Source of the DNA: Rubripirellula amarantea
GTDB lineage: Bacteria; Planctomycetota; Planctomycetia; Pirellulales; Pirellulaceae
Direction of reading: 5' to 3'
Assembly: GCF_007859865.1 (NCBI RefSeq)
Contig: NZ_SJPI01000001.1
Coordinates: 558,001-622,000 of the forward strand
DNA: 64,000 bases
Shown: positions 1-64,000 of the stretch, piece by piece
Position numbering within the stretch: the first letter of the stretch is position 1
Layout of the letters: every line of letters starts with the position of its first letter
Notes under the pieces: generated by a model
What the model was told of the DNA's origin: nothing
Seen by the model: only the letters and a program-made list of their open reading frames with translations
Database searches by the model: none
Position numbers and translations under genes: made by a program

Positions 1-174
1 AAGACGCTGCCTAAGACCAGCCACTTCGACAGTACATTGATTGAGGGTTCCGCTAAGCCCACCGAGAAAAAGGCTGAAACGGGGTCACTGGCTGACCGCA
101 TTCGAAACCAGATCTCGCCTCCGGAACCCGAATTCGATCGCCCGAACAAACGCAAACGCCCTAAGAAGAAATAA
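1..174 (+). CDS. C-terminal end of an unidentified protein (partial)
   Basis: Only the last 57 codons lie in the window, ending in TAA at 172-174. The visible tail is hydrophilic and ends in a very basic stretch (PNKRKRPKKK), which could contact nucleic acid or simply be a disordered tail. I do not recognise the family from so little sequence. A good intrinsic terminator follows 40 bases after the stop, which supports this being a real gene end. Confidence 0.6.
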   Translation, partial: KTLPKTSHFDSTLIEGSAKPTEKKAETGSLADRIRNQISPPEPEFDRPNKRKRPKKK

Positions 175-213
175 GGCATGGGGCTCAGGCCAATAAGGCC
201 GGACAAAGAAGAG

Positions 214-242
214 AAGAGGCCCGGTCATCCGGGACCTCTTTT
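214..242 (+). terminator. Rho-independent terminator after the first gene
   Basis: The arms AAGAGGCCCGG and CCGGGACCTCTT pair around a TCAT loop, with the run of T at the end of the right arm (239-242). It lies 40 bases downstream of the stop at 174 and fits an intrinsic terminator on the plus strand. The A-rich left side could also help stop minus-strand transcription arriving from bcp. Confidence 0.75.
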
Positions 243-255
243 GACAGACTCTTTC

Positions 256-320
256 GCGTTCACATCTGCGTTCACACCTCCATCCGTGGCGGTACCCAGC
301 GTGGCGGTACCAGCGTGGCG
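256..320. repeat. Short tandem repeats between the first gene and bcp
   Basis: Two adjacent tandem duplications. A 12-bp unit (GCGTTCACATCT / GCGTTCACACCT) occurs at 256-279. A second unit, GTGGCGGTACCCAGC, occurs at 286-300, then a 14-bp form lacking one C at 301-314, then a partial copy at 315-320. They lie just downstream of the bcp stop codon (minus strand). The 15/14-bp format recurs at 6316-6403 and 46480-46552. Confidence 0.8.
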
Positions 321-331
321 TGATCGGTAAC

Positions 332-811
332 CTATTGATCCGAAAGCTTCTTTACGGCATCGATAATTTGCTGGTCGTGACCGTCGACTTTGACGCGTTT
401 CCAAACATGGACGACCTTGCCTTGGGCATCAATTAAGTACGTGGACCGCTGAATGCCCATCGACTTTTTGCCGTACATGTTCTTCTCTCGATAAGCACCG
501 TACTTTTCGCTCATTGTGTGCTTATCGTCGACTAATAGGTCAAACGGCAGCGAGTACTTTTCTTTGAACTTGACGTGACTTTCGACGCTGTCGGCGCTGA
601 TTCCGAAAAGCTGCACGCCTAGCTTCTGCAATTGTTTGTACTGATCTCGAAAGGCACATGCCTCCTTCGTACAGCCTGGCGTGTCGTCCCGGGGGTAGAA
701 GTAAAGCACCACTGGATTCCCCTTCAGGTCACTCAGGCGAACCTTTTCTCCGCTGTCACTGGTCAGTGTAAAGGCGGGCGCTTTCGTGCCGGGTTCGATC
801 CAATCAGCCAT
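332..811 (-). CDS. bcp: Thioredoxin-dependent peroxiredoxin, Bcp/PrxQ type
   Basis: Cytoplasmic thiol peroxidase that reduces H2O2 and organic hydroperoxides, recycled by thioredoxin. With the start at ATG 811 the protein is 159 aa, the usual Bcp length; a reading from 856 would add 15 unconserved residues. The AhpC/TSA fold is recognisable. The active-site segment DDTPGCTKEAC places the peroxidatic Cys at residue 47 and a second Cys at 52, the PrxQ-type atypical 2-Cys arrangement. It is followed by FRDQ and a late segment with RSTYLID, typical of the family. The gene is divergent from rsfS and ends near short tandem repeats. Family assignment is secure; the redox partner is inferred from the family. 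Confidence 0.93.
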   Translation of the reverse strand: MADWIEPGTKAPAFTLTSDSGEKVRLSDLKGNPVVLYFYPRDDTPGCTKEACAFRDQYKQLQKLGVQLFGISADSVESHVKFKEKYSLPFDLLVDDKHTMSEKYGAYREKNMYGKKSMGIQRSTYLIDAQGKVVHVWKRVKVDGHDQQIIDAVKKLSDQ

Positions 812-975
812 GAAATGCCTCGTTGGGTTGGAGTTTGTCTGGAAAATGAAGGGCAAACCCGAAGGTTGGCGGTTTCGACGATGGTTTTGTCAAAACGATA
901 GTCGGTTGTCTAGCGGCTTAGCTGAGTGACAGAACTCATAATTTCACTAGACTGTGCGATCTGACAAGCTCAACG

Positions 976-1542
976 GTGAATCATGGCTGGCTCTATCGTT
1001 GCCGCTCAACTTCCCTTCAAACTTCCAGCGATATTGTGGAAACCACTCAACCTGACCCACCTGAATCCTCGTCTGACGCAGATTCCCAAGCCAAAGATGC
1101 TAATCCGATGGTGGCATCCTCGCGTGCGATTCGCCCGCATGGAGTCGAACATGGTCGGAAACTTGCCGCCGCTGCCGCTCAGGTCGCACTGGACAACAAC
1201 GGCAAGGACGTCATGGTCATCGATGTCTGCGCCCAATCCGCTGAGTTTGACTTTTTTGTCTTGGCCACGGGAACAAGCCGTCGGCAACTGCATGCAATCA
1301 GCGAGCAGATTGATGACGTCCTGCAAAAAGGCTTGGGCGATCAACGACTGGGGATCGAAGGCTATGCCGAGAGCAGGTGGATTGTTTTGGATTACGGCAG
1401 CGTCGTTGTTCACTTGTTTGATGACGAAACTCGGGACTACTACGACCTAGAATCCTTGTGGGCTGACGGCAAACCGATTTCGTTGGAAGAGCTTGGCTTA
1501 ACGATTCCCGCAGGTTACGGCGATCCCGATCAAGACGAGTAG
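976..1542 (+). CDS. rsfS: Ribosomal silencing factor RsfS (Iojap/DUF143 family)
   Basis: RsfS binds ribosomal protein uL14 and keeps the ribosomal subunits apart when nutrients are short. The last ~115 residues carry the family core: a helical start (AAAAAQVALDNNGKDVMVID), then DFFVLATGTSRRQLHAI, the GYAESRWIVLDYGSVVVHLF segment (GYxxxxWxxxDxGxVxxHxF) and DYYDLESLW. The first ~50 residues are Ser/Asp-rich and not part of the fold. The start drawn is GTG 976; ATG 1108 is an equally plausible start that would remove most of this extension. argS follows 101 bases downstream (39 if argS starts at 1581) on the same strand, so the two may be co-transcribed. Confidence 0.9.
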   Translation: MNHGWLYRCRSTSLQTSSDIVETTQPDPPESSSDADSQAKDANPMVASSRAIRPHGVEHGRKLAAAAAQVALDNNGKDVMVIDVCAQSAEFDFFVLATGTSRRQLHAISEQIDDVLQKGLGDQRLGIEGYAESRWIVLDYGSVVVHLFDDETRDYYDLESLWADGKPISLEELGLTIPAGYGDPDQDE

Positions 1543-1643
1543 TCGCTTGACGATGGAATGAGTGGTCGTTCGTCGACGCGATGATCTCTCACACCACTGC
1601 CCCCCACTCCCACCCCAACCCTAACATTGGGCCAGTACCATCC

Positions 1644-3623
1644 ATGCACATCCCGCACTTGATGCAGAAACGATTCGAGAACGCGCTCGAATCAATGACG
1701 TCAACGCCTGAGAAGTACGCCTCCATGATCCGGTCGACATCGGATCCCAATCACGGAGACTTCCAAGTCAATCTAGCCATGCCGCTATCCAAGGAACTTG
1801 GCAAACCGCCACGTGACGTTGCGGGCGAAGTGGTGGGTGCCGTTGACGTTGCGGATGTGTGCGAACCACCGGAAATCGCTGGCCCTGGGTTTATTAACCT
1901 AAAACTAAAAGATGATTTCATCGCGGCTGAAATCACTAAGTTGATTGGCGATGCCCGCTGCGGTGTTCCCAAACGCAAGTCGAACGACACAATCGTGATC
2001 GACTTTTCGTCCCCCAACGTTGCCAAGCCCATGCATGTGGGGCACATTCGCAGCACTGTTATTGGTGACTCGTTAGCACGCGTTTTGAATTTCCTCGGCT
2101 ACAACACGATTACCGATAATCATCTTGGCGACTGGGGAACTCAATTCGGGATCATCATCTACGGGTACAAACATTTCGGTGACCCTAAAGCTGTTGCTGC
2201 TGACCCGGTGCCCGAACTCGCAAAGCTTTATCGTAAAGTCAATTCATTAATCGAGTTCTGTAAAGCGAAGAAGCGAATCCCTCAGTTAACCTCTGAAATC
2301 GAGTCCGCCAAGGAAGAACTTGCTCAGTTGCAATCGACTGATATTTCAAGTGACCCTAAAGCAGAAAAGAAACACAAAAAGTCGCTTGCTGGGGCCGAGC
2401 GAAAGATTGGTTCGTTGCAGTCAGAACTCAGCGACACACAAGCCAAAATTGACGCTGTCGAGCAGGACCCGCAAGCAAACGCCGAAGCGATTAAGCATGC
2501 CGATATTGATAAAGCAGTGCTTGAAGAAACGGCAAAATTGCATCGCGGAGATGAAGAGAACTTAAAGTTGTGGGAGGAATTCCTGCCGAACTGCAAAGAC
2601 GAGATCAATCGAGTCTATGACCGTTTGGGCGTCACGTTTGATCACACGTTAGGCGAGAGCTTCTATCACAAGATGCTGGGTGTCGTGGTCTCGGAACTCG
2701 AGGCCAAAGGATTGGCGTCCACCAGTGATGGAGCCGTTTGCGTTTTTCTGGATGCCTTTGACGCCCCCATGATCGTTCGCAAACAAGACGGTGCCTATCT
2801 TTATGCAACAACCGACTTGGCAACGCTTCGCTATCGTCAAAACGAGTTTAAGCCGACCGAAATTTTGTATGTCGTTGACACTCGCCAAAGCGAACATTTT
2901 GACAAGATCTTTGCCGTCGCCCACGAATTCGGCCTCAAGGATGTCAAACTCGTCCACGTCAATTTCGGTACGGTGCTCGGCGAAGACGGTCGCCCAATGA
3001 AGACTCGTAGTGGAACACTAATTGGGCTCGAAGGCCTGCTTGACGATGCCGTGGAACGAGCCCGGCAAGTGGTATGCGATCCCGAGCGTTTGAAGAACTT
3101 CGACCCTCCCATGGACGCTGCCGAACAAGAAATGGTGGCCGAGACGGTTGGTATAGGTGCAATCAAGTTTGCGGACCTGAGCCACCACCGTACCAGCGAC
3201 TATAAGTTCAGCTTGGATAAAATGATCGCGCTGGAAGGAAACACGTCCACCTACGTTCAGTATTCTTATGCTCGAACTCAAGCCATTTTGACTCGTGCGG
3301 AAAAACTTGAATCCGACGTTTATGAGATGGTACAGGCTCATGGCATAACATTTACTCACCCTGCGGAACGGACTTTGGCCGTGAGTTTGCTTCGATTAGA
3401 AGAGGCACTACTGACGGTTCACAAAGATTATGCCCCCAATGTTTTAGTAGAGTATTTGCTTGATACAGCTCGCAATTACTCTCGATTTAACGACAACTGC
3501 CACGTACTGAAGGCTGAAACCGAAGCGATTCAAGCTACAAGATTGGCGCTAGTTACTTTGTCGGGACGAGTACTACAACTCGGCTTAAGTCTGCTAGGCG
3601 TTGATGTCGTTGGCCGGATGTGA
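1644..3623 (+). CDS. argS: Arginyl-tRNA synthetase
   Basis: Class I aminoacyl-tRNA synthetase charging tRNA-Arg. The N-terminal tRNA-binding domain contains the GDFQVNLAMPLSKELG segment. The HIGH motif reads KPMHVGHIRST, and the KMSKS-equivalent reads MKTRSG, as is usual for ArgRS. The C-terminal anticodon-binding (DALR) domain ends in a GLxLLGV..GRM tail. ATG 1644 (MHIPHLMQKRFENAL) gives 659 aa; an in-frame ATG at 1581 would add 21 low-complexity residues. Unusually, about 65-90 residues between the first part of the Rossmann domain and the conserved LWEEF segment (bases about 2260-2540) are charged and coiled-coil-like with heptad character. This insert is absent from textbook ArgRS. Confidence 0.95.
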   Translation: MHIPHLMQKRFENALESMTSTPEKYASMIRSTSDPNHGDFQVNLAMPLSKELGKPPRDVAGEVVGAVDVADVCEPPEIAGPGFINLKLKDDFIAAEITKLIGDARCGVPKRKSNDTIVIDFSSPNVAKPMHVGHIRSTVIGDSLARVLNFLGYNTITDNHLGDWGTQFGIIIYGYKHFGDPKAVAADPVPELAKLYRKVNSLIEFCKAKKRIPQLTSEIESAKEELAQLQSTDISSDPKAEKKHKKSLAGAERKIGSLQSELSDTQAKIDAVEQDPQANAEAIKHADIDKAVLEETAKLHRGDEENLKLWEEFLPNCKDEINRVYDRLGVTFDHTLGESFYHKMLGVVVSELEAKGLASTSDGAVCVFLDAFDAPMIVRKQDGAYLYATTDLATLRYRQNEFKPTEILYVVDTRQSEHFDKIFAVAHEFGLKDVKLVHVNFGTVLGEDGRPMKTRSGTLIGLEGLLDDAVERARQVVCDPERLKNFDPPMDAAEQEMVAETVGIGAIKFADLSHHRTSDYKFSLDKMIALEGNTSTYVQYSYARTQAILTRAEKLESDVYEMVQAHGITFTHPAERTLAVSLLRLEEALLTVHKDYAPNVLVEYLLDTARNYSRFNDNCHVLKAETEAIQATRLALVTLSGRVLQLGLSLLGVDVVGRM

Positions 3624-3629
3624 GAATGC

Positions 3630-3657
3630 TTGACACAATGCATTCGTGTCATAGAGT
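3630..3657 (+). promoter_or_regulatory. Sigma70-type promoter overlapping an operator-like dyad
   Basis: TTGACA (3630-3635), a 16-base spacer and TAGAGT (3652-3657) form a good housekeeping promoter 75 bases upstream of the ATG at 3732. The bases from 3631 to 3651 form an almost perfect palindrome: TGACAC, AATGCATT, one extra C, GTGTCA. It starts within the -35 box and fills the spacer, an arrangement typical of a repressor site. The arms could also form a hairpin after argS, but no T-run follows directly. Confidence 0.5.
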
Positions 3658-3731
3658 AACGCTGGCTCTTTTTGGGGGCGAAGACCCAAGCGTTGTCTAT
3701 GCATCTTTGAACATCAAACTCGGTAAATACT

Positions 3732-4100
3732 ATGGCAAAGAAAAAAGCTGCCGGCGGAAATAAGTCTCAAGCAATTCGCGACTATAAAGCAGCCAACCCC
3801 ACGGCAATGCCTTCTGAGATAGCCCAGAAGCTTACTGAGCAGGGCTTTGACCTCAACGCAGGGTTTGTCAGTACCGTTTTATCGACTGCGAAACGCAAGA
3901 CTAAGGTCGGCCGCAGAGGTCGACCGAAGGGCTCCAAGAACAAGCAAGTCGCAGGTGCGGTCGGCCGTCCGCGCAAGACGGATTCCGGAGCCACCATTTC
4001 AGTTGACTCACTTATCAAAGCGAAGAAGTGGGTCGACGAGATCGGCGGAATCGACGAGGCCAAGTCCGCCATCGAGACACTCGAACGATTGATGAAGTAG
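3732..4100 (+). CDS. Small basic protein with AT-hook-like motifs
   Basis: A 122-aa basic protein. Residues 1-55 look like a small helical domain (SQAIRDYKAANPTAMPSEIA then GFVSTVLS), similar in feel to a winged-helix or HTH fold. A flexible basic linker follows with two AT-hook-like cores, RGRPKGSKNK and VGRPRK. The last ~35 residues form a helix (ISVDSLIKAKKWVDEIGGIDEAKSAIETLERLMK in outline). AT-hooks bind the minor groove of A/T-rich DNA, so a nucleoid-associated or regulatory role is likely but inferred. Similar proteins are, as far as I know, common in planctomycetes and not characterised. It has its own promoter with a dyad at 3630-3657, which could allow autoregulation. Confidence 0.8.
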   Translation: MAKKKAAGGNKSQAIRDYKAANPTAMPSEIAQKLTEQGFDLNAGFVSTVLSTAKRKTKVGRRGRPKGSKNKQVAGAVGRPRKTDSGATISVDSLIKAKKWVDEIGGIDEAKSAIETLERLMK

Positions 4101-4356
4101 CGGTTGATTCCGCGTCAGGTATCAGCCCGCGGCCTGTCTGCCCCCGAGTCCAGAATGCTCCGATGCCACCGCCGTGGCAGACTCGGAGTAGAACTTCGGG
4201 GACGGAGGCGGCGATTTCGCCTGCATAATCGATCCCGACCCCCCAAAGCGAACGTATTCCACGCGTTTTCGTCAGTCTTTCAGGGGCACGGTGCGGCAAT
4301 CTACTGTGTACAATTCAGCAGTAATTCTTGTCTCCGGCACCGCAACGCTTTTTTCC

Positions 4357-5865
4357 ATGACGGACATCACCGCTCAAAATTTTGTACAGCGAATTGCTGA
4401 CCTCGGGCTCGCTGAGCGGTCTGTGGTGAACCGTGCCTATGGAGAAATGGGAGCAGGTGACCACACGCTTCAAGACGTGGTCAAGGCAATGCAGCGGCAG
4501 GGGATCGTCACCACGCTGCAGACCGACAAAATTCTTAAAGGCGATCGTCACGGGTATTTCTACGGTGACTATAAAGTCTTGTACCTGATCGGTGCGGGTA
4601 CATTCGCGCGAGTCTATCGCGCCGAAAAGTTCGGTGGCGAAGTCTACGCCATCAAGGTGCTTCGCAAACGCTTTCGCGATGAAATCAAAGAGCTGGAACA
4701 GTTCCTTCGCGAAGGACGCATGGGATTACGATTGCGACATCCCAATATCGTTAGCATTTTGGAAGTGGTTCCCGACGTTCACAATCCGTTCTTGGTGATG
4801 GAGTTTGTCGAGGGCCAGACACTTCGAGAGCTCGTCAAGGTGCGCGGCAAGTTACCCGCCGATCTAGCACTCCGCCTGATGTACGAAATCGCATCAGGAC
4901 TCGCGTACGCGGCGTCGTTGGGGATTGCTCACCGTGACCTGAAGCTTTCCAACGTTCTGGTGTCATCCGACGGCAAAGCCAAGCTGGTGGACTTTGGGTT
5001 GGCAGCACTCACCGACCGCAACAACCCGGAAAAGATGGCGGATTGCCCGAACGCTAGAGCGATCGACTATGCAGCGTTGGAACGCGGTACAGGCGTTCGC
5101 AAGGATGACCCACGCAGCGACGTTTATTTTGCTGGCAACATGCTTTATCACATGATTGCCGGTACGCCAGCACTTACCGAAACTCGCGACCGTTTGGCTC
5201 GCCTTAATGTAAGCCGGTTCCAAGAAATTCCACCGCTGCACGAACGCGTTCCTGATGTGCCCGGGATTGCGAATCATTTGGTTCAGCGCGCGATGGCATT
5301 TAATCCCGAAAAGCGAATTCAGTCTGCCGCGGCGCTGCAAGCCGAGGTCAAGAAGGCGATTAAAATCCTGGAAGAGGGTAAGAGCGGAACGGGGGATCAA
5401 CCTTACAACCTTCCGATGGCCGATCACCAAGATGATGACGAAGACCCAACCAATGAAGGCGAGGGCTACGTCGTCATGCTCGTTGAGTCTAAGCCCGGAC
5501 TGCAGAACGCCATTCGCGAACGCTTGAAGTCTCGCGGTTATCGGGTGCTCGTGATTTCCAACCCTAACCGGGCTCTCGATCGCTTTAGTGCCCAAGAGGA
5601 GGCACCAGCCGATTGCGTTATTTTCGGTGCATCAGAACTTGGCAATTTGGCCGTCGAGGCGTTTAACCAGTTTGCATCGGATGACCACACCAGTTCGATC
5701 CCGACCATTTTGCTGGTGGATCGGCGTCAATCCCACATCATCGGTGCCGCGCGGCGAGGGCCCAACCGCAAGATGCTGGCGTTGCCACTTAAAGTTCGCG
5801 AATTGCGAACTGCACTTAACCAGCTTCTCTCAGGCGTTGAGAGACGTGAATTAGGCACGTACTAA
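4357..5865 (+). CDS. Ser/Thr protein kinase with a degenerate receiver-like C-terminal domain
   Basis: A 502-aa cytoplasmic Hanks-type kinase with no transmembrane segment seen. The kinase domain (about 70-340) has the Gly-loop GAGTFARVYRAEK, the ATP-anchoring Lys 100 (YAIKVL), the catalytic loop HRDLKLSN with Asp 194, and the DFG Asp 212. The APE motif is altered (YAALE). A short helical N-terminal region (1-65) precedes the kinase. After an acidic linker (356-370), residues 370-495 resemble a CheY-type receiver (YVVMLVESKPGLQNAI, then a PTILLVD-like strand). The position of the phospho-acceptor Asp reads VIFGAS, so it probably cannot be phosphorylated. ATG 4357 was preferred over 4291 because the extra residues are not kinase-like. 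The target is unknown. Confidence 0.9.
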   Translation: MTDITAQNFVQRIADLGLAERSVVNRAYGEMGAGDHTLQDVVKAMQRQGIVTTLQTDKILKGDRHGYFYGDYKVLYLIGAGTFARVYRAEKFGGEVYAIKVLRKRFRDEIKELEQFLREGRMGLRLRHPNIVSILEVVPDVHNPFLVMEFVEGQTLRELVKVRGKLPADLALRLMYEIASGLAYAASLGIAHRDLKLSNVLVSSDGKAKLVDFGLAALTDRNNPEKMADCPNARAIDYAALERGTGVRKDDPRSDVYFAGNMLYHMIAGTPALTETRDRLARLNVSRFQEIPPLHERVPDVPGIANHLVQRAMAFNPEKRIQSAAALQAEVKKAIKILEEGKSGTGDQPYNLPMADHQDDDEDPTNEGEGYVVMLVESKPGLQNAIRERLKSRGYRVLVISNPNRALDRFSAQEEAPADCVIFGASELGNLAVEAFNQFASDDHTSSIPTILLVDRRQSHIIGAARRGPNRKMLALPLKVRELRTALNQLLSGVERRELGTY

Positions 5866-6031
5866 TTGCTTATTTTCGATCACTTTTGTGACGCGAATTA
5901 GGTCTCCTTCAACAACCGCCAGGAATGATTCGCAAGAAAAACTTCCAATCAGAGGTGAAGGTTTGCCCAATACAGGCCGATATCAACCTCGTATTCAGGC
6001 AAACCCATCGAAACACTTCGTTTCACCGATC

Positions 6032-6060
6032 TTGACTGTTCGGAATGGTTTCCCTAACTT
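6032..6060 (+). promoter_or_regulatory. Putative sigma70 promoter of tRNA-Cys
   Basis: TTGACT (6032-6037), a 17-base spacer and TAACTT (6055-6060). This would start transcription near 6067, a few bases before the mature tRNA 5' end at 6075. The position directly upstream of an RNA gene makes it a convincing promoter, though the -10 box is only a fair match. Confidence 0.5.
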
Positions 6061-6074
6061 GCGTGAATCACCAA

Positions 6075-6147
6075 GGCGACGTGGCCAAGTGGCTAAGGCG
6101 AAGGATTGCAAATCCTTTATTCGTGGGTTCGAATCCCACCGTCGCCT
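6075..6147 (+). tRNA. tRNA-Cys (anticodon GCA)
   Basis: A complete cloverleaf of 73 bases can be drawn. The acceptor stem is GGCGACG/CGTCGCC. The anticodon stem AAGGA/TCCTT encloses the loop TTGCAAA, giving anticodon GCA. The T-arm is GTGGG/CCCAC with TTCGAAT. The discriminator base is T (U73), as expected for tRNA-Cys. The 3' CCA is not encoded. The short D-stem (GCC/GGC) is normal for this isoacceptor. It stands alone between the kinase gene and a long non-coding stretch. Confidence 0.96.
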
Positions 6148-6315
6148 CTTTGAATTTTTCTGGCTTTCTATAGCCCAATGCGAGATTGACGGGTGGTGAC
6201 CTGAGTTCACCGTTGGCGTGGTTCAAATGCGAATCGGCGGTCGTCTCGCTTCCTGGAAATGTTTTTTCTAGAGCCGTTCACCGCGATAGCTGATGCTTGA
6301 TGGTGCACCAACCCA

Positions 6316-6403
6316 TGGCTCACCGGCGTATGGCTCACCGGCGTATGGCTCACCAGCCTTGGCTCACCGGCGTATGGCTCAACAGCCTTGGCTCACCGGC
6401 GTA
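6316..6403. repeat. Tandem array of six 15/14-bp units
   Basis: The unit TGGCTCACCGGCGTA occurs at 6316-6330, 6331-6345, 6360-6374 and 6389-6403. It alternates with 14-bp variants ending in AGCCT (6346-6359 and 6375-6388). The variation is patterned rather than random, which suggests that a two-unit block was itself duplicated. It lies in the non-coding region between tRNA-Cys and the lipoprotein gene. Confidence 0.88.
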
Positions 6404-6568
6404 TGCCGATGCTGCAATTGTCCGGACTGCAGGTCGCTCAGACTCGCAGTTCCACTTCTGGCTGGACAATTGTTGATGCAATGCGATCGGCCTGTCTTGA
6501 AAAGAATCGACAGGCTCGCCAGTGACACGTCGCCTCGATGAAGACGGTCTTGGTACAGAACGGGGCGC

Positions 6569-6610
6569 AAAAAACCGGCCGCTGCGACAGGGGCAGTTGT
6601 CGCAGCGGCC
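6569..6610 (-). terminator. Strong intrinsic terminator on the minus strand with no known gene
   Basis: A perfect 13-bp stem (6577-6589 with 6598-6610, arm GGCCGCTGCGACA) closes an 8-base loop. On the minus strand it is followed, two bases after the stem, by six U (A at 6569-6574). On the plus strand no T-run follows. No minus-strand gene lies upstream (the 6611-6906 interval and the gene at 6907 are non-coding or plus strand), so what it terminates is unknown. It may stop antisense transcription or end an unannotated small RNA. Confidence 0.65.
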
Positions 6611-6906
6611 TAAGCAACCAAGCGGTGCCGGGTTGCCTGTGCGTAGTTTAGCCATTTTCTCGATGCTTGTGGGACGCTTGAGTGCTCGATTGAGGCGTTA
6701 AAAAGCGATTAGAACGGGGGGGCAACTTGAACCCCATTTCAATTGCTTCGGGTACAGCCCCGCGGCTTAGGAACCAGCCCGTTGAAAGCCAATGCACAAA
6801 ATCGGCAAATAATCCCCGGTTAGGTCAAAGTTAGACGACATGGGATGCCGATAGGCCTAACGGGGGCGGAGACGTTGCGCGCTGACGATCCAAACGGGAC
6901 ATCCGC

Positions 6907-8079
6907 GTGAAACCCAACTCGCCAATATTGTTGAACTTGCTCACCAAACTCCGTCTGGTGATGTGCCTATTCGTCGCGGTTCTCGTGACGACTCAGGTTG
7001 GCTGCTCGCTCTTTCCCGAATCCAGGCATCGGGATGTTTTGCACAATCCTTTTCCGCAACTCAAGCGAGTCGCGGTGCTGCCGTTCTACAACCAAAGCAG
7101 CGAGCCCACGGTTGATGTCGATATGGTGGCCGAGAAGTACTACGCGGCGTTGCAAGCGGTGCCCGGCTTTGAGGTCTTGCCGCTAGGTGTTGCCAAAGCG
7201 CAATGGCTTGCTTACAGCGTTCACTATGGCGAGCCCCGAACAGGCGTCGACTTCCAAAACCTTGCTCGTCAAATGGGCGTCGAGGCAATCGTTGTGGGCT
7301 CCGTCACTGACTTCCAAGCCTATTACCCACCTCGCATGGCAATGACCGTTCACTGGTACGCTGCTAACGAAGGCTTTCACCCGATTCCCGCCGGGTATGG
7401 CTTGCCATGGGGCACCAAACAAGAAAAACAAATTCCGCGACAGATCGTTCGTGAGGCAGAGTTCGAATTGGCACGCAGTCAACTTGCCACTCAAACTCCC
7501 GTTTCACCCGAGAGCGTCAATCCAATCGAACAAGTCAACGCAGACCCTAGTAGCGTAAGTCAAACCTCGGGCACTTTGGCTTTGCAAGCACCGAACGCGT
7601 CGTCATTGAACCCGATGGAACTGCAGGGCGAGCAGATCATGTTGAACGATCCATCATTCGGTTCCGCCGCAATCGAGGGTGATGTCTTTTACGATGACAA
7701 CGTCGTTTACGACGGGTCGCATCAGGAAAGCGGATACATCGAAGACTTTGAAGCTCCGCTACCGCCTGCGTGGCCTGATCCAACGGACTTGATTCCCGAT
7801 CCACCAAGCCCAGTTGCACCGGTAGCCATCACCAACCGAAAACCGGTGCTATCGCATACTCGAATCTATCGAGGTGACGATCCTTACTTTACGGGACGGC
7901 TTGCTGACTACGTAGAAACGGGCGACGACGCACGTTCGAACGGTTGGCAGGGTTACCTCAAACGTTCCGATGATTTCGTTAGTTTCTGTTGTCACTTGCA
8001 TATCACCGAGATGTTGGAATCTCGAGGCGGTAAGGAGCAAAGCGAGTTCATTCTTCGTTGGCCGCTTAGCCGATACTGA
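6907..8079 (+). CDS. Putative lipoprotein with a TolB-N/CsgG-like N-terminal domain
   Basis: A 390-aa protein with an N-terminal hydrophobic segment ending in VGC at about residue 33, a likely lipoprotein signal although the -3 residue is not the canonical Leu. The next ~110 residues (RVAVLPFYNQSSEPTVD, then GVEAIVVGSVTDF) have the alternating strand-helix pattern of the CsgG/TolB-N/LpoB-like fold found in envelope lipoproteins. Residues about 190-300 are low-complexity and rich in Pro, Ser and acidic residues. The C-terminal part is not recognised. It starts with GTG after a long non-coding stretch. A role in the cell envelope is inferred only from export and fold. Confidence 0.75.
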   Translation: MKPNSPILLNLLTKLRLVMCLFVAVLVTTQVGCSLFPESRHRDVLHNPFPQLKRVAVLPFYNQSSEPTVDVDMVAEKYYAALQAVPGFEVLPLGVAKAQWLAYSVHYGEPRTGVDFQNLARQMGVEAIVVGSVTDFQAYYPPRMAMTVHWYAANEGFHPIPAGYGLPWGTKQEKQIPRQIVREAEFELARSQLATQTPVSPESVNPIEQVNADPSSVSQTSGTLALQAPNASSLNPMELQGEQIMLNDPSFGSAAIEGDVFYDDNVVYDGSHQESGYIEDFEAPLPPAWPDPTDLIPDPPSPVAPVAITNRKPVLSHTRIYRGDDPYFTGRLADYVETGDDARSNGWQGYLKRSDDFVSFCCHLHITEMLESRGGKEQSEFILRWPLSRY

Positions 8080-8191
8080 TTTCAGGCGAGCACCTTGTGG
8101 CTCGACCCCATGCATGCAACGGCGTCAACTTGGCGCGGTCATGCCAATCAAGTCAGTTAGTTGCTCTCTCATATCAGGCTAGTAAACGGAA

Positions 8192-8446
8192 ATGGGCGAA
8201 TTCGACAAAGAGGTCAATGTTCTCGCGCTCGTCAAAGGTGAAGAACGATTCATCTTTCTTTTTGACGACGAGAACCGTGATGAGACGCTCCGTCAGCTTG
8301 CTCGCTTTGCAGCCGATCCCGAACTTGATTTCTCTTGGTACGACGCTGCAATGCTGAGCCGCAAGATTCGCGATGCGGTTCCGTCAGAAGATGATTTCTT
8401 GGCGAGCGAAGAGTTTGATAGCCTTTCGATCGACGACTTCAACTAA
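8192..8446 (+). CDS. Small acidic hypothetical protein
   Basis: An 84-aa acidic protein (MGEFDKEVNVLALVKGEERFIF at the start), predicted as a small alpha/beta fold with a short acidic C-terminus ending SIDDFN. I do not recognise a named domain; proteins of this type appear to be conserved among planctomycetes. A GGAA precedes the ATG. It lies 112 bases after the lipoprotein gene and 85 bases before xerD on the same strand, so it may be expressed with xerD. Confidence 0.75.
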   Translation: MGEFDKEVNVLALVKGEERFIFLFDDENRDETLRQLARFAADPELDFSWYDAAMLSRKIRDAVPSEDDFLASEEFDSLSIDDFN

Positions 8447-8531
8447 CGGCAAGAGCAACGACCGCGGACAGGGATGGAAGCGGTTTGATATCTTTCTATC
8501 AATGCATGGATGCGGTCTGACGAGACATCTC

Positions 8532-9434
8532 ATGCGCCGATCTATTCCTCAATTCCTAACGTTCTTGGCAACCGAGCGCAACGCGTCGGATCTGACGATC
8601 AAGGCGTACCGAGAAGACCTGTTCGGTTTGACCGAATGGCTCGAAGCGACACGGGGCAGCATTCCCAAGCCAGATGCGCTGACGCCCCAGGACCTGCGAG
8701 CTTACCAGGCCGCGTTGCAGCAGGCCGGTTACGCCCGAACGACGATTTCAAGAAAACTCGCCAGTTTGCGGAGCTTTTATCGCTTTGCAATGCGTCAGGG
8801 AATCGCTTCGACGAATCCTGCAAAACCACTTCGCAATCCGCGGCGGCAACGCAAACTTCCGCACGTGTTGACCAACGACGAAGTGGGTCGATTACTGATC
8901 GCACCACCGGCGAACGACAAAGCGGGTCTTCGTGACCGCGCAATCTTGGAAACAATGTACTCGGCCGGTTTGCGGGTCAGCGAGCTAGTCGGAATGCAAG
9001 ATGGCGACGTGGACTACGATGAACAGATAGTCCGAGTCCGCGGAAAGGGACGCAAAGAACGCATTAGCCCACTCGGGTCATTTGCAATTCGCGCGATCAA
9101 AAAGTATGCCGCCAATCGTGTGAGGGACCCCAAGGTCGAGGCCAAAGGTCGACAAGCGCCAGTGTTCGTCAATCGCTTTGGCAAAATTCTTACCACGCGA
9201 AGCATCGGGCGGATGCTCGAGAAATACATCGGGCTTGCCCAACTCGATTCGCGAACAAGCCCTCATACGCTTCGTCACAGCTTTGCCACGCACCTGCTTG
9301 ACCGAGGTGCCGACATTCGAAGTGTTCAGGAACTGTTGGGTCACAAGAGCTTAGCAACGACGCAGATCTACACGCACGTCAGCGCGGCCAACCTGCGTCA
9401 GGTCTACGAGAAGGCTCACCCACGAGCCAACTGA
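8532..9434 (+). CDS. xerD: Tyrosine recombinase XerD/XerC
   Basis: Site-specific recombinase that resolves chromosome dimers at dif during division. The 300-aa product (E. coli XerD is 298) has the N-terminal SAM-like core-binding domain (residues 1-95) and the catalytic domain. All catalytic residues are visible: Arg 148 (SAGLRVSEL), Lys 172 (VRGKGRKER), His 245 and Arg 248 (HTLRH), His 271 (LLGHKS) and the nucleophile Tyr 280 (IYTHVS). The match in position of Arg 148 and Lys 172 with E. coli XerD favours XerD, but XerC cannot be excluded without the second gene. An upstream in-frame ATG at 8502 would add ten residues. Confidence 0.92.
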   Translation: MRRSIPQFLTFLATERNASDLTIKAYREDLFGLTEWLEATRGSIPKPDALTPQDLRAYQAALQQAGYARTTISRKLASLRSFYRFAMRQGIASTNPAKPLRNPRRQRKLPHVLTNDEVGRLLIAPPANDKAGLRDRAILETMYSAGLRVSELVGMQDGDVDYDEQIVRVRGKGRKERISPLGSFAIRAIKKYAANRVRDPKVEAKGRQAPVFVNRFGKILTTRSIGRMLEKYIGLAQLDSRTSPHTLRHSFATHLLDRGADIRSVQELLGHKSLATTQIYTHVSAANLRQVYEKAHPRAN

Positions 9435-9467
9435 AGCCTAGAACCTCAGCGGTCCCAAGCACACCGA

Positions 9468-10142
9468 CTATGACCGATAGCTCTTGGCGAGCGTTTCGGG
9501 TGATGCCCCCAGGGCGAACCGAACTTGCAACGACCAATTATGAAGCGTTTGTCGGACCACCCCGTTTTGTCGCCATCGCCGATCGCTGATCGTAACGGGC
9601 CCCGGTAAGAGCCTTGGCTTGTCGATCTTGCGAAGACGCGTTGATAATTCCACGTCTTCCATCAAAGGTACCTCGGCGATTCCACCGTACTTCTTCAGCA
9701 GGCTACGGTTGGCAAAGATGGCTTGGTCACCAAAGGCCACCGAACGATAGCGCACCCTAGCATTGTTGCCACGTTCGACCCAGCGATAGATCGTTCGCGA
9801 GGAGTCGATGCGCTGTTCGAACGCACCCCACAGAAAGTCACCGCACTGACAAATTTGGTTTAGCGCATCCACACCGAGACGATTATCGGCGTGCAGAAGC
9901 AACACTACGTCTCGATCAGCCACGCGGAGTCCGCTGGCGAGCTGCGTCCCTCGACCGGGAAATGATCTCACAAGCTTATCGACGCCGGCCACACGAGCGA
10001 TCTCGAGCGTGGCATCCGAGCTGCCACCATCGCTGACAATGACCTCGCCCGCACCGGCTTGTTTCGCCGACTCGACTGCTGCTGCGAGGTTCGATGCTTC
10101 ATTCAACGTGGGAATGATGACTGAAACATCGTGAGGCGTCAT
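9468..10142 (-). CDS. Family 2 glycosyltransferase (TIGR04283-like)
   Basis: A 224-aa GT-A-fold glycosyltransferase, soluble as far as visible. The N-terminus has VSVIIPTLNEASNL and VIVSDGGSSDAT (nucleotide-sugar binding), with a DxD-like metal site LLHADNR. PLMEDVELSTRLR resembles the ED-acceptor region, and the C-terminus carries the RRW motif. These features fit the TIGR04283 subfamily. Its donor and acceptor are unknown. Its ATG overlaps the stop of the upstream LptF/G-like gene by four bases (ATGA), so the two are translationally coupled, pointing to a membrane or envelope glycan/lipid role. The frame stays open further upstream into the permease gene, but that is not credible coding sequence. 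Confidence 0.88.
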   Translation of the reverse strand: MTPHDVSVIIPTLNEASNLAAAVESAKQAGAGEVIVSDGGSSDATLEIARVAGVDKLVRSFPGRGTQLASGLRVADRDVVLLLHADNRLGVDALNQICQCGDFLWGAFEQRIDSSRTIYRWVERGNNARVRYRSVAFGDQAIFANRSLLKKYGGIAEVPLMEDVELSTRLRKIDKPRLLPGPVTISDRRWRQNGVVRQTLHNWSLQVRFALGASPETLAKSYRS

Positions 10143-11278
10143 ACCAACTGCACTTCTCGGAGTCGAACGTAGGCTATCGGGCCAAATACTATCAACGGAA
10201 CCCAAGCAGCCATACCGGGCGAAATCATATAGCCGCCGCTTCCGATCATCGAGGCAACGGTTTTGACTAAGAAGAATCCCATCACCGTCACCATTGCGGC
10301 TCCGATCATGACAAACAAATTGCGGCCTTTTCGATTCACCACCATCGGCAATGCCAACATGATCAAGGCAAAATCCAGTGGTGGCCGAACGATTCGTTCG
10401 TGCAATAGCACCTGCAATCCCATGCTGCTGTGCACGGCAGGATTGCGAACCTGGGCCACCAACTCGGGAATGGACGCGCGTCGCGTTGCCGATTCGCTGG
10501 CTTGCAAAAGATCTGGTGAAACGCTCGTTGCGAGAAAACACTGGCCGGGTTGAAGCCAGTCTTGGTCATGCGATGTCAATAATACAGGACGTTTTTGCCA
10601 GAACGCCGATGCTAAAGTATCGATCTGCTCAGGACGACGAACCCGGTTCAGGAGAAACCCCGAGGGCAGAGTAGGGGATGCTTCCATCCATTTCGCTTCC
10701 TTAGCCAAAATCATGTCGCCAAACCCGACAAGGTTTCCATCGAGTCGAAAGTTGGGCTCTTGAAGGGTACCGTTGCTCGCGATCATCGAAGTCCCGTCGA
10801 TCAGAACACGATTGACCTTGTCGTACTTCGCCTTGACGTCCTGTTCCATCGTGGGATTGATGTCCTTGGCCTTCATCGACAAAGCATCACGGTACTGAGG
10901 CAACACGAATTCGCGATTGACCATTTGAGCACCGACGATCAATAACGACGCCACGATCATCGGACGCAGCAAACGCCCGTGCGAGATGCCCGCGGCCAAC
11001 GTCGAAGTAAGCTCACCCGTACGACGCAACCATCCCACGGTGAACAAGAACGCCATCATGGCGATGATGGCACCGGTCCAATCGAACATCAACAACATGA
11101 AGGGACCGTAGTACCGCGCCATCACCTTCACCAATCCTCCCTCGCTTTGCCCGAGCTTGACGAAGTCGTCCATGCTCGTGAAAGCAGAAAAGACAATGAA
11201 GACGCCGGCGATCGAGCAGAAACAGATGACGACTGTCCGAAGAAAGAGCGTCAATATGTAGCGGTCGATTTGGGTCAC
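10139..11278 (-). CDS. LptF/LptG (YjgP/YjgQ) family permease
   Basis: Inner-membrane component of the LptBFG-type ABC system that extracts lipopolysaccharide for transport to the outer membrane. The predicted start is GTG 11278 (VTQIDRYILTLFLRT), matching the family start of a short amphipathic segment and first helix, and giving 379 aa. An ATG at 11371 would add 31 atypical residues. Three helices at the N-terminus, a periplasmic beta-jellyroll region (about 120-270) and three more helices at the C-terminus can be seen. Only one of the two family members is present here, and no lptB is nearby. The coupled glycosyltransferase downstream suggests a joint role in envelope glycolipid handling. 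Confidence 0.85.
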   Translation of the reverse strand: MTQIDRYILTLFLRTVVICFCSIAGVFIVFSAFTSMDDFVKLGQSEGGLVKVMARYYGPFMLLMFDWTGAIIAMMAFLFTVGWLRRTGELTSTLAAGISHGRLLRPMIVASLLIVGAQMVNREFVLPQYRDALSMKAKDINPTMEQDVKAKYDKVNRVLIDGTSMIASNGTLQEPNFRLDGNLVGFGDMILAKEAKWMEASPTLPSGFLLNRVRRPEQIDTLASAFWQKRPVLLTSHDQDWLQPGQCFLATSVSPDLLQASESATRRASIPELVAQVRNPAVHSSMGLQVLLHERIVRPPLDFALIMLALPMVVNRKGRNLFVMIGAAMVTVMGFFLVKTVASMIGSGGYMISPGMAAWVPLIVFGPIAYVRLREVQLV

Positions 11279-11583
11279 AACAGAAACGGGGTAGGGTGGT
11301 GTGCGGGTGGATAGGGGAATTGAGCAATATCCGAGATACGACCCGACCGTGGCAAGATCGAGATCGAACAATCTGATGCGAGAATCAGACCTTCTGCTGT
11401 GAAACGGTCGTGAAACTTTCTTTGCATCTTTGGTGCTAGGTTTTCCGAGACCGGAATACCCACTTGGGGCAGCTCATCTCGGAAGCGACAAGCTGCTCGC
11501 TTTCCGATATCTTTGCCATAGAATGAGCCGTACCATTCACCATCCAGATTGTCACCGCAAATTTCATCCCCGTCGCTGTATCC
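11279..11583. other. Divergent intergenic region
   Basis: Separates the LptF/G-like gene (minus) from the thioredoxin-fold lipoprotein gene (plus). Any promoters for both genes must lie here, but I see no strong -35/-10 pair. The first ~95 bases could belong to the permease if it starts at ATG 11371. Confidence 0.4.
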
Positions 11584-13365
11584 ATGATTGCCATTCGCCC
11601 ACGCTCGCTGACTATCACGATCTCAGTTTTCCTTGCTTGCGCGAGTGCACTCATGATGGGGTGCAGTCAGTCATCGCCCGAGGAAGCTTCGTCCGCATTG
11701 CAATCGTCGACGATCACTCAGCCCGACGACGATTCCGACCTCCCGCCTCTTCCCGACGAAACACAATTACCACCGATCACCGCCGGGATGCCACCGTCGG
11801 GCAACTCCCCGCTTGCCGATCCAAGCAACTACCCGCGTTTAGGATCTAGCCAAGCGGACTCGGGCCGGGCGGACTCTGGGAGCGGCTCTCTTGCAGGCTT
11901 GGGCAATGTCTCGGCTCCCGATAGCCAACTCGCGTCCAATGAAGCGGTGGCTCAGCAATCCAGCCCCATGGGTTCAGCACCGGGTCAACCCGATTCGAAT
12001 CCAGAGTTATTTCCCCTCGCTACCACTGACCCAACCGGCGACTCGCCTGGAACAGGACTCAAACAAGACCTCACACCGGAAGAGTTGATCGAGTTCTTAG
12101 CGCAAGCGGACAAGGACATGCAGACGATCGCCTCGGGCGGATCGGGAATTTCGGACCCTCGCGAAGCTCGCAAGACACTGATCCAGATTATCAAAATGAA
12201 ACGCGAGGCTTCTCGACGCCTCGCCGAAGACGAATCGCTATCGGAAACATTGCAAGACGAAGGCAAGCGAGGCCAACTGCAAGCTTTATCGCACCTTGCT
12301 GCTTTAGGTGACCTAAAAGCCGCCGACGAACTTCGCGACCTTGCGGAAACCAACATCCAATCTGGCAACTCGAAATTGATGTCCGACAGCCGTCTTGTGT
12401 TGATTGGGTTCGCCATCGAAGACTTGCAAAATGGCGTTGACGATGCTCCGAACCAAATCGTGTCACTTGTCCGCGATCTATCACGCGACTCGGCAAATAC
12501 GGACGTGCCTGCGATGATGGTTATGGGCCAAGCTCGCCAAGTCCTAGCCAACTATGGCCACGACAACGAAGCCAAAATTGTACGCGACACCATCATCGAC
12601 CTTTATGCTGATTCCTCGGATGCTCAGATCGCAAAAATGGCATCGCAACTCGCAGGCAATGTTCGCTTCGATGGCATCAACCAATTGATGAACAACATTC
12701 ATGAAGACAAGGCTGTATCGCTTGACCAATGGACCGAGTCGGCTGAAAAACTAGTCGATGAATCGGCCGACTTGCAAACCGTTCAGTACCTTGCCGGTTC
12801 AGCGCTCGACCTTGAATCAAGGGAGTTGGAAGCACTCGCGACTGCCACCTATGACGTTCTCGAGGAACGATTCACTGACAAGGAATCAGCAACCTTCAGT
12901 GAAGTCCAATTAGCATTAGAAGCCCGAGATGCTCGGAACAAGGCAATCGGAACGCCGTTTGAATTTTCGCTGCCGTCGATCAATAGCGACGGACTGTCAA
13001 TGGAACGGTTTCGCGGCAAGATTGTTCTGATGCCATTCTGGACCATGGACTTTCCGCAATCGCTGCAGATCGTGCCGATGCTGCGAAAGATCCAAGATGA
13101 CTACCCGGATGACGTGGTCATTGTCGGTATGAATCTGGATTCCGATGCGAGCGAAGTGCAAGCGTTCGCTGAGAAAAACAAACTGGATTTCCCTCATTTT
13201 CGGGCGGAGTCATCAGCAGAACAATCCAGCGGTAATCCGGCGGCAGCTCAATTTGGAGTCGTTTCCTTGCCCTGCGTGGTCGTGTTTGATCAGGAAAGCA
13301 AAGCTCGCGTGATTGATTTTTCAGGACGAAAAATTGAGCGGACCGTTAACGAATTGCTGCCCTAG
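11584..13365 (+). CDS. Lipoprotein with a redox-inactive thioredoxin-like (TlpA) domain
   Basis: A 593-aa exported protein. A signal segment ends in a lipobox-like MMGC at about residue 27, so it is probably anchored to a membrane. Residues about 30-160 are low-complexity (Ser, Pro, Asp, Gly). Residues 165-450 are mainly helical and unassigned. Residues about 454-593 form an AhpC/TSA-TlpA-like thioredoxin fold (GTPFEFSLPSI, IVLMPFWTMDFPQS, VVIVGMNLDSD, then VVSLPCVVVFDQ with a cis-Pro-like LPC). Where TlpA proteins have WCxxC after FW, this one has FWTMDFPQS, so both active cysteines are absent. It therefore should not act as a disulfide reductase; binding or scaffolding is more likely. Confidence 0.85.
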   Translation: MIAIRPRSLTITISVFLACASALMMGCSQSSPEEASSALQSSTITQPDDDSDLPPLPDETQLPPITAGMPPSGNSPLADPSNYPRLGSSQADSGRADSGSGSLAGLGNVSAPDSQLASNEAVAQQSSPMGSAPGQPDSNPELFPLATTDPTGDSPGTGLKQDLTPEELIEFLAQADKDMQTIASGGSGISDPREARKTLIQIIKMKREASRRLAEDESLSETLQDEGKRGQLQALSHLAALGDLKAADELRDLAETNIQSGNSKLMSDSRLVLIGFAIEDLQNGVDDAPNQIVSLVRDLSRDSANTDVPAMMVMGQARQVLANYGHDNEAKIVRDTIIDLYADSSDAQIAKMASQLAGNVRFDGINQLMNNIHEDKAVSLDQWTESAEKLVDESADLQTVQYLAGSALDLESRELEALATATYDVLEERFTDKESATFSEVQLALEARDARNKAIGTPFEFSLPSINSDGLSMERFRGKIVLMPFWTMDFPQSLQIVPMLRKIQDDYPDDVVIVGMNLDSDASEVQAFAEKNKLDFPHFRAESSAEQSSGNPAAAQFGVVSLPCVVVFDQESKARVIDFSGRKIERTVNELLP

Positions 13366-13368
13366 GTT

Positions 13369-13400
13369 GCACGTCACACCGGCACGTCACACCGGCACGG
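13369..13400. repeat. 13-bp tandem repeat just after a stop codon
   Basis: The unit GCACGTCACACCG occurs at 13369-13381 and 13382-13394, with a partial third copy at 13395-13400. It starts four bases after the TAG (13363-13365) of the thioredoxin-like lipoprotein gene. Confidence 0.8.
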
Positions 13401-13496
13401 CTCCCGGCCCCCAAACGAGAAACTCTTTGCAGAGAGATTTCGAAGGCTAGTAACTACAATGGCTAGATCACTTCTCATCTGAATCAGAGAATCAAC

Positions 13497-13727
13497 ATGA
13501 CGGAATTTATCGAGCTGACCGGAAAGACACTGCTTGATGTCGTCAATGAAGGTGAAATCGATCTCAAACAATTGCACGACGCCGGCGTGGTTGGCGATTC
13601 CATTTTGCGAATCAACAAGCATGGCGAAATTGAGCTTCGTCGTCGCAATAGTTGGACACTCGTCGGTGGCCTGATTGGTAACTTCGAAGAACGCCTGCAC
13701 AAACTCACCGGCTTGGACTGGGCTTAA
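13497..13727 (+). CDS. Small hypothetical protein
   Basis: A 76-aa protein with a well-formed reading frame (MTEFIELTGKTLLDVVNEGE at the start, ending KLTGLDWA). It has a regular pattern of short helices and strands and a central INKHGEIELRRR segment. No known domain is recognised, but the composition and codon use look coding, and small proteins of this kind are found across planctomycetes. It faces mfnB, which ends 61 bases away on the other strand. Confidence 0.7.
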   Translation: MTEFIELTGKTLLDVVNEGEIDLKQLHDAGVVGDSILRINKHGEIELRRRNSWTLVGGLIGNFEERLHKLTGLDWA

Positions 13728-13787
13728 ACAGGCTAGTAAAGAACACGCCTTGAACCGCAAGAAGTCGCACCAACAATTAGCTTCGAT

Positions 13788-14534
13788 CTAGATCGCCAAA
13801 CCTTCGACCTTCCAATCATCGACGAGGCTTCGCCATTGCTGGCAACGCTGGATACAAAGGTCACTGGTCCGCGTTTCTTCGCAAACAGATCCTCGGACCC
13901 CAACGCAGTGAGCGGGTTCGAGTGGCATGATCGCAGCAAAGTCTTTCTTGGCCAGCGAACCGGCGATCGCGCACCACAGACCTTGCCGCTTTGCCGATGC
14001 AATCAAATTGCGTGAACCCGCGATCCCTAGATGCTCGAGTGTCGAAATGCCGTCCTTCACAAACGTATCGACAAGGACGCGTCTCAACCCTTCGCCTTGG
14101 GCTGCCGTAAAAATTTCGTCGGCTGGTAATGTGCATGCATTGGTATGGTCGGCGTAAGCTACCCCCACGAGCTCCACACCCTCGGGCAAACTTCTGCGCA
14201 CGGATTGCCACGCATTGCAAAGATCTGAGACGCTGCGAAGCCCGCTCGGCCCCATTTTGGCGTAGTCAAATCGTGCAGGCAGTGTGGCTGCGACGGCTCT
14301 TGCCTCGTCGTATTCCCCCAATGCAGCGGAGATTCGTAATTCCGGCCTATTCGAGGCGACCTTGGCCGCGTGATCCCACAGCACGCTGCTTGCCGGTGCG
14401 AGTGGTCCTCGACGTGGATCCTTCAGGTCGATGATATCGGCCAAAGGAGACACCGATTCCGCAGTTGTCGTCACAAGAGCGTCAAACTCGCTTATGGATT
14501 GAACACTTATCAAGAGTTCAGGCGAAAAACGCAT
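13788..14534 (-). CDS. mfnB: (5-formylfuran-3-yl)methyl phosphate synthase (MfnB/DUF556)
   Basis: MfnB makes 4-(hydroxymethyl)-2-furancarboxaldehyde phosphate from two glyceraldehyde-3-phosphates, the first committed step of methanofuran synthesis. The 248-aa product is a TIM barrel that begins LLISVQSISEFDALV and carries the signature ADIIDLKDPRRGPLA with the expected Schiff-base Lys (residue 38). A second Lys is in DYAKMGPSGL, followed by VAYADHTNA. Length and motif order match the family. Methanofuran is known in bacteria with the tetrahydromethanopterin-linked formaldehyde pathway, including planctomycetes; none of the other genes of that pathway are in this window. Identification is confident; the pathway role is from family knowledge. 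Confidence 0.88.
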   Translation of the reverse strand: MRFSPELLISVQSISEFDALVTTTAESVSPLADIIDLKDPRRGPLAPASSVLWDHAAKVASNRPELRISAALGEYDEARAVAATLPARFDYAKMGPSGLRSVSDLCNAWQSVRRSLPEGVELVGVAYADHTNACTLPADEIFTAAQGEGLRRVLVDTFVKDGISTLEHLGIAGSRNLIASAKRQGLWCAIAGSLAKKDFAAIMPLEPAHCVGVRGSVCEETRTSDLCIQRCQQWRSLVDDWKVEGLAI

Positions 14535-14637
14535 AGGGAGTCAATTTTCGTGGTGTGTAGGGGGCGGAACTGGCAAACGCGGATAGCCGACGAGGAGAAT
14601 CGCGGGTAAAGTCGGGATCTTCAATATCCGCGTCTTT

Positions 14638-15843
14638 TTGATTGCCAAGTTTACCTTGAAGTACGACTCCATAAACACACCGAAGGATCTGCAAAAATTC
14701 TGCGAAGATATTGCGGATGAGCCAAGGATTGGATTCGATACCGAATTTGTTTCCGAAGACACCTATCGACCTCTCTTGTGCTTGATTCAAGTTGTCGCTG
14801 GCGATCGATTGGCGATTATCGACCCAGTAGCGGTCGAAGACACCTCGGCGTTTTGGGAACTGCTTTCTACGCCTGGTCGAACCGTGATCGCCCATGCTGC
14901 ACGTGAGGAAATCCGGTTTTGCTTTCGCAATTCGGGTAAGCCGATCGCAGGCCTTTTCGACACCCAACTGGCCGCCGGTTTCGTCGGGATGGAATATCCC
15001 GCATCGCTGGGGACCTTGGTGCAAAAGCTGGTCAACAAGACGCTTCCCAAGGGCGAAACAAGGACCAATTGGTTCAGACGGCCTCTGACGCAGGACCAGA
15101 TCACCTACGCATTGCACGATGTGACCGACCTGTTCACGATGCATGACCAACTTGCCGCGAAAGCTGCCAAGCTCGAACGAACCCGCTGGATCGAGGAAGA
15201 GACTCAGGTTCTGCAAGAAAAGGTCATGACGGCGGAAACGTGCGAGAACTGGCGGCGAGTCAGTGGTGCGTCGGGACTGAAACCTCGCCAGCTTGAAACC
15301 GTCCGACACCTGTGGTTGTGGCGCGAAGGTGTGGCGAAATCACTAGACCGCTTGCCACGTCGTGTGCTGCGAGATGACTTGGTTATCGAACTTGCCAAGA
15401 AAGCATCCGCTGATCCGCACAAGATTCGCGGCATTCGGGGCATGGAACGACGCAATCTCCACGACCAGTACGATGCGATTGGCCAAGCCATTCAAACCGC
15501 ATTGGATACTCCGGATGACGACTTGCCTAAGCGACCGCGTGGATCACGCCGTGTGGTTTCGCCGATGCTTAGCCAATTTTTGTCGACTTCGATCGCCTGT
15601 ATCAGTCGACAACATAAATTGGCACCACCGATCGTGGGTAATGCAGACGATGTCCGTGAATTGTTAGGCTACGAACTCGACCGTCGCGAAAACGATCCAG
15701 TCCCGTCGTTGCTGAAAGGCTGGCGTGGTGAGATCGTAGGCAAAACGTTCCGCAAAATTCTTTCGGGAGAACTCGCTATCCGAGTCGCCGACGTCACTGA
15801 ATCGCAACCGCTTGAATTCTTCGACGTCGATGCCAAGGGCTAA
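14638..15843 (+). CDS. rnd: Ribonuclease D
   Basis: A 3'-5' exoribonuclease that trims tRNA precursors and other stable RNAs. The DEDDy exonuclease domain (residues 1-205) shows the metal-binding pair Asp 34 and Glu 36 in GFDTEF, then VIAHAAREEI, LFDTQLAAGFVG and a YALHDV motif carrying the Tyr/Asp of exo III. An HRDC domain follows (about 205-290, LWLWREGVAKSLDRLPRRVL), with a second helical region to the end (401 aa). No ATG is available near the start; TTG 14638 is drawn, and TTG 14656 is an alternative. The gene is divergent from mfnB. Confidence 0.92.
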   Translation: MIAKFTLKYDSINTPKDLQKFCEDIADEPRIGFDTEFVSEDTYRPLLCLIQVVAGDRLAIIDPVAVEDTSAFWELLSTPGRTVIAHAAREEIRFCFRNSGKPIAGLFDTQLAAGFVGMEYPASLGTLVQKLVNKTLPKGETRTNWFRRPLTQDQITYALHDVTDLFTMHDQLAAKAAKLERTRWIEEETQVLQEKVMTAETCENWRRVSGASGLKPRQLETVRHLWLWREGVAKSLDRLPRRVLRDDLVIELAKKASADPHKIRGIRGMERRNLHDQYDAIGQAIQTALDTPDDDLPKRPRGSRRVVSPMLSQFLSTSIACISRQHKLAPPIVGNADDVRELLGYELDRRENDPVPSLLKGWRGEIVGKTFRKILSGELAIRVADVTESQPLEFFDVDAKG

Positions 15844-15918
15844 ACCGAGCCACCTGGGTTGAGGCGATGACGTGGCTCGACTGGTTCCACTTTTGACATC
15901 AACGTTGCCGCAAACGGG

Positions 15919-17199
15919 TTACTTTCGAGCGAATCGGTACAACGACTGTTCCGTCCTTAGCAATAACCCTGAATCGATCGGGACCATCGAGGCCAAACAA
16001 CGCGCGTCCATTTCGCTTTGGGCCACTTCGCGAAACTCTGTGGCAGCGTCAATGACGGTCACTTTTCCTTCTTCAGAAAGGAAGTAAACCCGGTCTTCCA
16101 CGATTATCGGCGAGGCTGAATAGTTGTCGCCCAATCGCTGCTTCCAATGTAGTTCGCCGGTGGCGACGTCTCGGCAAGATGCGATGCCGTTGTCACTGAC
16201 CATGAACAGCTTTCCGTCATGCACCGCCGGGGTTGGGTTATACGGAACAAATTTGTCTTCGCGCCACACCACATGGGACTCGGTAACATCGCCCTCGCCG
16301 CCCGGCTTGATTGCCAACAATTCAGCTGGTCCCTCGTAACCGGTGCATACGAAGATCATTCCGCCGGCAAAGATGGGCTGCGGAACGACGGACCACTTAT
16401 TCGGATAACGCACCTTCCAAAGTTGCTTTCCCGTTTTGGGATCGTATCCGTAGGCCGCATGACTGGCGGCACTGACCAAGGTATGGCGACGGCCGGTATT
16501 GATGACGACCGGCGTTGAAAACGAAAAGGTCCGTTCGCCTTGATCATCTCGTGGCGTTCGCCATTGCTCGCTTCCCGTCGCGGAATCGAGTGAGACAACA
16601 AACGCCTGATCGCCACCGTCACAATTAAAGATCAGTTGATCATTCCACAAGATCGGTGAACCACCACTCCCATGCACTGGAGCATACTCGACCGTTCGCT
16701 GCCAAAGGACATTCCCATCCAAATCGAGGGCTGCAGTTCCGTAGGCACCAAAGTGAACGAACAACCGATCGTCGGTGACGATCGGCGTACCACTGGCGTG
16801 TGAATTTTTTGGATGGATCGAAACACCGGCTGGAACCTGAGAGGTTTCCTGATCCCAGATGACCTGTCCCGTTGCTAGGTCCAAACACATCGCCCGCAGT
16901 GAATAAGGATTGGTCGTCTGCTTGGAAAATTTTTCCTCGACGCTAACGACCTCTTCGCCAACTGGCACCGCAGTGGTCACATAGATGCGATTACCGCGAA
17001 CGACCGGCGACGACCAAGCCTTGCCTGGCAAATCGGACTTCCAAACGACGCCATTGGTCGGCGAAACATCCGTTGGAACGTCCGTAGCGTCGGACACGGC
17101 CAGTCCGGTTGGGCCTCGAAAGTACGTCCAGTCCTCAGCCATGGTAGCCGAGCATAGAACGAGAACCATCCAGAAGGTACTAAGAAGTTTCAACGGCAT
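15919..17199 (-). CDS. Secreted PQQ-type beta-propeller protein
   Basis: A 426-aa exported protein. ATG 17199 gives a clear signal peptide (MPLKLLSTFWMVLVLCSATMA, cleavage near residue 20); a longer reading from 17238 would hide it. The mature part begins DWTYFRGPTG, the usual opening of planctomycete PQQ-propeller proteins. It contains repeated blades of the type LxxxTGxxxWxxxx (for example DLATGQVIWDQET, SATGSEQWRT, PKTGKQLWKVRY). This is the BamB/quinoprotein-like repeat, but no dehydrogenase active site is evident, so it is more likely a binding or scaffold protein in the periplasm than an enzyme. Monocistronic between rnd and aceF. Confidence 0.85.
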   Translation of the reverse strand: MPLKLLSTFWMVLVLCSATMAEDWTYFRGPTGLAVSDATDVPTDVSPTNGVVWKSDLPGKAWSSPVVRGNRIYVTTAVPVGEEVVSVEEKFSKQTTNPYSLRAMCLDLATGQVIWDQETSQVPAGVSIHPKNSHASGTPIVTDDRLFVHFGAYGTAALDLDGNVLWQRTVEYAPVHGSGGSPILWNDQLIFNCDGGDQAFVVSLDSATGSEQWRTPRDDQGERTFSFSTPVVINTGRRHTLVSAASHAAYGYDPKTGKQLWKVRYPNKWSVVPQPIFAGGMIFVCTGYEGPAELLAIKPGGEGDVTESHVVWREDKFVPYNPTPAVHDGKLFMVSDNGIASCRDVATGELHWKQRLGDNYSASPIIVEDRVYFLSEEGKVTVIDAATEFREVAQSEMDARCLASMVPIDSGLLLRTEQSLYRFARK

Positions 17200-17229
17200 C
17201 GGGCAAATCTCGTAGGCAAAGGGCGTGAG

Positions 17230-17254
17230 ATCGCTCACGCAAATGGTGAGCGAT
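17230..17254. promoter_or_regulatory. Perfect 9-bp inverted repeat between aceF and the propeller gene
   Basis: ATCGCTCAC (17230-17238) and GTGAGCGAT (17246-17254) are exact inverted copies around a 7-base loop, 31 bases upstream of the propeller gene ATG and 52 bases after the aceF stop. No T-run follows on either strand, so an operator or RNA-processing site is as likely as a terminator. Confidence 0.45.
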
Positions 17255-17305
17255 ACTCGGAACTGCTACGTTTTATCCGATCCCGGACGCCAGAACTAGT
17301 TTCGA

Positions 17306-18718
17306 CTACAGAGCCAAAAGCAATCGGCTGGGAGCTTCAAGATAACCGATCACGTCGTTGAGGAATCGTGCCGCCGTACCACCGTCAACCAAACGATGGT
17401 CATAAGACAAGCTCAGAGGCATCATCAAACGAGGTTTAATCGAGTCATCGGGCATTACCACAGGAAGCTTGCGACTACGTCCGACAAGCAAGATAGCGAC
17501 CTCGGGAACATTCACGATGGGCGTCGAATACTGACCACCAATCGCACCAAGGTTGCTGATGGTGAAGGAACCGCCCTTCAAATCATTGACTCCGAAATTA
17601 CCGCCACGAACCTTGCCTGCCATTTCTGCAAGCGAGCGAGTGACCTCAGGAACCGCCATCCGGTCAGCGTTCTTCATGACGGGAACGACGAGCCCACGGT
17701 CGGTATCAACTGCGATACCAACGTTGACGTAGTTCTTGTAGATGATCTGCTCGTTTTGCTCGTCGATGATGGCGTTCATCGAAGGATGATGACGAAGCGC
17801 TGTCGCGACGGCTTTGATCAAGAACGGCATCGTGGTCAGCTTTAAGCCTTGAGCCGCATAGTCATCTTTACTCGATTGACGCAATTGTTCCAAGTTGGTG
17901 ATATCAGCATCATCGAAGTTGGTCACGCGAGGAACCGTCGACCAACTTGCGTGCATCTGACGCGAGATCGTCTTGCGAATCTTGCTCATCCGTTCCACGC
18001 TGATCGGACCGAAGTCATCTGCATCAGCGGTACCAGGAAGCGGCTGTGAGGACGAGGCAGCACCGGGTGAAGCGGCCGAAGCCGCTGGTGCTGCGGCAGC
18101 GGATTTACTGGCCGATCGAACAACGGCTAGCACGTCATCGCGAGTGATCCGCCCGCCATCCGCTGAACCAGTGACGTTCGCCAAGTCGACACCTACTTCG
18201 CGAGCGAAACGACGAATCGCAGGTCCGGCTGCGATGTTGCCAGACGAGGCCGATGCTAAGGGAGCAGCCGGCTCGGGTGCTGGCGGTGCAACCGGGGCCG
18301 GGGTTGCTGCTGGAGCCGGAGTAACGGGTGCTGGAGCAGCCGGTGCTGGAGCAGCCGGTGCTGGTTCAGGCGTCTTCGCCACTGGCGTAGCAGGTGCAGA
18401 TGGCTGAGGTGCTGGTGGTTCCGGTGCCTTCGCAGCCGGTTCTTTAGGAGCCTCGGGGGCGGCAGGTGCCGCGGCGCCTTCGGCAGCTTCCACTTCAAGT
18501 AGACCTCCACCGATCGCCACCGTATCGCCTTCAGCCACCAAGATTTTCGTAACCTTGCCACCTAACGACGACGGAACGGGAACCGTTGCCTTGTCGGTTT
18601 CCATCTCAACGACGTCTTGACCGGCAGTGATGACATCACCCACCGAAACAAAAATTTCAAGCACATCGCCTGATTCGATGCCGTCGCCAAGTTCGGGAAG
18701 TTTTACTTCGGTTGCCAT
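17306..18718 (-). CDS. aceF: Pyruvate dehydrogenase E2, dihydrolipoamide acetyltransferase
   Basis: Core of the pyruvate dehydrogenase complex, transferring the acetyl group from lipoamide to CoA. The 470-aa protein has one lipoyl domain (1-75) with the lipoylated Lys 43 in METDKATV, then an Ala/Pro-rich flexible linker (about 78-155). The E1/E3-binding domain (about 158-195, PAIRRFAREVGVDL) follows, then the catalytic CAT domain with His 441 and Asp 445 in YDHRLVDGG. Only one lipoyl domain is present, against three in E. coli AceF. It follows aceE by 73 bases on the same strand and is surely co-expressed with it; E3 (lpd) is not in the window. Confidence 0.96.
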   Translation of the reverse strand: MATEVKLPELGDGIESGDVLEIFVSVGDVITAGQDVVEMETDKATVPVPSSLGGKVTKILVAEGDTVAIGGGLLEVEAAEGAAAPAAPEAPKEPAAKAPEPPAPQPSAPATPVAKTPEPAPAAPAPAAPAPVTPAPAATPAPVAPPAPEPAAPLASASSGNIAAGPAIRRFAREVGVDLANVTGSADGGRITRDDVLAVVRSASKSAAAAPAASAASPGAASSSQPLPGTADADDFGPISVERMSKIRKTISRQMHASWSTVPRVTNFDDADITNLEQLRQSSKDDYAAQGLKLTTMPFLIKAVATALRHHPSMNAIIDEQNEQIIYKNYVNVGIAVDTDRGLVVPVMKNADRMAVPEVTRSLAEMAGKVRGGNFGVNDLKGGSFTISNLGAIGGQYSTPIVNVPEVAILLVGRSRKLPVVMPDDSIKPRLMMPLSLSYDHRLVDGGTAARFLNDVIGYLEAPSRLLLAL

Positions 18719-18791
18719 AAGAGATAGGTGTTAAGAATTAGGTATTGAAATAGGGTTCTAGCAAACGAGAGAGCGATCACACGCCGTCTCG

Positions 18792-21527
18792 TTAAGCGAA
18801 GTACGGATTCGGTTTCTCGGCATCAAATCCGAGATCTTTGATCGCCGCAGCGACCTCCTTCGAATCAAAGACGCCAGCCTTCGACAAACGGCTCAACGCA
18901 GCAATCGTGATAGATTCCGCATCGACTTCAAAGTGACGGCGAAGGGCTTCTCGAGTTTCGCTGCGGCCCATGCCATCGGTACCTAGGACGTAATAATCGC
19001 CTGGGATCCACGGCTGAAGCTGCTCGCCGAGTGCCTTGACGTAATCGCTGGACGAAATGAACGGTCCTTCGACTCCCTCAAGCACTTCCTCGATGTAACT
19101 TTTGCGAGGCGTTTCAGTGGGGTGCAGCATGTTCCAACGATCGCAAGCATCTGCATCGCGCCGCAGTTGAGTGTACGACGTCACGCTCCAAACATCGCTG
19201 GCGATGTTGTATTGCTCGGCGAGAATCTCTTGCGCTTTCAATGCACAATTGAGGATAGCACCGCTGCCGAATAGTTGAACGCGTGCTTTCGCCGAGTCGA
19301 CTTCGCGACTTTGGAACTTGTAGATTCCCTTGATGATGCCTTCGGCACAACCTTCAGGCATCGACGGATGCTCGTACTCATCGTTTTCGGCGGTGATGTA
19401 ATAGATGCACTCTTCGCCATCCTGGTACATCCGCTTGAGGCCTTCCTGGATGATCACGATCACTTCGTAGGCGAACGCCGGATCGTAGGAACGGACCGTC
19501 GGGAAGGCAATTGCGTTAAGCAAGCTGTGCCCGTCTTGGTGTTGAAGGCCTTCACCGTTTAGCGAAGTTCGACCCGCCGTACCACCGACCAAGAAACCCT
19601 TGGCTCGCATGTCAGCAGCCGCCCAAATCGAGTCACCGATTCGTTGGAAGCCGAACATGCTGTAGTAGATATAGAACGGGATCATGTTCACGCCATGACA
19701 GCTATAAGCCGTTCCGGCAGCGTTGAAACTGCTCATCGAACCGCATTCTGTAATCCCTTCTTCAAGAATTTGTCCGTCCTGCGCTTCTTTGTAATGCGAG
19801 ATGATGTTCGAATCGATCGGCTCGTAAAGCTGCCCGGCGTGGGCATAGATACCGAACTGAGTGAACATGCCTTCCATGCCGAAGGTGCGTGATTCGTCCG
19901 GCACAATCGGGACCATGTACTTGCCGATTTTCTTGTCGCGGCAAAGCGCGATGAGGGTCTGAACAACAGCAAACGTTGTCGTAATGCTCTTTCCGCCGCC
20001 AAGTCGCTTGATCAACTTTTGAAAATCATCAAGTGTTGGCACTTCCATCGTCGGATGGGTAGTCGGGCGACTCGGAAGCGGACCGCCCAGTACTTCGCGG
20101 CGTTCACGCAGATATTTCAGCTCGGCACTATTATGTGGCGGCTTGTAAAACGGCGCGGTACCGACCTCTTCGTCGCTGATCGGAATGCCAAAACGCGTAC
20201 GGAATTCCAGCAATTCCTCTTCGTTCAATTTCTTCTGGTTGTGAGCGATATTGCGACCTTCGCCACCCTCACCCAGACCATAGCCCTTGATCGTTTTGGC
20301 CAGCACGACGGTCGGCCGTTCATTGTTGGTTTCGACCGCTTGCTTGTAGGCAGCGTAAACCTTTTCAGGGTCGTGACCGCCACGATTCATCCGTTCAAGT
20401 TTCTCGTCACTGTAGTTCTCGACCAGCTTAAGCAACTCGGGGTATTTGCCGAAGAAATGCTCTCGGATGTAGCTGCCTGGCATGCCGACGTATTTCTGGT
20501 ACTGGCCATCAACCACTTCGCTCATGCGTTTAGCGAGCAACCCTGTGGTGTCTTTGTCGAGCAGCACATCCCAATCGTTGCCCCAAATGACCTTGATGAC
20601 GTTCCAACCAGCACCACGGAAGATGCCTTCGAGTTCTTGAATAATCTTGCCGTTACCACGAACAGGACCATCAAGACGTTGAAGATTACAGTTGATCACG
20701 AAGATCAAGTTGTTCAGTTTTTCACGAGCGGCTAGCCCGATCGCACCTAGGGTTTCCGGCTCATCACATTCCCCGTCGCCAAGGAACGCCCAGACTTTTT
20801 GGCCAGAGGTATCTTTGATGCCGCGGTCACGCAGGTACTCGTTGAAGCGAGCTTGATAGATCGCCATGATTGGCCCGAGCCCCATCGAAACCGTGGGGTA
20901 TTCCCAAAAACCGGGCATCAACCAAGGGTGCGGGTAGCTCGACAAACCACCGCCGGGTGCGAGTTCGCGTCGGAAGTTTTCGAGATTTTCTTCCGACAGG
21001 CGACCTTCCAGGAAGGCACGAGAATACATTCCCGGGGAAGCGTGACCTTGGAAGTAAACCGAGTCGCCACTGTAGCCATCTTCGCCACGCCCTCGGAAAA
21101 AGTGATTAAATGCGACTTCGTAGAGCGTTGCACTCGAAGCGAACGTACTGATGTGTCCGCCGACGCCGCCGGGACGCTTGTTAGCTCGGACCACCATCGC
21201 CATCGCATTCCAGCGGACGATCGACTTCAATCGTCGTTCGATTTCGCGATTGCCCGGAAACGCAGGCTGATCCTTGACCGGGATCGTGTTGACGTAAGGT
21301 GTCCGAGTGTCTTCAGCACACTGGATGCCCTCTTCGGCGGCGCGATCTCGCAATTGCTCAATGAGGAACTGAACCCTCTCTGGGCCTTTGCTCTTAAGCA
21401 CGTAATCGAGGGAGGCGAGCCACTCTTGGGTTTCGGCACTATCGACATCAACGCTTTGAGTAGGGGTTTCCAACTCACCGAGTTGTTGTTCGACTTCAGC
21501 CTGGGCAACAGTTTTCGAATCTGACAT
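18792..21527 (-). CDS. aceE: Pyruvate dehydrogenase E1, homodimeric type
   Basis: Thiamine-diphosphate enzyme that decarboxylates pyruvate and acetylates the lipoyl group of AceF. The 911-aa length fits the homodimeric alpha2 type (E. coli 887) rather than the alpha/beta type. The ThDP site motif starts GDGECDEPETLGA and continues to NCNLQRLDGPV; the upstream histidine region GGHIST and the RPTVVLAKTIKGYG segment are present. The pyrimidine-domain region (VPIVPDESRTFGMEG) and the C-terminal domain with YVLGTDGMGRSETR are also intact. Long open frames on the opposite strand (20019-20735 and 20799-21524) are shadows of this gene. It heads the aceE-aceF operon. Confidence 0.97.
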   Translation of the reverse strand: MSDSKTVAQAEVEQQLGELETPTQSVDVDSAETQEWLASLDYVLKSKGPERVQFLIEQLRDRAAEEGIQCAEDTRTPYVNTIPVKDQPAFPGNREIERRLKSIVRWNAMAMVVRANKRPGGVGGHISTFASSATLYEVAFNHFFRGRGEDGYSGDSVYFQGHASPGMYSRAFLEGRLSEENLENFRRELAPGGGLSSYPHPWLMPGFWEYPTVSMGLGPIMAIYQARFNEYLRDRGIKDTSGQKVWAFLGDGECDEPETLGAIGLAAREKLNNLIFVINCNLQRLDGPVRGNGKIIQELEGIFRGAGWNVIKVIWGNDWDVLLDKDTTGLLAKRMSEVVDGQYQKYVGMPGSYIREHFFGKYPELLKLVENYSDEKLERMNRGGHDPEKVYAAYKQAVETNNERPTVVLAKTIKGYGLGEGGEGRNIAHNQKKLNEEELLEFRTRFGIPISDEEVGTAPFYKPPHNSAELKYLRERREVLGGPLPSRPTTHPTMEVPTLDDFQKLIKRLGGGKSITTTFAVVQTLIALCRDKKIGKYMVPIVPDESRTFGMEGMFTQFGIYAHAGQLYEPIDSNIISHYKEAQDGQILEEGITECGSMSSFNAAGTAYSCHGVNMIPFYIYYSMFGFQRIGDSIWAAADMRAKGFLVGGTAGRTSLNGEGLQHQDGHSLLNAIAFPTVRSYDPAFAYEVIVIIQEGLKRMYQDGEECIYYITAENDEYEHPSMPEGCAEGIIKGIYKFQSREVDSAKARVQLFGSGAILNCALKAQEILAEQYNIASDVWSVTSYTQLRRDADACDRWNMLHPTETPRKSYIEEVLEGVEGPFISSSDYVKALGEQLQPWIPGDYYVLGTDGMGRSETREALRRHFEVDAESITIAALSRLSKAGVFDSKEVAAAIKDLGFDAEKPNPYFA

Positions 21528-21752
21528 GCGGCGTACAGGTGGGGGAAATTAGGCGGTTTGCAATGGTTTTCGGAGCGTGCAGGGTAGCTACTGATGGGGC
21601 AAAACAGCAAGACCGAGGCCCGCAGGGGTGCTAAGATTACCTAGAACTCTTTCTGAGGGTCGCTGGATCGACCCAACGATGCTCACTGACGCTACGTTTC
21701 ATTGTATCAATAAGCCAATTCTTAACACCTCGTCTCCTTTTACGATCTCGTC

Positions 21753-22544
21753 TTGAATCCGCTCGTTCTGCCATTTTCTGAAACTAACGTTGTCGTCACT
21801 GGATCTTCCAGCGGTATTGGACGAGCCACCGCGATCGCATTAGCCCAGGCCGGGGCGTCGAAACTTGTGGTTCACTATCACCGCAATCGAGCGGGCGCCA
21901 CAGAAACGGCCAAATTGGCCACGGATGCCGGATGCCCCGATGTGTCGGTGATCCAGGCCGACTTGGGGGAACATCAGTCACGGCAGCGGTTCGTCGACGA
22001 GGCGTTTGAAACTCTAGGCCAAGTTGACGCCTGGATCAATCTTGCCGGCGCTGATGTGCTGACCGGCGAAGCTGCCGAAATGTCGTTCGCCGAAAAATTG
22101 ACTCGGCTTTGGAACGTGGATGTCTACGGAACGATCGAACTCTCTCGTTGCGTGGCGAAGAAACTGCAATCGCAGGCTACCTCTCGTCCACCGAGCATCA
22201 CGTTCGTCGGCTGGGACCAGGCACCGCATGGCATGGAAGGCGACGCGGGTCAAATGTTCGGCCCCGTCAAAGCCGCTGTAATGGCATTCGCCAACAGTTT
22301 GGCGCAAGAGCTTGCACCCGAGATACGAGTCAACACCGTTGCACCCGGTTGGATTCAAACCTCTTGGGGCGAAACGACAAGCCCCTACTGGGATGCGCGA
22401 GCGAAGGGACAATCGCTAATGCAGAGATGGGGGCGTCCCGAAGATGTGGCCGCCGCGATTGCTTACCTTGCCAATCCCGCCAACACGTTCACAACCGGAC
22501 AAACCCTCAACGCCAATGGCGGTTGGAACCGACAATTCCAATAG
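21753..22544 (+). CDS. SDR-family protein lacking the catalytic Tyr
   Basis: A 263-aa short-chain dehydrogenase/reductase fold. The cofactor motif is intact: TGSSSGIGRATAIAL at 16-30. The NLAGAD segment stands in for NNAG, and VNTVAPGWIQTSW is the usual post-catalytic strand. The YxxxK site reads FGPVK: Phe 169 replaces the catalytic Tyr, while Lys 173 is kept. The Ser expected about 13 residues before is not seen (WDQ). It may bind NAD(P) without normal redox chemistry, or use other residues. TTG 21753 is the drawn start because no upstream ATG exists before the Rossmann strand. It converges on trpE, with a tandem repeat covering its stop codon. Confidence 0.85.
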   Translation: MNPLVLPFSETNVVVTGSSSGIGRATAIALAQAGASKLVVHYHRNRAGATETAKLATDAGCPDVSVIQADLGEHQSRQRFVDEAFETLGQVDAWINLAGADVLTGEAAEMSFAEKLTRLWNVDVYGTIELSRCVAKKLQSQATSRPPSITFVGWDQAPHGMEGDAGQMFGPVKAAVMAFANSLAQELAPEIRVNTVAPGWIQTSWGETTSPYWDARAKGQSLMQRWGRPEDVAAAIAYLANPANTFTTGQTLNANGGWNRQFQ

Positions 22545-22572
22545 GCCATTTCCAATAGGCCAGTCCAATAGG
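22536..22572. repeat. 14-bp tandem repeat that includes the SDR stop codon
   Basis: TTCCAATAGGCCAT (22536-22549), TTCCAATAGGCCAG (22550-22563) and a shortened TCCAATAGG (22564-22572). The TAG of the SDR gene (22542-22544) is inside the first unit, so the 3' end of the gene has been duplicated in tandem. Confidence 0.8.
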
Positions 22573-22583
22573 TTTGCGGAACA

Positions 22584-24116
22584 TCAGGTCAATGAATCGG
22601 CTTCGCCCACACGGGCAACGGTCAGCTCAATCGCCGAGATTAACGCGCGAGCTTTGTTGAGCGTTTCCTCGTACTCGGCCGTCGGATCGCTGTCGGCGAC
22701 GACGCCACAACCTGCTTGCACGTAGACCGTGCCATCAACGACCACCATGGTCCGCAGGGCAATGCAGGTGTCCATGTTGCCGCGGTAGTCAATGTAACCA
22801 ACTGCACCTCCGTACGGTCCACGGCGATGCGGTTCAATCGCATCAATTACCTCCATTGCTCGGACTTTGGGAGCACCAGACACAGTCCCCGCCGGCAAGG
22901 CAGCCTTCAAAGCATCGAACGCATCGAGCCCCTCACGCAGTTCCCCTTGAACTTCGCTGCTGATGTGCATGACATGGGAATATCGCTCGACGATCATCAC
23001 CTCAGTCAATTCCACCGTGCCAAACTTGGCGACTCGACCAACATCGTTTCGGCCTAAGTCGACCAACATCACGTGTTCGGCTCTTTCCTTGGGATCGGCT
23101 AATAGTTCCTGCTCGAGTGCTTTATCCTCTTTTTCGTCGACGCCCCGTTTGCGTGTGCCGGCAAGGGGGCGAACGGTGACAACATTATCTGCGACCCGGC
23201 ACATGATTTCAGGCGAACATCCCACCAACACACATCGGGGCGTACGCACAAAAAACATGAACGGGCTTGGGTTCACCACACGCAATGAGCGATAAATCTC
23301 TAGCGGATCAACGTCCGTTTTGACCGCTAATCGTTGCGAGGGAACAACCTGGAAAATATCGCCGGCGCGTATGTATTCAACGCAATCACGAACGGCCTGC
23401 TCAAATTGCGGTTGAGTGAAATTCGACTGAACGTCCAACGGCTTGGCGTTTTTCCAGGATTCCGGATCCCAGTGCTGCATAGGCATGCCAGGGGCAACGG
23501 AAAGCCGCTCGATGGTTTGATCGAGGTGGGTAGTCGCAGCATCAAACGCTGCGTGCGCAGATTTGGTATCAGCAACGCCTCGGCAATCGGCGAGCGTCAC
23601 TACCGTGATAGTTTTGGCAACGTGGTCGAACACACACAACGTGTGATAGAACGCAAAATCCAGGTCCGGCAGGTTGCGATCGTCGGTGGAGTGGTCAGGG
23701 AGCTTTTCGACGTAGCGAACGACGTCGTAGCCGGCGTATCCAATGGCTCCGCCGATGAAGGGGGGTAATCCATCGATCTTTGCAACGTTGTGATGAAAGT
23801 GCGCCCGAAATTCGTCGAGCGGGTCATCTGCCTGGCGAGTAAGAGTTTGCGGCTCTGGTGATTGCAACTCTGTTTCGTAGGTGATGGTGTTTGCTTTGGC
23901 AGAGAATCGCTCAACAGGTTTCGAAGCTAGGAAACTGTATCGGCCAACTTTCTCTCCCCCGATCACGCTCTCAAAAAGACACGCTGGACCGCCGTCGTCG
24001 AGCAATTGAAATGCCGTGACGGGCGTCAAGGTATCGCTAAGCAATCGGCGAAAGACGGGCACAAAATCGTGCGAGATTGCTAGATCGGCGAACGCAGAGG
24101 AGGGCGGATGGTGCAT
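22584..24116 (-). CDS. trpE: Anthranilate synthase component I
   Basis: Converts chorismate to anthranilate with ammonia from the glutaminase partner, the first step of tryptophan synthesis. The 510-aa protein shows the N-terminal part with ACLFESV (the LLES-type segment of the Trp-feedback site). The chorismate-binding domain contains IRAGDIFQVVPSQR, PSPFMFFVRT, RPLAGTRKRG, a DLGRNDVGRV motif and PAGTVSGAPKVRAMEVI, all hallmarks of TrpE. The end has GGAVGYIDYRGNMDTCIALRT. Family members PabB and salicylate synthase are less likely given this N-terminal pattern. trpG is not adjacent. No trp leader peptide or attenuator is obvious upstream. Confidence 0.95.
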   Translation of the reverse strand: MHHPPSSAFADLAISHDFVPVFRRLLSDTLTPVTAFQLLDDGGPACLFESVIGGEKVGRYSFLASKPVERFSAKANTITYETELQSPEPQTLTRQADDPLDEFRAHFHHNVAKIDGLPPFIGGAIGYAGYDVVRYVEKLPDHSTDDRNLPDLDFAFYHTLCVFDHVAKTITVVTLADCRGVADTKSAHAAFDAATTHLDQTIERLSVAPGMPMQHWDPESWKNAKPLDVQSNFTQPQFEQAVRDCVEYIRAGDIFQVVPSQRLAVKTDVDPLEIYRSLRVVNPSPFMFFVRTPRCVLVGCSPEIMCRVADNVVTVRPLAGTRKRGVDEKEDKALEQELLADPKERAEHVMLVDLGRNDVGRVAKFGTVELTEVMIVERYSHVMHISSEVQGELREGLDAFDALKAALPAGTVSGAPKVRAMEVIDAIEPHRRGPYGGAVGYIDYRGNMDTCIALRTMVVVDGTVYVQAGCGVVADSDPTAEYEETLNKARALISAIELTVARVGEADSLT

Positions 24117-24542
24117 AAAAAAAGGGCCTGAGGATCACAAACAAGATTTCTCCGATTCTATTTAGTTTCGTCGCAAGCGTGGAATGCGTGTAGGGGAGGC
24201 GGCAGCAACCGGGGCATCAAGCATTGAGAGGGCCGTTTTCGCGGGGCTTAACTGGGGCTCAATCCGTCCATGGAGCATGGCTGGATCAATGATGCAGGCT
24301 TTCTGTAGGCAGTCCGGCATTCATTCCTATGCGTTTTGCAGAGGCTATTTGCGGGCCGCATTTACAACCCCCGTTTGCAGGCCTGGTACGCTTCGAATGG
24401 CAGCCCCGCTACGCTTCGGAGTGCCACTGCGTTACGTTGACAGTAAGGGTGCCGAAGATAGAATCCAAGCGCGTGCTCACCCTGGAATCTCTAGCAGGGA
24501 TAGAATGGAATCATCACGCCGCAGCGATGGACACAATTCGTT
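24117..24542. other. Divergent trpE-mcsA intergenic region
   Basis: Holds the mcsA promoter described separately. It also has two loosely repeated segments containing TACGCTTCG (around 24388 and 24411) and a second GATAGAAT near 24500. I see no gene and no trp attenuator. Confidence 0.45.
24437..24464 (+). promoter_or_regulatory. Sigma70-type promoter of mcsA-mcsB
   Basis: A perfect TTGACA (24437-24442), a 16-base spacer and TAGAAT (24459-24464). It starts transcription about 70 bases before the mcsA ATG at 24543. It is one of the best housekeeping promoters in the window. No CtsR operator (direct heptad repeat) is visible over it. Confidence 0.6.
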
Positions 24543-25166
24543 ATGAAATGCCAGTATTGCGAAAAGCCAGCCACCTTCCACATTACCGAACTAACCGAGC
24601 CTTCCGGCCCGGCAGTGATGCACTTGTGCGAAGAACACGCCCGGAACTTTTTGCACAAGGAAAACGCGAGCCCCGCAGCTTCCATTGCGGGAGCCCTCGC
24701 AAAACAATTTGACCTTGGTCAAACCAAGGCTGAATTGGCCGAACTCGACCAAAAAGAATGCCCCGTTTGCGGCATTAGTTTCTTTGAGTTCCGAAACACC
24801 GGACGGCTCGGGTGCCCCTATGACTACAAGCACTTCGAAGTTGACCTTAAGCCATTGCTTAACAACATCCACGAATCGCTAGAACACTGCGGCAAACGTC
24901 CGAAACGCGCTGCGGCTTCCGCCGACTCTCAGGCCCAAATGATTCAGCTTCGACGCGAGATGGAAGAAGCGATCGAGCGTGAGGACTACGAACGAGCCTC
25001 GGAAATTCGTGACGAGTTGAAAAAGATGGAACAGACCGAGTCTGCCATTCCACCAGCAACGCCAAGTTCAACGAAGCCGAAAAAACGTACTCCTTCTGCG
25101 TCGAATAAACCTTCTGCGTCCAAGAAAAAGGCGAGTGATGACGTTGATGGAGAAACGCAATCGTGA
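24543..25166 (+). CDS. mcsA: McsA-type zinc-binding activator of the arginine kinase
   Basis: McsA proteins bind zinc and activate the protein-arginine kinase McsB. The 207-aa product has a first metal site (Cys 3, Cys 6, then CEEH at 29-32) and a second (CPVCG with GCPYDYKHF). A UVR domain lies at about 130-165 (IQLRREMEEAIEREDYERASEIRDELK in outline), the same order as in Bacillus McsA. The Lys/Ser-rich tail is extra. It overlaps mcsB by four bases (GTGA), so the two are translationally coupled. Identification by domain order and coupling is strong. Confidence 0.9.
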   Translation: MKCQYCEKPATFHITELTEPSGPAVMHLCEEHARNFLHKENASPAASIAGALAKQFDLGQTKAELAELDQKECPVCGISFFEFRNTGRLGCPYDYKHFEVDLKPLLNNIHESLEHCGKRPKRAAASADSQAQMIQLRREMEEAIEREDYERASEIRDELKKMEQTESAIPPATPSSTKPKKRTPSASNKPSASKKKASDDVDGETQS

Positions 25167-26251
25167 AAACTGACGCTGACTTTAACAAACTCGCACGCAC
25201 GCCCGGCGAATGGCTGCGTGGCACCGGTCCCGAATCGGACATCGTCATTAGCAGCCGCATTCGACTGGCTCGCAATTTGGCCGATTTCCCGTTCATCCGC
25301 CGCTGCAGTGATGAAGACCGACTAAGTATCGAGCGAACCGTTCGGTCTCGAATGGAACAAATCGAAGGTTGGAACGACATTAACTATGTCGATATCGACG
25401 CCTTGTCCGAGATTGACCGACAATTTTTGGTCGAACGACAACTCATTAGCCGCGAGATCGCCGACGCTGACGGATCACGCGGTGTCGCGATCGATCCGAA
25501 TGAGCAATACAGCGTGATGGTCAATGAAGAAGACCACCTACGGATTCAAGTCATGCACAGTGGTCTCGATTTGCAATCGGCGTGGCAGCAGATCAACGGC
25601 ATTGATGACCAACTCGAATCCGCCGTGCTGTACGCTTACCATCCGAAATACGGATACTTAACGGCGTGTCCCACAAACGTGGGCACCGGCTTACGTGTTA
25701 GCGTCATGCTGCATTTACCGGCACTGGTGATCACGCAGCAAATCGAAAAAGTCTTTCGAAGTATGCAGCGAATCAATGTTACCGTGCGCGGACTCTATGG
25801 CGAAGGTTCACAATACACCGGCGACTTCTATCAAGTCAGCAACCAAGTCACGTTGGGTCATAGCGAAGAAGACTTGGTATCGCTGGTTGGCGACAAAGTG
25901 GTGCCGGACATTATCGACTACGAACGAAAAGCTCGCGAATTCCTCATCAGCAAGAGCGAGACGGATCTTCACGACGATGTCAGCCGAGCACTGGGTACGT
26001 TGAGCACCGCGAAGAAAATCAGCAGCGAAGAAACCATGCACTACCTGTCCAAGGTCCGTATGGGCGTTAGTCTTGGGCTGATAAACGATGTGCATATCGA
26101 GACCATCAATAAGCTCTTTATCCATACTCAACCGGCTCATTTGCAGAAGATCCATGGCCGGTTGCTGGGATCTTCTGATCGCAACATTGAACGGGCAACC
26201 TATCTGCAGCGGCATTTGCATGGCGAACGGGGTGCTGGAGAGCTGAACTGA
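25163..26251 (+). CDS. mcsB: Protein-arginine kinase McsB
   Basis: Phosphorylates arginine side chains of proteins, which in Firmicutes marks them for ClpCP. The 362-aa protein is a guanidino-kinase fold: VISSRIRLARNL near the start (ATP-binding Ser-x-Arg-x-Arg), the NEEDHLRIQVM region, and CPTNVGTGLR with the catalytic Cys. The C-terminal allosteric pArg-binding motif RDxxRA reads RNIERA, with Asp changed to Asn. Start GTG 25163 overlaps mcsA. Neither ctsR nor clpC is in the window; in Bacillus they are neighbours, so the circuit here is different or split. Confidence 0.93.
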   Translation: MKTDADFNKLARTPGEWLRGTGPESDIVISSRIRLARNLADFPFIRRCSDEDRLSIERTVRSRMEQIEGWNDINYVDIDALSEIDRQFLVERQLISREIADADGSRGVAIDPNEQYSVMVNEEDHLRIQVMHSGLDLQSAWQQINGIDDQLESAVLYAYHPKYGYLTACPTNVGTGLRVSVMLHLPALVITQQIEKVFRSMQRINVTVRGLYGEGSQYTGDFYQVSNQVTLGHSEEDLVSLVGDKVVPDIIDYERKAREFLISKSETDLHDDVSRALGTLSTAKKISSEETMHYLSKVRMGVSLGLINDVHIETINKLFIHTQPAHLQKIHGRLLGSSDRNIERATYLQRHLHGERGAGELN

Positions 26252-26353
26252 GGCTCGTTGGGCGGAATCATCAGGTATTTTTGTGTCCGGGCTGATAAAC
26301 TAGGGACGCGAGACGCGGTCTCGTCGCCCTTAGGCGTTCCCGATGCTCCCTGA

Positions 26354-26944
26354 TTGTTCCGAAAGAAACCTCGCGTGGCGGAAGAGGCTCAACTGATCGA
26401 TCGAGCCCTTCAAGGCGACCGATCAGCGTTCACTGAATTGGTCACCACCAACCAAGACCGCCTGTTCGCATCCATGCTGCAGGTGACCGGATCACCCGAT
26501 GAAGCCGAAGAAGTCGTCCAAGAGGCCTTTATTCGTGCGTTCATCAAACTCGACACCTTTCAACGCAACAGTCAATTCTTTACTTGGCTGTACCGGATCG
26601 CGTTCAATAGTGCCCTGACTCGCCGCCGCCGCAAGCGGGCTCGCGTATCGCTAGACCATTATCGCGAAAGCACTGGACTGGAAATCTCGGACGACGGCGA
26701 CGGGGTGGACGAACGAATGCTTCGCGGAGAGCGCGTCGATATGGTTCGGTCAGCGATGCACACGCTTAGCGAAGAACATCGAATCATTCTCGTGCTACGA
26801 GAAATGGAAGATCATCCGTATGAAACTATCGCCGAGATCCTCGAGATATCCATTGGCACCGTCCGTAGCCGACTCAATCGAGCCCGCCGCCAATTGAAGC
26901 TAGCGATCGAAAACATGCAGCGAGCCGAAGAACCGAAACGGTAG
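26354..26944 (+). CDS. ECF-type RNA polymerase sigma factor
   Basis: A 196-aa sigma factor with only regions 2 and 4. Region 2 has DEAEEVVQEAFIRAF and FFTWLYRIAFNSAL for -10 recognition and core binding. A charged linker follows. Region 4 (about 125-185) has the helix-turn-helix PYETIAEILEISIGTVRSRLNRAR that reads the -35 box. No anti-sigma factor with a zinc motif is adjacent, so control may be by other means. Starts available: TTG 26354 (drawn) or GTG 26375, neither with a clear ribosome-binding site. The pilin-like cluster ends eight bases away on the opposite strand, so co-regulation with it is only possible by chance of position. Confidence 0.9.
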   Translation: MFRKKPRVAEEAQLIDRALQGDRSAFTELVTTNQDRLFASMLQVTGSPDEAEEVVQEAFIRAFIKLDTFQRNSQFFTWLYRIAFNSALTRRRRKRARVSLDHYRESTGLEISDDGDGVDERMLRGERVDMVRSAMHTLSEEHRIILVLREMEDHPYETIAEILEISIGTVRSRLNRARRQLKLAIENMQRAEEPKR

Positions 26945-26951
26945 TTCGCCA

Positions 26952-27371
26952 TTAAAGCGTCGTCGGATCAACGATCTTGCTCGTCGCCGGAATGCGAGAT
27001 CCGGCATACAAGAAAACGTCAATTCTAGTCGCGGACGCTGATACACGAGTGACTTGTGCGAATGCATCCGGGGATCCCGCCGCGCGATCAGTTACAGTCC
27101 CCGAATAGAGCGGATCGACACGAAGTTGTGCAATCGTTCGTTGCAGTAGCCCCCCGGCAACGAGTCGCCCGCGAACTGACGATTCCATTGCTTCGGTGTG
27201 TCCAATTTCGCGACTGTGACTCTTCAAGATCGCAATCGCGCTAAGCGACAACACCACCGTGGCTAGCGTACACAGCAACAACGCCGAACCACGACGTTGA
27301 TGACGCCGACGAGTGGGAACCGACGCCGATAGCGAGCCACGCGTTGCGATCGTTCGAATGGAAGATTTCAT
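26952..27371 (-). CDS. Pilin-like membrane protein, PilX/GspK-like (minor pseudopilin)
   Basis: A 139-aa protein with a basic N-terminal leader, then GSALLLCTLATVVLSLSAIAIL, a hydrophobic helix whose start resembles a prepilin-peptidase site after Gly. The position corresponding to Glu 5 is not Glu, as is common in the GspK/PilX branch. The rest is a small polar domain. It is the last gene of a minus-strand run of five such genes, 31 bases after the previous one. A minor pseudopilin role is inferred. Confidence 0.7.
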   Translation of the reverse strand: MKSSIRTIATRGSLSASVPTRRRHQRRGSALLLCTLATVVLSLSAIAILKSHSREIGHTEAMESSVRGRLVAGGLLQRTIAQLRVDPLYSGTVTDRAAGSPDAFAQVTRVSASATRIDVFLYAGSRIPATSKIVDPTTL

Positions 27372-27402
27372 AGGCTTGATTTTCTTAGGCTGGCGAGACG
27401 AA

Positions 27403-27894
27403 CTAACTTAGCTGCGGCTCAATCGAAACAATCGTCGTCGTCTCTTCGGTTTTTCCTGACGCAGCATCACGTTTGCGGATCTGCATCTTCAAACCGATTA
27501 GCTTTCCGGGTGAAGAGCTTTGTCGGATATCACCAAACGCGACATCTTCGATTTCTTCAAGCAAGATTACTTGTTCGCGTCCGTCGTCGAGAACAAGGTC
27601 ACGATTTTGGCGGTAAACCTTCACGGTCTGACCACTAGCCATCACGAGTTTGATCGCATCGGACTGAGCATCGACAAGAGTTCCATCGCTAACCGCTTGG
27701 CGAATCCAGCGTGAGGTGTCTTGCAGTTGGTCAACAACTGAAATGCTTTGAGACCTAGCTAGCGACATTCGCGATGACCGCATCAACGATGCAAGCGGTA
27801 CCATCATGATCGCCAAGATTGCAGTGCAGGCAATCACTTCGATCAGGCTGATGCCTTTTCGGATCGGGATGTTCGGATGACGTGAAATGCTCAC
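27403..27894 (-). CDS. Prepilin-type minor pseudopilin (GspJ/PilW-like)
   Basis: A 163-aa product with the type III signal KGISLIEVIACTAILAIMM: cleavage after Gly, Ile at +1 and Glu at +5, followed by a hydrophobic helix. GTG 27894 is chosen because its GTGA overlaps the stop of the upstream gene; ATG 27906 is an alternative. The globular part has a VVDQLQDTSRWIRQAVSDG helix, as in the PilW/GspJ group. Confidence 0.82.
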   Translation of the reverse strand: MSISRHPNIPIRKGISLIEVIACTAILAIMMVPLASLMRSSRMSLARSQSISVVDQLQDTSRWIRQAVSDGTLVDAQSDAIKLVMASGQTVKVYRQNRDLVLDDGREQVILLEEIEDVAFGDIRQSSSPGKLIGLKMQIRKRDAASGKTEETTTIVSIEPQLS

Positions 27895-28337
27895 GGGGCG
27901 GCCCACTGGGTACGAAGACTGGCGGACAGTTCGTTGGCATCCAAACGACGGTTGTTATCGTCGTCCTGCCAAACGTCTACCGAGATGGTTACTAACTCAG
28001 CCGGCCGCACACTGGTGTCAGCGCTAACTTGAACTCTCGCGAGAGCAAAGGATCCATAGCGAGATGAAATTCGAACGAGTTGATCGGTCGGACGCGACAT
28101 CGCTGACGCAAACGCTGAGTCTTCAGAAAGCGTAAGTTTCGTCGATTCAATTGTCTGTTCAGCGTGGTGCAGTAATTCTTGACGAATGTCCAAACGGTTC
28201 GAATTGGCACGAGATTCGTTGATCAGATTCATCGAGGGAATGAGCAGCGTTGCCATCAGCATGGACCCTATGGCCACGTCAATCAGCGACGCACCGCGAC
28301 GACATCGAAGGCGTGAAGGATGATGTTGCTTTTTCAT
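27891..28337 (-). CDS. Prepilin-type minor pseudopilin (GspI/PilV-like)
   Basis: A 148-aa product starting at ATG 28337, which overlaps the stop of the upstream gene by four bases (ATGA). The leader RCRRGASLIDVAIGSMLMA has Gly at -1 and an Asp at the +5 position instead of Glu, which is unusual. An acidic residue there normally serves assembly and methylation. The rest is a small polar domain with few Cys. The third gene of the run. Confidence 0.8.
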   Translation of the reverse strand: MKKQHHPSRLRCRRGASLIDVAIGSMLMATLLIPSMNLINESRANSNRLDIRQELLHHAEQTIESTKLTLSEDSAFASAMSRPTDQLVRISSRYGSFALARVQVSADTSVRPAELVTISVDVWQDDDNNRRLDANELSASLRTQWAAP

Positions 28338-28810
28338 GGTGTCTTCCGCGTGATGGTTCCTGCGACCGGTGAAACGCTCACCGCGCCTTGCGAATCTCCC
28401 TGAGAAATGGTCCATCCCAATCGTTGATCAGCCTGGCCTAGCGGCGTAAAGGTGATCTCGGTTGGTGACCCTGAAACTTTGACGTCAACCGGCAAATCAA
28501 CAAGCCATGTTCGTTCGTCGCGGATGGGACCGGCCGCTTGAGTGATCAGCAACTGCTGATTCGATCGTCCGCGAACTTGACGCACGCTGACTTTGGTTTG
28601 ATTCAGTACGGCTGTGTTATGAGCCAACTGCAGGGTGTCGGCAACTTGATGCGTCGACGATGACACTTCGCCTCGCGAAACAAAGCTTCCGTCAAAGTAA
28701 ATCATGCTGCTTGCGGCAGCCGCCGACAAAAGCATGATGACCATGATCGCTTCCACCAACGTCACGCCTAGTCGCGTTGACCGGTATCGTTTTCGAAGGG
28801 GATGATTCAT
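28334..28810 (-). CDS. Prepilin-type minor pseudopilin (GspH/FimT-like)
   Basis: A 158-aa product starting at ATG 28810 with the leader STRLGVTLVEAIMVIMLLSA: cleavage after Gly, Val at +1 and Glu at +5. The C-terminal part is beta-rich (ITFTPLGQAD and similar), as in GspH/FimT. Longer readings starting at 28882 have no pilin-like leader. Coupled by overlap to the next gene, 193 bases after the first pilin-like gene. Confidence 0.82.
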   Translation of the reverse strand: MNHPLRKRYRSTRLGVTLVEAIMVIMLLSAAAASSMIYFDGSFVSRGEVSSSTHQVADTLQLAHNTAVLNQTKVSVRQVRGRSNQQLLITQAAGPIRDERTWLVDLPVDVKVSGSPTEITFTPLGQADQRLGWTISQGDSQGAVSVSPVAGTITRKTP

Positions 28811-29003
28811 GGGGAACGTTTTCGCGGGGAATGATACAGAAAAATCTCGCCCTAAGCAGATCACGCAGAAAACGCGATTCACTTGAAAGCGAGATTTTCA
28901 AAGTAAGTCTTTATGCGGCGAAGCAACGAATGAACGTAGGATCGCCGCTGCATTAGTCACTACTAAAGGAGTTCAGCAGATGAGGCGACGAACTCGCTTT
29001 CGA

Positions 29004-29330
29004 CTACTTCTTTGTGAAGACGCCGGTGGTGCGATCGTAGTTGTACTTCGAACGCATAGCACTAACGCGTCGGCGCTCGTCGGTTGTTGTGTATGGCAGG
29101 TACTCGGCTTGTGCCAATTGCGTCACGGTCGTTGGATAAGCGCCTTTCTCTAGAAAGAAAGTTTGGCTCATGGCGTTAAGCGTTGCGATTTGTTGATCAT
29201 CGAGCTTGTCTTCGCTCTTCGCTCGCATCGGTGCAACGGTTGCAACGGTTGCGGCGGCGACAACAGCCAAAATGACGACGGCTGCAATAACTTCAAGTAG
29301 CGAGAAACCGCTTTTCTTATTTCGTTTCAT
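29004..29330 (-). CDS. Major pilin-like/pseudopilin protein (GspG-like)
   Basis: A 108-aa product with a canonical type IV prepilin start, KKSGFSLLEVIAAVVILAVV: cleavage after Gly, Phe at +1 and Glu at +5. A long hydrophobic helix and a small globular tail (LNAMSQTFFLEKGAYPTTVTQLAQ) follow, resembling GspG-type proteins. It heads the minus-strand run and is divergent from astD. No assembly ATPase, platform protein or prepilin peptidase is in the window, so the machinery must be encoded elsewhere. Confidence 0.86.
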   Translation of the reverse strand: MKRNKKSGFSLLEVIAAVVILAVVAAATVATVAPMRAKSEDKLDDQQIATLNAMSQTFFLEKGAYPTTVTQLAQAEYLPYTTTDERRRVSAMRSKYNYDRTTGVFTKK

Positions 29331-29421
29331 CTCTGATAGACTCCAGGGTTAATTAAGCTCGAATTTGCTTAGGGGTCTGAGGAAAATGCCTCATCTACAC
29401 GAAACCTAGTTCACGTTTTTG

Positions 29422-29429
29422 AAGGAGGT
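29422..29429 (+). promoter_or_regulatory. Strong Shine-Dalgarno site of astD
   Basis: AAGGAGGT, complementary to the 16S rRNA end, sits three bases before the astD ATG at 29433. Most genes in this window lack such a site, so translation of astD is probably efficient. Confidence 0.7.
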
Positions 29430-29432
29430 CGT

Positions 29433-30908
29433 ATGGAGACGAAAAAAAACACGGGGAAATTTTTCAGTCGAAATCCCCTGAATCAGCAGCTTTTGTGGTC
29501 GGGCAACGTATCGACCGCCGAAATGGTGACCGAAACGATGGAGGCATCCCGTCAGGCGGGACTGCAATGGCGAAACATAAAACTGAGCGACCGAATTGCG
29601 ATTGCCGAGCAGTACTCCCTGTACTTGAAGAACCACGCCGATCGCTTTGCCCAGTTGATCAGCGACGAAACGGGCAAGCTTCTTCGCGACGCCATGGGTG
29701 AGGTCAACGCTTCGATCGCCAAAGTCGGCTTGACCATCCAAGCGATCCAAGAACGACGAAGCGAAACCGTTGTTGACCAAATGAACGTCACTCGTAACTC
29801 GCAGTCCATTTCTATCGATCGCAGGCTGAGCTTTGCCCCTCTTGGGGTCGCTCTCGTCCTCGGCCCCTTTAACTTTCCTTTGCACTTGCCAGGTGGGCAG
29901 ATTATTCCAGCTCTCTTAGCAGGCAATAGTGTCGTGTTCAAACCAAGCGAGTTCGCGACAGCCGTTGGTGCTGAAATGGTCGCGGCTTGGCACGAATGTG
30001 GCCTGCCGAAAGATTGCCTAACGATGCTAGTTGGTGACCGCGACGTCGCTAAACTAGCCATTGACGCCGAGCAAACGAGTGCTGTTTTTCTGACCGGAAG
30101 TAGGAACGCCGGTATCGCGATTCATCGCCAACTTGCCGGTCGCCCGGAAGTGCTTCTTGCGCTGGAACTTGGTGGCAATAATCCTCTTGTGGTCGACACC
30201 AACGTTCCGGACGAAGACGTAGCTGACTTAGTATCGTTTTCTGCATTCGCATCAGCGGGCCAACGTTGCACATGTGCGCGGCGAGCGATTTTCATTCAAG
30301 GTTCTAGTACCGACTCGCAAATAAACGCGTTGGTTGAAAAGAGTAAGAACATTCGTGCCGGCTACCCCAGTGATGTCCCAATGGCACAGATCGGTCGACT
30401 AATATCGGTCGACGCGGCCGATCGAATGGAGGCTACCTATCACGCTTTGATTGAACTGGGGTGCCAACCAATCATCCCGTGTCAACGCGACCCGCAAAAA
30501 CCAATGCTGATCCGTCCAATGATTGTCGACGCACAAGGCGTTTCTGCCGAAGGCCTTGCATCCATCGGGGCCATGGAATGGTTCGGACCTCTGCTTGTGG
30601 TTCATCGCGTTGCCAACTTCGATGACGCCATTGGCCTAGCCAACCAAACTTCGTATGGCCTAGCGGCATCGTTGCTAAGCGACTCAGCAGAAAATTTCGA
30701 GCGTTTCCGACAATCCAGCAACGCGGGAGTCGTCAATTGGAATTCGCCAACCTCGGGTGCCGCCGGAGTGCTTCCGTTTGGTGGCCGTGGTGAAAGTGGA
30801 AACCATAGGCCCGCCGGTTTTCACGCGATCGACTTTTGCTCGGACCCCGTTGCATCACTGGAAGCAAGTCAGATCGCCAGCAGTAATTTGTGGGCAACCG
30901 TTTCATGA
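29433..30908 (+). CDS. astD: Succinylglutamate-semialdehyde dehydrogenase
   Basis: Fourth enzyme of the arginine succinyltransferase (AST) pathway, oxidising N-succinylglutamate semialdehyde with NAD+. The 491-aa aldehyde dehydrogenase has the family landmarks GPFNFPLHLPGG, FKPSE, FLTGSRNAG, ALELGGNNP with the catalytic Glu, SAGQRCTC with the nucleophile Cys 279, and FGPLL near the C-terminus. The Asn at GPFNFP and the LPGGQIIPALLAGN region favour the AstD branch over generic dehydrogenases. Its stop overlaps the astB start by four bases (ATGA), which strongly supports the assignment. astA and astC are not here. Confidence 0.9.
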   Translation: METKKNTGKFFSRNPLNQQLLWSGNVSTAEMVTETMEASRQAGLQWRNIKLSDRIAIAEQYSLYLKNHADRFAQLISDETGKLLRDAMGEVNASIAKVGLTIQAIQERRSETVVDQMNVTRNSQSISIDRRLSFAPLGVALVLGPFNFPLHLPGGQIIPALLAGNSVVFKPSEFATAVGAEMVAAWHECGLPKDCLTMLVGDRDVAKLAIDAEQTSAVFLTGSRNAGIAIHRQLAGRPEVLLALELGGNNPLVVDTNVPDEDVADLVSFSAFASAGQRCTCARRAIFIQGSSTDSQINALVEKSKNIRAGYPSDVPMAQIGRLISVDAADRMEATYHALIELGCQPIIPCQRDPQKPMLIRPMIVDAQGVSAEGLASIGAMEWFGPLLVVHRVANFDDAIGLANQTSYGLAASLLSDSAENFERFRQSSNAGVVNWNSPTSGAAGVLPFGGRGESGNHRPAGFHAIDFCSDPVASLEASQIASSNLWATVS

Positions 30909-32242
30909 ATAAATTGATCGAAGTCCAGGTGGACCGCATTGTCGGCCCCACGCATCATTTCGGTGGTTTAGGTGTGGGAAACTTGGCATCATCGAAACAC
31001 GCAGGTCAGATTTCGTATCCGAGAGCCGCTGCCTTAGAAGGGCTTGCGAAGATGCGACTGGCAGTAAAACTTGGTGCCATCCAGATTGTCCTGCCACCAC
31101 AGCGACGCCCTAATCTTGGCTACCTCGGGGCATTGGGCTTTGAACATGACGTCCCAGAATTGTTTGCGAAGCTGTTATCAGAAGCTCCTCATTTGCTATC
31201 TGCAGCTAGCAGTTCGTCAGCAATGTGGACAGCAAACGCTGCGACGGTTTCGCCTGCGTGTGATAGCGCATTTTCGCGAACGCATGTCACCATCGCCAAC
31301 TTAAACGCCAGTTTGCACCGTGTTACAGAATCAACGGAAACGCTGGTCGATCTTCAATCGAGTTTGCCAGCGAATTTTATGATCGGGGCCCCGTTACCGT
31401 TTGCTGTGGCTTTGAGTGATGAAGGGGCCGCAAACCATATGCGTCTGTGCGCATCGTCCCATGTGAACGAGGCGCCTTCGAGAGGGATAAACTTGTTTGT
31501 GCATGGTGATGGACCACTATCACCGCAACGCTTTCGGCCACGCCAAACGCTTGAAGCATTTCAGGCAATCGCTCGACGGCACGGCTTGTATGCGGAAGAC
31601 ACATTTTATCTACAACAACATCCCGCAGCGATCGATGCGGGCGCGTTCCACAATGACGTCGTCGCAATGAGTCATCATGATTGCTGGATTCACCACGAAT
31701 CGGCATACGTAGAACGAACAAACTACGATGCCATTGAATCTAGATTTCGTTCAACAACCGGCACCAAAATACGTCGCATTTCGGTATCTCAAAGCGAACT
31801 GCCACTATCGGAAGCGGTTCGCACCTACTTGTTCAATAGCCAAATTCTGACGTCGCTGGATCCGGATGGTCCTGCTCATTTAATTTGCCCGGCCCAAGTG
31901 GTCGACAGTCCGGCTGCGTCGGGATTGGTATCACGCTGGATTGACGAAGGGCTATTTAGCGACGTCCACTTTGTTGAATTGGGTCAGAGCATGGCGGGCG
32001 GCGGCGGGCCGGCGTGTCTAAGGCTAAGAGTTCCCATGACCTTGGATGAAGCCCGCGACTTAGATGCAACTCAGCTATGGTCGCTCCCAGTCGATCAACA
32101 ACTTCGCGATATTATCAACACTCACTATCCCGAGTCTTTCCAATTGTCTGACCTTCAAGACAGTGACATGATTAGGTCGATTGAAATTGCAACTAGCGAA
32201 ATCGAAGATCTTCTACGCCCCCAATCCCATGCTCCTGATTGA
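30905..32242 (+). CDS. astB: N-succinylarginine dihydrolase
   Basis: Hydrolyses N2-succinylarginine to succinylornithine, ammonia and CO2. The 445-aa product from ATG 30905 opens with VDRIVGPTHHFGGL and GNLASSKHAG, followed by SSSAMWTANAATVSP, both typical of AstB. The guanidine-modifying fold is completed by a SHHDCWIHHES region (active-site His) and the GGGGPACLRL motif near the end, carrying the nucleophilic Cys. It is translationally coupled to astD. Confidence 0.93.
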   Translation: MNKLIEVQVDRIVGPTHHFGGLGVGNLASSKHAGQISYPRAAALEGLAKMRLAVKLGAIQIVLPPQRRPNLGYLGALGFEHDVPELFAKLLSEAPHLLSAASSSSAMWTANAATVSPACDSAFSRTHVTIANLNASLHRVTESTETLVDLQSSLPANFMIGAPLPFAVALSDEGAANHMRLCASSHVNEAPSRGINLFVHGDGPLSPQRFRPRQTLEAFQAIARRHGLYAEDTFYLQQHPAAIDAGAFHNDVVAMSHHDCWIHHESAYVERTNYDAIESRFRSTTGTKIRRISVSQSELPLSEAVRTYLFNSQILTSLDPDGPAHLICPAQVVDSPAASGLVSRWIDEGLFSDVHFVELGQSMAGGGGPACLRLRVPMTLDEARDLDATQLWSLPVDQQLRDIINTHYPESFQLSDLQDSDMIRSIEIATSEIEDLLRPQSHAPD

Positions 32243-32255
32243 ATTGCCTAGCCCA

Positions 32256-33161
32256 ATGAAACTCATCTATCACATCACCGTCCTTGCGAGTGTCGTGCTA
32301 TTAGCCGGAACAGCATGCTCAGCACCACCAACAACTGACGCTGCAAACGTAGAAAACAATGCGTCGAAGACGAACACGAATAAGAAAGCCAACTCTCGCA
32401 AGCCTCAACCCGATGAAATACTGTCCTACAAGAAAGTGGGAGATATTGATCTAACGCTTCACATCTTCCGGCCTGACGATTCGACAGCAGATCAAAGTCG
32501 GCCAGCGATCGTTTTCTTTTTCGGCGGAGGCTGGGTCAGCGGATCACCTCAGCAATTTTATCCCCAGGCAAAGCACTTGGCTTCCCAAGGAATGGTTGCA
32601 ATTTGCGCTGACTACCGAACACAATCACGTCACCAGACTCCACCTACGGCGTGCGTAGCCGATGGTAAGTCAGCGATCCGATACGTACGAAGCCATGCCG
32701 CTTCACTGGGTATCAATCCGAACCAAATTGCTGCGGGTGGTGGATCCGCCGGCGGCCACGTTGCCGCAAGCACGGCAGCATTGACTTCGTTTGACGACGA
32801 GAACGACGACACGAGTGTTTCGTGCCGCCCCAATGCCTTAGTGCTTTTCAATCCGGTGTTTGACAATGGCCCGAATAACTGGGGACACAAGAAGGTCAAA
32901 GCCTACTGGCAAGAGATTTCCCCGGCGCACAACCTTCACGCAGATATGCCTGCGACCCTGGTCATGCTTGGAACCAGTGACAATCTTATTCCGGTTTCGA
33001 CTGCGGAAAACTTCCAAACCAAGCTTCAGTCGCTGGGAGTACGATGCGAGTTGAAACTGTACGACAATCAACCGCACGGATTTTTCAACAAAGCGAAGTA
33101 CAAAGAGACGGTCCAAGACATGGACGTCTTTCTTAGATCACTAGGTTACTTGCAAGAATAA
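32256..33161 (+). CDS. Exported alpha/beta-hydrolase (acetylesterase/lipase-like)
   Basis: A 301-aa protein with a hydrophobic signal (VLASVVLLAGTACSAPP), a possible lipoprotein although the residue three before the Cys is Gly. Residues 28-60 are a polar linker. The hydrolase domain shows the oxyanion strand FFFGGGWVSGS, the nucleophile elbow GGGSAGGHVAA with Ser, then Asp in GTSDNLIP and His in QPHGFF, completing the triad. The GxSAGG pattern is that of the hormone-sensitive-lipase/BD-FAE group, often acetyl esterases of polysaccharides. Start ATG 32256 lies 13 bases after astB; ATG 32229 would overlap it. A direct metabolic link to astDB is not evident. Confidence 0.85.
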   Translation: MKLIYHITVLASVVLLAGTACSAPPTTDAANVENNASKTNTNKKANSRKPQPDEILSYKKVGDIDLTLHIFRPDDSTADQSRPAIVFFFGGGWVSGSPQQFYPQAKHLASQGMVAICADYRTQSRHQTPPTACVADGKSAIRYVRSHAASLGINPNQIAAGGGSAGGHVAASTAALTSFDDENDDTSVSCRPNALVLFNPVFDNGPNNWGHKKVKAYWQEISPAHNLHADMPATLVMLGTSDNLIPVSTAENFQTKLQSLGVRCELKLYDNQPHGFFNKAKYKETVQDMDVFLRSLGYLQE

Positions 33162-33203
33162 GCTAGCCGCCATTCCCTTCGTTTGCCACTCGACAAGGCG
33201 CGC

Positions 33204-33878
33204 TTAGCGATACAGCAAAGGCGCACCGTAACGAGCGTGAATTTGGTTCACCTCGTCCGGACGCAATCGCATGCATTCGGCTAACGCTTTCAGGTAGCGA
33301 GCTTCGTCGTGCGTATCCAAGTTGATCGCCATCAGCGAGACATTGTAAACCTCGTATTCCATTCCGGTTGGGATGTCATGCACAAACTGTTAAACGTCGT
33401 GGCGACGATTGAAGTGCTGACGCAGGAATTGAGTTTCGGCTGGATCGAGGGGCTGCAGTTGCCGAATGATGTTGTCTTGCTCTGCTTTATCAAGCCGACC
33501 ATCGGCCTGCGCGGCCATGATCATCGCGATGATCAGTAGCTCAGCGCGTTGGTTGAAATTTCGTCCCGAATGATGAGTGTCATGGTCATGGCGCGGCTTG
33601 GGAACGCGCTTCGCAGGTTGACGTCCAATCCATTGATTCGCGGGTTCAGGAAATCGACCACCATGTTGATGATGACGATGGACCGAATCACGAACGATGT
33701 GCTCAAAGGGCGCATGATGGGAAGGCGGAAATCGTTGTGGCGGACGGGGTTGAGATTGATTCGATGCTTGAACGACATTGGCGACGCCGTTGAGCACCTC
33801 ACCCAATATGCGACCATTGCCGGGAGCACGCCCGGTACGGTTGGCGAGCAGTCCGCCAAGAATTCGTGCAGCGTCCAT
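33204..33878 (-). pseudogene. DUF533 (TerB/YebE-like) gene interrupted by an in-frame stop
   Basis: The frame begins at ATG 33878 and encodes 162 residues, including RAELLIIAMIMAAQADGRLD, the DUF533 start of the TerB-like helical domain. It reaches TAA at 33390-33392 and continues open in the same frame for 61 more residues to TAA at 33204-33206. The continuation reads IPTGMEYEVYNVSLMAINLD, then EARYLKALAECMRL and IHARYGAPLLYR, exactly the normal end of the DUF533 family. A single nonsense codon thus splits an otherwise intact gene. The first part is His/Arg/Pro-rich. It may be a recent pseudogene, a sequencing error, or translated by readthrough. Functions of this family are unclear. Confidence 0.82.
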
Positions 33879-33965
33879 AGATAAGTTCTCCGCTTAGATA
33901 AGGTGTTGATGAGTCATCAGTGTAGCCGACCTAGCCCCGCCACGCTGTACACTCGGCCACCATGC

Positions 33966-34751
33966 CTATTCTGGTTGACTAAGCCAAACCACGGCGCGGC
34001 ATAGCACCCCTAGAAATACGTCATCGCTGAACGTGTCGTTGGAATGCCCGTAGGTGGTGCCGAAAACCTTGGCTTGGCCATAGGTATTCGTCCAAAAAAC
34101 CGGGTGAGCGACTTTCGTGTTTTCGCTTTCACTGGTCGCCAACACCTCAGCGCGTGGCCAAAGTTTCTCGATCACGTACAGTTCGTCTGTCGCGGATACA
34201 TAATCGGCGGGAACGTTCGCCATGATCGGATGGCCGGGTTTTTCGATCTTCACTGGATACCGACTTTGGTGATCATGCTTGCGACTCGTCACACCTAAGA
34301 ACTCTCGCCAATCATCAATCTCTGCTCCCCGGTAGGTGTGCATCGCGCAGTGAATTACGATCGCATTGGCTCCGGCGTGATGAGCCTTGGTGATTCGACG
34401 AATGTACGCCGGATCCTTCGTGTCCGCAAAGCATTCGTTATGAATCACAACGTCATAACCGGTCGCCCATTCTGGATCATCGTAAAGTGCAATTTGAGCG
34501 TCGGTTCCCGTGCCCCCGTCGTTGACTACTGTCCAGTTCGCTTTGATTCCATGGTCCTTCACCGCCAACTGCATAGCCTTCGTCTGAAAGTCATAGTCGT
34601 GACAACACCCACCAGTAATTAGCAGAATATCCACCGACCGCTCGCTCGCATTCGAAACATCAGTCTGCGACCGAGCGACTCCCGAGTCCAAGATTGACGC
34701 TACCGCTACCACGGCCAAGGTGAACGATAAGGACAGCATCCGAATAAGCAT
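33966..34751 (-). CDS. Secreted ThuA-domain protein
   Basis: A 261-aa exported protein; ATG 34751 gives a signal peptide (MLIRMLSLSFTLAVVAVASIL, cleavage near GVARSQ). The mature part has a ThuA/trehalose-utilisation fold resembling class I glutamine amidotransferases: ILLITGGCCHDYDFQ, then YDVVIHNECFAD, ANAIVIHCAMHTYRG and HPVFWTNTYGQAKVFGTTYGHSN. The Cys in the nucleophile-like region does not clearly make a triad. Such proteins are abundant in planctomycetes, with sugar-related roles proposed but no general reaction established. Frames upstream of 34751 are not protein-like. Confidence 0.87.
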   Translation of the reverse strand: MLIRMLSLSFTLAVVAVASILDSGVARSQTDVSNASERSVDILLITGGCCHDYDFQTKAMQLAVKDHGIKANWTVVNDGGTGTDAQIALYDDPEWATGYDVVIHNECFADTKDPAYIRRITKAHHAGANAIVIHCAMHTYRGAEIDDWREFLGVTSRKHDHQSRYPVKIEKPGHPIMANVPADYVSATDELYVIEKLWPRAEVLATSESENTKVAHPVFWTNTYGQAKVFGTTYGHSNDTFSDDVFLGVLCRAVVWLSQPE

Positions 34752-35227
34752 CGAGCAACACACGACTGGGGTATTCAGGCTGCGTGGAAACGACACAGGG
34801 CAGGGCAGAGGTGGCAACGTAGTCATAGATTCCGCATTCTTGACGTATTTGGGTGGGTAAAGCCGAGTAACCGACTCCCGATATCTTAACCGCTGCAGCA
34901 TGGCGGTTGAGTCAGATCCACAAACTCGATCATACCGAGGCGAAACTTTGGATGCCGCTCGGGGTTTGGGTTGGCTGGATCCTGACCTACTCGCCCCCCA
35001 GATGAACATCTCAGAAGAACTCCCTCGGCTGAACTCAAAAGGGCCAACCTAGAAACTTACGGGCTAAGTTCATTAGGAAACTTCTTTTGCGGCCCTCGAT
35101 CGCTGGTCAAGTACACTGTTCAGATCTAAAGAACAACGCTTCTGAACGTGACAGCGGTCGTTCACCTTGACCACCTCGACGCCCCCTTATCAAGTTCACC
35201 GTCGATCCCTTGGATAGTTGGCAAACC
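34752..35227. other. Divergent intergenic region between ThuA and efflux genes
   Basis: 476 bases with no convincing gene. It must hold promoters for both directions, but I see no clear -35/-10 pair, repeat or hairpin. Confidence 0.4.
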
Positions 35228-36769
35228 ATGAAACCACTGCACTTTGCCCTGCGATTGATTTTGTCGGTCGCAATCATCGGCGGCGCGATCGCTGCATACT
35301 TTTTGCTTGGGGAATCAGAGGTCTACACGCGACCTGCGCAGCGGAAATCGGTTCCACAAGTCAAAACCATCTTGGCTGAAAATCACCTTGATGGGTTGCA
35401 GATCGAAGTCGACGGTGTTGTTGTGCCCTATCGACAGATTGACCTCGCTGCGGAAGTGGGTGGCCGCGTCTTGTTCAAGTCCGATCGTTGCCGAACCGGG
35501 CGAACGGTAAAAGCCGGTGAAGTATTGATCCGCATCGATCCGCAAGATTATGAATTGGAAGTTCGTCGCTTAACCGAGGAACTCAACCAAGCCGATGCCA
35601 CGATCGGCGAACTCGAAGCTGAATTACAAACAACCGAAAACCAAATCATCGCCGCCCGTGAACAACTAAAGATCGATCAACGACAACTCGAACGCAACCT
35701 TGACCTATTGCAACGCCGGGCTGCATCCGAATCGGAAGTCGACACGATTCGCAAGTCTGAACTGACGACTCGAAACACGCTACAAACTTTACTCGACGAG
35801 AAACAATTGATCACTCGCCGCAAGATTCGACTCGAAAGCGCCAAGGCCCTCGGAAAAGCGAATCTGGAAAAGGCGGAATTGTCATTGAACCGAACTGAAA
35901 TTCGATCTCCCATCGACGCGATCGTGGTCAGCGATCTCGTTGAAGAAAACGGTTACGTTCAGGCGGGCATGACGATGCTGACACTACAAGACACGTCGAG
36001 TTTGGACGTGACTTGTAAGTTGCACGACCACGAGATGAATTGGCTTTGGCAAAGTGAACCGACAATCTCAGAAACGTCGATGTCACTCGCTTCAAACGAA
36101 AACGGGAGTGATGCCGTCGATCCGTCGAGTTTGATTTCGACCGAGACTCACGCACCGGGCCTAGAGAGCGACGACGAATATAGTTTTCCCCGAACGCCCG
36201 CGACCGTTATCTACGAGGTCGGTGGAACATCGTTCCAATGGTCCGGCATGCTCGAACGCTACGACGGAGCTGGATTCGATGAGCAAACTCGAATGGTTCC
36301 TTGTCGTGTCAACATTGATGATCCCGATTCAGCCACCATCTATGCCTCGGACACCTCTTTCCAAAGACCAGGACAGACAACGCCCAACTCGGTTCCGTTC
36401 TACTCACCTGACCTGATGACGGGAATGTTCGTGAAAGTCTTGATCCGAACATCCCCGCCTTCACCATTGGTACGGTTGCCTCAACAGTCGATCCAGCCAG
36501 GCAGTGTGATTTGGACGGTGAAGGACGGAAAACTCAAACGCCAAGAGATCTCGATCGCAACTTCCAACGAGAACTTCGTGATTGCTTATCAACAAGAAGG
36601 CGGATTGTCGGCCGGGGACAAAGTCGTCATCTCCCCTATCGCGACTCCAGTTGAAGGCACGCCGGTCAACGAGGCAGGCGAAAACGTGACCGATGGCGAT
36701 GGCGCTGATGCCAAGCGGAAATCGGGCTGGGGTGGTGGTAAACGTCCTGGCGGTTGGATGAAGAAATAG
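35228..36769 (+). CDS. RND efflux periplasmic adaptor (membrane fusion protein)
   Basis: A 513-aa HlyD/AcrA-type adaptor linking the RND pump to an outer-membrane channel. One N-terminal membrane helix (FALRLILSVAIIGGAIAAYF) precedes the first half of the lipoyl-like domain (QIDLAAEVGGRVLFKS). A long coiled coil follows (about 112-225, rich in Glu, Leu and Arg). The second lipoyl half reads RTEIRSPIDAIVVSDLVEENGYV. The beta-barrel/MP domain ends in MTGMFVKVLIRT and a Gly/Lys-rich tail. An insert of ~100 residues between the lipoyl and barrel parts is larger than in AcrA. ATG 35228 is preferred to TTG 35210. The next gene, 54 bases on, is its pump. Confidence 0.92.
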   Translation: MKPLHFALRLILSVAIIGGAIAAYFLLGESEVYTRPAQRKSVPQVKTILAENHLDGLQIEVDGVVVPYRQIDLAAEVGGRVLFKSDRCRTGRTVKAGEVLIRIDPQDYELEVRRLTEELNQADATIGELEAELQTTENQIIAAREQLKIDQRQLERNLDLLQRRAASESEVDTIRKSELTTRNTLQTLLDEKQLITRRKIRLESAKALGKANLEKAELSLNRTEIRSPIDAIVVSDLVEENGYVQAGMTMLTLQDTSSLDVTCKLHDHEMNWLWQSEPTISETSMSLASNENGSDAVDPSSLISTETHAPGLESDDEYSFPRTPATVIYEVGGTSFQWSGMLERYDGAGFDEQTRMVPCRVNIDDPDSATIYASDTSFQRPGQTTPNSVPFYSPDLMTGMFVKVLIRTSPPSPLVRLPQQSIQPGSVIWTVKDGKLKRQEISIATSNENFVIAYQQEGGLSAGDKVVISPIATPVEGTPVNEAGENVTDGDGADAKRKSGWGGGKRPGGWMKK

Positions 36770-36823
36770 AGTGACTTTGACTTTACCCGAACCTTCTGCC
36801 TTAGCGACGAGAGCGACCGCAAG

Positions 36824-39800
36824 ATGAAGTCCATTATCCGCGCATCGATTCTGAATTCGTCAGCGCTAAATCTGTGCATGGTGTCGATGATGGTCGTCGG
36901 CTGGTTCTGCTTGCGTGCTATGCAACGCGAATCGTTTCCTGAGTTTGACCTCGATCGAATATCGGTTGTTGTTCCGTATCCCGGGGCGGCCCCGCAAGAA
37001 GTCGAAGAGGGCATCGCTCAAAAAATTGAAGAAGCGGTGCGGGCTATCGAAGGCATCAAGAAAGTAACGTCCACTGCTTCGGAAGGTTCATGCAGCGTCA
37101 CCCTTGAATTGGTGTCCGGTGGTCGAAAGCCCGATCGCGTACTCGATGAAGTGCGAAGTGAGATTGATCGCATCCCCAGCTTTCCTCTCGAAGCCGAAGA
37201 GCCGCAAATAACACTGTTGACCAACCGCAGAGCCTCCATACGCATCGGCATCATTGCGCCCAAGCGAGATTCGCGTCAGTCAGGTCCCCTTAGCATTGAT
37301 GTCGACGAAGAATTGCAATTACGAGAAGTCGCCGAGCGAGTTCGCGATGGATTGCTAGAGATCAACGAAGTATCGCAAGTCGATTTCTTGGCCGCTCGGC
37401 AATATCAGATCGACATCGAAATTCCCGAAGACAACCTGCGGTCCCACGGCATGACACTTCGCCAGGCCGCCGATGCGATCCGACGCGAAAATCGTGAACT
37501 GCCCGCCGGATCCATTCGCAGCCAATCGCAAGAGGTGCTGCTGCGAGGCAATAACCGTCGAACCAATGGACCGGAACTAGCAGAATTGCCTCTGGTAACC
37601 GAACCCGGTGGCGGTGTGTTGACGGTTGGTGACTTGGGAACGGTGCGGGATGAGTTTGCCGATTCAACGGCTATCAACTTCATCAATGGTAAACCGGCGC
37701 TCGCGATGTCGGTGCAACGCAGCACATCCGAAGACTTGTTCGCGATGATCGACGCAGTCAAGGAATACATCGACAACGTATCGCTGCCGCCGGGTTACGA
37801 ACTCGTTACGTGGGGCGACGAGTCCATCGAGGTGCGAGGACGATTAGATCTACTGATCCGCAATGGTATCCAAGGGCTGGTCATCGTTTTTGTTCTCTTG
37901 ATGTTGTTCCTGGACCCCAAGCTCGCATTTTGGGTAGCGCTAGGAATTCCGTTTTCTCTATTAGGTTCCGGGGTGTTCTTGTACCTGACTGGTCAAACAC
38001 TTAACCAAATTTCGATGTTTGCCTTCGTGATGGCTTTAGGCATCGTTGTCGATGACGCTATCGTGGTGGGCGAGAACATTTTCGCCCACCGGCAAATGGG
38101 AAAATCGTACTTCCAGGCTGCAATGGATGGCACCTATGAAGTGATACCGTCGGTCACGACCGCCGTGTTGACGACGGTTGTCGCGTTTGCACCGTTGTTG
38201 TTTGTCAGTGGAACGATGGGCAAATTTACGGCAGTGATGCCGGCCGCGATCATTGCGATGCTGTTTGTGTCATTGATCGAATGCGTCACGATCCTACCCT
38301 GTCACTTGGCACACAAAGAAAGCGGACTTTTTAGATTTTTCAATGTCGTCTTTTTCGCGTTCAAGTGGTTGTTGATTCCTGCTTCGTACGCGAACCGTGC
38401 GGGCACTTACTTGTTGGACTTGTATGTCCGTCGTATTTACTCGCCGACACTACGGCTTAGTCTTAACAATCGCATGGTCGTGATGGCGATGTGCGTAGGA
38501 GTCTTAATCTTAGCGGCGGGGCTCAAGAAGGCTGGCTTCATCAAGCAAAGCTTCTTTCCCAGCGTGGATGGAAACACGCTAACGGCGAACGTCGTCTTTC
38601 CTGACGGAACACCGGAAGCGATGACCTTAGCTGCCACACAGCAATGCGAAGATGCCTTCTGGAAAGTAGTGGAGGATTTGGAGAAAGAAGGCAAGCAGAT
38701 CGCCAAGACCTCTTATCGAGTGGTCGGAACATCAGTTTCGGGAGGTGGATTTGGCGGGTCGTCCGGTGGATCGGGTGGACATCGCGGCAGCGTCGAGGTC
38801 GAACTCGTCAAGGCGGAAGACCGAGGCGTCCACAGTCGAGAAATCGTCAGCCGTTGGCGCGACGCGGTTGGACCAATCATTGGCACCGAAGAATTGAGCA
38901 TTGGAACTCGTTCATTCGGCCCCGGGGGAACACCTATCGAGTTCAAGATCTTAGGTCCTTCCGCAGCCGTCGCCGATATCGACGCCGCTGTTGAGCGAAG
39001 CAAAGCCAAGTTAGCAGAGTACCCGGGCGTCTCAGACATCAAAGACGATTCGGTACCTGGGAAATGGGAGTACCGTTTTCGTATCAAACCCGAAGCGTTT
39101 GCTATGGGTGTTCGCACCGCTGACCTTGCCGAAACGGTTCGCGCGGCATACTACGGCGAAGAGGTGATGCGAGTTCAACGCGGCCGCCATGAAGTCAAAA
39201 TCATGGTCACGTATCCTCGCGAGGATCGCCGGCTACTTTCCAACTTTGACGAGGTACGCGTGCGTTTGGAAGACGGTGCTGAGCGCCCGATCACTCAACT
39301 TGCCGAGATTGATGTTGTCCGCGGCTATGCCCAAATCAATCGCACCGACCAAGCTCGCACCATCACCGTTTCGGCAGACTTGGATGAAGATGAAGGCAAC
39401 GCTGAAGAAATCGTTGCTGACCTGCAAGCTAATTTTCAACCCGCATTGCTGGCTGAGTTCCCCGATCTGCGAGTGCGCTGGGAAGGTCAACAAGAACGAC
39501 GCAGCGAATCTTTTGGAAGTCTGTTCGCAGGTTTCGGCGTAGCTCTAGTCGCGATGTACATTCTGCTGGCGATCGAGTTCAAGTCGTCGATACAGCCACT
39601 GCTAGTGATGCTAATCATCCCGTTTGGAGCACTTGGTGCCGTCGCCGGCCATATGTTGATGGGATTGCCGCTCACTCTGTTTAGCTTCTATGGCATCATC
39701 GCGTTGACCGGCATCGTGGTGAACGATTCCATTGTCTTGATCGACTTTATTAATGCGAGAGTTCGGGAAGGAATGCCGATCCGAGAAGCCTTAGAAGAAT

Positions 39801-40099
39801 CTGGTATACGACGTTTTCGTCCCGTGATGCTAACCACGATCACAACGATCGGTGGCTTGATACCGATCTTGATGGAGTCATCCATTCAGGCCCAGATCTT
39901 GATTCCCATGGCAACTAGCATTGCGTTTGGCGAGCTATTCGCAACGATCGTAGTCCTTTACCTAGTACCGGTGACGTATTCGATCTATCACAGCGCTGGC
40001 GGACACCTGGATGTTCAAGAGTACGTTGAAGATGAAATCGGTCCTTCAACCGACGTTTCCTTAGCTGACAAACGCGAGCCTTCGCTGGAACACGCTTGA
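36824..40099 (+). CDS. RND-family efflux transporter (AcrB-like)
   Basis: Proton-driven inner-membrane pump of 1091 aa with the normal double layout: a first helix, a large periplasmic loop, five more helices, a second helix-loop unit and a final helix bundle. The proton-relay motif in TM4 is GIVVDDAIVVGEN; the second half has GIVVNDSIVLIDF. An unusual Gly/Ser-rich loop (GGGFGGSSGGSGGHRG) lies near residue 640-655 in the second periplasmic part. There is no outer-membrane factor in this operon; the nearest is 6.5 kb away with the Alg-like genes. The substrate cannot be told. Confidence 0.94.
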   Translation: MKSIIRASILNSSALNLCMVSMMVVGWFCLRAMQRESFPEFDLDRISVVVPYPGAAPQEVEEGIAQKIEEAVRAIEGIKKVTSTASEGSCSVTLELVSGGRKPDRVLDEVRSEIDRIPSFPLEAEEPQITLLTNRRASIRIGIIAPKRDSRQSGPLSIDVDEELQLREVAERVRDGLLEINEVSQVDFLAARQYQIDIEIPEDNLRSHGMTLRQAADAIRRENRELPAGSIRSQSQEVLLRGNNRRTNGPELAELPLVTEPGGGVLTVGDLGTVRDEFADSTAINFINGKPALAMSVQRSTSEDLFAMIDAVKEYIDNVSLPPGYELVTWGDESIEVRGRLDLLIRNGIQGLVIVFVLLMLFLDPKLAFWVALGIPFSLLGSGVFLYLTGQTLNQISMFAFVMALGIVVDDAIVVGENIFAHRQMGKSYFQAAMDGTYEVIPSVTTAVLTTVVAFAPLLFVSGTMGKFTAVMPAAIIAMLFVSLIECVTILPCHLAHKESGLFRFFNVVFFAFKWLLIPASYANRAGTYLLDLYVRRIYSPTLRLSLNNRMVVMAMCVGVLILAAGLKKAGFIKQSFFPSVDGNTLTANVVFPDGTPEAMTLAATQQCEDAFWKVVEDLEKEGKQIAKTSYRVVGTSVSGGGFGGSSGGSGGHRGSVEVELVKAEDRGVHSREIVSRWRDAVGPIIGTEELSIGTRSFGPGGTPIEFKILGPSAAVADIDAAVERSKAKLAEYPGVSDIKDDSVPGKWEYRFRIKPEAFAMGVRTADLAETVRAAYYGEEVMRVQRGRHEVKIMVTYPREDRRLLSNFDEVRVRLEDGAERPITQLAEIDVVRGYAQINRTDQARTITVSADLDEDEGNAEEIVADLQANFQPALLAEFPDLRVRWEGQQERRSESFGSLFAGFGVALVAMYILLAIEFKSSIQPLLVMLIIPFGALGAVAGHMLMGLPLTLFSFYGIIALTGIVVNDSIVLIDFINARVREGMPIREALEESGIRRFRPVMLTTITTIGGLIPILMESSIQAQILIPMATSIAFGELFATIVVLYLVPVTYSIYHSAGGHLDVQEYVEDEIGPSTDVSLADKREPSLEHA

Positions 40100-40120
40100 C
40101 GAGAGCGGGAAGTGATTGAG

Positions 40121-40957
40121 TTACGACATGTCGCGATTCTGAGCCGCGATGTCGCCATAGAATTCGGGACGACGGTCTTTGAATCGATCGATCACATGAG
40201 CGTCTTTGGTACGTTCGATCCGCTTGTTGCGAGCCTGAGCCAGATCGACGTCTGCGAGCAACATTACCGGCTGATCGTCGTTGCTTTGCGCTAACACGAC
40301 ACCGTCGGGACCACAAATCGAACTGCGACCGCAGAACTCAAATCCGTTCTCTTCCCCAATTCGGTTCGCCGCTACGAAGAACAAGTGATTTTCCATACTT
40401 CGCGAAGCAGGAACCAAATCAGCAGTCCGAGCTGCCGTTACCGGCCAATTCGTTCCCAAAGCGATAATGTCGGCACCTGCGAGCCCCAATACTCGCATAG
40501 GTTCGGGAAACGACGAGTCGTAGCAGATCGCAAGCCCAACGTTGGCATCGCCTGCGGCCAGCGTTCGGTAGGGGATATCACCGCGGTCAACAAAACGGTC
40601 GACGCCCAAGTGGGGCAAATGAATTTTCCGATAGACCCCCACTACACCCTGCGGGCCAATCAAAGCCGCTGAATTGTAGAGTCTTTCGCCATCCGATTCG
40701 AGGAAGCCGAGCGTGGCGTGCAAACCATAGTCCTTGGCGGCTGCGGCTAGCTCGGTCAGAATTGCAGAGTCGACCGAAATCGCAACGTTACTTGCACTTT
40801 CGCGAGAATCGTACGCATAACCGGTGAGCATGCATTCGGGAAACACCACCAGTTGAGCGTTAGCAGCCGCGGCTTTTTCCAGCCACTGAAAAACGCGGGT
40901 TTGATTGGCTTTCACATCCGCAAAGTCAATATCGGTCTGGACGCACGCGATCAACAT
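40121..40957 (-). CDS. Nitrilase-superfamily amidohydrolase
   Basis: A 278-aa carbon-nitrogen hydrolase. The catalytic triad is complete: Glu 41 (VFPECMLTGY), Lys 111 (VYRKIHLPH) and Cys 145 (LAICYDSSFPE). The RSMENHLFFVAANRIG segment and the C-terminal core are also typical. Members cleave small amides, such as carbamoylputrescine or omega-amides; the substrate is not shown by the sequence. ATG 40957 is preferred over GTG 40969. It converges on the RND gene, 22 bases away. Confidence 0.88.
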   Translation of the reverse strand: MLIACVQTDIDFADVKANQTRVFQWLEKAAAANAQLVVFPECMLTGYAYDSRESASNVAISVDSAILTELAAAAKDYGLHATLGFLESDGERLYNSAALIGPQGVVGVYRKIHLPHLGVDRFVDRGDIPYRTLAAGDANVGLAICYDSSFPEPMRVLGLAGADIIALGTNWPVTAARTADLVPASRSMENHLFFVAANRIGEENGFEFCGRSSICGPDGVVLAQSNDDQPVMLLADVDLAQARNKRIERTKDAHVIDRFKDRRPEFYGDIAAQNRDMS

Positions 40958-41026
40958 CGTAAAACACACCCCTTCATTAGACGCAAATTTAATTCAGCTA
41001 CCCAATAGCTTAACGAGCAAGACGCA

Positions 41027-42418
41027 ATGAGCGATAGGAAATACGACTACGATCTGTTTGTCATTGGCACCGGACCCGGTGGAGAAGGCGCTGCGATGCA
41101 GTGCGCCAAAGGTGGCATGAGAGTCGCGGTTGCCGAACGATTCCGTCAAATTGGCGGGGGCTGCACACACTGGGGCACGATCCCCAGCAAAGCTCTGCGC
41201 CACGCCATCACTTCCACAATGACCGCTCTGAAGAACCCAGCATTGCGAGAGATGGGGATCAACACGCGGCCCAGCCTTGAGCAACTTCGTCGTGGCACAC
41301 AAGCGATCATTGGACAGCAGGTCACCATGCGGCAGTCGTTTTATGACAGAAACGATGTTCCGATCTACCAGGGCCAAGCTCGCTTTGTTGATGAGCATTC
41401 TGTTTCGATCGACGGCGATGAACCCATCACCGCAAAACATTTTGTCATTGCGACCGGCTCGCGTCCTTATCGCCCCGCCGATGCTGACTTCAATCACCCT
41501 CGCATTTACGACAGCGACACGGTGCTTGAGATGGAACATAAGCCCACTTCCTTGTGCATCTATGGCGCCGGCGTCATCGGTGTTGAATACGCTTCGATGT
41601 TTCGCAACTTGGGGATCAAGGTCAACCTGATCAACACGCGTGCAAAGTTGCTTGAATTTTTAGACGACGAAATCATCGACGCGATCTCGTACCACCTTCG
41701 CGACCAAGGCGTGGTCATCCGCCACAACGAAGCAATGGAATCAATCACCGGTGAAGATGATGGAGTTGTATTGCAATTAAAGAGCGGCAAGCGAGTTAAG
41801 ACAGACGCGTTGTTGTGGGCCAACGGACGTAGCGGCAACACTGAAGATTTAGGACTTGAAAACATCGGTCTAGTTCCTAATCGACGCGGACAGATCCCGA
41901 TCGACGAACACTTCCAAACTGCGGTGCCTCACATTTACGCTGTGGGCGACGTTATCGGCGTTCCTTCGCTAGCCAGCGCTGCCTACACGCAAGGGCGATC
42001 CGCTGGCATGCACATGTTGGGCATGGCCGACGGAAACCTGCGTCTGCATGATATCCCCACCGGAATCTACACAAGTCCCGAGATCAGTTCCGTTGGCAAG
42101 ACCGAACGCGAACTCACCGAGGCGTGCATTCCCTACGAAGTCGGCCAAGCCCAATTCAAGAGCTTAGCTCGTGCTCAAATCACTGGCCAAACGGTAGGGA
42201 TGCTGAAGCTTTTGTTTCATCGGGAGACACTGGAAGTCCTTGGAGTTCACTGCTTTGGCGCCAACGCTTCTGAGATCATCCACATCGGCCAAAGCGTGAT
42301 GAGCCCCGAGGGTGCGCCCAATTCGATGAACTACTTCATCGAAACCACGTTCAACTACCCGACCATGGCCGAAGCGTATCGCGTCGCAGCGCTCAATGGA
42401 CTCAACCGCTTGTTCTAG
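41027..42418 (+). CDS. sthA: Soluble pyridine nucleotide transhydrogenase
   Basis: FAD enzyme that transfers hydride between NADPH and NAD+ (SthA/UdhA). The 463-aa protein has the N-terminal FAD motif [13 protein letters not shown], then [18 protein letters not shown]. Here the usual disulfide CxxxxC of lipoamide dehydrogenases is reduced to a single Cys, the accepted SthA signature. The NAD motif ([16 protein letters not shown]), the second FAD contact ([18 protein letters not shown]) and the dimerisation domain are in place. It is therefore not the missing E3 of the aceEF complex. Its stop overlaps that of rlmB by four bases. Confidence 0.94.
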
Positions 42419-43257
42419 TTCGGGCTGGCAACCTTAGCCGCATCACCCGACGTTCCCGCCACGCAATGTTGCTGGCGACGAATTTCGTACAGCAATATCC
42501 CAGCGGCGACCGCAGCGTTGAGCGACGTGACTTTGCCTTGCATCGGAATGCAGACTCGTTGATCGCACATCGCCAATAGCTCTGGTTCAATGCCAGTTGC
42601 TTCGCTGCCGATCACCAGCGCCGTGGGTCCCGACAAGTTCGAATCCCATACGCTTGTTTGCGTATTTGAGTCTGCCGCGATCACTTGCACGCCTTTGTCC
42701 TTTAGCAAGTTCGCTGTCGCAATCAAATCCGTCACTTTCGCGATTGCCAAGTGATTAACAGCCCCGGACGAGGACCGCACGACATGGGGCGTGACCTCGG
42801 CTTGAGCGTGGTCGCCGACGATGACACCGACCGCGCTGGCTCCGTCGCAACAACGTAGGATGGCTCCGAAGTTAAACGCATCCTGCAATCGATCACAAAT
42901 CACTACCAGCGGCACCGACGAATTTTCGTTTGGTTGATCGAATCTTGAAAGCAGTTGATCCAAAGTTTGGTACGGAAACGCTCCTAATCGAATAACCAGA
43001 CCTTGATGCTCGCTCGACCCCGATAGCTGTTCAAGCCTCGCCCCGTCGACTACCTCCAGAGGAATTCCCTCGCTCTGCTTCGCCTGCAAAAGATCCGAAA
43101 AACGATCCATCGCTGCGGACGTAGCATAGATCTCGCGTACGGGCCAAGTCCCGGTCGTTAGGGTTTCGGTTACCGCATGGTGGCCCCATAACCAACCGCG
43201 TTGATGGTTTCCGCTGTAACCGGCCTTTGACTTGCTCTTACGTTTTGATTTAGCCAT
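42415..43257 (-). CDS. rlmB: TrmH/SpoU-family rRNA 2'-O-methyltransferase (RlmB-like)
   Basis: Likely methylates G2251 of 23S rRNA with S-adenosylmethionine. The 280-aa product has an N-terminal substrate-binding domain ([12 protein letters not shown] to about residue 100) and the knotted SPOUT domain: [19 protein letters not shown] (motif 1), then [16 protein letters not shown] and [22 protein letters not shown], the three conserved SpoU segments. The very basic leader [11 protein letters not shown] is extra. Other members (RlmH-like or tRNA methylases) are less likely given this order. Confidence 0.9.
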
Positions 43258-43434
43258 TCTTCACTTCTCGTTCGATCAAGTCATTTGGTGTGCCATAGGA
43301 CCGGCCACCCATGGACGGGTATCTCCAATGGTCTGGCAGGGATGTTGCCATAGAAACAAGAGATTGCCAGGATTGTCGACGATTCGCAGCGGTCGTCAAC
43401 GATGCGGGCCCGATGCAGTGTGCACTCACCAAGT

Positions 43435-44922
43435 TCAGGCAACCGGTGCGGCCGGCGTGGGCGGCGTAGCATCGGCGAGGTCAAATCGCTCTATGACGGC
43501 ACAACCACATGAATCGCTCCAAACGTTGACACTCGTCCGTGCCATGTCGAGCACACGATCGACGGCCAGGATAATGCCCTGCATTTCAATCGGTAATCCG
43601 ACCGCTTGCAGAATAATGACCATCATCACCAGACCCGCATGCGGAATCCCGGCTGAACCGACACTGGCTAGAAGTGCGGTGATTACGACAATCACCTGTT
43701 GGGTGAACGGTAAGTTTTGGCCGAAGTGAAGCTGTGCGATGAATAGAACCGCAACCACTTCGTAAAGAGCAGTACCGTCCATGTTAACGGTCGCGCCCAA
43801 GGGCAATACGAACGATCCAGTCTTGTTGCTGATTCCTGCGCGCTCTTCCACCGCCGACATTGTCAGAGGCAAAGTCCCATTGCTGCTGGCGCTACTAAAC
43901 GCGGTCAGCAGTGCGGGTGCCATTGCCTTGAAATAATCCAACGGATTGCGTTTAGCAAAGAACCATAGAATCAACGGCAACGTGATAAGAGCATGGATCG
44001 CTAACGCCACCATGACGGCGATCACATACAGCCCAAGTGCTCGGTAAACTCCGACACCCTGAGTCGCTGTCACATATGCAATCAAGAAAAACACGCCGAT
44101 CGGTGCCAAGCGTATGATCGCTGTAGTAAGCGCCATGATGACTTCGAATCCCGCACTGGTCGCATCAAGAATTCTCGTGCGAGTGGATTCGCTTGCACGC
44201 AACGTGAACAATCCAATCGCAATCGTAAATGCGATAATCGAAAGGAAGTTCGGTTCGACGAGAGCACCGATTGGATTACTAGGAATCAACGCTTCAACTT
44301 GATGAAACAATACATCACCAAGCGATTCAGCTTTAACTGGCGCGGCTAACTTGGCATTCTTTGCAATGTCCTGACCCAACCCTGGGCGGATCAAGTTCAC
44401 GACAAACAGCCCCGTCAAAATCGCGAGCACGCTGGTTGCCATGTAATACAAAATAGTACGGCGAAACATGCGTCCGACGCCTTCCGCAGCCCCGAGTCCC
44501 AGGATGCCACAGAGCAACGACGTCACGATCAATGGCACAGCAACCATTTGCAACATCCGCAGAAACAGCCCACCGATACGTTTGAACCAGTTACCGAATC
44601 GTTTGGCCGTGCTTTGTCCATGATCTAGATAAAGACTTGCGGCGAGAGAATCTTCGCTTTCCAAGGCCGCCACACTACGTACAGAACGATCCCCTGACAC
44701 GATCGGGTCGATGATCCAAGACACTGAACGATCGTCTTTGGTCAAATAACGAATCTCAGTCCGCTCTGACGAATCCACAATCTGCGCCGTAACCACGGAA
44801 GCCGGTAAACCTTCGCTCAAATTCACCGTTCGGTCAGATGCAAAGATGTTTAACCAAGCCCCCAGCAACGTGCCGGCGATCATACCGATGAGTATTTGCC
44901 AGTGAAGTGCGATCCTAAACAT
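43435..44922 (-). CDS. Dicarboxylate/amino acid:cation symporter (DAACS/SDF family)
   Basis: Secondary carrier for glutamate, aspartate or C4-dicarboxylates driven by Na+ or H+. The 495-aa protein has about eight helices plus two hairpins. The C-terminal part shows the SSNGTLPLT hairpin (HP1), NMDGTALYEVVAV in TM7, the LASVGSAGIPHAG hairpin (HP2) and a TM8 with DRVLDMARTSVNVW. Unusually, about 90 polar residues (about 25-115) lie between the first helix and the conserved FLRMLQMVAVPLI segment, which would form an extra exported loop. No partner gene is adjacent. Confidence 0.9.
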   Translation of the reverse strand: MFRIALHWQILIGMIAGTLLGAWLNIFASDRTVNLSEGLPASVVTAQIVDSSERTEIRYLTKDDRSVSWIIDPIVSGDRSVRSVAALESEDSLAASLYLDHGQSTAKRFGNWFKRIGGLFLRMLQMVAVPLIVTSLLCGILGLGAAEGVGRMFRRTILYYMATSVLAILTGLFVVNLIRPGLGQDIAKNAKLAAPVKAESLGDVLFHQVEALIPSNPIGALVEPNFLSIIAFTIAIGLFTLRASESTRTRILDATSAGFEVIMALTTAIIRLAPIGVFFLIAYVTATQGVGVYRALGLYVIAVMVALAIHALITLPLILWFFAKRNPLDYFKAMAPALLTAFSSASSNGTLPLTMSAVEERAGISNKTGSFVLPLGATVNMDGTALYEVVAVLFIAQLHFGQNLPFTQQVIVVITALLASVGSAGIPHAGLVMMVIILQAVGLPIEMQGIILAVDRVLDMARTSVNVWSDSCGCAVIERFDLADATPPTPAAPVA

Positions 44923-45011
44923 CGACTGATTCCTTGAAACCCGTTTTCACGGATGAGGTAAGACCTATCCAATTGTACAAAGCGACTGCCTACGCGCGGC
45001 AATCACTTGTG

Positions 45012-45398
45012 TCACTCCAGTTCATCGGTCGCTAAAACGTAGGCTGTCGCGTGGGTCCGACATCCGCCCATCGCAATGTGCAACTTTTCAATGCCGACCT
45101 GCTCGGCCCAATCAACCGCGGCACCCGCCAGTTCAAGGGAAGGGCCTTCGCCAACGATCATCACAACTTCGATGTCGATCCAACGCACGCCTTGGTTGCG
45201 GCATCGCATCGCTTTCATCGTGGCCTCTTTGGCGGCCCATCGTTTAGCGAAATTCAAATTTGAATTCACCGCTCCCAAACAATACGCGATCTCGCCAGCC
45301 GTGTAGACTCGTTCGAGAAATTGCTCGCCATGTGCTTCGATCATTTTTTGAATGCGCAAACATTCAATGATCTCTGTTCCGATTCCTAGTATCGCCAT
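45012..45398 (-). CDS. acpS: Holo-[acyl-carrier-protein] synthase
   Basis: Transfers 4'-phosphopantetheine from CoA to apo-ACP. The 128-aa protein opens with AILGIGTEIIEC; the family normally has Asp where this has Glu 9 (GTD to GTE), a conservative change of the Mg-binding residue. The second signature, FAKRWAAKEATMKA, has the catalytic Glu and Lys. The trimeric fold's C-terminal LHIAMGGCRTHATAYV is present. It follows trpS by only nine bases and is probably co-transcribed with it. Confidence 0.92.
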   Translation of the reverse strand: MAILGIGTEIIECLRIQKMIEAHGEQFLERVYTAGEIAYCLGAVNSNLNFAKRWAAKEATMKAMRCRNQGVRWIDIEVVMIVGEGPSLELAGAAVDWAEQVGIEKLHIAMGGCRTHATAYVLATDELE

Positions 45399-45407
45399 GC
45401 ACGTAGC

Positions 45408-46370
45408 TTAGCGGACACCACAGGCTTTTTGGGCGCGAGAAAGAACTTCCCCCGCAACTTCGCGAGCACGGTCAGCTCCATCGCGGAGCGTCTGGTGAAC
45501 GTAATCGAGGTTCTTCTCGAGATCGCTTCGTTTTTCCCGTGCCCCAGCGAAATACTGTTCGCTTGCTTCCGCGACCGCCTTTTTCACCTCTCCATAACCA
45601 AACCCGCCACGGCGATACATCGCTGCCATTTGGTCGATGGACGGTTGGTCAGCAAACAAGCGATAAAGATCGAACAAATGATCGTCTTCGGGATCCTTGG
45701 GATCTTCCATTGCACGACTATCGGTAGTGATGCGCATGATCTGCTTACGAATCTTTTTTACGTCGCCAAAGAGTGGCAACGTGTTGTCGTAACTCTTGCT
45801 CATCTTTTGCCCGTCGGTCCCTGGCACCTTCGCACCATGATCCAATGTCTTGGCTTTTGGCAATACAAACGTTTCACCGTAGGCATGGTTAAAGCTCGAT
45901 GCCAAATCGCGACAAACTTCGATGTGTTGGATTTGATCCGCCCCCACCGGCACAATCTGACTGTCGTAGACCAAGATGTCAGCGGTCATCAATACCGGAT
46001 ACGTAAACAACCCGGCATTGGCAGCCAAGCCGCGTTCTTTCTTTTCCTTGAAGGCGGTACATCGTTCCAATAGTCCCATCGACGCGTTCGAAAGCAGCAA
46101 CCAATTCAGTTCGCTCACTTCGGGCACGTATGATTGGACAAACATCGTTGCTTTGGTTGGATCAAGTCCCAACGCCAAGAGGTCCAAGGCGGCGTCAAGA
46201 ACGTAGGATCGCAACAACTCGGGGTCGCGGACTGTTGTCAGTGCGTGCAGGTCAGCGATGAAGTAAAACCCTTCATGCTCGTCTTGCAAATCAATGTACT
46301 GACGAATAGCACCAAAAAAGTTGCCCCAATGGGGACGGCCGGTAGGTTGAATTCCAGATAGAACACGCAT
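45408..46370 (-). CDS. trpS: Tryptophanyl-tRNA synthetase
   Basis: Class I synthetase charging tRNA-Trp, 320 aa. The HIGH motif is [14 protein letters not shown] and the KMSKS motif is [10 protein letters not shown], flanked by [11 protein letters not shown]. The [19 protein letters not shown] segment reads amino acid and tRNA. Length and domain order are normal. It is followed by acpS; upstream lie the tandem repeats at 46480-46552. Confidence 0.97.
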
Positions 46371-46451
46371 GAATCAATGGCCACTCAAACGCCGGGGGGC
46401 GAACGACAACCGCTCGCGGGCGAATGAAAAGAGAGGAAAACTTCAGTCAAG

Positions 46452-46467
46452 GTTCACGATTGTGAAC
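46452..46467. other. Small inverted repeat upstream of trpS
   Basis: GTTCAC and GTGAAC are exact inverted copies around the 4-base loop GATT. It lies 82 bases before the trpS start and 128 bases after the efflux-factor stop, on the same strand as both. There is no T-run, so a regulatory or processing site is possible. Confidence 0.35.
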
Positions 46468-46479
46468 GATCACCCGCCC

Positions 46480-46552
46480 GACGCGAAGTGGGGCGACGCG
46501 AAGTAGGGCGACGCGAAGTAGGGCGACGCGAGTGGGGCGACGCGAGTGGGGC
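46480..46552. repeat. Five tandem 15/14-bp units
   Basis: Three 15-bp units of the form GACGCGAAGTRGGGC at 46480-46494, 46495-46509 and 46510-46524, then two 14-bp units (GACGCGAGTGGGGC) at 46525-46538 and 46539-46552. The shorter units have lost one A. It lies 43 bases downstream of the stop of the TolC-like gene. Confidence 0.88.
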
Positions 46553-46594
46553 GAATCAAACTAGGCCAAAAACCTTGCAGGAGACCCCAATCGA

Positions 46595-48145
46595 CTAGAA
46601 ACCGCTGCTGACGTATTCCGTAGACTGGCCCCCGCAGGGTTCGCTGTGCCCGCAAACCGCTTGTTGCCACGCCGTCAATCGAACGTCTCCACCGCCAAGA
46701 GCCTGGAACAAGTCGACCGCCGCCGTGGCCGAATCAGCCCGGGCACGAGCCAACTCAATGGAGCTCCGCAGCAACCTACGCTGGTTGGAAACCACTCGCT
46801 CGAGCGACGCTTTGTCCGCCCCATATTGCTGGCGAGCCAATTCAACGGCCTCGCCTGAATCGTTTACGGTTTGGGTCAGGATTTCGATGCGTCGTCGCTG
46901 TTGGCCCTGCGCCGCCAGCGCGTTTTCGACTTCAGAAACAGCCACCAGCACTGATTGACGATACCGCGCGATGGCCTGCTTGAGCTGCGCCTTTTGAATA
47001 TCGACTTGCGCCTCGATTCGACCGAGCGACAAGATATTCCATGTAACGCCTGGGCCAAAGGCAAAGACAAGTGAATCGTAATCCAGCAAGTTCGAAACTT
47101 TTCGCGAGTCTACCGACACCGTCCCCAGCAAAGACAATCGGGGATAGTACTCCGCTTTGGCGACACCGATTCTGGCGCAAGCCGCAGCAATTTCTCTTTC
47201 GCTACGGCGAACATCGGGACGACGACGAAGCAACTCGGCCGGTACCTCCGGCGAAATCGGCGGCGGTGACAACTGCGACGTCGGTCGCAGTAAGTACGCC
47301 TCACATTCGCTAGGCGTCGTTCCCATCAGCAGAGCAATCAAGTTGTAGCTCTGCTGGATGCCCTGTTCGTAAATGGGTTGATCCGATTCGGTCAATCCGA
47401 TGCGGCTTTGGAGCTGAACCAAATCTAGTCGCGTGACCTGCCCAGCCTCGATCCGATCTTCGACTTCCTCGATGCTATCGCGTTGCACCTTCAAATTGAG
47501 TTGGTTCTGACGAAGTAGTTCTTGGTTGAGGCGTAAGTTGATGTAGGCGCGAGCAATGTCCGCTGCGAGAACGCGGCGAAGGTTTACAAGGTCTTCTTCA
47601 GTCGCTTGGTAATCCGCTTTTGCGGCTTCGGTTTCTCGAGCGATGCGACCGACGATGTCGATCTCCCACCGCGAGTCCACGCCAAGAGAAAAGAAGTGAA
47701 ACGGACTGCCGTTGCTCGCCACGAATGGTTGGGCATTGGAGCTGCGTTTGCGGCGTTCGTATGTTGTAAAGGCATCAGCAAACGGATCAGCTTGGCCACT
47801 GACGATGCGGACCACACTCTTTGCTTCTTGAATCCGCCAAGTCAGCTCGTCGACCGATGGATTATCACGAACACTTCTCGCGATCAGCATCGGAAGGTAT
47901 TCGTCGTTCAAGAAAGACCAATCCGCAGGATGTTCTTGCTGGGCTAGGGCTAAGTTCAGTGCATCGTCCAAACCACTCGTGGATTCGCTTGAAATTTGCG
48001 TGACTGAACCCTCTGCATTGTCACCCAAAAAGCCTGCGTTAAGTGGTGGAGGTTCGACACCCCCATAGTCAGGACCGACTGTTGCGCAACCTGAGTGCAA
48101 AAGCATGAACACGGCCAGCGACAAAGATGCGAAGCCAATCGCCAT
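46595..48145 (-). CDS. TolC/NodT-family outer-membrane efflux lipoprotein
   Basis: A 516-aa outer-membrane channel. ATG 48145 gives a signal helix with Cys 20 (LLHSGCATVGPDY), the usual NodT-type lipoprotein start, though the -3 residue is His. Two homologous OEP halves follow: the first with SRWEIDIVGRIARETEAAKADY, the second with PGVTWNILSLGRIEAQ and a long helical hairpin ending VVSNQRRLLRSSIELA, as in TolC barrels. The C-terminus carries two Cys (CGHSEPC) of unknown role. It is divergent from the Alg44/Alg8-like genes, and I infer it exports their polymer; it could also serve the RND pump 6.5 kb away. Confidence 0.9.
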   Translation of the reverse strand: MAIGFASLSLAVFMLLHSGCATVGPDYGGVEPPPLNAGFLGDNAEGSVTQISSESTSGLDDALNLALAQQEHPADWSFLNDEYLPMLIARSVRDNPSVDELTWRIQEAKSVVRIVSGQADPFADAFTTYERRKRSSNAQPFVASNGSPFHFFSLGVDSRWEIDIVGRIARETEAAKADYQATEEDLVNLRRVLAADIARAYINLRLNQELLRQNQLNLKVQRDSIEEVEDRIEAGQVTRLDLVQLQSRIGLTESDQPIYEQGIQQSYNLIALLMGTTPSECEAYLLRPTSQLSPPPISPEVPAELLRRRPDVRRSEREIAAACARIGVAKAEYYPRLSLLGTVSVDSRKVSNLLDYDSLVFAFGPGVTWNILSLGRIEAQVDIQKAQLKQAIARYRQSVLVAVSEVENALAAQGQQRRRIEILTQTVNDSGEAVELARQQYGADKASLERVVSNQRRLLRSSIELARARADSATAAVDLFQALGGGDVRLTAWQQAVCGHSEPCGGQSTEYVSSGF

Positions 48146-48538
48146 TGAGGTTCGTTCGTGGTAGCGACTGTTTAGATCCACGATACGTCCCCTCCCTAGT
48201 TTCTCGTCATCAAAGCTTAACTGTCTGGTCTCAAGGGATTCTTCGGCACAAAGAGAAGTCGAGTGCCGGGGAAACGTTAACGAAGAAAAAACCAGAAGAA
48301 TCGGAAGAGTCTGCCTAGGCGTTATAGGGAGCAGAAACGGACCTAAGCCGTTTCGAACGGCCCCGATCCCCAACCGCAGCTCGAATCCTGCAGCAAAACA
48401 GGGGGGATGGGGCACCTAGGATACATTTGCATTCTAATTTCGGGCTCGTATTATCCTCGGGTTGAAATTCGCCGTCTCTTACCGGGAAACACCGGTGAGC
48501 TTCGTTTGAATGCCCTTTTCAGTCCACTGGATTTTCCC
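48146..48538. other. Divergent regulatory region of the Alg-like locus
   Basis: 393 bases between the TolC-like and Alg44-like genes. A candidate plus-strand promoter is TTGCAT (48427-48432) with a 17-base spacer and ATTATC (48450-48455), about 80 bases before ATG 48539. I looked for a c-di-GMP riboswitch core and did not find one. Longer readings into this region (from 48407 or 48415) have no protein character. Confidence 0.45.
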
Positions 48539-50308
48539 ATGAAGACCCCCCAGGAACGGATCGACGGTCCGAGCCCGAATCACTACCACCCCTTTAGCAA
48601 TCTAAATGCTTCGACTTCCCGCGGTCGCATGACGTCGGGAACGGTCGCTCTTGGCGAACGAAGTAACACAAGCAACGTTCCACCTCGAAGTCCCCAACGG
48701 TCCACCGGTGAATTCGCAGTGGCGCTGAATCTGGATGACCAACTGTACCAGGTGCTCGATTTCGACGAGTACACGTTTGAAATCCAATCCGAAACGCTTG
48801 CCAAAGAATTCGATCCCAACGCTTCACCTCAAACGCGCCAGGGGACGATTGTCAGCGGCAATGAGAAAGTCGATGTTCAGTTTCGTCCACGTCGCGTTAA
48901 GGGTGATCGCTTGACGATGGGTTTTTACGACTTCTCGATCCAAGGACGCGAGCAACTTCAACGAATTCGCAAGCGAGTTGGATCTGACGGTCGCGACGAA
49001 CTTCACGACATGTCTTACGACGATTTGGCAAAGGGGGGAAAGAAGGAACCCAAGGCTGAAGTAGCTTTGGCACCCAAACGCGCGTCAACGCTAAAGAAGA
49101 TGGCTGCGATGGCGGTGTTGGCTGCATCCATGCTGCTCGTCGCACTTTGGGTCGGGTACATGGTTCAATCACGATCCACAGTCGCGGTGAACAATAGCGT
49201 CATGGTGGGTAACTTCATTCCTGTCAATGCACCCGAGCAAGCACAACTGATTGATGTACTTGTTGAAACTGGTGAAGAAATCAAAGCCGGTCAAACGTTG
49301 GCGCGACTTAGCAATCGAGAGGCCGCCGAAGATCTAGCGATCCTCGAATCGCAACTGAAACGAGCGATGTCCGAAGCTGAAGCGTATCGAAGCGAAGCAG
49401 CCAAAGTCACTGACCTATTCCGCTTTGCGACCATGAAAGTGGAACGCGACATCAACGTGGCCAAAGCAGAAATGCTGAGCGCCGATGCAATGCACTCAGC
49501 CGCTGAAGCACAACTAGCACGTTTGCAACCGTTAATTGCTCGAGGCAACGTTGCGTTAGCTGAAGTGGATGAAGCCAAAGCGATGCTTGCCACGGCCAAC
49601 GCAGAAAAAATCCGTCAAAGTGCGGTGATCGAGACTCTTGCCTTGGCAAAAGAAGCTGCCCAGTCGCAGATCATCATCAACGAAAGCGGAGTGGTGAATC
49701 CGCTGAGCGAACTGCAAACCAAGATTGCCTGCGCCGAGGCGGCAATTAAGGAACTACAGGAAACACGTGATGTGTTGCTTGCTTCGGCCGGACCAATCGA
49801 ACTTCAAGCACCTTCGGACGGGACCGTCTACGCGATCTATCGAAGCGAAGGGGAGACGTTACGAGTCGCTGATCAAATGTTGGCGTTAAGCGCTGAAGAT
49901 GGTGGCTGGGCAACGGGACACGTTGCGGCCTACCTTGCACCCGAGATTCGCCCCGGTCAGCCGGTTGAGATCGAGATACCTTCGCTGGGAATCACGACCG
50001 TTGGGATTGTCGATGGAGTAGGTCATCGCTCGGTTTATGGCCATGGTGGTTACAACGCCGATTTCCGCGGTGGTCCGTTGGAAGTTCCGATTCGTGTAGC
50101 GATTGATTTCGAAGGCCAGCCCGTTCCTTCGGGTCTGCGATTGAACATGACCGTACGAGTGAAGGATCACTTGAAAGACATGAAACGTTGGATCAACGAC
50201 AAGATTGCTGTTTGGCGAGGTGAAACGGTGCCAGGAAGCGACGATTCCGAGCGGCAGGAAACTGCCTCGCTAGGAAAGAAAAAAATCCAAGTCGCAATGA
50301 CGAAGTGA
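48539..50308 (+). CDS. alg44: Alg44-like polysaccharide synthase co-factor (PilZ-like + HlyD-like)
   Basis: A 589-aa protein laid out like Alg44 (389 aa in Pseudomonas). The cytoplasmic part (about 50-180) resembles a PilZ domain: an RxxxR at 50-54 (RSPQR) followed by a strand-rich region. A DFSIQG motif is found at 131-136, but the expected DxSxxG position (DFDEYTF near 74-80) is degenerate, so c-di-GMP binding is uncertain. One membrane helix at 188-208 (AAMAVLAASMLLVALWVGYMV in outline) leads to a periplasmic adaptor part. That part has a lipoyl-like barrel (NFIPVNAPEQAQLIDVLVET), an extended coiled coil (262-445) and a second barrel. In alginate synthesis Alg44 activates and couples the synthase Alg8, the gene that follows 41 bases on. 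Confidence 0.82.
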   Translation: MKTPQERIDGPSPNHYHPFSNLNASTSRGRMTSGTVALGERSNTSNVPPRSPQRSTGEFAVALNLDDQLYQVLDFDEYTFEIQSETLAKEFDPNASPQTRQGTIVSGNEKVDVQFRPRRVKGDRLTMGFYDFSIQGREQLQRIRKRVGSDGRDELHDMSYDDLAKGGKKEPKAEVALAPKRASTLKKMAAMAVLAASMLLVALWVGYMVQSRSTVAVNNSVMVGNFIPVNAPEQAQLIDVLVETGEEIKAGQTLARLSNREAAEDLAILESQLKRAMSEAEAYRSEAAKVTDLFRFATMKVERDINVAKAEMLSADAMHSAAEAQLARLQPLIARGNVALAEVDEAKAMLATANAEKIRQSAVIETLALAKEAAQSQIIINESGVVNPLSELQTKIACAEAAIKELQETRDVLLASAGPIELQAPSDGTVYAIYRSEGETLRVADQMLALSAEDGGWATGHVAAYLAPEIRPGQPVEIEIPSLGITTVGIVDGVGHRSVYGHGGYNADFRGGPLEVPIRVAIDFEGQPVPSGLRLNMTVRVKDHLKDMKRWINDKIAVWRGETVPGSDDSERQETASLGKKKIQVAMTK

Positions 50309-50349
50309 TCATCCAACTATTTAACTCGCACGCTTAGCTTCCTGATTCG

Positions 50350-51861
50350 ATGTCCTCATCCAGTATCCGCTACGACATATCGACAACCGTTCGACTGATC
50401 AAAACACTGCCGATCATCGGGGCATACCTATTATTGATCGTGCTTGTGTTCATTTCGTTGCCCGAGAAAGCACAACGAATACCGCTTGAATCCATTGTTG
50501 TGATCGGATTCATTGGACTGTTTCGTTATGGATGCGTGTTGACGCACTGTGTTCGTGCAGCCCTCTACGAACACTACATGTATCCGAAGATTCGTTTTCA
50601 AGCGGATCAATTGCCCGCGGAAGAACGCATGCCTAAGCGAGCGTTCTTCATCATTCCAACAGCCGGGGAAAAACCCGAGGTATCTCGTTTGATGCTCGGC
50701 TCGGTTCTCGATGAGGCGGCAACGATTTCGAGTCAAGTGATCATCGTCGTCAACGCAGGCAGCGAGCGAGATGACGCGATCTTTCAAGACCTGCTTGCCG
50801 AGCGTCCTTCGCTACCCAATGTGGAAGTGCGGTACATTCGCCAGCACGGCGGAAAACGTCCCGGCATGGCGGACTGCATGTCTCGATTGATGGACGAAGA
50901 GGTCGATGATAATGATGTGATCATCTTGATGGATGGTGATACCGTCCTGGGCAACGGAATCTTAAACAAGTGCTTTCCGCTTTTTGCCCTTCGTCCCAAG
51001 CTCGGTGCCGTCACGACTGACAATATCTCGGTCACCAAAGGCAATTGGATGTACCGCAAGTGGTACACGCTGCGGTTTTCCATGCGACATCGGATGATGA
51101 AGTCTCAGAGCTTGTCGAGCCAGTTGTTGGTTTTAACCGGCAGGTTCAGCATCATACGAGCCAAAGAAGCTCTTAACGACGAGTTTGTTTCCTATTTGGA
51201 AAACGACCGTATCAAGCACTGGCTGCACGGCGAAATCAAGTTTGTGACTGGCGATGACAAGAGCACGTGGTACTGCTTGCTCAAGCGTGGTTGCGAAATG
51301 TTGTATGTGCCCGACGCTCATATTTTCTGCATGGAAGATTCCGGGCCTAAACCGATCACGATGAGCATCAAGAAGATGCATCGTTGGTTTGGCAACATGC
51401 TTCGCAACAATGGCCGCGCGATTCGGCTGGGACTCGGTTGCCAAAAGCCGTTTATTTGGTGGTGCCATATCGACCAGCGCATTTCGATGTTCACGAGTCT
51501 GTTGGGTCCGATTGCGGCAATTTGGGCCGCGTTTTGGATTTCCCCGTACTACTTAGTGGCATATGGCATGCTGGTAGTGCTGGCCAGACTCATCTACGCC
51601 CTGATCTTGACGCTCGAAGGTCACCGAATGAGCTTCACTGACATTCCGCTTTTGCTTTACACCCAATGGGTCGGCAGTAGCGTGAAAATCTACACGATGT
51701 TTCACCTTCACCGTCAGAAATGGGATTCTCACCGTCAATCAAGCAGCGGAACTCAGGGTTCCAACGAGTCCATCTTTGACGCGCTGATTCCCAAAATGCA
51801 GATGGCCTTTTCTCTCACAATGCTGTTGGTATTTGTCGCAGTCGTGGTCGGTGTCAAATAA
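50350..51861 (+). CDS. alg8: Alg8-like processive glycosyltransferase (polyuronate synthase-like)
   Basis: A 503-aa membrane glycosyltransferase of family 2, very similar in layout to Alg8, which polymerises mannuronate from GDP-mannuronate. N-terminal helices at about 20-37 and 47-65 precede the GT domain. The motifs are ILMDGDTVLGNG (Asp 195, Asp 197, metal and nucleotide), VTTDNISVTKGNW, LVLTGRFSIIRA, the catalytic-base region TGDDKSTWYCLLKRG (300-315) and MHRWFGNMLRNNGRA, the QxxRW equivalent. Several C-terminal helices follow, ending with VKIYTMFHLHRQKW. These stretches line up with Pseudomonas Alg8 throughout. The substrate sugar is not proven; a polyuronate is the best guess given the neighbouring lyase. 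Confidence 0.9.
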   Translation: MSSSSIRYDISTTVRLIKTLPIIGAYLLLIVLVFISLPEKAQRIPLESIVVIGFIGLFRYGCVLTHCVRAALYEHYMYPKIRFQADQLPAEERMPKRAFFIIPTAGEKPEVSRLMLGSVLDEAATISSQVIIVVNAGSERDDAIFQDLLAERPSLPNVEVRYIRQHGGKRPGMADCMSRLMDEEVDDNDVIILMDGDTVLGNGILNKCFPLFALRPKLGAVTTDNISVTKGNWMYRKWYTLRFSMRHRMMKSQSLSSQLLVLTGRFSIIRAKEALNDEFVSYLENDRIKHWLHGEIKFVTGDDKSTWYCLLKRGCEMLYVPDAHIFCMEDSGPKPITMSIKKMHRWFGNMLRNNGRAIRLGLGCQKPFIWWCHIDQRISMFTSLLGPIAAIWAAFWISPYYLVAYGMLVVLARLIYALILTLEGHRMSFTDIPLLLYTQWVGSSVKIYTMFHLHRQKWDSHRQSSSGTQGSNESIFDALIPKMQMAFSLTMLLVFVAVVVGVK

Positions 51862-51913
51862 ATTGAAACGCTGAACTTGATTCATCGTCCCGAATTCCAA
51901 CCCCAAAACACCC

Positions 51914-52726
51914 ATGATCGCCTGTACTGCAATTGTCGGCTTTCTCCTGCTAGCAGCGGGATGGATCTTTCCTGCGGCGGCTTTGCCGGAGGGTGTTGTC
52001 ACCGAAGCCGAACTAAAAGAGCACTGTCCCAAGTTGCTTTGGTCGGACCTCTACGACCGCTTAGAACTTTTTCGAACAGAAAACGGCAGAGATTCCCGAT
52101 CAACTCAGTCGAACACGTTGGGGAATGAGCCAACCACGACGCAAGAAATTCTTCGGGTAAGGTATCCCAAAGGAGGCGTGGGAACGCGGAACAGTGGCGC
52201 CCAAATGATGTTCGAACTCGAACCATCGAAAGCTGCGGTTTGTGAGTACCGCGTGCGTTTTGCCGAGAATTTTGAGTTTGTCAAAGGCGGCAAACTACCC
52301 GGGCTCGCGGGCGGGGAGGCGACGTCGGGTCTCGTGAAGCCCAATGGTGATGGATGGACCGCGCGACTGATGTGGCGAAAACGCGGCGCGGCGGTGCTTT
52401 ATCTTTATCACATGGATCAACGCAAACGGCAGGGTGAAGACTTTCCACTTTACGTAACGTTTCGGCCGGGTAAGTGGTATCAGATCCGTGAAGAGGTTCG
52501 CGTGAATGACCCCGGTCAACGCAATGGTCGGATACGTATCTGGATCAACGGCGAACTAGCACTCGATCAAGAATCACTAAGGCTGCGAAGCGGCAACCAA
52601 GCACCGGTGGATCGGTTCTACTTCAGCACGTTCTTCGGTGGTAGCGGTGACGATTGGGCTCCGCATCGTGATCAAGTGATTGACTTTTCGGAAATTAAAG
52701 TCAACTCATTAGACGTCATCCGGTAA
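51914..52726 (+). CDS. Secreted polysaccharide lyase, PL14-like
   Basis: A 270-aa exported protein with a signal peptide (cleavage near AAALPEG). The jelly-roll contains the PL14 hallmarks KGGKLPGLAGG (124-134), WTARLMWRKRG, YLYHMDQR, FRPGKWYQIREEVRVND and FYFSTFFGGSGDDWAP. PL14 enzymes cleave alginate or glucuronan by beta-elimination. From memory their catalytic set is Lys, Ser, Arg, Tyr, Tyr; here Lys 127, Arg 151, Tyr 163 and Tyr 165 are found, while the Ser position is Thr 149. As the third gene of the Alg44-Alg8-like run (53 bases after alg8) it likely edits or clears the polymer in the periplasm, as AlgL does, though it is unrelated to AlgL. Confidence 0.85.
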   Translation: MIACTAIVGFLLLAAGWIFPAAALPEGVVTEAELKEHCPKLLWSDLYDRLELFRTENGRDSRSTQSNTLGNEPTTTQEILRVRYPKGGVGTRNSGAQMMFELEPSKAAVCEYRVRFAENFEFVKGGKLPGLAGGEATSGLVKPNGDGWTARLMWRKRGAAVLYLYHMDQRKRQGEDFPLYVTFRPGKWYQIREEVRVNDPGQRNGRIRIWINGELALDQESLRLRSGNQAPVDRFYFSTFFGGSGDDWAPHRDQVIDFSEIKVNSLDVIR

Positions 52727-52825
52727 TGAGACGCCTGTGCTGCACATCCCGCGCAAGATGAATATTTGCTTCGTTGGAACACGTAGACTGGAATTCATCT
52801 CCACAATGAGCGATGATCTTAGACG

Positions 52826-53179
52826 ATGACGGAGTGTTTCTTGGACGAAGGTTGTTACGGCATGGACCCCTCAAAAATAAAAGTCGGTGATTGGGTAATC
52901 TACCGAAAGCAAAAAAGCAGCAAGGCGCCTGGCCCGCGTGCCGTCGACGTACGCGCTTCAAGCGGCGGCGAGACCTACCAGTACATGGTTGATAAGTTCT
53001 GGGTGGTGGAAGAGGTCCACGACGATGGGATCCTGCTGCGAACTCGACGGGGCAAGCAAAATACCATTCCCTTTGATGACCCACGACTTAGAATCCCGTC
53101 CTGGTGGGAAAAGCTGATCTATCGTCAACGGTTTCTTGAAGTCGCCAACGGAAACGAGCTATCTACGTCCGACCAGTAG
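52826..53179 (+). CDS. Hypothetical protein, conserved in planctomycetes
   Basis: A 117-aa protein (105 aa if it starts at ATG 52862, MDPSKIKVGDWVIYRKQK). It is basic and beta-rich, with PGPRAVDVRASSGGETYQY, a KFWVVEEVHDDGILLRTRRGK strand pair and WWEKLIYRQRFLEV. This pattern looks like a small SH3/KOW-like barrel. Similar proteins are widespread in planctomycetes without a known role. It follows the PL14-like gene by 99 bases on the same strand, so it may be expressed with the polysaccharide genes. Confidence 0.78.
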   Translation: MTECFLDEGCYGMDPSKIKVGDWVIYRKQKSSKAPGPRAVDVRASSGGETYQYMVDKFWVVEEVHDDGILLRTRRGKQNTIPFDDPRLRIPSWWEKLIYRQRFLEVANGNELSTSDQ

Positions 53180-53192
53180 TTTGGTCGCTAGG

Positions 53193-53975
53193 CTAGTTCG
53201 GCAATTGAAATAGCCGCTTTGCGTTGTTGGTTGTGATAGCAGCTAGCGATTCAGCACTTACGCCGCGAACGTCGGCTAGGCACCGCAGCGTATGCTCGAC
53301 ACGCGCGGGTTCGTTGGGACGTTTGCCTCGGAAGGGTTCAGGACTGAGATACGGTGAATCGGTTTCGATAAGAATTCGATCCTCAGGAATCACTCGAGCC
53401 ACCTCGCGAAGGTCTTCGCTCTTCTTGAAGGTGACCATTCCCGCGAAGCTAATCATCAGCCCCAAGTCCAGGCAACTTTCCGCCAATGCCCTGTCACCGG
53501 TGAAGGAATGCATCACACCCGCCGGGACCGTGGATTGCCGTCGCAGTTGTTCCAAAATTAGATCGCCACTTTCGCGCATGTGGATCACCATTGGCAACTC
53601 GGTTTGGCGACATAGTGCCATGTGCCGATCAAAAAAGTCATGCTGCATTTCGATCGGTGTATCGTCCCAATAACAATCCAGACCGGTTTCGCCAATGGCT
53701 TTGACACCGGGCAGCTTGACCAACTCTTCAATCACCGCGAAGTCATCGGGCAAAGCTTCCTTGGCTGAATTGGGCTGAATCCCAACGACTGCAAAGAGAT
53801 AGTCGGGATATTGAGCGGCCAATTCACAAGCTCGGCGACTGGTTGCCACGTCGATCCCGATCACCATGATGCCGGTCACGCCGGCTGCTCGAGATCGCTG
53901 AACCACATCGTCGACGTCGTTTTCAAACGCACTCACATTGAGGTGAGCATGGGTATCAATGAGTGTGAGTGTCAT
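53193..53975 (-). CDS. tatD: TatD-family metal-dependent hydrolase
   Basis: A 260-aa TIM-barrel nuclease-like hydrolase; TatD proteins have DNase activity and roles in DNA repair. Metal ligands: DTHAHLN near the N-terminus, then [31 protein letters not shown] and [22 protein letters not shown]-like ending (LIETDSPYL and KRPNEP). These signatures are complete. ATG 53975 overlaps the cdsA stop by four bases, so it is translationally coupled to the upstream cdsA; an extension to 54026 is not supported. Confidence 0.94.
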   Translation of the reverse strand: [260 protein letters not shown]

Positions 53976-54994
53976 ACCGACCAAAAGAAGCGAGTCAGGT
54001 GATAAAAGACAGGCGCGGCAAAACATACGTTGTCGATCTGGTCGAGAACGCCTGCGTGACCTTGAACGAGAGTCCCCGTATCGGTGACGCCGCGATCTCG
54101 TTTAATTGCACTCATCGTCAGCGTTCCCGCGCAAGCCATCACGGTGACCACGGCGCCAAGTAAACCGGCTTCCCAAGGATGAAAAGGCGTTGCCCAGTAC
54201 AGCGCCGAGGCGATCAAACCGGTCGTCACCATCGACCCTAAGAAGCCTTCCCACGTCCGCGAAGCATTGATCTTTTCGGCGATGACGTGTCGACCGGCAA
54301 GCTTGCCCCACCCACGTTCGAGTACGGATGCCAACTGGGCGATGAGCACGAAGAAAATCAGCACACTGACCGTGCTACCTTCCCACAACGCTCCGCCGGT
54401 CTGCTTCATGCGAAGATCAAGGATCGCGGGTGCATAGCTCAACGAATACACGCAAATCAGCAGGCCTGACTGTATTTTCGCACTGCGTTCAAGGAACCGT
54501 TTGTAGTCGCCCGCTATCGCTGCCCGCGCAGGAATAAACAGACTCGCATACACCGGGATCATGATGCTGTAGTAGTCGTAGTAGTCCACGCCGTCGTTGC
54601 CGCCCATTCGCGCCGGCGGGTCGCTCCCCAACGCGATCAGAACGTACTGCAACGGGGTGAAGATGAAGAACACCCAGAACAACGTCCGGTGGTCTCCACG
54701 TCGGGTCGGCGTCATCGTGATGAACTCTCGCAACGCCCAAAACGACACCATGCCGAAAAGCACCACAACACCGATGCGATGCAAGAAGAACGCGAGCGAG
54801 AAAATGACGACCATCAACCACCAAACGCGAAGTTTGTGATTGAACCGCTGTATCAAAGCGGATTCCACGCCGATCTTTTCTCGACGCGACATCACCACCC
54901 CGACAATTGACGCGATTCCCAGCGTGCCAAGGATGACCGCCAGCAACATGTATGTGCGGGGATCGTGCCATTGAATTTGAGCGATGGGCATCAT
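53972..54994 (-). CDS. cdsA: Phosphatidate cytidylyltransferase (CDP-diglyceride synthase)
   Basis: Makes CDP-diacylglycerol from CTP and phosphatidate, feeding all phospholipids. The 340-aa protein has about eight hydrophobic helices. The C-terminal signature reads SAIKRDRGVTDTG and GHAGVLDQIDN, the family motif S-x-x-K-R-x-x-x-x-K-D with HGGxxDRxD, though the second Asp pair is LDQID. The INASRTWEGFLGS segment is the other conserved piece. A long polar loop lies between helices 4 and 5. It lies 18 bases after leuB and is coupled to tatD. Confidence 0.87.
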   Translation of the reverse strand: MMPIAQIQWHDPRTYMLLAVILGTLGIASIVGVVMSRREKIGVESALIQRFNHKLRVWWLMVVIFSLAFFLHRIGVVVLFGMVSFWALREFITMTPTRRGDHRTLFWVFFIFTPLQYVLIALGSDPPARMGGNDGVDYYDYYSIMIPVYASLFIPARAAIAGDYKRFLERSAKIQSGLLICVYSLSYAPAILDLRMKQTGGALWEGSTVSVLIFFVLIAQLASVLERGWGKLAGRHVIAEKINASRTWEGFLGSMVTTGLIASALYWATPFHPWEAGLLGAVVTVMACAGTLTMSAIKRDRGVTDTGTLVQGHAGVLDQIDNVCFAAPVFYHLTRFFWSV

Positions 54995-55012
54995 AAGAAC
55001 GTTTCGATGGAC

Positions 55013-56086
55013 CTAGACCGTAAGTTGTGCGACGACAGCATCGCCCATCGCTTCGGTGCTGATGGCGTCGCCACCGCGAGCGATATCCGCGGTACGAAGG
55101 CCATCAGCTAGAACAGCCGACACGGCCCACTCGATCGTTTCCGCCTCGGTATTGAGTCCTAACGAATGTCGCATCAACATCGCCGTGGCCAAAATAGTCG
55201 CCAATGGGTTTGCGAGTCCTTTGCCAGCGATGTCAGGTGCTGAACCGTGGATCGGCTCGTAAAGGCCGGGACCGCCATCGCCCAGTGACGCACTCGGCAA
55301 CATGCCAAGTGATCCAGGCAGCATGGACGCTTCGTCGGTCAGGATGTCACCGAACATATTGCCGGTCACGACGACGTCAAAGTCACGAGGACGATTGATT
55401 AGGTGCATTGCCATCGAATCCACGAGCACAACGTCGTATTGAACTTCGGGAAATTCTTCCTTCATCACGCGAGCGGCAACGCTGCGCCACAGTCGACTCG
55501 GCTCAAGTACATTGGCCTTGTCGACACTGGTCAAGCGATTATCACGCTGCTTAGCCGCCTTGGCGGCCAAACGCACAATTCGTTCGACTTCGGGAACACT
55601 GTAAACCATCATTTGATAGGCAGACTCGGTGTCGCCGCTACCACTTCGGCCGGATTCACCGAAGTAGATTCCGCCAGTGAGTTCTCGGAAGAACAAAATG
55701 TCGGTGCCTTCGATGATGTCGCGACGCAGAGGCGACGCATCAATCAACTCATCGAACAATTTGATCGGACGTAGATTAGCGAACAGCCCCAGTTCTTTGC
55801 GGATCTTCAACAAACCAGCTTCAGGCCGCGTCTTCGCCGAAGGGTCGTCCCATTTGGGTCCCCCTACGGCACCAAGCAGAATCGCGTCGCTTTGCTTGCA
55901 GGCGTCAATCGTTTCCTGAGGCAAGGGATCGCCACACTGGTCGATCGCGATGCCACCGATCAGGTGTGACGAGTACTCGAATTCATGGTCGAAACGAGCA
56001 GCAATGACTTCAAGTACTCGTTTGGCTTGAGCGACAATTTCGGGACCAATGCCGTCACCGGGCAAGAGAACTAGGTTGGCTTTCAA
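55013..56086 (-). CDS. leuB: 3-isopropylmalate dehydrogenase
   Basis: NAD-dependent oxidative decarboxylase in leucine synthesis. The 357-aa protein has [19 protein letters not shown], the [10 protein letters not shown] loop, [27 protein letters not shown] and [26 protein letters not shown] (metal-binding Asp), and the [17 protein letters not shown] site. All landmarks of LeuB rather than isocitrate dehydrogenase are present. It heads a run leuB-cdsA-tatD on the minus strand. Confidence 0.96.
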
Positions 56087-56471
56087 CGGTACAAATCGCG
56101 GTTGGAGTTAGGAAAGGGGTTAGATTTTCTGTGCGGCGTCCTCCGCAGCGGTCAAATGTAGTCCAGGCACGTTCACAAGAGTAGGCAAGGGGGAAAATGA
56201 GCCAGAGTGTCATGAGTCTACGGTGCCACTCGAATCGCCAACCGATCACCTCCGTATGGCCAACAAATCGCCCCCGTATCCTCCCAGTCCAGCCGGTCAT
56301 CTCTGGCCGGCCCCCGAACAGACCGAACAATCCGTACACCCCGCAGAGCTTGCCGTAGGTTGCGGCAGAGTCGGCGGCGGCGGCTCGCCTCTTTGAGATC
56401 TATGGGCCAAAGTTCGACTGAGACGTCGTTATCTCACCCAACACTCCCTTTCTCTAGACACTTGAGCCTTC
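56087..56471. other. Divergent region between leuB and the GT4 gene
   Basis: 385 bases, GC-rich, with no convincing gene, repeat array or T-run hairpin. Promoters for leuB and the glycosyltransferase should lie here but are not evident by eye. Confidence 0.4.
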
Positions 56472-57719
56472 ATGCTCCAGCCACCCGTGCCGGTCGCTCA
56501 TACCGTCCCATCTGCTGACTTTGTTGTTCCGTCCGCTACGGACGACCATGCATCGGCCAAGCCAAACAGCAAATTATCTCTGGTGCGCGTGTTGCATGTC
56601 GTTAACGGAGAACACTTTTCCGGAGCCGAGCGAGTCCAATCGCATTTGGGAAGGTGCTTGCCCGAGTTTGCCGTCGCGGCTGATTTTGCCTGCGTCAAAC
56701 CCGGTCGATTCGCGGAACTGATCGACCAGCAACAAGGCCAATGGGGCAGGGGACATCGCGCGGCGATGAAAGGCCGCTTCGACTTTCGTCCAGTGTTCGC
56801 CCTTAGAGATTTGGTTCGCAGCGAGGGGTATCAAGTCCTTCACGCCCACACTCCGCGAACCGCTATGGTGACTGCCATCGCCGCCAAGCTGTGTGGCGTC
56901 CCCTGGATCTATCACGTTCACTCGCCAGCGTCACGTGACTGTGATAACCCAATCACCAACCGAGTCAACGCGTTCATCGAAAGGCAATCCTTGCGAGGTT
57001 GCGATCACGTGATCACGGTTTCGGAAAGTCTTCGCAACGATTGCATAGCCAAAGGTGTTCCCGATGAAAGCGTTACCGTGGTGCACAACGGTGTGCCCGC
57101 CATCCGACCACCAAGATCGGCAACTCCAACCGCGAACGGACGCTGGGTGATTGGGATGATCGCTTTGATGCGTGCTCGCAAAGGGCTTGAAGTCATGCTT
57201 GAAGCGTTGGCGAAACTCAAAGCAAGTCATCATGACGTGGTGCTGCGAATCATCGGACCGTTTGAAACCGAAGAGTATCGTCAATCCACGGACTCGCTGA
57301 TTCAAAAGCTTGGTGTTCAGGATCGCATTGAGCGCGTTGGATTCACCAATGATGTTCCTGGGGAACTTGCCAAACTCGATGCTATGGTCTTGCCTAGTTT
57401 GTTCGGCGAAGGACTACCGATGGTCGTTTTAGAAGCGATGGCTGCTGCCGTTCCCGTTATCGCCACTCGTGTCGAAGGAACTCCCGAGGCCGTCACCCAT
57501 GGCGTCGAAGGCCTGTTGGCGGAACCTCGTGACCCCGAGAGCCTGGCAAACGCAATCGCCGAGTTGGTTACCGGCAAGCATGACTGGAACGCGATGGCCG
57601 AGACAGCTTTCGAAACTCACGCCAAACGGTTTTCGGACTTGGCAATGGCAAGAGGGACGGCAGATGTCTACCGGAAAGTCCTGGCAAACAAGAAAGCGAC
57701 GGACGGTTCCTTGTCCTAA
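56472..57719 (+). CDS. Glycosyltransferase family 4
   Basis: A 415-aa GT-B enzyme. The N-terminal Rossmann domain has VLHVVNGEHFSGAERV and VLHAHTPRTAMVTAI. The C-terminal domain has VVHNGVP, WVIGMIALMRARKGLEVML, LRIIGPFE and the donor site PSLFGEGLPMVVLEAMAAAVP with the E-x7-E motif, then RVEGTPEAV. The first 40 residues are low-complexity. Acts on sugar nucleotides to build glycans or lipopolysaccharide; the specific product is unknown. It stands alone. Confidence 0.9.
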   Translation: MLQPPVPVAHTVPSADFVVPSATDDHASAKPNSKLSLVRVLHVVNGEHFSGAERVQSHLGRCLPEFAVAADFACVKPGRFAELIDQQQGQWGRGHRAAMKGRFDFRPVFALRDLVRSEGYQVLHAHTPRTAMVTAIAAKLCGVPWIYHVHSPASRDCDNPITNRVNAFIERQSLRGCDHVITVSESLRNDCIAKGVPDESVTVVHNGVPAIRPPRSATPTANGRWVIGMIALMRARKGLEVMLEALAKLKASHHDVVLRIIGPFETEEYRQSTDSLIQKLGVQDRIERVGFTNDVPGELAKLDAMVLPSLFGEGLPMVVLEAMAAAVPVIATRVEGTPEAVTHGVEGLLAEPRDPESLANAIAELVTGKHDWNAMAETAFETHAKRFSDLAMARGTADVYRKVLANKKATDGSLS

Positions 57720-57830
57720 CCAGCCTTTGTGCAAGCGTGGCTCCGTAGGAGTAAACTAGAAACCTGATCGACGGCGCAGGTTGCCCGTGATGAATCTTCT
57801 AGTTCGCTCGTTCTGAAAGCCATATCTGTT

Positions 57831-59231
57831 ATGCCCGCATCAAATCGCCGAGAATTCTTAAAGGCAAGCACCGCCATCACCGCCGCGACGATTGTGCCGC
57901 GTCACGTACTCGGTGGACCGGGCACCACCGCCCCGAGCGACATGGTTAACGTAGCATTGGTGGGTGCGGGCGGGCGGGGACTTCAAAACGCTCGCGAACT
58001 TCTTGCGCTTAACGATGTTCAAATCACCGCGATCGCTGATCCGGCAAAGCATTGGGACCTGAGCAATTTCTTCTACAAAGGAGTTGCGGGTAGCGAGCCT
58101 GCGACCGCCGAATTCGAAAAACATTATTCAGCGACGAAGTCAGGATACAAGGTCCAGAACTTTGTTGACTATCGCGAGATGTTAGCCAACGCGTCGAGTG
58201 AATTTGACGCGATACTATGTGCGACTCCCGATCACTTGCACGCACACATTTCGGTGTTAGCGATGCGAGCGGGCAAACATGTCTATTGCGAAAAACCGCT
58301 CACTCACAACATTGCGGAAGCACGACTAGTCGCGAAGGTCGCCAAGGAAACCGGGATGTCAACTCAGTTGGGTAACCAAGGCCATTCGCAAGACACCCAA
58401 CGCGAGACCGTCGAGTGGATCCGCAGCGGCGTGCTAGGTTCGATCAAAGAAGTTCACGCTTGGGTTCCAGCAACCCGTTGGAATCAAATGCTCAAGCAAC
58501 CACCCACCCAAACGCAATCCCTTCCTAAGGGTCTGAATTGGGATTTGTGGTGCGGCCCTCGAAACCCCGTTGGCTTCCACGAAGCGTATGCCCCGGTTGC
58601 GTGGCGTGACTTTTGGCAATTCGGACTCGGTGCGATGGGTGACTTTGGTTGTCACGATCTCGACTCGGCGATGTGGTCGTTGGAGCTAGGGATGCCGTCC
58701 CGAGTGGAAATGCTTCCGGCCGGCCAAACTCATCCCGACATGATTCCTTACGGTGAGGCTGGTCACTTTCATTTCGACGCCACCGACTCCCATGAAGAAC
58801 TGCAGATCCATTGGTACAGCGGTGGCCTCAAGCCGTCACATCCTGATCCGATCCCCGAGGATCAACCCTTACCCTATCGAGGTGTCATGTTTGTCGGGGA
58901 AAAGGGCGTGATGGTTTGCCAAGGTGCCGGCGGCAAAGCAACGGTATTTCCTGAATCGCTCGCCTCTGCTTCCCCACCTCCAACACCGACCATCGCTCGC
59001 TCGCCCGGCCATCATCGCGAGTGGATCGATGCGATCAAGGGTGGTCCCGCGGCGATGAGTGAATTTGGTTACGGGGCGAAGCTAACCGAGCTTACTCTGC
59101 TTGGTGTGCTGGCAATGCGTCTAGGAAAGCAAATTCATTGGGACGCCGAAAACATGGCGGTCATCGGTAACGACAAAGCTCATGAGATCATCCATGGAAC
59201 GTATCGTGATGGATGGAAGCTGGACGCATAG
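57831..59231 (+). CDS. Tat-exported Gfo/Idh/MocA-family oxidoreductase
   Basis: A 466-aa protein with a twin-arginine signal (NRREFLKASTAITAATIV) that sends the folded, cofactor-loaded protein to the periplasm. The NAD(P) domain starts NVALVGAGGRGLQNA, with the Lys of the family in HVYCEKPLTHN. The second domain has NQGHSQDTQRETVEWI, a LGSIKEVHAW strand and GAMGDFGCHDLDSAMWSL. These are the usual planctomycete secreted Gfo/Idh features. Sugars or polyols are likely substrates, but none can be named. A bidirectional terminator follows. Confidence 0.92.
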   Translation: MPASNRREFLKASTAITAATIVPRHVLGGPGTTAPSDMVNVALVGAGGRGLQNARELLALNDVQITAIADPAKHWDLSNFFYKGVAGSEPATAEFEKHYSATKSGYKVQNFVDYREMLANASSEFDAILCATPDHLHAHISVLAMRAGKHVYCEKPLTHNIAEARLVAKVAKETGMSTQLGNQGHSQDTQRETVEWIRSGVLGSIKEVHAWVPATRWNQMLKQPPTQTQSLPKGLNWDLWCGPRNPVGFHEAYAPVAWRDFWQFGLGAMGDFGCHDLDSAMWSLELGMPSRVEMLPAGQTHPDMIPYGEAGHFHFDATDSHEELQIHWYSGGLKPSHPDPIPEDQPLPYRGVMFVGEKGVMVCQGAGGKATVFPESLASASPPPTPTIARSPGHHREWIDAIKGGPAAMSEFGYGAKLTELTLLGVLAMRLGKQIHWDAENMAVIGNDKAHEIIHGTYRDGWKLDA

Positions 59232-59300
59232 CAGGGCACTTAGAACTACAGGAAGACGCTGCGGTGATCCATTGCCCGCTGTCCCTCATCCAGTGGCAGT

Positions 59301-59336
59301 AAAAAAGAACGACCGTGATACTGATCACGGCCGTTC
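59301..59336 (-). terminator. Terminator between the oxidoreductase and the DUF11 gene
   Basis: The arms at 59307-59319 and 59324-59336 pair with one mismatch around ACTG. On the minus strand the stem is followed by six U (A at 59301-59306), ending the DUF11 gene. On the plus strand the sequence TTGTTTTC follows, so it may also stop transcripts from the oxidoreductase gene. Confidence 0.8.
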
Positions 59337-59363
59337 GTTGTTTTCACTTCGTTGAGGTGACGT

Positions 59364-62300
59364 TTAGCGAATCGGTGTGTCGCTGCTACGACGGCTGACA
59401 CGATCGCTTCGTGGACTCATGTAGTGAGTTGCTTCTTCTGCAACGAGCACGGTATCACCGCTGCGAACTTCAGTACGGAAGCGGTGGTGACCGGCTTTTT
59501 CGGCTTGAGCGATCACGCGTAGAACCACTTCTTCACCGGCACCGATGCGTGGGATTTCATCGAACAGCACTTGTCCGGTGACAACCTCACCACTTTGGCC
59601 TTCCACTCGAAGCGGCTCGATGCCGTGGCTGAACTGGGCGATAGCTCGCACGTTCTTGGCTTCACGACTTCCTCGGTTGCGAACAACAATCTCATAAGTC
59701 ACGTCACTTGCAATGGGTGCGGGTGCAGGTGGGTCGTTGATGGTGAGGACGAGGTCAGCGATCGACTCAACTCGAGTAGCGATTGCAACTTGAGCTTGTC
59801 CAGCAGCGGTGCCTTTGCAATCGAACGCGAACATGTGATCGCCCGTCGTCTTCATGTTGCACTCAAACTGGTAATCACGAGTGCCCGACGGAGGCAGCGA
59901 AGTGATTTCCCACTTCAATGTTCCGCGTTGGAAGGTTGCACCTTCGATCCCGCCCAGGTATTCCACGCCAGCAGGAATACGCAACGTGGCCATGACCTTA
60001 TCACTCGTAGCCGAACCCAAGTTCTGAACTTGCAAGTTGTAAACCGCAGGTGTGTTTTGGTACTTCAGTTCAGGCCCCGCCAGCACAGCCTCAAGATTAG
60101 CAGCCGAAACGCGAATGGTTTTGGCAGCTTCGGCACGCAGTTCAAGATCGCCCACGGCTAAGCCTTGGATCTTCAGATCACCAAGGTCTTGAGCGGTGAG
60201 TTCAACTTCGAATTGAGCTTCCTTGCCAGGCGGAATATCGCCAATGCTTTGTGATTGAGGAGTCGCTGAGTTGGGCGACAGTGTGAACACCACATTAGGA
60301 GCGATGCCATCACCAGGGTTAAGCACACGGACCTTGTAGGTCTGCGACGAACCGTAGATGACTTGCTCTGGACCTTCGATGATCAGATTCAAGAGTGGTT
60401 CGTGAACCTTCACTTGTGCAACGCTTTTCTGTGGCACCAAGGTCCAGTCGACATCCAAGTTATAGGTTCCACTTCGAGCAGCCACTAAGCGAACGAAGAG
60501 CTGTTCGGATGTGCCCGCGGGTAAGTGATCAATGGTCCATAGCAACAGTTCTCGTTCTTCGGTTCCCTCGTTGCTGATTTCTCCACGTGAGGCATTTCGA
60601 CCGCGAACTTCGGCCCAATCGGGAATCATCGCACGAACAAGTACACCATGAGCATCGATGGAACCGCGATTCTCAACACGGATCTCATACTCGTTGTCTT
60701 GTCGAATCATCACCTCGGCGGGACCGTGTGTGATCACTCGAATGCCGGGCAATTCCGATGCAACAATGTTCGCACCCTTCCGAGGAATCACAGCGACAGT
60801 CGCCTTCTTGCCTCGCATTTGATTGTGATCGTCCCCACCGGCTTGACTGAAGTTGTCAGCGTTGGGCATCTCGCTCGAACTACGACGTGTGATACGTGAA
60901 TCCGTAGCACTAGCGTCTGCGCCACCGGTATATCCGGGGATAGGACGGAAAGGTGTCGCGATGGTTTCGTGCGCAGGTCGGTTGCCGACAAAGTCATTTG
61001 CACTTGGCTCGGGTGCCGTTCTCGATTGAACGGGTTGTCCACTGGTCGTTAGGCGACCGGGGCTCGTTGGACTCGCCGATCCCAGCGAGTTGGGCTGGTA
61101 TCCGTAAGGCGATCCGTACGGATCCGAGCTATTGGGAGCACCGTACGCTGGCGATGCGTTGTGACCACCGAAAGCATCGCCCCTATGTGTAGCGTCATAC
61201 CCGTGTGGGGCATTGAATTGTCCGTGTGAACGCGACGCAGTTCGGTACGCTGGATCAACAGGTTGACGAACGCCTGAACCAATGGCCGAGAAATTGTCGG
61301 CGTTGGCTGATGGGTCAAATGCCGGATACTGAACGGACGCTGGTTGGCGGATTGTTTGATTCGTTGTGCCAAAGCTTGATGCTGCAGGTCCCGCACGATG
61401 TGAAACCGACGCGGCAGGAACACCAAGCTGCTCGGGTGGAGCGGCTGGAACAGCAGTCTTAGTTGGATCCACGGGTGTGTTGTAGGCAGGCTTGCTTTGA
61501 GCAACAGTTGGCTCAGCAAGTGTTGCCTGAGGTTGCGGCTCGACTTTCGCTGGTGCGTCCGGAGCAGTGACTTTGGTGGGCGTCTCGACCTTGGCAACCG
61601 CTTCAGTCTTAGGCTCAGGCTTTGCCTCAGGTTTCTTCTCTGGTACGACGGCAGGTTTCGCTTCGGCCTTAGCGACTTTTTCTTCTTTCGCCGCTGGCTT
61701 AGCTTCAACTTTCTTCACCGCAGGTGCAGGCGTTGCAGCGGGAGAAGGCTTCGAGGCAGCTACATCAGTGCGAATCACTCTGCGACTAACGCGAGGTACC
61801 AAATCTGCAACGTCTTCATCTTGGTAGGGCTTGTCACTAGCGGCACTGCTGTAGATTTTTGCAACGTTCGACGAATCAACCCGCAGGCCTTGGCTGGATG
61901 TCTTGCTTCGACGACTGCTTGATTCGGTTGAAAACTCATCCGCAGCAGCCACCGAGCGGTCGGTTGGCGGTGAAGGAACCTGCAAAGCCGGTTTTGGACT
62001 TTGAGCGACCGTTGGCTTGCTCAAACGTCGCACCGGAGTAGGTGCCGCGGCAACAGGAGTACCGCTACCGCCGCGAATCACGCGTGTCTGAGTTGCAGAG
62101 CTGCTATTTGGAGTTACCGTTCGCGAAGCAGTGCTGCGAGTCCGGGATGTGCGTGGCGTGGTAGTACGAGCTGCTTGGTTGCGAATCGGCTGTGCGATCT
62201 GGCCTGGCTGAGTACGTTCGACCTCGTGGTAGGGGACGCCGTCCCAATCCGCGTTGCTGCTTGACTGTGGTCGTTGAGTTTGAGTCGTGCGGGGTGCAGT

Positions 62301-62696
62301 GGAAGAACTCGATTTGTTTCCTCCGAACCAAGCGTCAAACAAACCACGAGGCTCTGATCCACTGCGAGTCGCGGTCGATCGTGGACGAGTCGAGGTCGTG
62401 TTCTCCGACGAACGCCCAAAGCCGTCAAAAATGCCTCGAGTTTTCGGAGTTTCGATCTGCTTGCCGATCACTTGCTGAACGGCAGATGGATCTTGTTCAC
62501 CCTGCGCAAACGCAAGCGCGGCTCCGCCGTCTTGGGGAGCAACATCACTCTCTTGATGATCCACCAACTCAATGATCGGCTGACGAACGTTTGAAATTTC
62601 GGGGTTCGTTCCAACCGACAACGAGGCCATCAGCAAGGCTGCTGGAATCGCAATGAAGGTTGAAGCGACAAGAAATCGGCGGTTTACGCGGTCCAT
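59364..62696 (-). CDS. Large exported protein with DUF11-type repeats
   Basis: A 1110-aa surface or envelope protein. The N-terminus has a hydrophobic signal (RRFLVASTFIAIPAALLMASL). Residues 50-300 are Ser/Thr/Arg-rich and 320-420 are Ala/Pro/Lys/Glu-rich (many AKPE-type steps), followed by a Gly/Asn/Tyr-rich part; all look disordered. From about 655 to 1095 there are four immunoglobulin-like repeats of about 100-110 residues of the DUF11/CARDB type, each with a segment like YEIRVENRGSIDAHGVLVRA, YKVRVLNPGDGIAPNVVFTL or YEIVVRNRGSREAKNVRAIA. Similar repeats occur in chlamydial OmcB. A structural role in the planctomycete envelope is inferred. The C-terminus is short and basic. Confidence 0.88.
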   Translation of the reverse strand: MDRVNRRFLVASTFIAIPAALLMASLSVGTNPEISNVRQPIIELVDHQESDVAPQDGGAALAFAQGEQDPSAVQQVIGKQIETPKTRGIFDGFGRSSENTTSTRPRSTATRSGSEPRGLFDAWFGGNKSSSSTAPRTTQTQRPQSSSNADWDGVPYHEVERTQPGQIAQPIRNQAARTTTPRTSRTRSTASRTVTPNSSSATQTRVIRGGSGTPVAAAPTPVRRLSKPTVAQSPKPALQVPSPPTDRSVAAADEFSTESSSRRSKTSSQGLRVDSSNVAKIYSSAASDKPYQDEDVADLVPRVSRRVIRTDVAASKPSPAATPAPAVKKVEAKPAAKEEKVAKAEAKPAVVPEKKPEAKPEPKTEAVAKVETPTKVTAPDAPAKVEPQPQATLAEPTVAQSKPAYNTPVDPTKTAVPAAPPEQLGVPAASVSHRAGPAASSFGTTNQTIRQPASVQYPAFDPSANADNFSAIGSGVRQPVDPAYRTASRSHGQFNAPHGYDATHRGDAFGGHNASPAYGAPNSSDPYGSPYGYQPNSLGSASPTSPGRLTTSGQPVQSRTAPEPSANDFVGNRPAHETIATPFRPIPGYTGGADASATDSRITRRSSSEMPNADNFSQAGGDDHNQMRGKKATVAVIPRKGANIVASELPGIRVITHGPAEVMIRQDNEYEIRVENRGSIDAHGVLVRAMIPDWAEVRGRNASRGEISNEGTEERELLLWTIDHLPAGTSEQLFVRLVAARSGTYNLDVDWTLVPQKSVAQVKVHEPLLNLIIEGPEQVIYGSSQTYKVRVLNPGDGIAPNVVFTLSPNSATPQSQSIGDIPPGKEAQFEVELTAQDLGDLKIQGLAVGDLELRAEAAKTIRVSAANLEAVLAGPELKYQNTPAVYNLQVQNLGSATSDKVMATLRIPAGVEYLGGIEGATFQRGTLKWEITSLPPSGTRDYQFECNMKTTGDHMFAFDCKGTAAGQAQVAIATRVESIADLVLTINDPPAPAPIASDVTYEIVVRNRGSREAKNVRAIAQFSHGIEPLRVEGQSGEVVTGQVLFDEIPRIGAGEEVVLRVIAQAEKAGHHRFRTEVRSGDTVLVAEEATHYMSPRSDRVSRRSSDTPIR

Positions 62697-62982
62697 GCGT
62701 CTCTATCTCAAGTCGAGGCAAAAGAGGATCTAATCATCGTTTTAGATCGGATGACTCGCATGGTTACATTGAGTTAATTTTGACGATTAGGACGATTGGT
62801 TGACCGGGTCCCAGGTTGCCCCGTGTTTCACGTTCGCAATAGGCTGGTATCCTTCGTTTCACCCAGGGGCTCGTCTACGCAGAATCACCGTCTACATCGC
62901 GTTCTTTTCGTCTGCACCTTCCCCTACCAATTTCCCCGTTCCCTCTCGCAAGCCTTCTTTCGACCCAAGAACAGACGCCCCC
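62697..62982. other. Divergent region upstream of the DUF11 and TPR genes
   Basis: 286 bases that should hold the promoters of both genes. Nothing stands out; the extended frame beginning at 62800 is not protein-like. Confidence 0.35.
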
Positions 62983-63306
62983 ATGAACAGACGTGAAAAA
63001 ATCGAAGCCATGTTGGCCGACGACCCCGAAGACCAATTCCTGCGATATTCGCTGGCAATGGAACTCCGTAGCGAGGGCGAGAACGATAAATGCTTGACCA
63101 TCTTTGATGCACTGATGCGAGAATCGACGCCTCATGTCCAAGCCTTTTTCATGGCCGCACAGGTGTTGGTGGATTTGGATCGAATCGACGAAGCAAGAGA
63201 GAAGTTGCGAGCAGGTATCGATCAAGCCCGTGCCCAAGACAATGGACACGCCGCAGCGGAAATGAGCGAACTGCTGGCATCGCTCGGCGAATACGGTGAG
63301 CTCTAA
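62983..63306 (+). CDS. Small TPR-type protein
   Basis: A 107-aa all-helical protein starting at ATG 62983 (MNRREKIEAMLADDPEDQFL). It has two to three tetratricopeptide-like helical pairs (LRYSLAMELRSEGENDKCLTIFD, then HVQAFFMAAQVLVDLDRIDEA). TPRs hold protein partners; none is known. It is only three bases upstream of recO, so co-expression is likely. Confidence 0.82.
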   Translation: MNRREKIEAMLADDPEDQFLRYSLAMELRSEGENDKCLTIFDALMRESTPHVQAFFMAAQVLVDLDRIDEAREKLRAGIDQARAQDNGHAAAEMSELLASLGEYGEL

Positions 63307-63309
63307 TCC

Positions 63310-64000
63310 TTGGCCGCCGAGCAGTCTACCGCCATCGTCTTGCGAACCGTGGAGTTCAGCGAAACGAGCTTGATCGTTTCGCTGCTAACGCGTGACTTTG
63401 GGCGTATTTCTGCGATTGCAAAGGGTGCCCGTCGGCCCAAAGGTCCTTTCGAGGGGGCGTTGGATCTGCTGGCGGTTTGTCGAATTGTGGTCCTGCGCAA
63501 ACAGTCCGACACTTTGGACTTGTTGACCGAAGCCAAACTCCACCGTCGATTTCGTGGTGGCGAACGGTCTCTTGAACGTCTCTATGCCGGTTATTACGTC
63601 GCGGAAATGCTTCGTTTGTTGACGGACGATCATGATCCACACCCTGATGTCTACGATTTGACGATTCGCACGCTCGGGCAAATCGACGGGACAGGCAATC
63701 CGACGCTTGCGTTGCTGCGGTTTGACCTGGAAATCCTTCGAATGCTGGGTCATTCCCCGGGTACCGATCGCTGTACCGATTGCGGTCGCGAGGTTGATAA
63801 ATCGGGAAGGATTACGTTTTCGTTGTCCGCTGGGGGAATTGTTTGCGGAAATTGCAGACTCAAACAGCATCAAACCGTTTCTGTTCGCGCGGACGTGATC
63901 GAGATGATGTCGAAGTTGCATACAGCCGAAATGAAGGGTGATGGTGCCATAAACTTTTCCGATGAATCCGGTTTTTCGGTCGAATCGCAGTTCATCTCGG
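63310..64000 (+). CDS. recO: DNA repair protein RecO (partial, runs off the window)
   Basis: RecO helps load RecA onto SSB-covered DNA in the RecFOR pathway. The first 230 residues are in the window. The OB-fold start reads AEQSTAIVLRTVEFSETSLIV and LLTRDFGRISAIAKGARRP. The helical middle follows (YAGYYVAEMLRLL), then the zinc site with Cys pairs in DRCTDCGRE and CGNCRLK. The start is TTG 63310, three bases after the TPR stop. The C-terminal end is missing. Confidence 0.93.
   Translation, partial: MAAEQSTAIVLRTVEFSETSLIVSLLTRDFGRISAIAKGARRPKGPFEGALDLLAVCRIVVLRKQSDTLDLLTEAKLHRRFRGGERSLERLYAGYYVAEMLRLLTDDHDPHPDVYDLTIRTLGQIDGTGNPTLALLRFDLEILRMLGHSPGTDRCTDCGREVDKSGRITFSLSAGGIVCGNCRLKQHQTVSVRADVIEMMSKLHTAEMKGDGAINFSDESGFSVESQFIS

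Follow-up and report, generated by a model that had tools for sequence, protein, structure and literature searches.

A DUF533 gene of Rubripirellula amarantea interrupted by a single in-frame TAA, probably a recent nonsense mutation

Belinky et al. 2021 (PMC7918605) report that in-frame stop codons are widespread in bacterial genes, are accompanied there by dN/dS values below 1 and mostly persist for a short evolutionary time, with readthrough perhaps a frequent outcome. The interrupted genes of that study combine a single in-frame stop with a conserved remainder. So does the DUF533 gene reported here from the planctomycete Rubripirellula amarantea (genome G000), whose stop fits their short-lived class. 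Being seen in one genome only, this stop adds nothing to the argument for readthrough made in PMC7918605. It looks like an ordinary nonsense interruption, not a new biological mechanism, and the finding by itself is of little weight. A real stop would show a gene just beginning to be lost, in a lineage with a patchy distribution of the family; an erroneous one would be an annotation warning, the case of a gene wrongly called a pseudogene or two fragments.

The gene lies in a stretch of 64,000 nucleotides, which was analysed as a whole and is referred to in the following as the window. It belongs to the DUF533 family (PF04391), the function of which is unknown; in a literature search the term DUF533 was absent from the titles and abstracts of the matches listed. 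The frame occupies 675 bases of the window (33204-33878) on the minus strand, which corrects an earlier description of the locus. Translated from 33878 to 33204, it yields 162 residues, a TAA, a further 61 residues and the natural stop. Its parts, together with a short motif preceding it, are the following:

33390..33878, minus strand: upstream part of the DUF533 gene, 162 codons and the in-frame TAA (PF04391, E 6.1e-12)
33390..33392, minus strand: in-frame TAA cutting the DUF533 gene (from translation; sense codon in 6/6 aligned orthologues)
33204..33389, minus strand: downstream part of the DUF533 gene, 61 codons and the natural stop, end of the domain (PF04391, E 1.2e-10)
33888..33891, minus strand: GGAG, 9 bases ahead of the start codon, a plausible ribosome-binding site (putative, from the upstream sequence)

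The upstream part consists of an N-terminal stretch and a linker, followed by the first portion of the C-terminal domain, and matches the Pfam profile at positions 53-121 (45.9 bits). The downstream part, or tail, matches positions 131-177 of 178 (41.7 bits). Both scores exceed the curated cut-off of 29.6 bits and, since the two parts match PF04391 in family order, the interrupted frame is not a product of chance. The original prediction, a nonsense codon dividing an otherwise intact DUF533 gene, is confirmed by the translation and by these two matches, and the 61 residues that follow the TAA in frame do correspond, as it proposed, to the normal ending of DUF533 proteins. Its further claim that the frame is otherwise undamaged holds as well, as neither a second internal stop (in the translation) nor a frameshift (in the alignment with orthologues) was found. 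The reading frame through the domain is not continuous, and because the TAA at 33390-33392 lies inside the domain, the gene is classed as a DUF533 gene in broken form. Against NCBIfam the upstream part had no match and the tail only an implausible one (E 0.13), and a PDB sequence search found no credible relative (best E 0.56). Scans of positions 33100-34100 returned one promoter-like site (0.7 in shuffles) and two terminator-like sites (0.9 in shuffles), none of them of use.

Six orthologues were aligned with the gene, namely those of R. obstinata (G002), Rhodopirellula rubra CECT 8075, Planctomycetes bacterium K23_9 and the genomes G021, G001 and G003. The closest, G002, is presumably Rubripirellula obstinata CECT 8602 (NZ_LWSK01000082.1); its gene is a single open frame with 74% identity across query residues 1-161, with 115 of 157 aligned residues identical in the upstream part and 46 of 60 aligned positions in the tail. 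It is flanked by two genes which we take to be AstB-like and RND-adaptor-like, names that come from a reading of the sequences and not from a family search. The window gene has the same pair around it, separated from it by an additional gene on either side (an alpha/beta hydrolase and ThuA), and these shared flanking genes indicate that the R. obstinata gene is a true orthologue. A single TAA cuts the window copy, but the orthologues are uncut: in all six the frame is whole, with a sense codon at the stop column, which is the pattern looked for in a recent pseudogene. R. obstinata has Glu at the stop column, encoded by GAA, and the remaining five have His, encoded by CAC or CAT. A CAA (Gln) precursor had been envisaged; as the column holds Glu or His and never Gln in the six orthologues, a Gln codon would be a possible immediate ancestor of the TAA, but not the favoured history.

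We consider it probable that the interruption is a recent nonsense mutation, and that the gene is probably an early pseudogene. A single such mutation would recently have hit the DUF533 gene of a Rubripirellula-type planctomycete. Translation would end after 162 residues and, as this point lies within the C-terminal domain, the shortened product probably cannot fold as the protein of the relatives does; the gene would stand at the start of pseudogenisation. The structure predicted for the R. obstinata orthologue is poor (mean pLDDT 50.1, 4 sequences); in it the domain looks all-helical, with seven helices from residue 103 on, and the stop corresponds to model residue 158, near the start of the fourth helix (residues 157-162), with three more helices after it. 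If this weak model is followed, the truncated product would lack about half of the domain; it would presumably have lost its function. For the reading as an early pseudogene, the analysis shows the stop, the intact orthologues, an intact paralogue and the patchy occurrence of the family within the genus; the reality of the base, the recent date of the mutation and the loss of function are inferred.

The age of the interruption can be approached through the tail. Compared with R. obstinata by the Nei-Gojobori method, the tail has 22.5 nonsynonymous differences at 141 sites (dN 0.18, dS about 1.8) and the upstream part of the domain 23 at 129 (dN 0.20, dS about 2.4), with synonymous sites so near saturation that the resulting dN/dS ratios (near 0.1) are rough. 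If selection on the tail had been absent for a large part of the period after the divergence from R. obstinata, nonsynonymous changes should be far more numerous, and in this comparison the dN values point to no such excess. The comparison shows strong past constraint, and the tail appears to have been under purifying selection through most of its history. Residues of the tail unique to R. amarantea and to R. obstinata stand at 4:3, 2:3, 3:4, 5:2 and 3:3 with the five outgroups. The maximum-likelihood tip length for the tail (61 residues only) is 0.26 in R. amarantea versus 0.12 in R. obstinata, the reverse of the upstream part (0.18 versus 0.26). Likewise, the mean dN to the five outgroups is slightly higher in R. 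amarantea than in R. obstinata for the tail, and lower for the upstream part. The faster change of the R. amarantea tail may possibly be a trace of relaxation, on 61 residues, but these comparisons suggest neither a clear relaxation nor a firm sign of decay in the tail. The absence of clear decay means that the interruption is either recent or not real. The very recent mutation named in the original prediction is thus supported by the intact orthologues, the low dN of the tail and the otherwise undamaged frame.

That the stop is not real is the main rival explanation: a one-base sequencing or assembly error would leave the gene whole in the organism, and in this single assembly sequence a single miscalled base would be indistinguishable from a mutation. 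We regard such an error as less likely than a mutation, but as the likeliest alternative to it. It would agree with damage to only one codon of the frame and with a tail as conserved as that of a working gene, but the assembly (6.95 Mb) is contiguous, with 9 contigs, and 99.56% complete. Moreover, none of 218 protein family matches elsewhere in the genome (76 sulfatase, 74 ABC-transporter and 68 response-regulator matches) has an internal stop. This survey covered three large families, with matches spanning domains and not whole genes, and used the same search method that flagged the TAA in the DUF533 gene; its result makes an assembly full of wrong bases unlikely and leaves room for isolated errors. 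A separate scan for split genes by codon usage, over 462 kb of the genome, missed the DUF533 gene and is not counted as evidence; its sole candidate looks like two neighbouring genes.

If the stop is real, it might still be used, by readthrough or otherwise, to give a small amount of full-length protein. The long purifying selection on the tail would suit this, and in-frame stops common to at least two species, with dN/dS below 1, are reported for bacteria in PMC7918605, where readthrough is proposed in general for such stops. Here, however, the column has a sense codon in all six orthologues and the stop is conserved in none. A PF04391 search of 241 genomes of the taxonomic family gave 131 matches with internal stops at four places, that of R. 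amarantea and three others which lie elsewhere: just before the domain in G167, upstream of the matching stretch in G110, and further towards the end than in R. amarantea in G111, where the copy matches only in part. None of these three recurs at the R. amarantea column. The RNA of 121 bases that begins just ahead of the stop folds a little less well than its shuffled versions (z +1.18) and so forms no structure beyond that of shuffled sequence. Nor does a stop-reading tRNA appear: tRNA genes occur at at least 67 places in the genome (150 of 273 candidates scored), and ARAGORN, applied to 27 loci and to 40 places within 14 stretches, found no UUA, CUA or UCA anticodon among the typed ones. It left one gene (L122) untyped, the loop of which, in our own reading, suggests CUC. 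Reassignment fares no better, as the absence of in-frame stops from the 218 family matches makes TAA seem not to be recoded. Use of the stop, which the original prediction had listed among its explanations, is therefore without support from the orthologues, the RNA fold or the anticodons, and we judge it very unlikely.

As an observation apart from the stop, positions 7002-11297 of locus L110 (G000:C2:1112000-1131500) hold 32 tRNA genes in a dense one-strand array, and many of these genes score low for the family. The array adjoins a gene for a Ro60-like protein with TROVE and vWA_Ro60 domains (4014-5744), and whether it is connected with RNA quality control would merit attention.

The halves could also be made separately and pair as a split protein. 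An in-frame GTG (33383) shortly after the stop would permit a restart and opens a 59-residue reading frame (33204-33383), but no ribosome-binding site was seen before it by eye, and none of the six aligned orthologues is split; we find this extremely improbable. Taken on the sequences compared, readthrough, restart and recoding all appear to have no positive evidence. A more elaborate proposal strikes us as highly improbable: a genuine ochre codon, fixed in the species, would be read through in part (or both halves would be made and would pair) and would so tune the level of a DUF533 protein while the lineage is losing the family.

Loss of the gene, as the reading of a recent nonsense mutation entails, would be nothing unusual in the lineage. 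Of the 22 genus genomes, 6 have a PF04391 match (E 0.001) and 16 have none, some genomes being incomplete, so that the number without a match is an upper bound; in the taxonomic family, 105 of 241 genomes have one at the same threshold. The R. amarantea genome contains two matches, the interrupted gene and an intact paralogue (G000:C1:2287475-2287948), and this paralogue, together with the 16 of 22 genus genomes lacking a match, makes the gene look dispensable.

Two further observations concern DUF533 genes of other genomes. At L050 (G167:C9:196800-199300), in the same taxonomic family, a DUF533 gene carries a single TAA before the domain and has an otherwise intact frame. Beside a DUF533 paralogue at L015 (G001), at about 2600-3500, stretches of about 100 residues are repeated almost identically at intervals of about 300 bases; they resemble repeated DNA more than a gene.

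Follow-up and report, generated by a model that had tools for sequence, protein, structure and literature searches.

In Pseudomonas and Azotobacter, alginate is produced by a machine that includes AlgD, Alg8, Alg44, AlgK, AlgE, AlgG, AlgX and AlgL. The genes of the known alginate operon are arranged in the order dehydrogenase–alg8–alg44–algK, and the GDP-mannose dehydrogenase (GMD, AlgD) is needed for alginate. For cellulose, secretion through XcsA, XcsB and TolC has been proposed in cyanobacteria (Maeda 2018, as reviewed in PMC12430437); the corresponding genes are scattered in T. vulcanus, and the review states that experimental proof is lacking (PMC12430437). Glucuronan is a poly-beta-1,4-GlcA. 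A 2023 paper describes its biosynthesis genes as unknown (PMC10180729).

Here we describe a locus from Rubripirellula amarantea, located at 46595–52726 of a stretch of 64,000 nt that was analysed as a whole and is referred to as the window (GCF_007859865.1, NZ_SJPI01000001.1, positions 558,001–622,000, forward strand). The locus shares with the alginate machine an Alg8-family synthase, an Alg44 with a predicted PilZ fold, transmembrane (TM) helix and membrane-fusion part, and a neighboring lyase gene. In contrast to that machine, it is accompanied by no GMD, AlgX, PL5 AlgL or alginate-context AlgE, and it shows a TolC-family channel, an Alg44 with a long hairpin and broken PilZ motifs.

The resemblance to XcsA–XcsB–TolC lies in the set of a GT2 synthase, an HlyD-like adaptor, a TolC-like channel and a polymer-cutting enzyme, known here from genes and predicted folds. 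However, a polyuronate-type synthase and a lyase are found in place of a cellulose synthase and an endoglucanase, the PilZ fold is on the adaptor and not on the synthase, and the channel gene is adjacent instead of scattered. Tripartite exporters of the EmrAB–TolC/HlyD type have a similar adaptor fold and a TolC-family channel, but their inner-membrane partner is a transporter and not a polysaccharide synthase. Finally, the UGD–Alg8–Alg44–PL14–PL5–Sel1 cluster of Halomonas (L046, L080, L097, L186; UGD, UDP-glucose dehydrogenase) also links PL14 to Alg8/Alg44, with UDP-GlcA as the putative donor, but its PilZ motifs are intact, its hairpin is shorter, it also encodes a Sel1 protein resembling AlgK and a PL5 lyase, and no adjacent TolC-family gene was visible. 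Every part of the locus belongs to a known family and, given the XcsA–XcsB–TolC parallel, the kind of system is known as well; as far as the searched literature shows, what is new is the combination of Alg8/Alg44 with PL14 and a probable UDP-GlcA donor.

Architecture of the locus

The genome carrying the locus has 6.9 Mb and is congeneric with Rubripirellula obstinata. Four open reading frames are confirmed, with nodT on the minus strand, divergent from a plus-strand run of Alg44-like, Alg8-like and PL14 genes (Table 1). The original prediction, an Alg8/Alg44-type locus that includes genes for a TolC-family channel and a PL14 lyase, is upheld at this position by the reading frames and by family and fold matches. 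Of the two gaps that it gave for the plus-strand run, 41 and 53 bases, the first is exact, while our recount of the second, between the synthase and lyase genes, yields 52 bases. An RND pump gene is present elsewhere in the window, at 36824–40099.

Table 1. Features of the R. amarantea locus (window coordinates)
Feature	Position	Strand	Basis
NodT/TolC-family outer-membrane channel lipoprotein	46595..48415	-	TIGR01845, OEP PF02321, lipobox-like motif, adjacency in Pirellulaceae relatives
NodT–Alg44 divergent intergenic region (between likely starts)	48146..48538	.	Sequence; expected to hold promoters
Alg44-like co-polymerase/adaptor with a PilZ-fold domain, a single TM helix and a membrane-fusion part in the periplasm	48407..50308	+	AF2 model, structure matches, co-occurrence
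Degenerate PilZ domain of the Alg44-like protein, residues 103–195	48713..48991	+	Motif reading, structure match
Long alpha-hairpin of the Alg44-like protein, residues 304–460	49316..49786	+	Helices in AF2 model
Alg8-like family 2 glycosyltransferase (synthase)	50350..51861	+	Identity to Alg8 relatives, tree, motifs
Secreted PL14 polysaccharide lyase, signal-peptide-like N-terminus	51914..52726	+	PF21294, 5gmt, alignment, catalytic residues

The listed starts of the NodT and Alg44-like reading frames overlap (48415 versus 48407), and both are probably too early. For NodT, the ATG at 48145, with the lipoprotein signal ...LLHSGCATVGPDYGG, is the more likely start. The Alg44-like protein probably begins at or downstream of the ATG at 48539, since residues 1–101 of the long reading frame are unstructured in its AlphaFold (AF2) model. 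A promoter scan of the region between these starts returned a single sigma70-like match (48426–48454), below the 3.5 expected by chance.

The block is kept in the genus Rubripirellula, in K23_9 and in a third genus, as the comparison of gene order suggested in the original prediction now reveals, and this conservation indicates that the four-gene order is not due to chance. PL14 is downstream of Alg8 in the window, in R. obstinata, in K23_9 and in two third-genus loci, which encode it as a fusion with a beta-helix; in two further loci (L016 and L025) it is shifted to the NodT side. Overall, we have high confidence in the anatomy of the locus.

The Alg8-like synthase

The synthase is a GT2 protein (Pfam Glyco_tranf_2_3, 8.4e-27) with the motifs DGD at residue 195, TGDDKSTW at 300 and RWFGNMLRNN at 345. 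No Alg8-specific model matched it in Pfam or NCBIfam, and its identity as Alg8 therefore rests on relatives found in canonical algD–alg8–alg44–algK loci, the reference being Pseudomonadales loci with the dehydrogenase–alg8–alg44–algK(Sel1) order. The window protein is 36–87% identical to its Alg8 relatives, whose genes adjoin that of Alg44 and in many cases also that of a nucleotide-sugar dehydrogenase.

In an unrooted tree of Alg8 sequences alone, with SH-aLRT as the support measure, the window protein is located inside a Planctomycetota/Verrucomicrobia clade (support 100). The other clades comprise marine GMD-linked forms, cyanobacterial PL14-linked forms and a Halomonas group that is sister to the Pseudomonas operon type. 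The sole NCBIfam match is to PgaC, at 19 bits for a cut-off of 422, and no cellulose or hyaluronan synthase model of NCBIfam matched, which indicates that the synthase is unlike cellulose or hyaluronan synthases. A grouping with these enzymes had been named as the outcome that would speak against the original prediction; the protein instead groups with operon-defined Alg8, in a tree built without outgroup synthases (cellulose, PNAG, hyaluronan).

The PL14 lyase and the missing alginate proteins

The lyase matches PF21294 (1.9e-46) and the solved PL14 structures 5gmt (4.7e-18), 6kcw and 3a0n, the first two of which are alginate lyases. In the alignment, its catalytic positions are filled by Lys127, Thr149, Arg151, Tyr163 and Tyr165, providing the Lys, Ser/Thr-x-Arg and Tyr of the family; we take these to correspond to Lys99, Ser126, Arg128, Tyr140 and Tyr142 of AkAly30. 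Characterized PL14 enzymes have mostly been named alginate lyases, and vAL-1, also a PL14 enzyme, reportedly cleaves at glucuronate in the Chlorella cell wall. Judging from sequence and position, PL14 appears to occupy the place of AlgL.

Family searches of the whole genome revealed neither AlgX/AlgJ (PF16822) nor a PL5 AlgL (PF05426), and no AlgE in an alginate context by PF13372, a search whose reach is limited to AlgE proteins resembling that family. AlgK was absent from the locus according to a purpose-built HMM. The absences noted in the original prediction thus hold genome-wide for AlgX, PL5 AlgL and alginate-context AlgE, and at the locus for AlgK. The one PF13372 (Alginate_exp) protein of the genome (contig C1, 910800–911942) was rejected as an AlgE candidate, as it is located in a nitrate ABC-transporter gene neighborhood.

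Donor sugar and polymer

The dehydrogenase superfamily was searched by PF03721 in the genome, which is 99.56% complete. Two full-length members exceed the cut-off, a UGD and a UDP-HexNAc-type dehydrogenase. In the dehydrogenase tree, the GMD, UGD and HexNAc clades are apart and strongly supported (98/97 for GMD and 99/97 for UGD), and no GMD is recognizable in this genome by search and tree. The same search found UGD without GMD in the Alg8-bearing Pirellulaceae G556, G494, G500, G517 and G636, as in R. amarantea itself (G000), and also in the planctomycete G634, a Verrucomicrobiia MAG and all but one of six cyanobacteria. The exception, Limnofasciculus (G625), combines a PL14-linked Alg8 and a UGD with a GMD-like gene, which is placed on a long branch. 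From two draft genomes, no dehydrogenase match was obtained. UGD is the only full-length superfamily member in G500 and G517, and the UDP-HexNAc-type enzyme is found in G000, G556 and G494.

The dehydrogenase beside the Halomonas alg8–PL14 genes is a UGD (578.7 bits to 2y0e versus 211.6 to the GMD 1mfz), while a true GMD adjoins Alg44–Alg8 in a distant planctomycete with no PL14 at the locus (1mfz, 313.7 versus 218.1). The Alg8 loci of Rhizobium megaplasmids that we examined were rejected as glucuronan genes: they are linked to GMD, which makes them alginate type. None of the 14 plasmid records that contain a relative of Alg8 is from Sinorhizobium, so the S. meliloti megaplasmids lend no support in this respect.

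Because UGD is widespread and takes part in many pathways, only the missing GMD and the Halomonas linkage favor UDP-GlcA. On these grounds we consider, with moderate confidence, UDP-GlcA a likelier donor than GDP-ManA, and glucuronan a likelier polymer than alginate. The alginate-type product originally predicted is thus not borne out; of the two dehydrogenases either of which had been named as support for the polyuronate system, UGD is present and GMD is not.

The most serious alternative is an alginate or polymannuronate system in which a dehydrogenase that is bifunctional or has escaped recognition supplies GDP-ManA, and AlgL has been replaced by PL14 acting as a normal alginate lyase. Alg8 and Alg44 are alginate enzymes by family, and the solved PL14 matches are named alginate lyases. 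Moreover, a PL5 lyase gene accompanies the same PL14 in the Halomonas clusters. PL5 lyases are described as specific for mannuronate (PMC8286568), and their presence argues against glucuronan. In the Alg8 tree, the UGD-linked forms are not all separated from the Pseudomonas GMD form, whose sister is the Halomonas group. Six Alg8 columns follow the GMD/UGD split, a number within the range of other splits of the same clades. Nevertheless, GMD is absent from this and the other Alg8-bearing Pirellulaceae genomes checked, the Halomonas Alg8 has a UGD at hand, and Alg8 in other loci often has a GMD gene nearby. We consider the alginate alternative unlikely, roughly a one-in-several case, and retain glucuronan as the preferred polymer.

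The Alg44-like co-polymerase

Sequence searches detect just the adaptor part of the Alg44-like protein (Pfam HlyD_3, 5.6e-8), with no match to Pfam PilZ, so its assignment to Alg44 rests on the fold. An AF2 model built with 13 relatives has a mean pLDDT of 70, with values of 70–96 in most folded blocks. It displays an N-terminal beta domain, a helix suited to membrane crossing (residues 228–255) and a membrane-fusion part whose long hairpin comprises helices 304–378, 384–419 and 432–460. Within the beta domain, residues 103–195 match the PilZ domain of P. aeruginosa Alg44 (4rt1_B; Z 11.6, rmsd 2.2, 88 of 108 residues). The periplasmic part matches EmrA (4tko, Z 16.9), EmrAB–TolC (8zar, E 4e-18), HlyD and MacA. 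With a PilZ domain, a TM helix and a membrane-fusion domain, the protein is, on the predicted fold, an Alg44.

The c-di-GMP motif DxSxxG reads DFDEYT in this protein, and its only RxxxR, RSPQR (residues 93–97), is not kept in relatives. These motifs are broken in the Pirellulaceae Alg44s and intact in a distant planctomycete (L021) and in Halomonas, suggesting that control by c-di-GMP has probably been lost here. Approximately 169–175 residues separate the lipoyl halves in most Pirellulaceae Alg44s, compared with a few dozen in the Pseudomonas type. GMD-linked marine Alg44s have approximately 168 residues at this position and no adjacent TolC-family gene, so a long hairpin alone is no proof of a TolC partner. 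The hairpin is expected to dock on the TolC-family channel.

NodT and the proposed export route

NodT matches TIGR01845 over the model cut-off (2.9e-85) and OEP (PF02321, 1.8e-45). Its two OEP repeats, NodT subfamily score and N-terminal lipoprotein signal, with the lipobox-like LLHSGC in the translation, identify it as a NodT/TolC outer-membrane factor. The gene is divergent and adjacent in Pirellulaceae loci of three genera, and an OEP gene takes its position in the Verrucomicrobiia MAG. In the Alg8 loci of cyanobacteria and Halomonas, we saw no neighboring TolC-family gene; the adjacency looks like a feature specific to the Pirellulaceae/Verrucomicrobia set.

NodT could also be an unrelated efflux channel neighboring the synthase, with the polymer leaving the cell elsewhere. 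The RND pump gene in the window means that a NodT has other possible partners, and the cyanobacterial and Halomonas loci show no such neighbor. However, the adjacency in three genera and the MAG, the absence of any other adaptor or pump gene directly flanking NodT in the window, and a predicted Alg44 hairpin of the TolC-docking sort make an unrelated channel quite improbable. We hold export via a TolC-family channel with moderate confidence; the polymer would leave through Alg44 and NodT, in presumed contact with each other.

A model for polyuronate synthesis and export

The following model builds on the genes with their families and conservation, on the domain folds as predicted, and on the fact that no GMD is recognizable. 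The Alg8-like GT2 in the inner membrane would polymerize a uronic acid from its nucleotide sugar and pass the chain through this membrane. The Alg44-like protein would act as co-polymerase, with its PilZ-fold domain in the cytosol and its long periplasmic hairpin docking on the NodT lipoprotein channel. PL14 may act on chains that have gone astray or are complete, cutting them either within the periplasm or outside. The polymer would more likely be polyglucuronate, from UDP-GlcA, than alginate, from GDP-ManA. On balance, we favor the view that the locus serves synthase-dependent production and export of a polyuronate, more likely glucuronan, with the TolC-family channel replacing AlgK/AlgE and PL14 replacing AlgL. 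The gene set looks able to make an acidic polysaccharide and to export it via a channel of the TolC type, and it includes a lyase that could trim the product.

More tentatively, and with slightly more doubt than confidence, the PL14/UGD-linked Alg8 branches of Pirellulaceae, cyanobacteria and Halomonas might be bacterial glucuronan synthases, with a dedicated Alg44–NodT tripartite exit in planctomycetes. The data suggest that Alg8/Alg44 is a polyuronate synthase family and not an alginate-only one, and that donor, exit channel, lyase and second-messenger domain vary from branch to branch. The genes of the locus are concrete candidates for those of glucuronan biosynthesis. The locus is also a compact, predicted example of coupling between a polysaccharide synthase and a TolC-family channel, as proposed and still unproven for cyanobacterial cellulose. 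A search for literature on Alg8/Alg44 in planctomycetes or with glucuronic polymers, with subscription journals mostly outside its coverage, returned nothing.

Distribution

We searched 241 genomes of the family Pirellulaceae and a phylum sample of 392 genomes. Alg8 is present in nine of the 241, Alg44 in the same nine plus one weak match, and PL14 (E<1e-25) in 21, namely all nine Alg8 genomes and 12 of the 232 others (Fisher 4.5e-11, genomes uncorrected for kinship). If the polymer were neutral or mixed (resembling cellulose or containing HexNAcA) and PL14 acted on something else, this would agree with these 12 genomes and with the UDP-HexNAc-type dehydrogenases. Such a reading is very unlikely, however, given the very low PgaC score of the synthase and its lack of any match to a cellulose or hyaluronan synthase model, the lack of a full-length HexNAc dehydrogenase in G500 and G517, and the physical linkage of PL14 to Alg8 in several phyla.

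Contrary to the original prediction, this kind of system is not proper to planctomycetes: Alg8 is rare there, occurring in three of the 392 genomes of the phylum sample, and PL14-linked Alg8 is also found in cyanobacteria, Halomonas and one unplaced proteobacterium. This patchy distribution suggests gain of Alg8 by transfer or its repeated loss.

Modules and gene arrangements in different lineages

In three Alg44-like proteins from cyanobacteria, an EAL domain takes the position of PilZ (PF00563, E = 2e-48 and 3e-44 for the two scanned), and the N-terminal domain is absent from the Leptolyngbya-type Alg44-like proteins. Across lineages, the second-messenger module of Alg44 is swapped.

A second, alginate-like arrangement within the phylum is present in a distant planctomycete, where GDP-mannose dehydrogenase, Alg44 (with PilZ) and Alg8 are encoded in that order and the next gene specifies a VWA-domain protein.

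Alg8 proteins of ~890–920 residues with a beta-helix-looking C-terminal extension are observed at loci L020, L031, L032, L033, L037, and L203, in Desulfovibrionaceae, Campylobacterales, and one anammox-type planctomycete. At L037, the extended gene is followed by one with SPOR and a weak OEP match.

PL14 lyases and neighboring genes

In the third Pirellulaceae genus, a right-handed beta-helix (NosD/Beta_helix) is joined to the PL14 lyase; this module may be epimerase-like or serve in binding. The R. amarantea genome contains a second PL14 gene, unlinked to the Alg8 locus and adjoining a thioredoxin-like gene; additional copies also occur in most other Alg8-bearing genomes.

Downstream of the PL14 gene in the window lies a 117-aa gene with no Pfam match, which has a look-alike (GDWVIYRKQK...) at the equivalent position in R. 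obstinata. In a Pirellulaceae MAG, an AlgI-like MBOAT and a 317-aa partner, possibly an O-acetylation pair, are located a few genes away from Alg8.

The PF13372 "Alginate_exp" porin of R. amarantea was rejected as a candidate alginate exporter: nitrate ABC transporter genes lie alongside, and the Pfam name is misleading. By inspection, the K23_9 porin is likewise placed.

Coordinates of the features described
Feature	Locus position	Genome position
Alg44-like, EAL (cyanobacteria)	L043:7760-9877	
Alg44-like, EAL (cyanobacteria)	L047:119-2236	
Alg44-like, EAL (cyanobacteria)	L086:7733-9856	
Alginate-like arrangement	L021:6243-12331	
Extended Alg8	L020:10109-12784	
Beta-helix–PL14 fusion	L015:7826-9805	
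Beta-helix–PL14 fusion	L017:9628-11436	
Second PL14 (R. amarantea)	L220:9133-10104	G000:C2:1537653-1538279
117-aa gene	window 52826-53179	
Look-alike (R. obstinata)	L012:13188-13529	
MBOAT and partner (MAG)	L014:11727-14125	
PF13372 porin (R. amarantea)	L125:8297-9991	G000:C1:910297-911991
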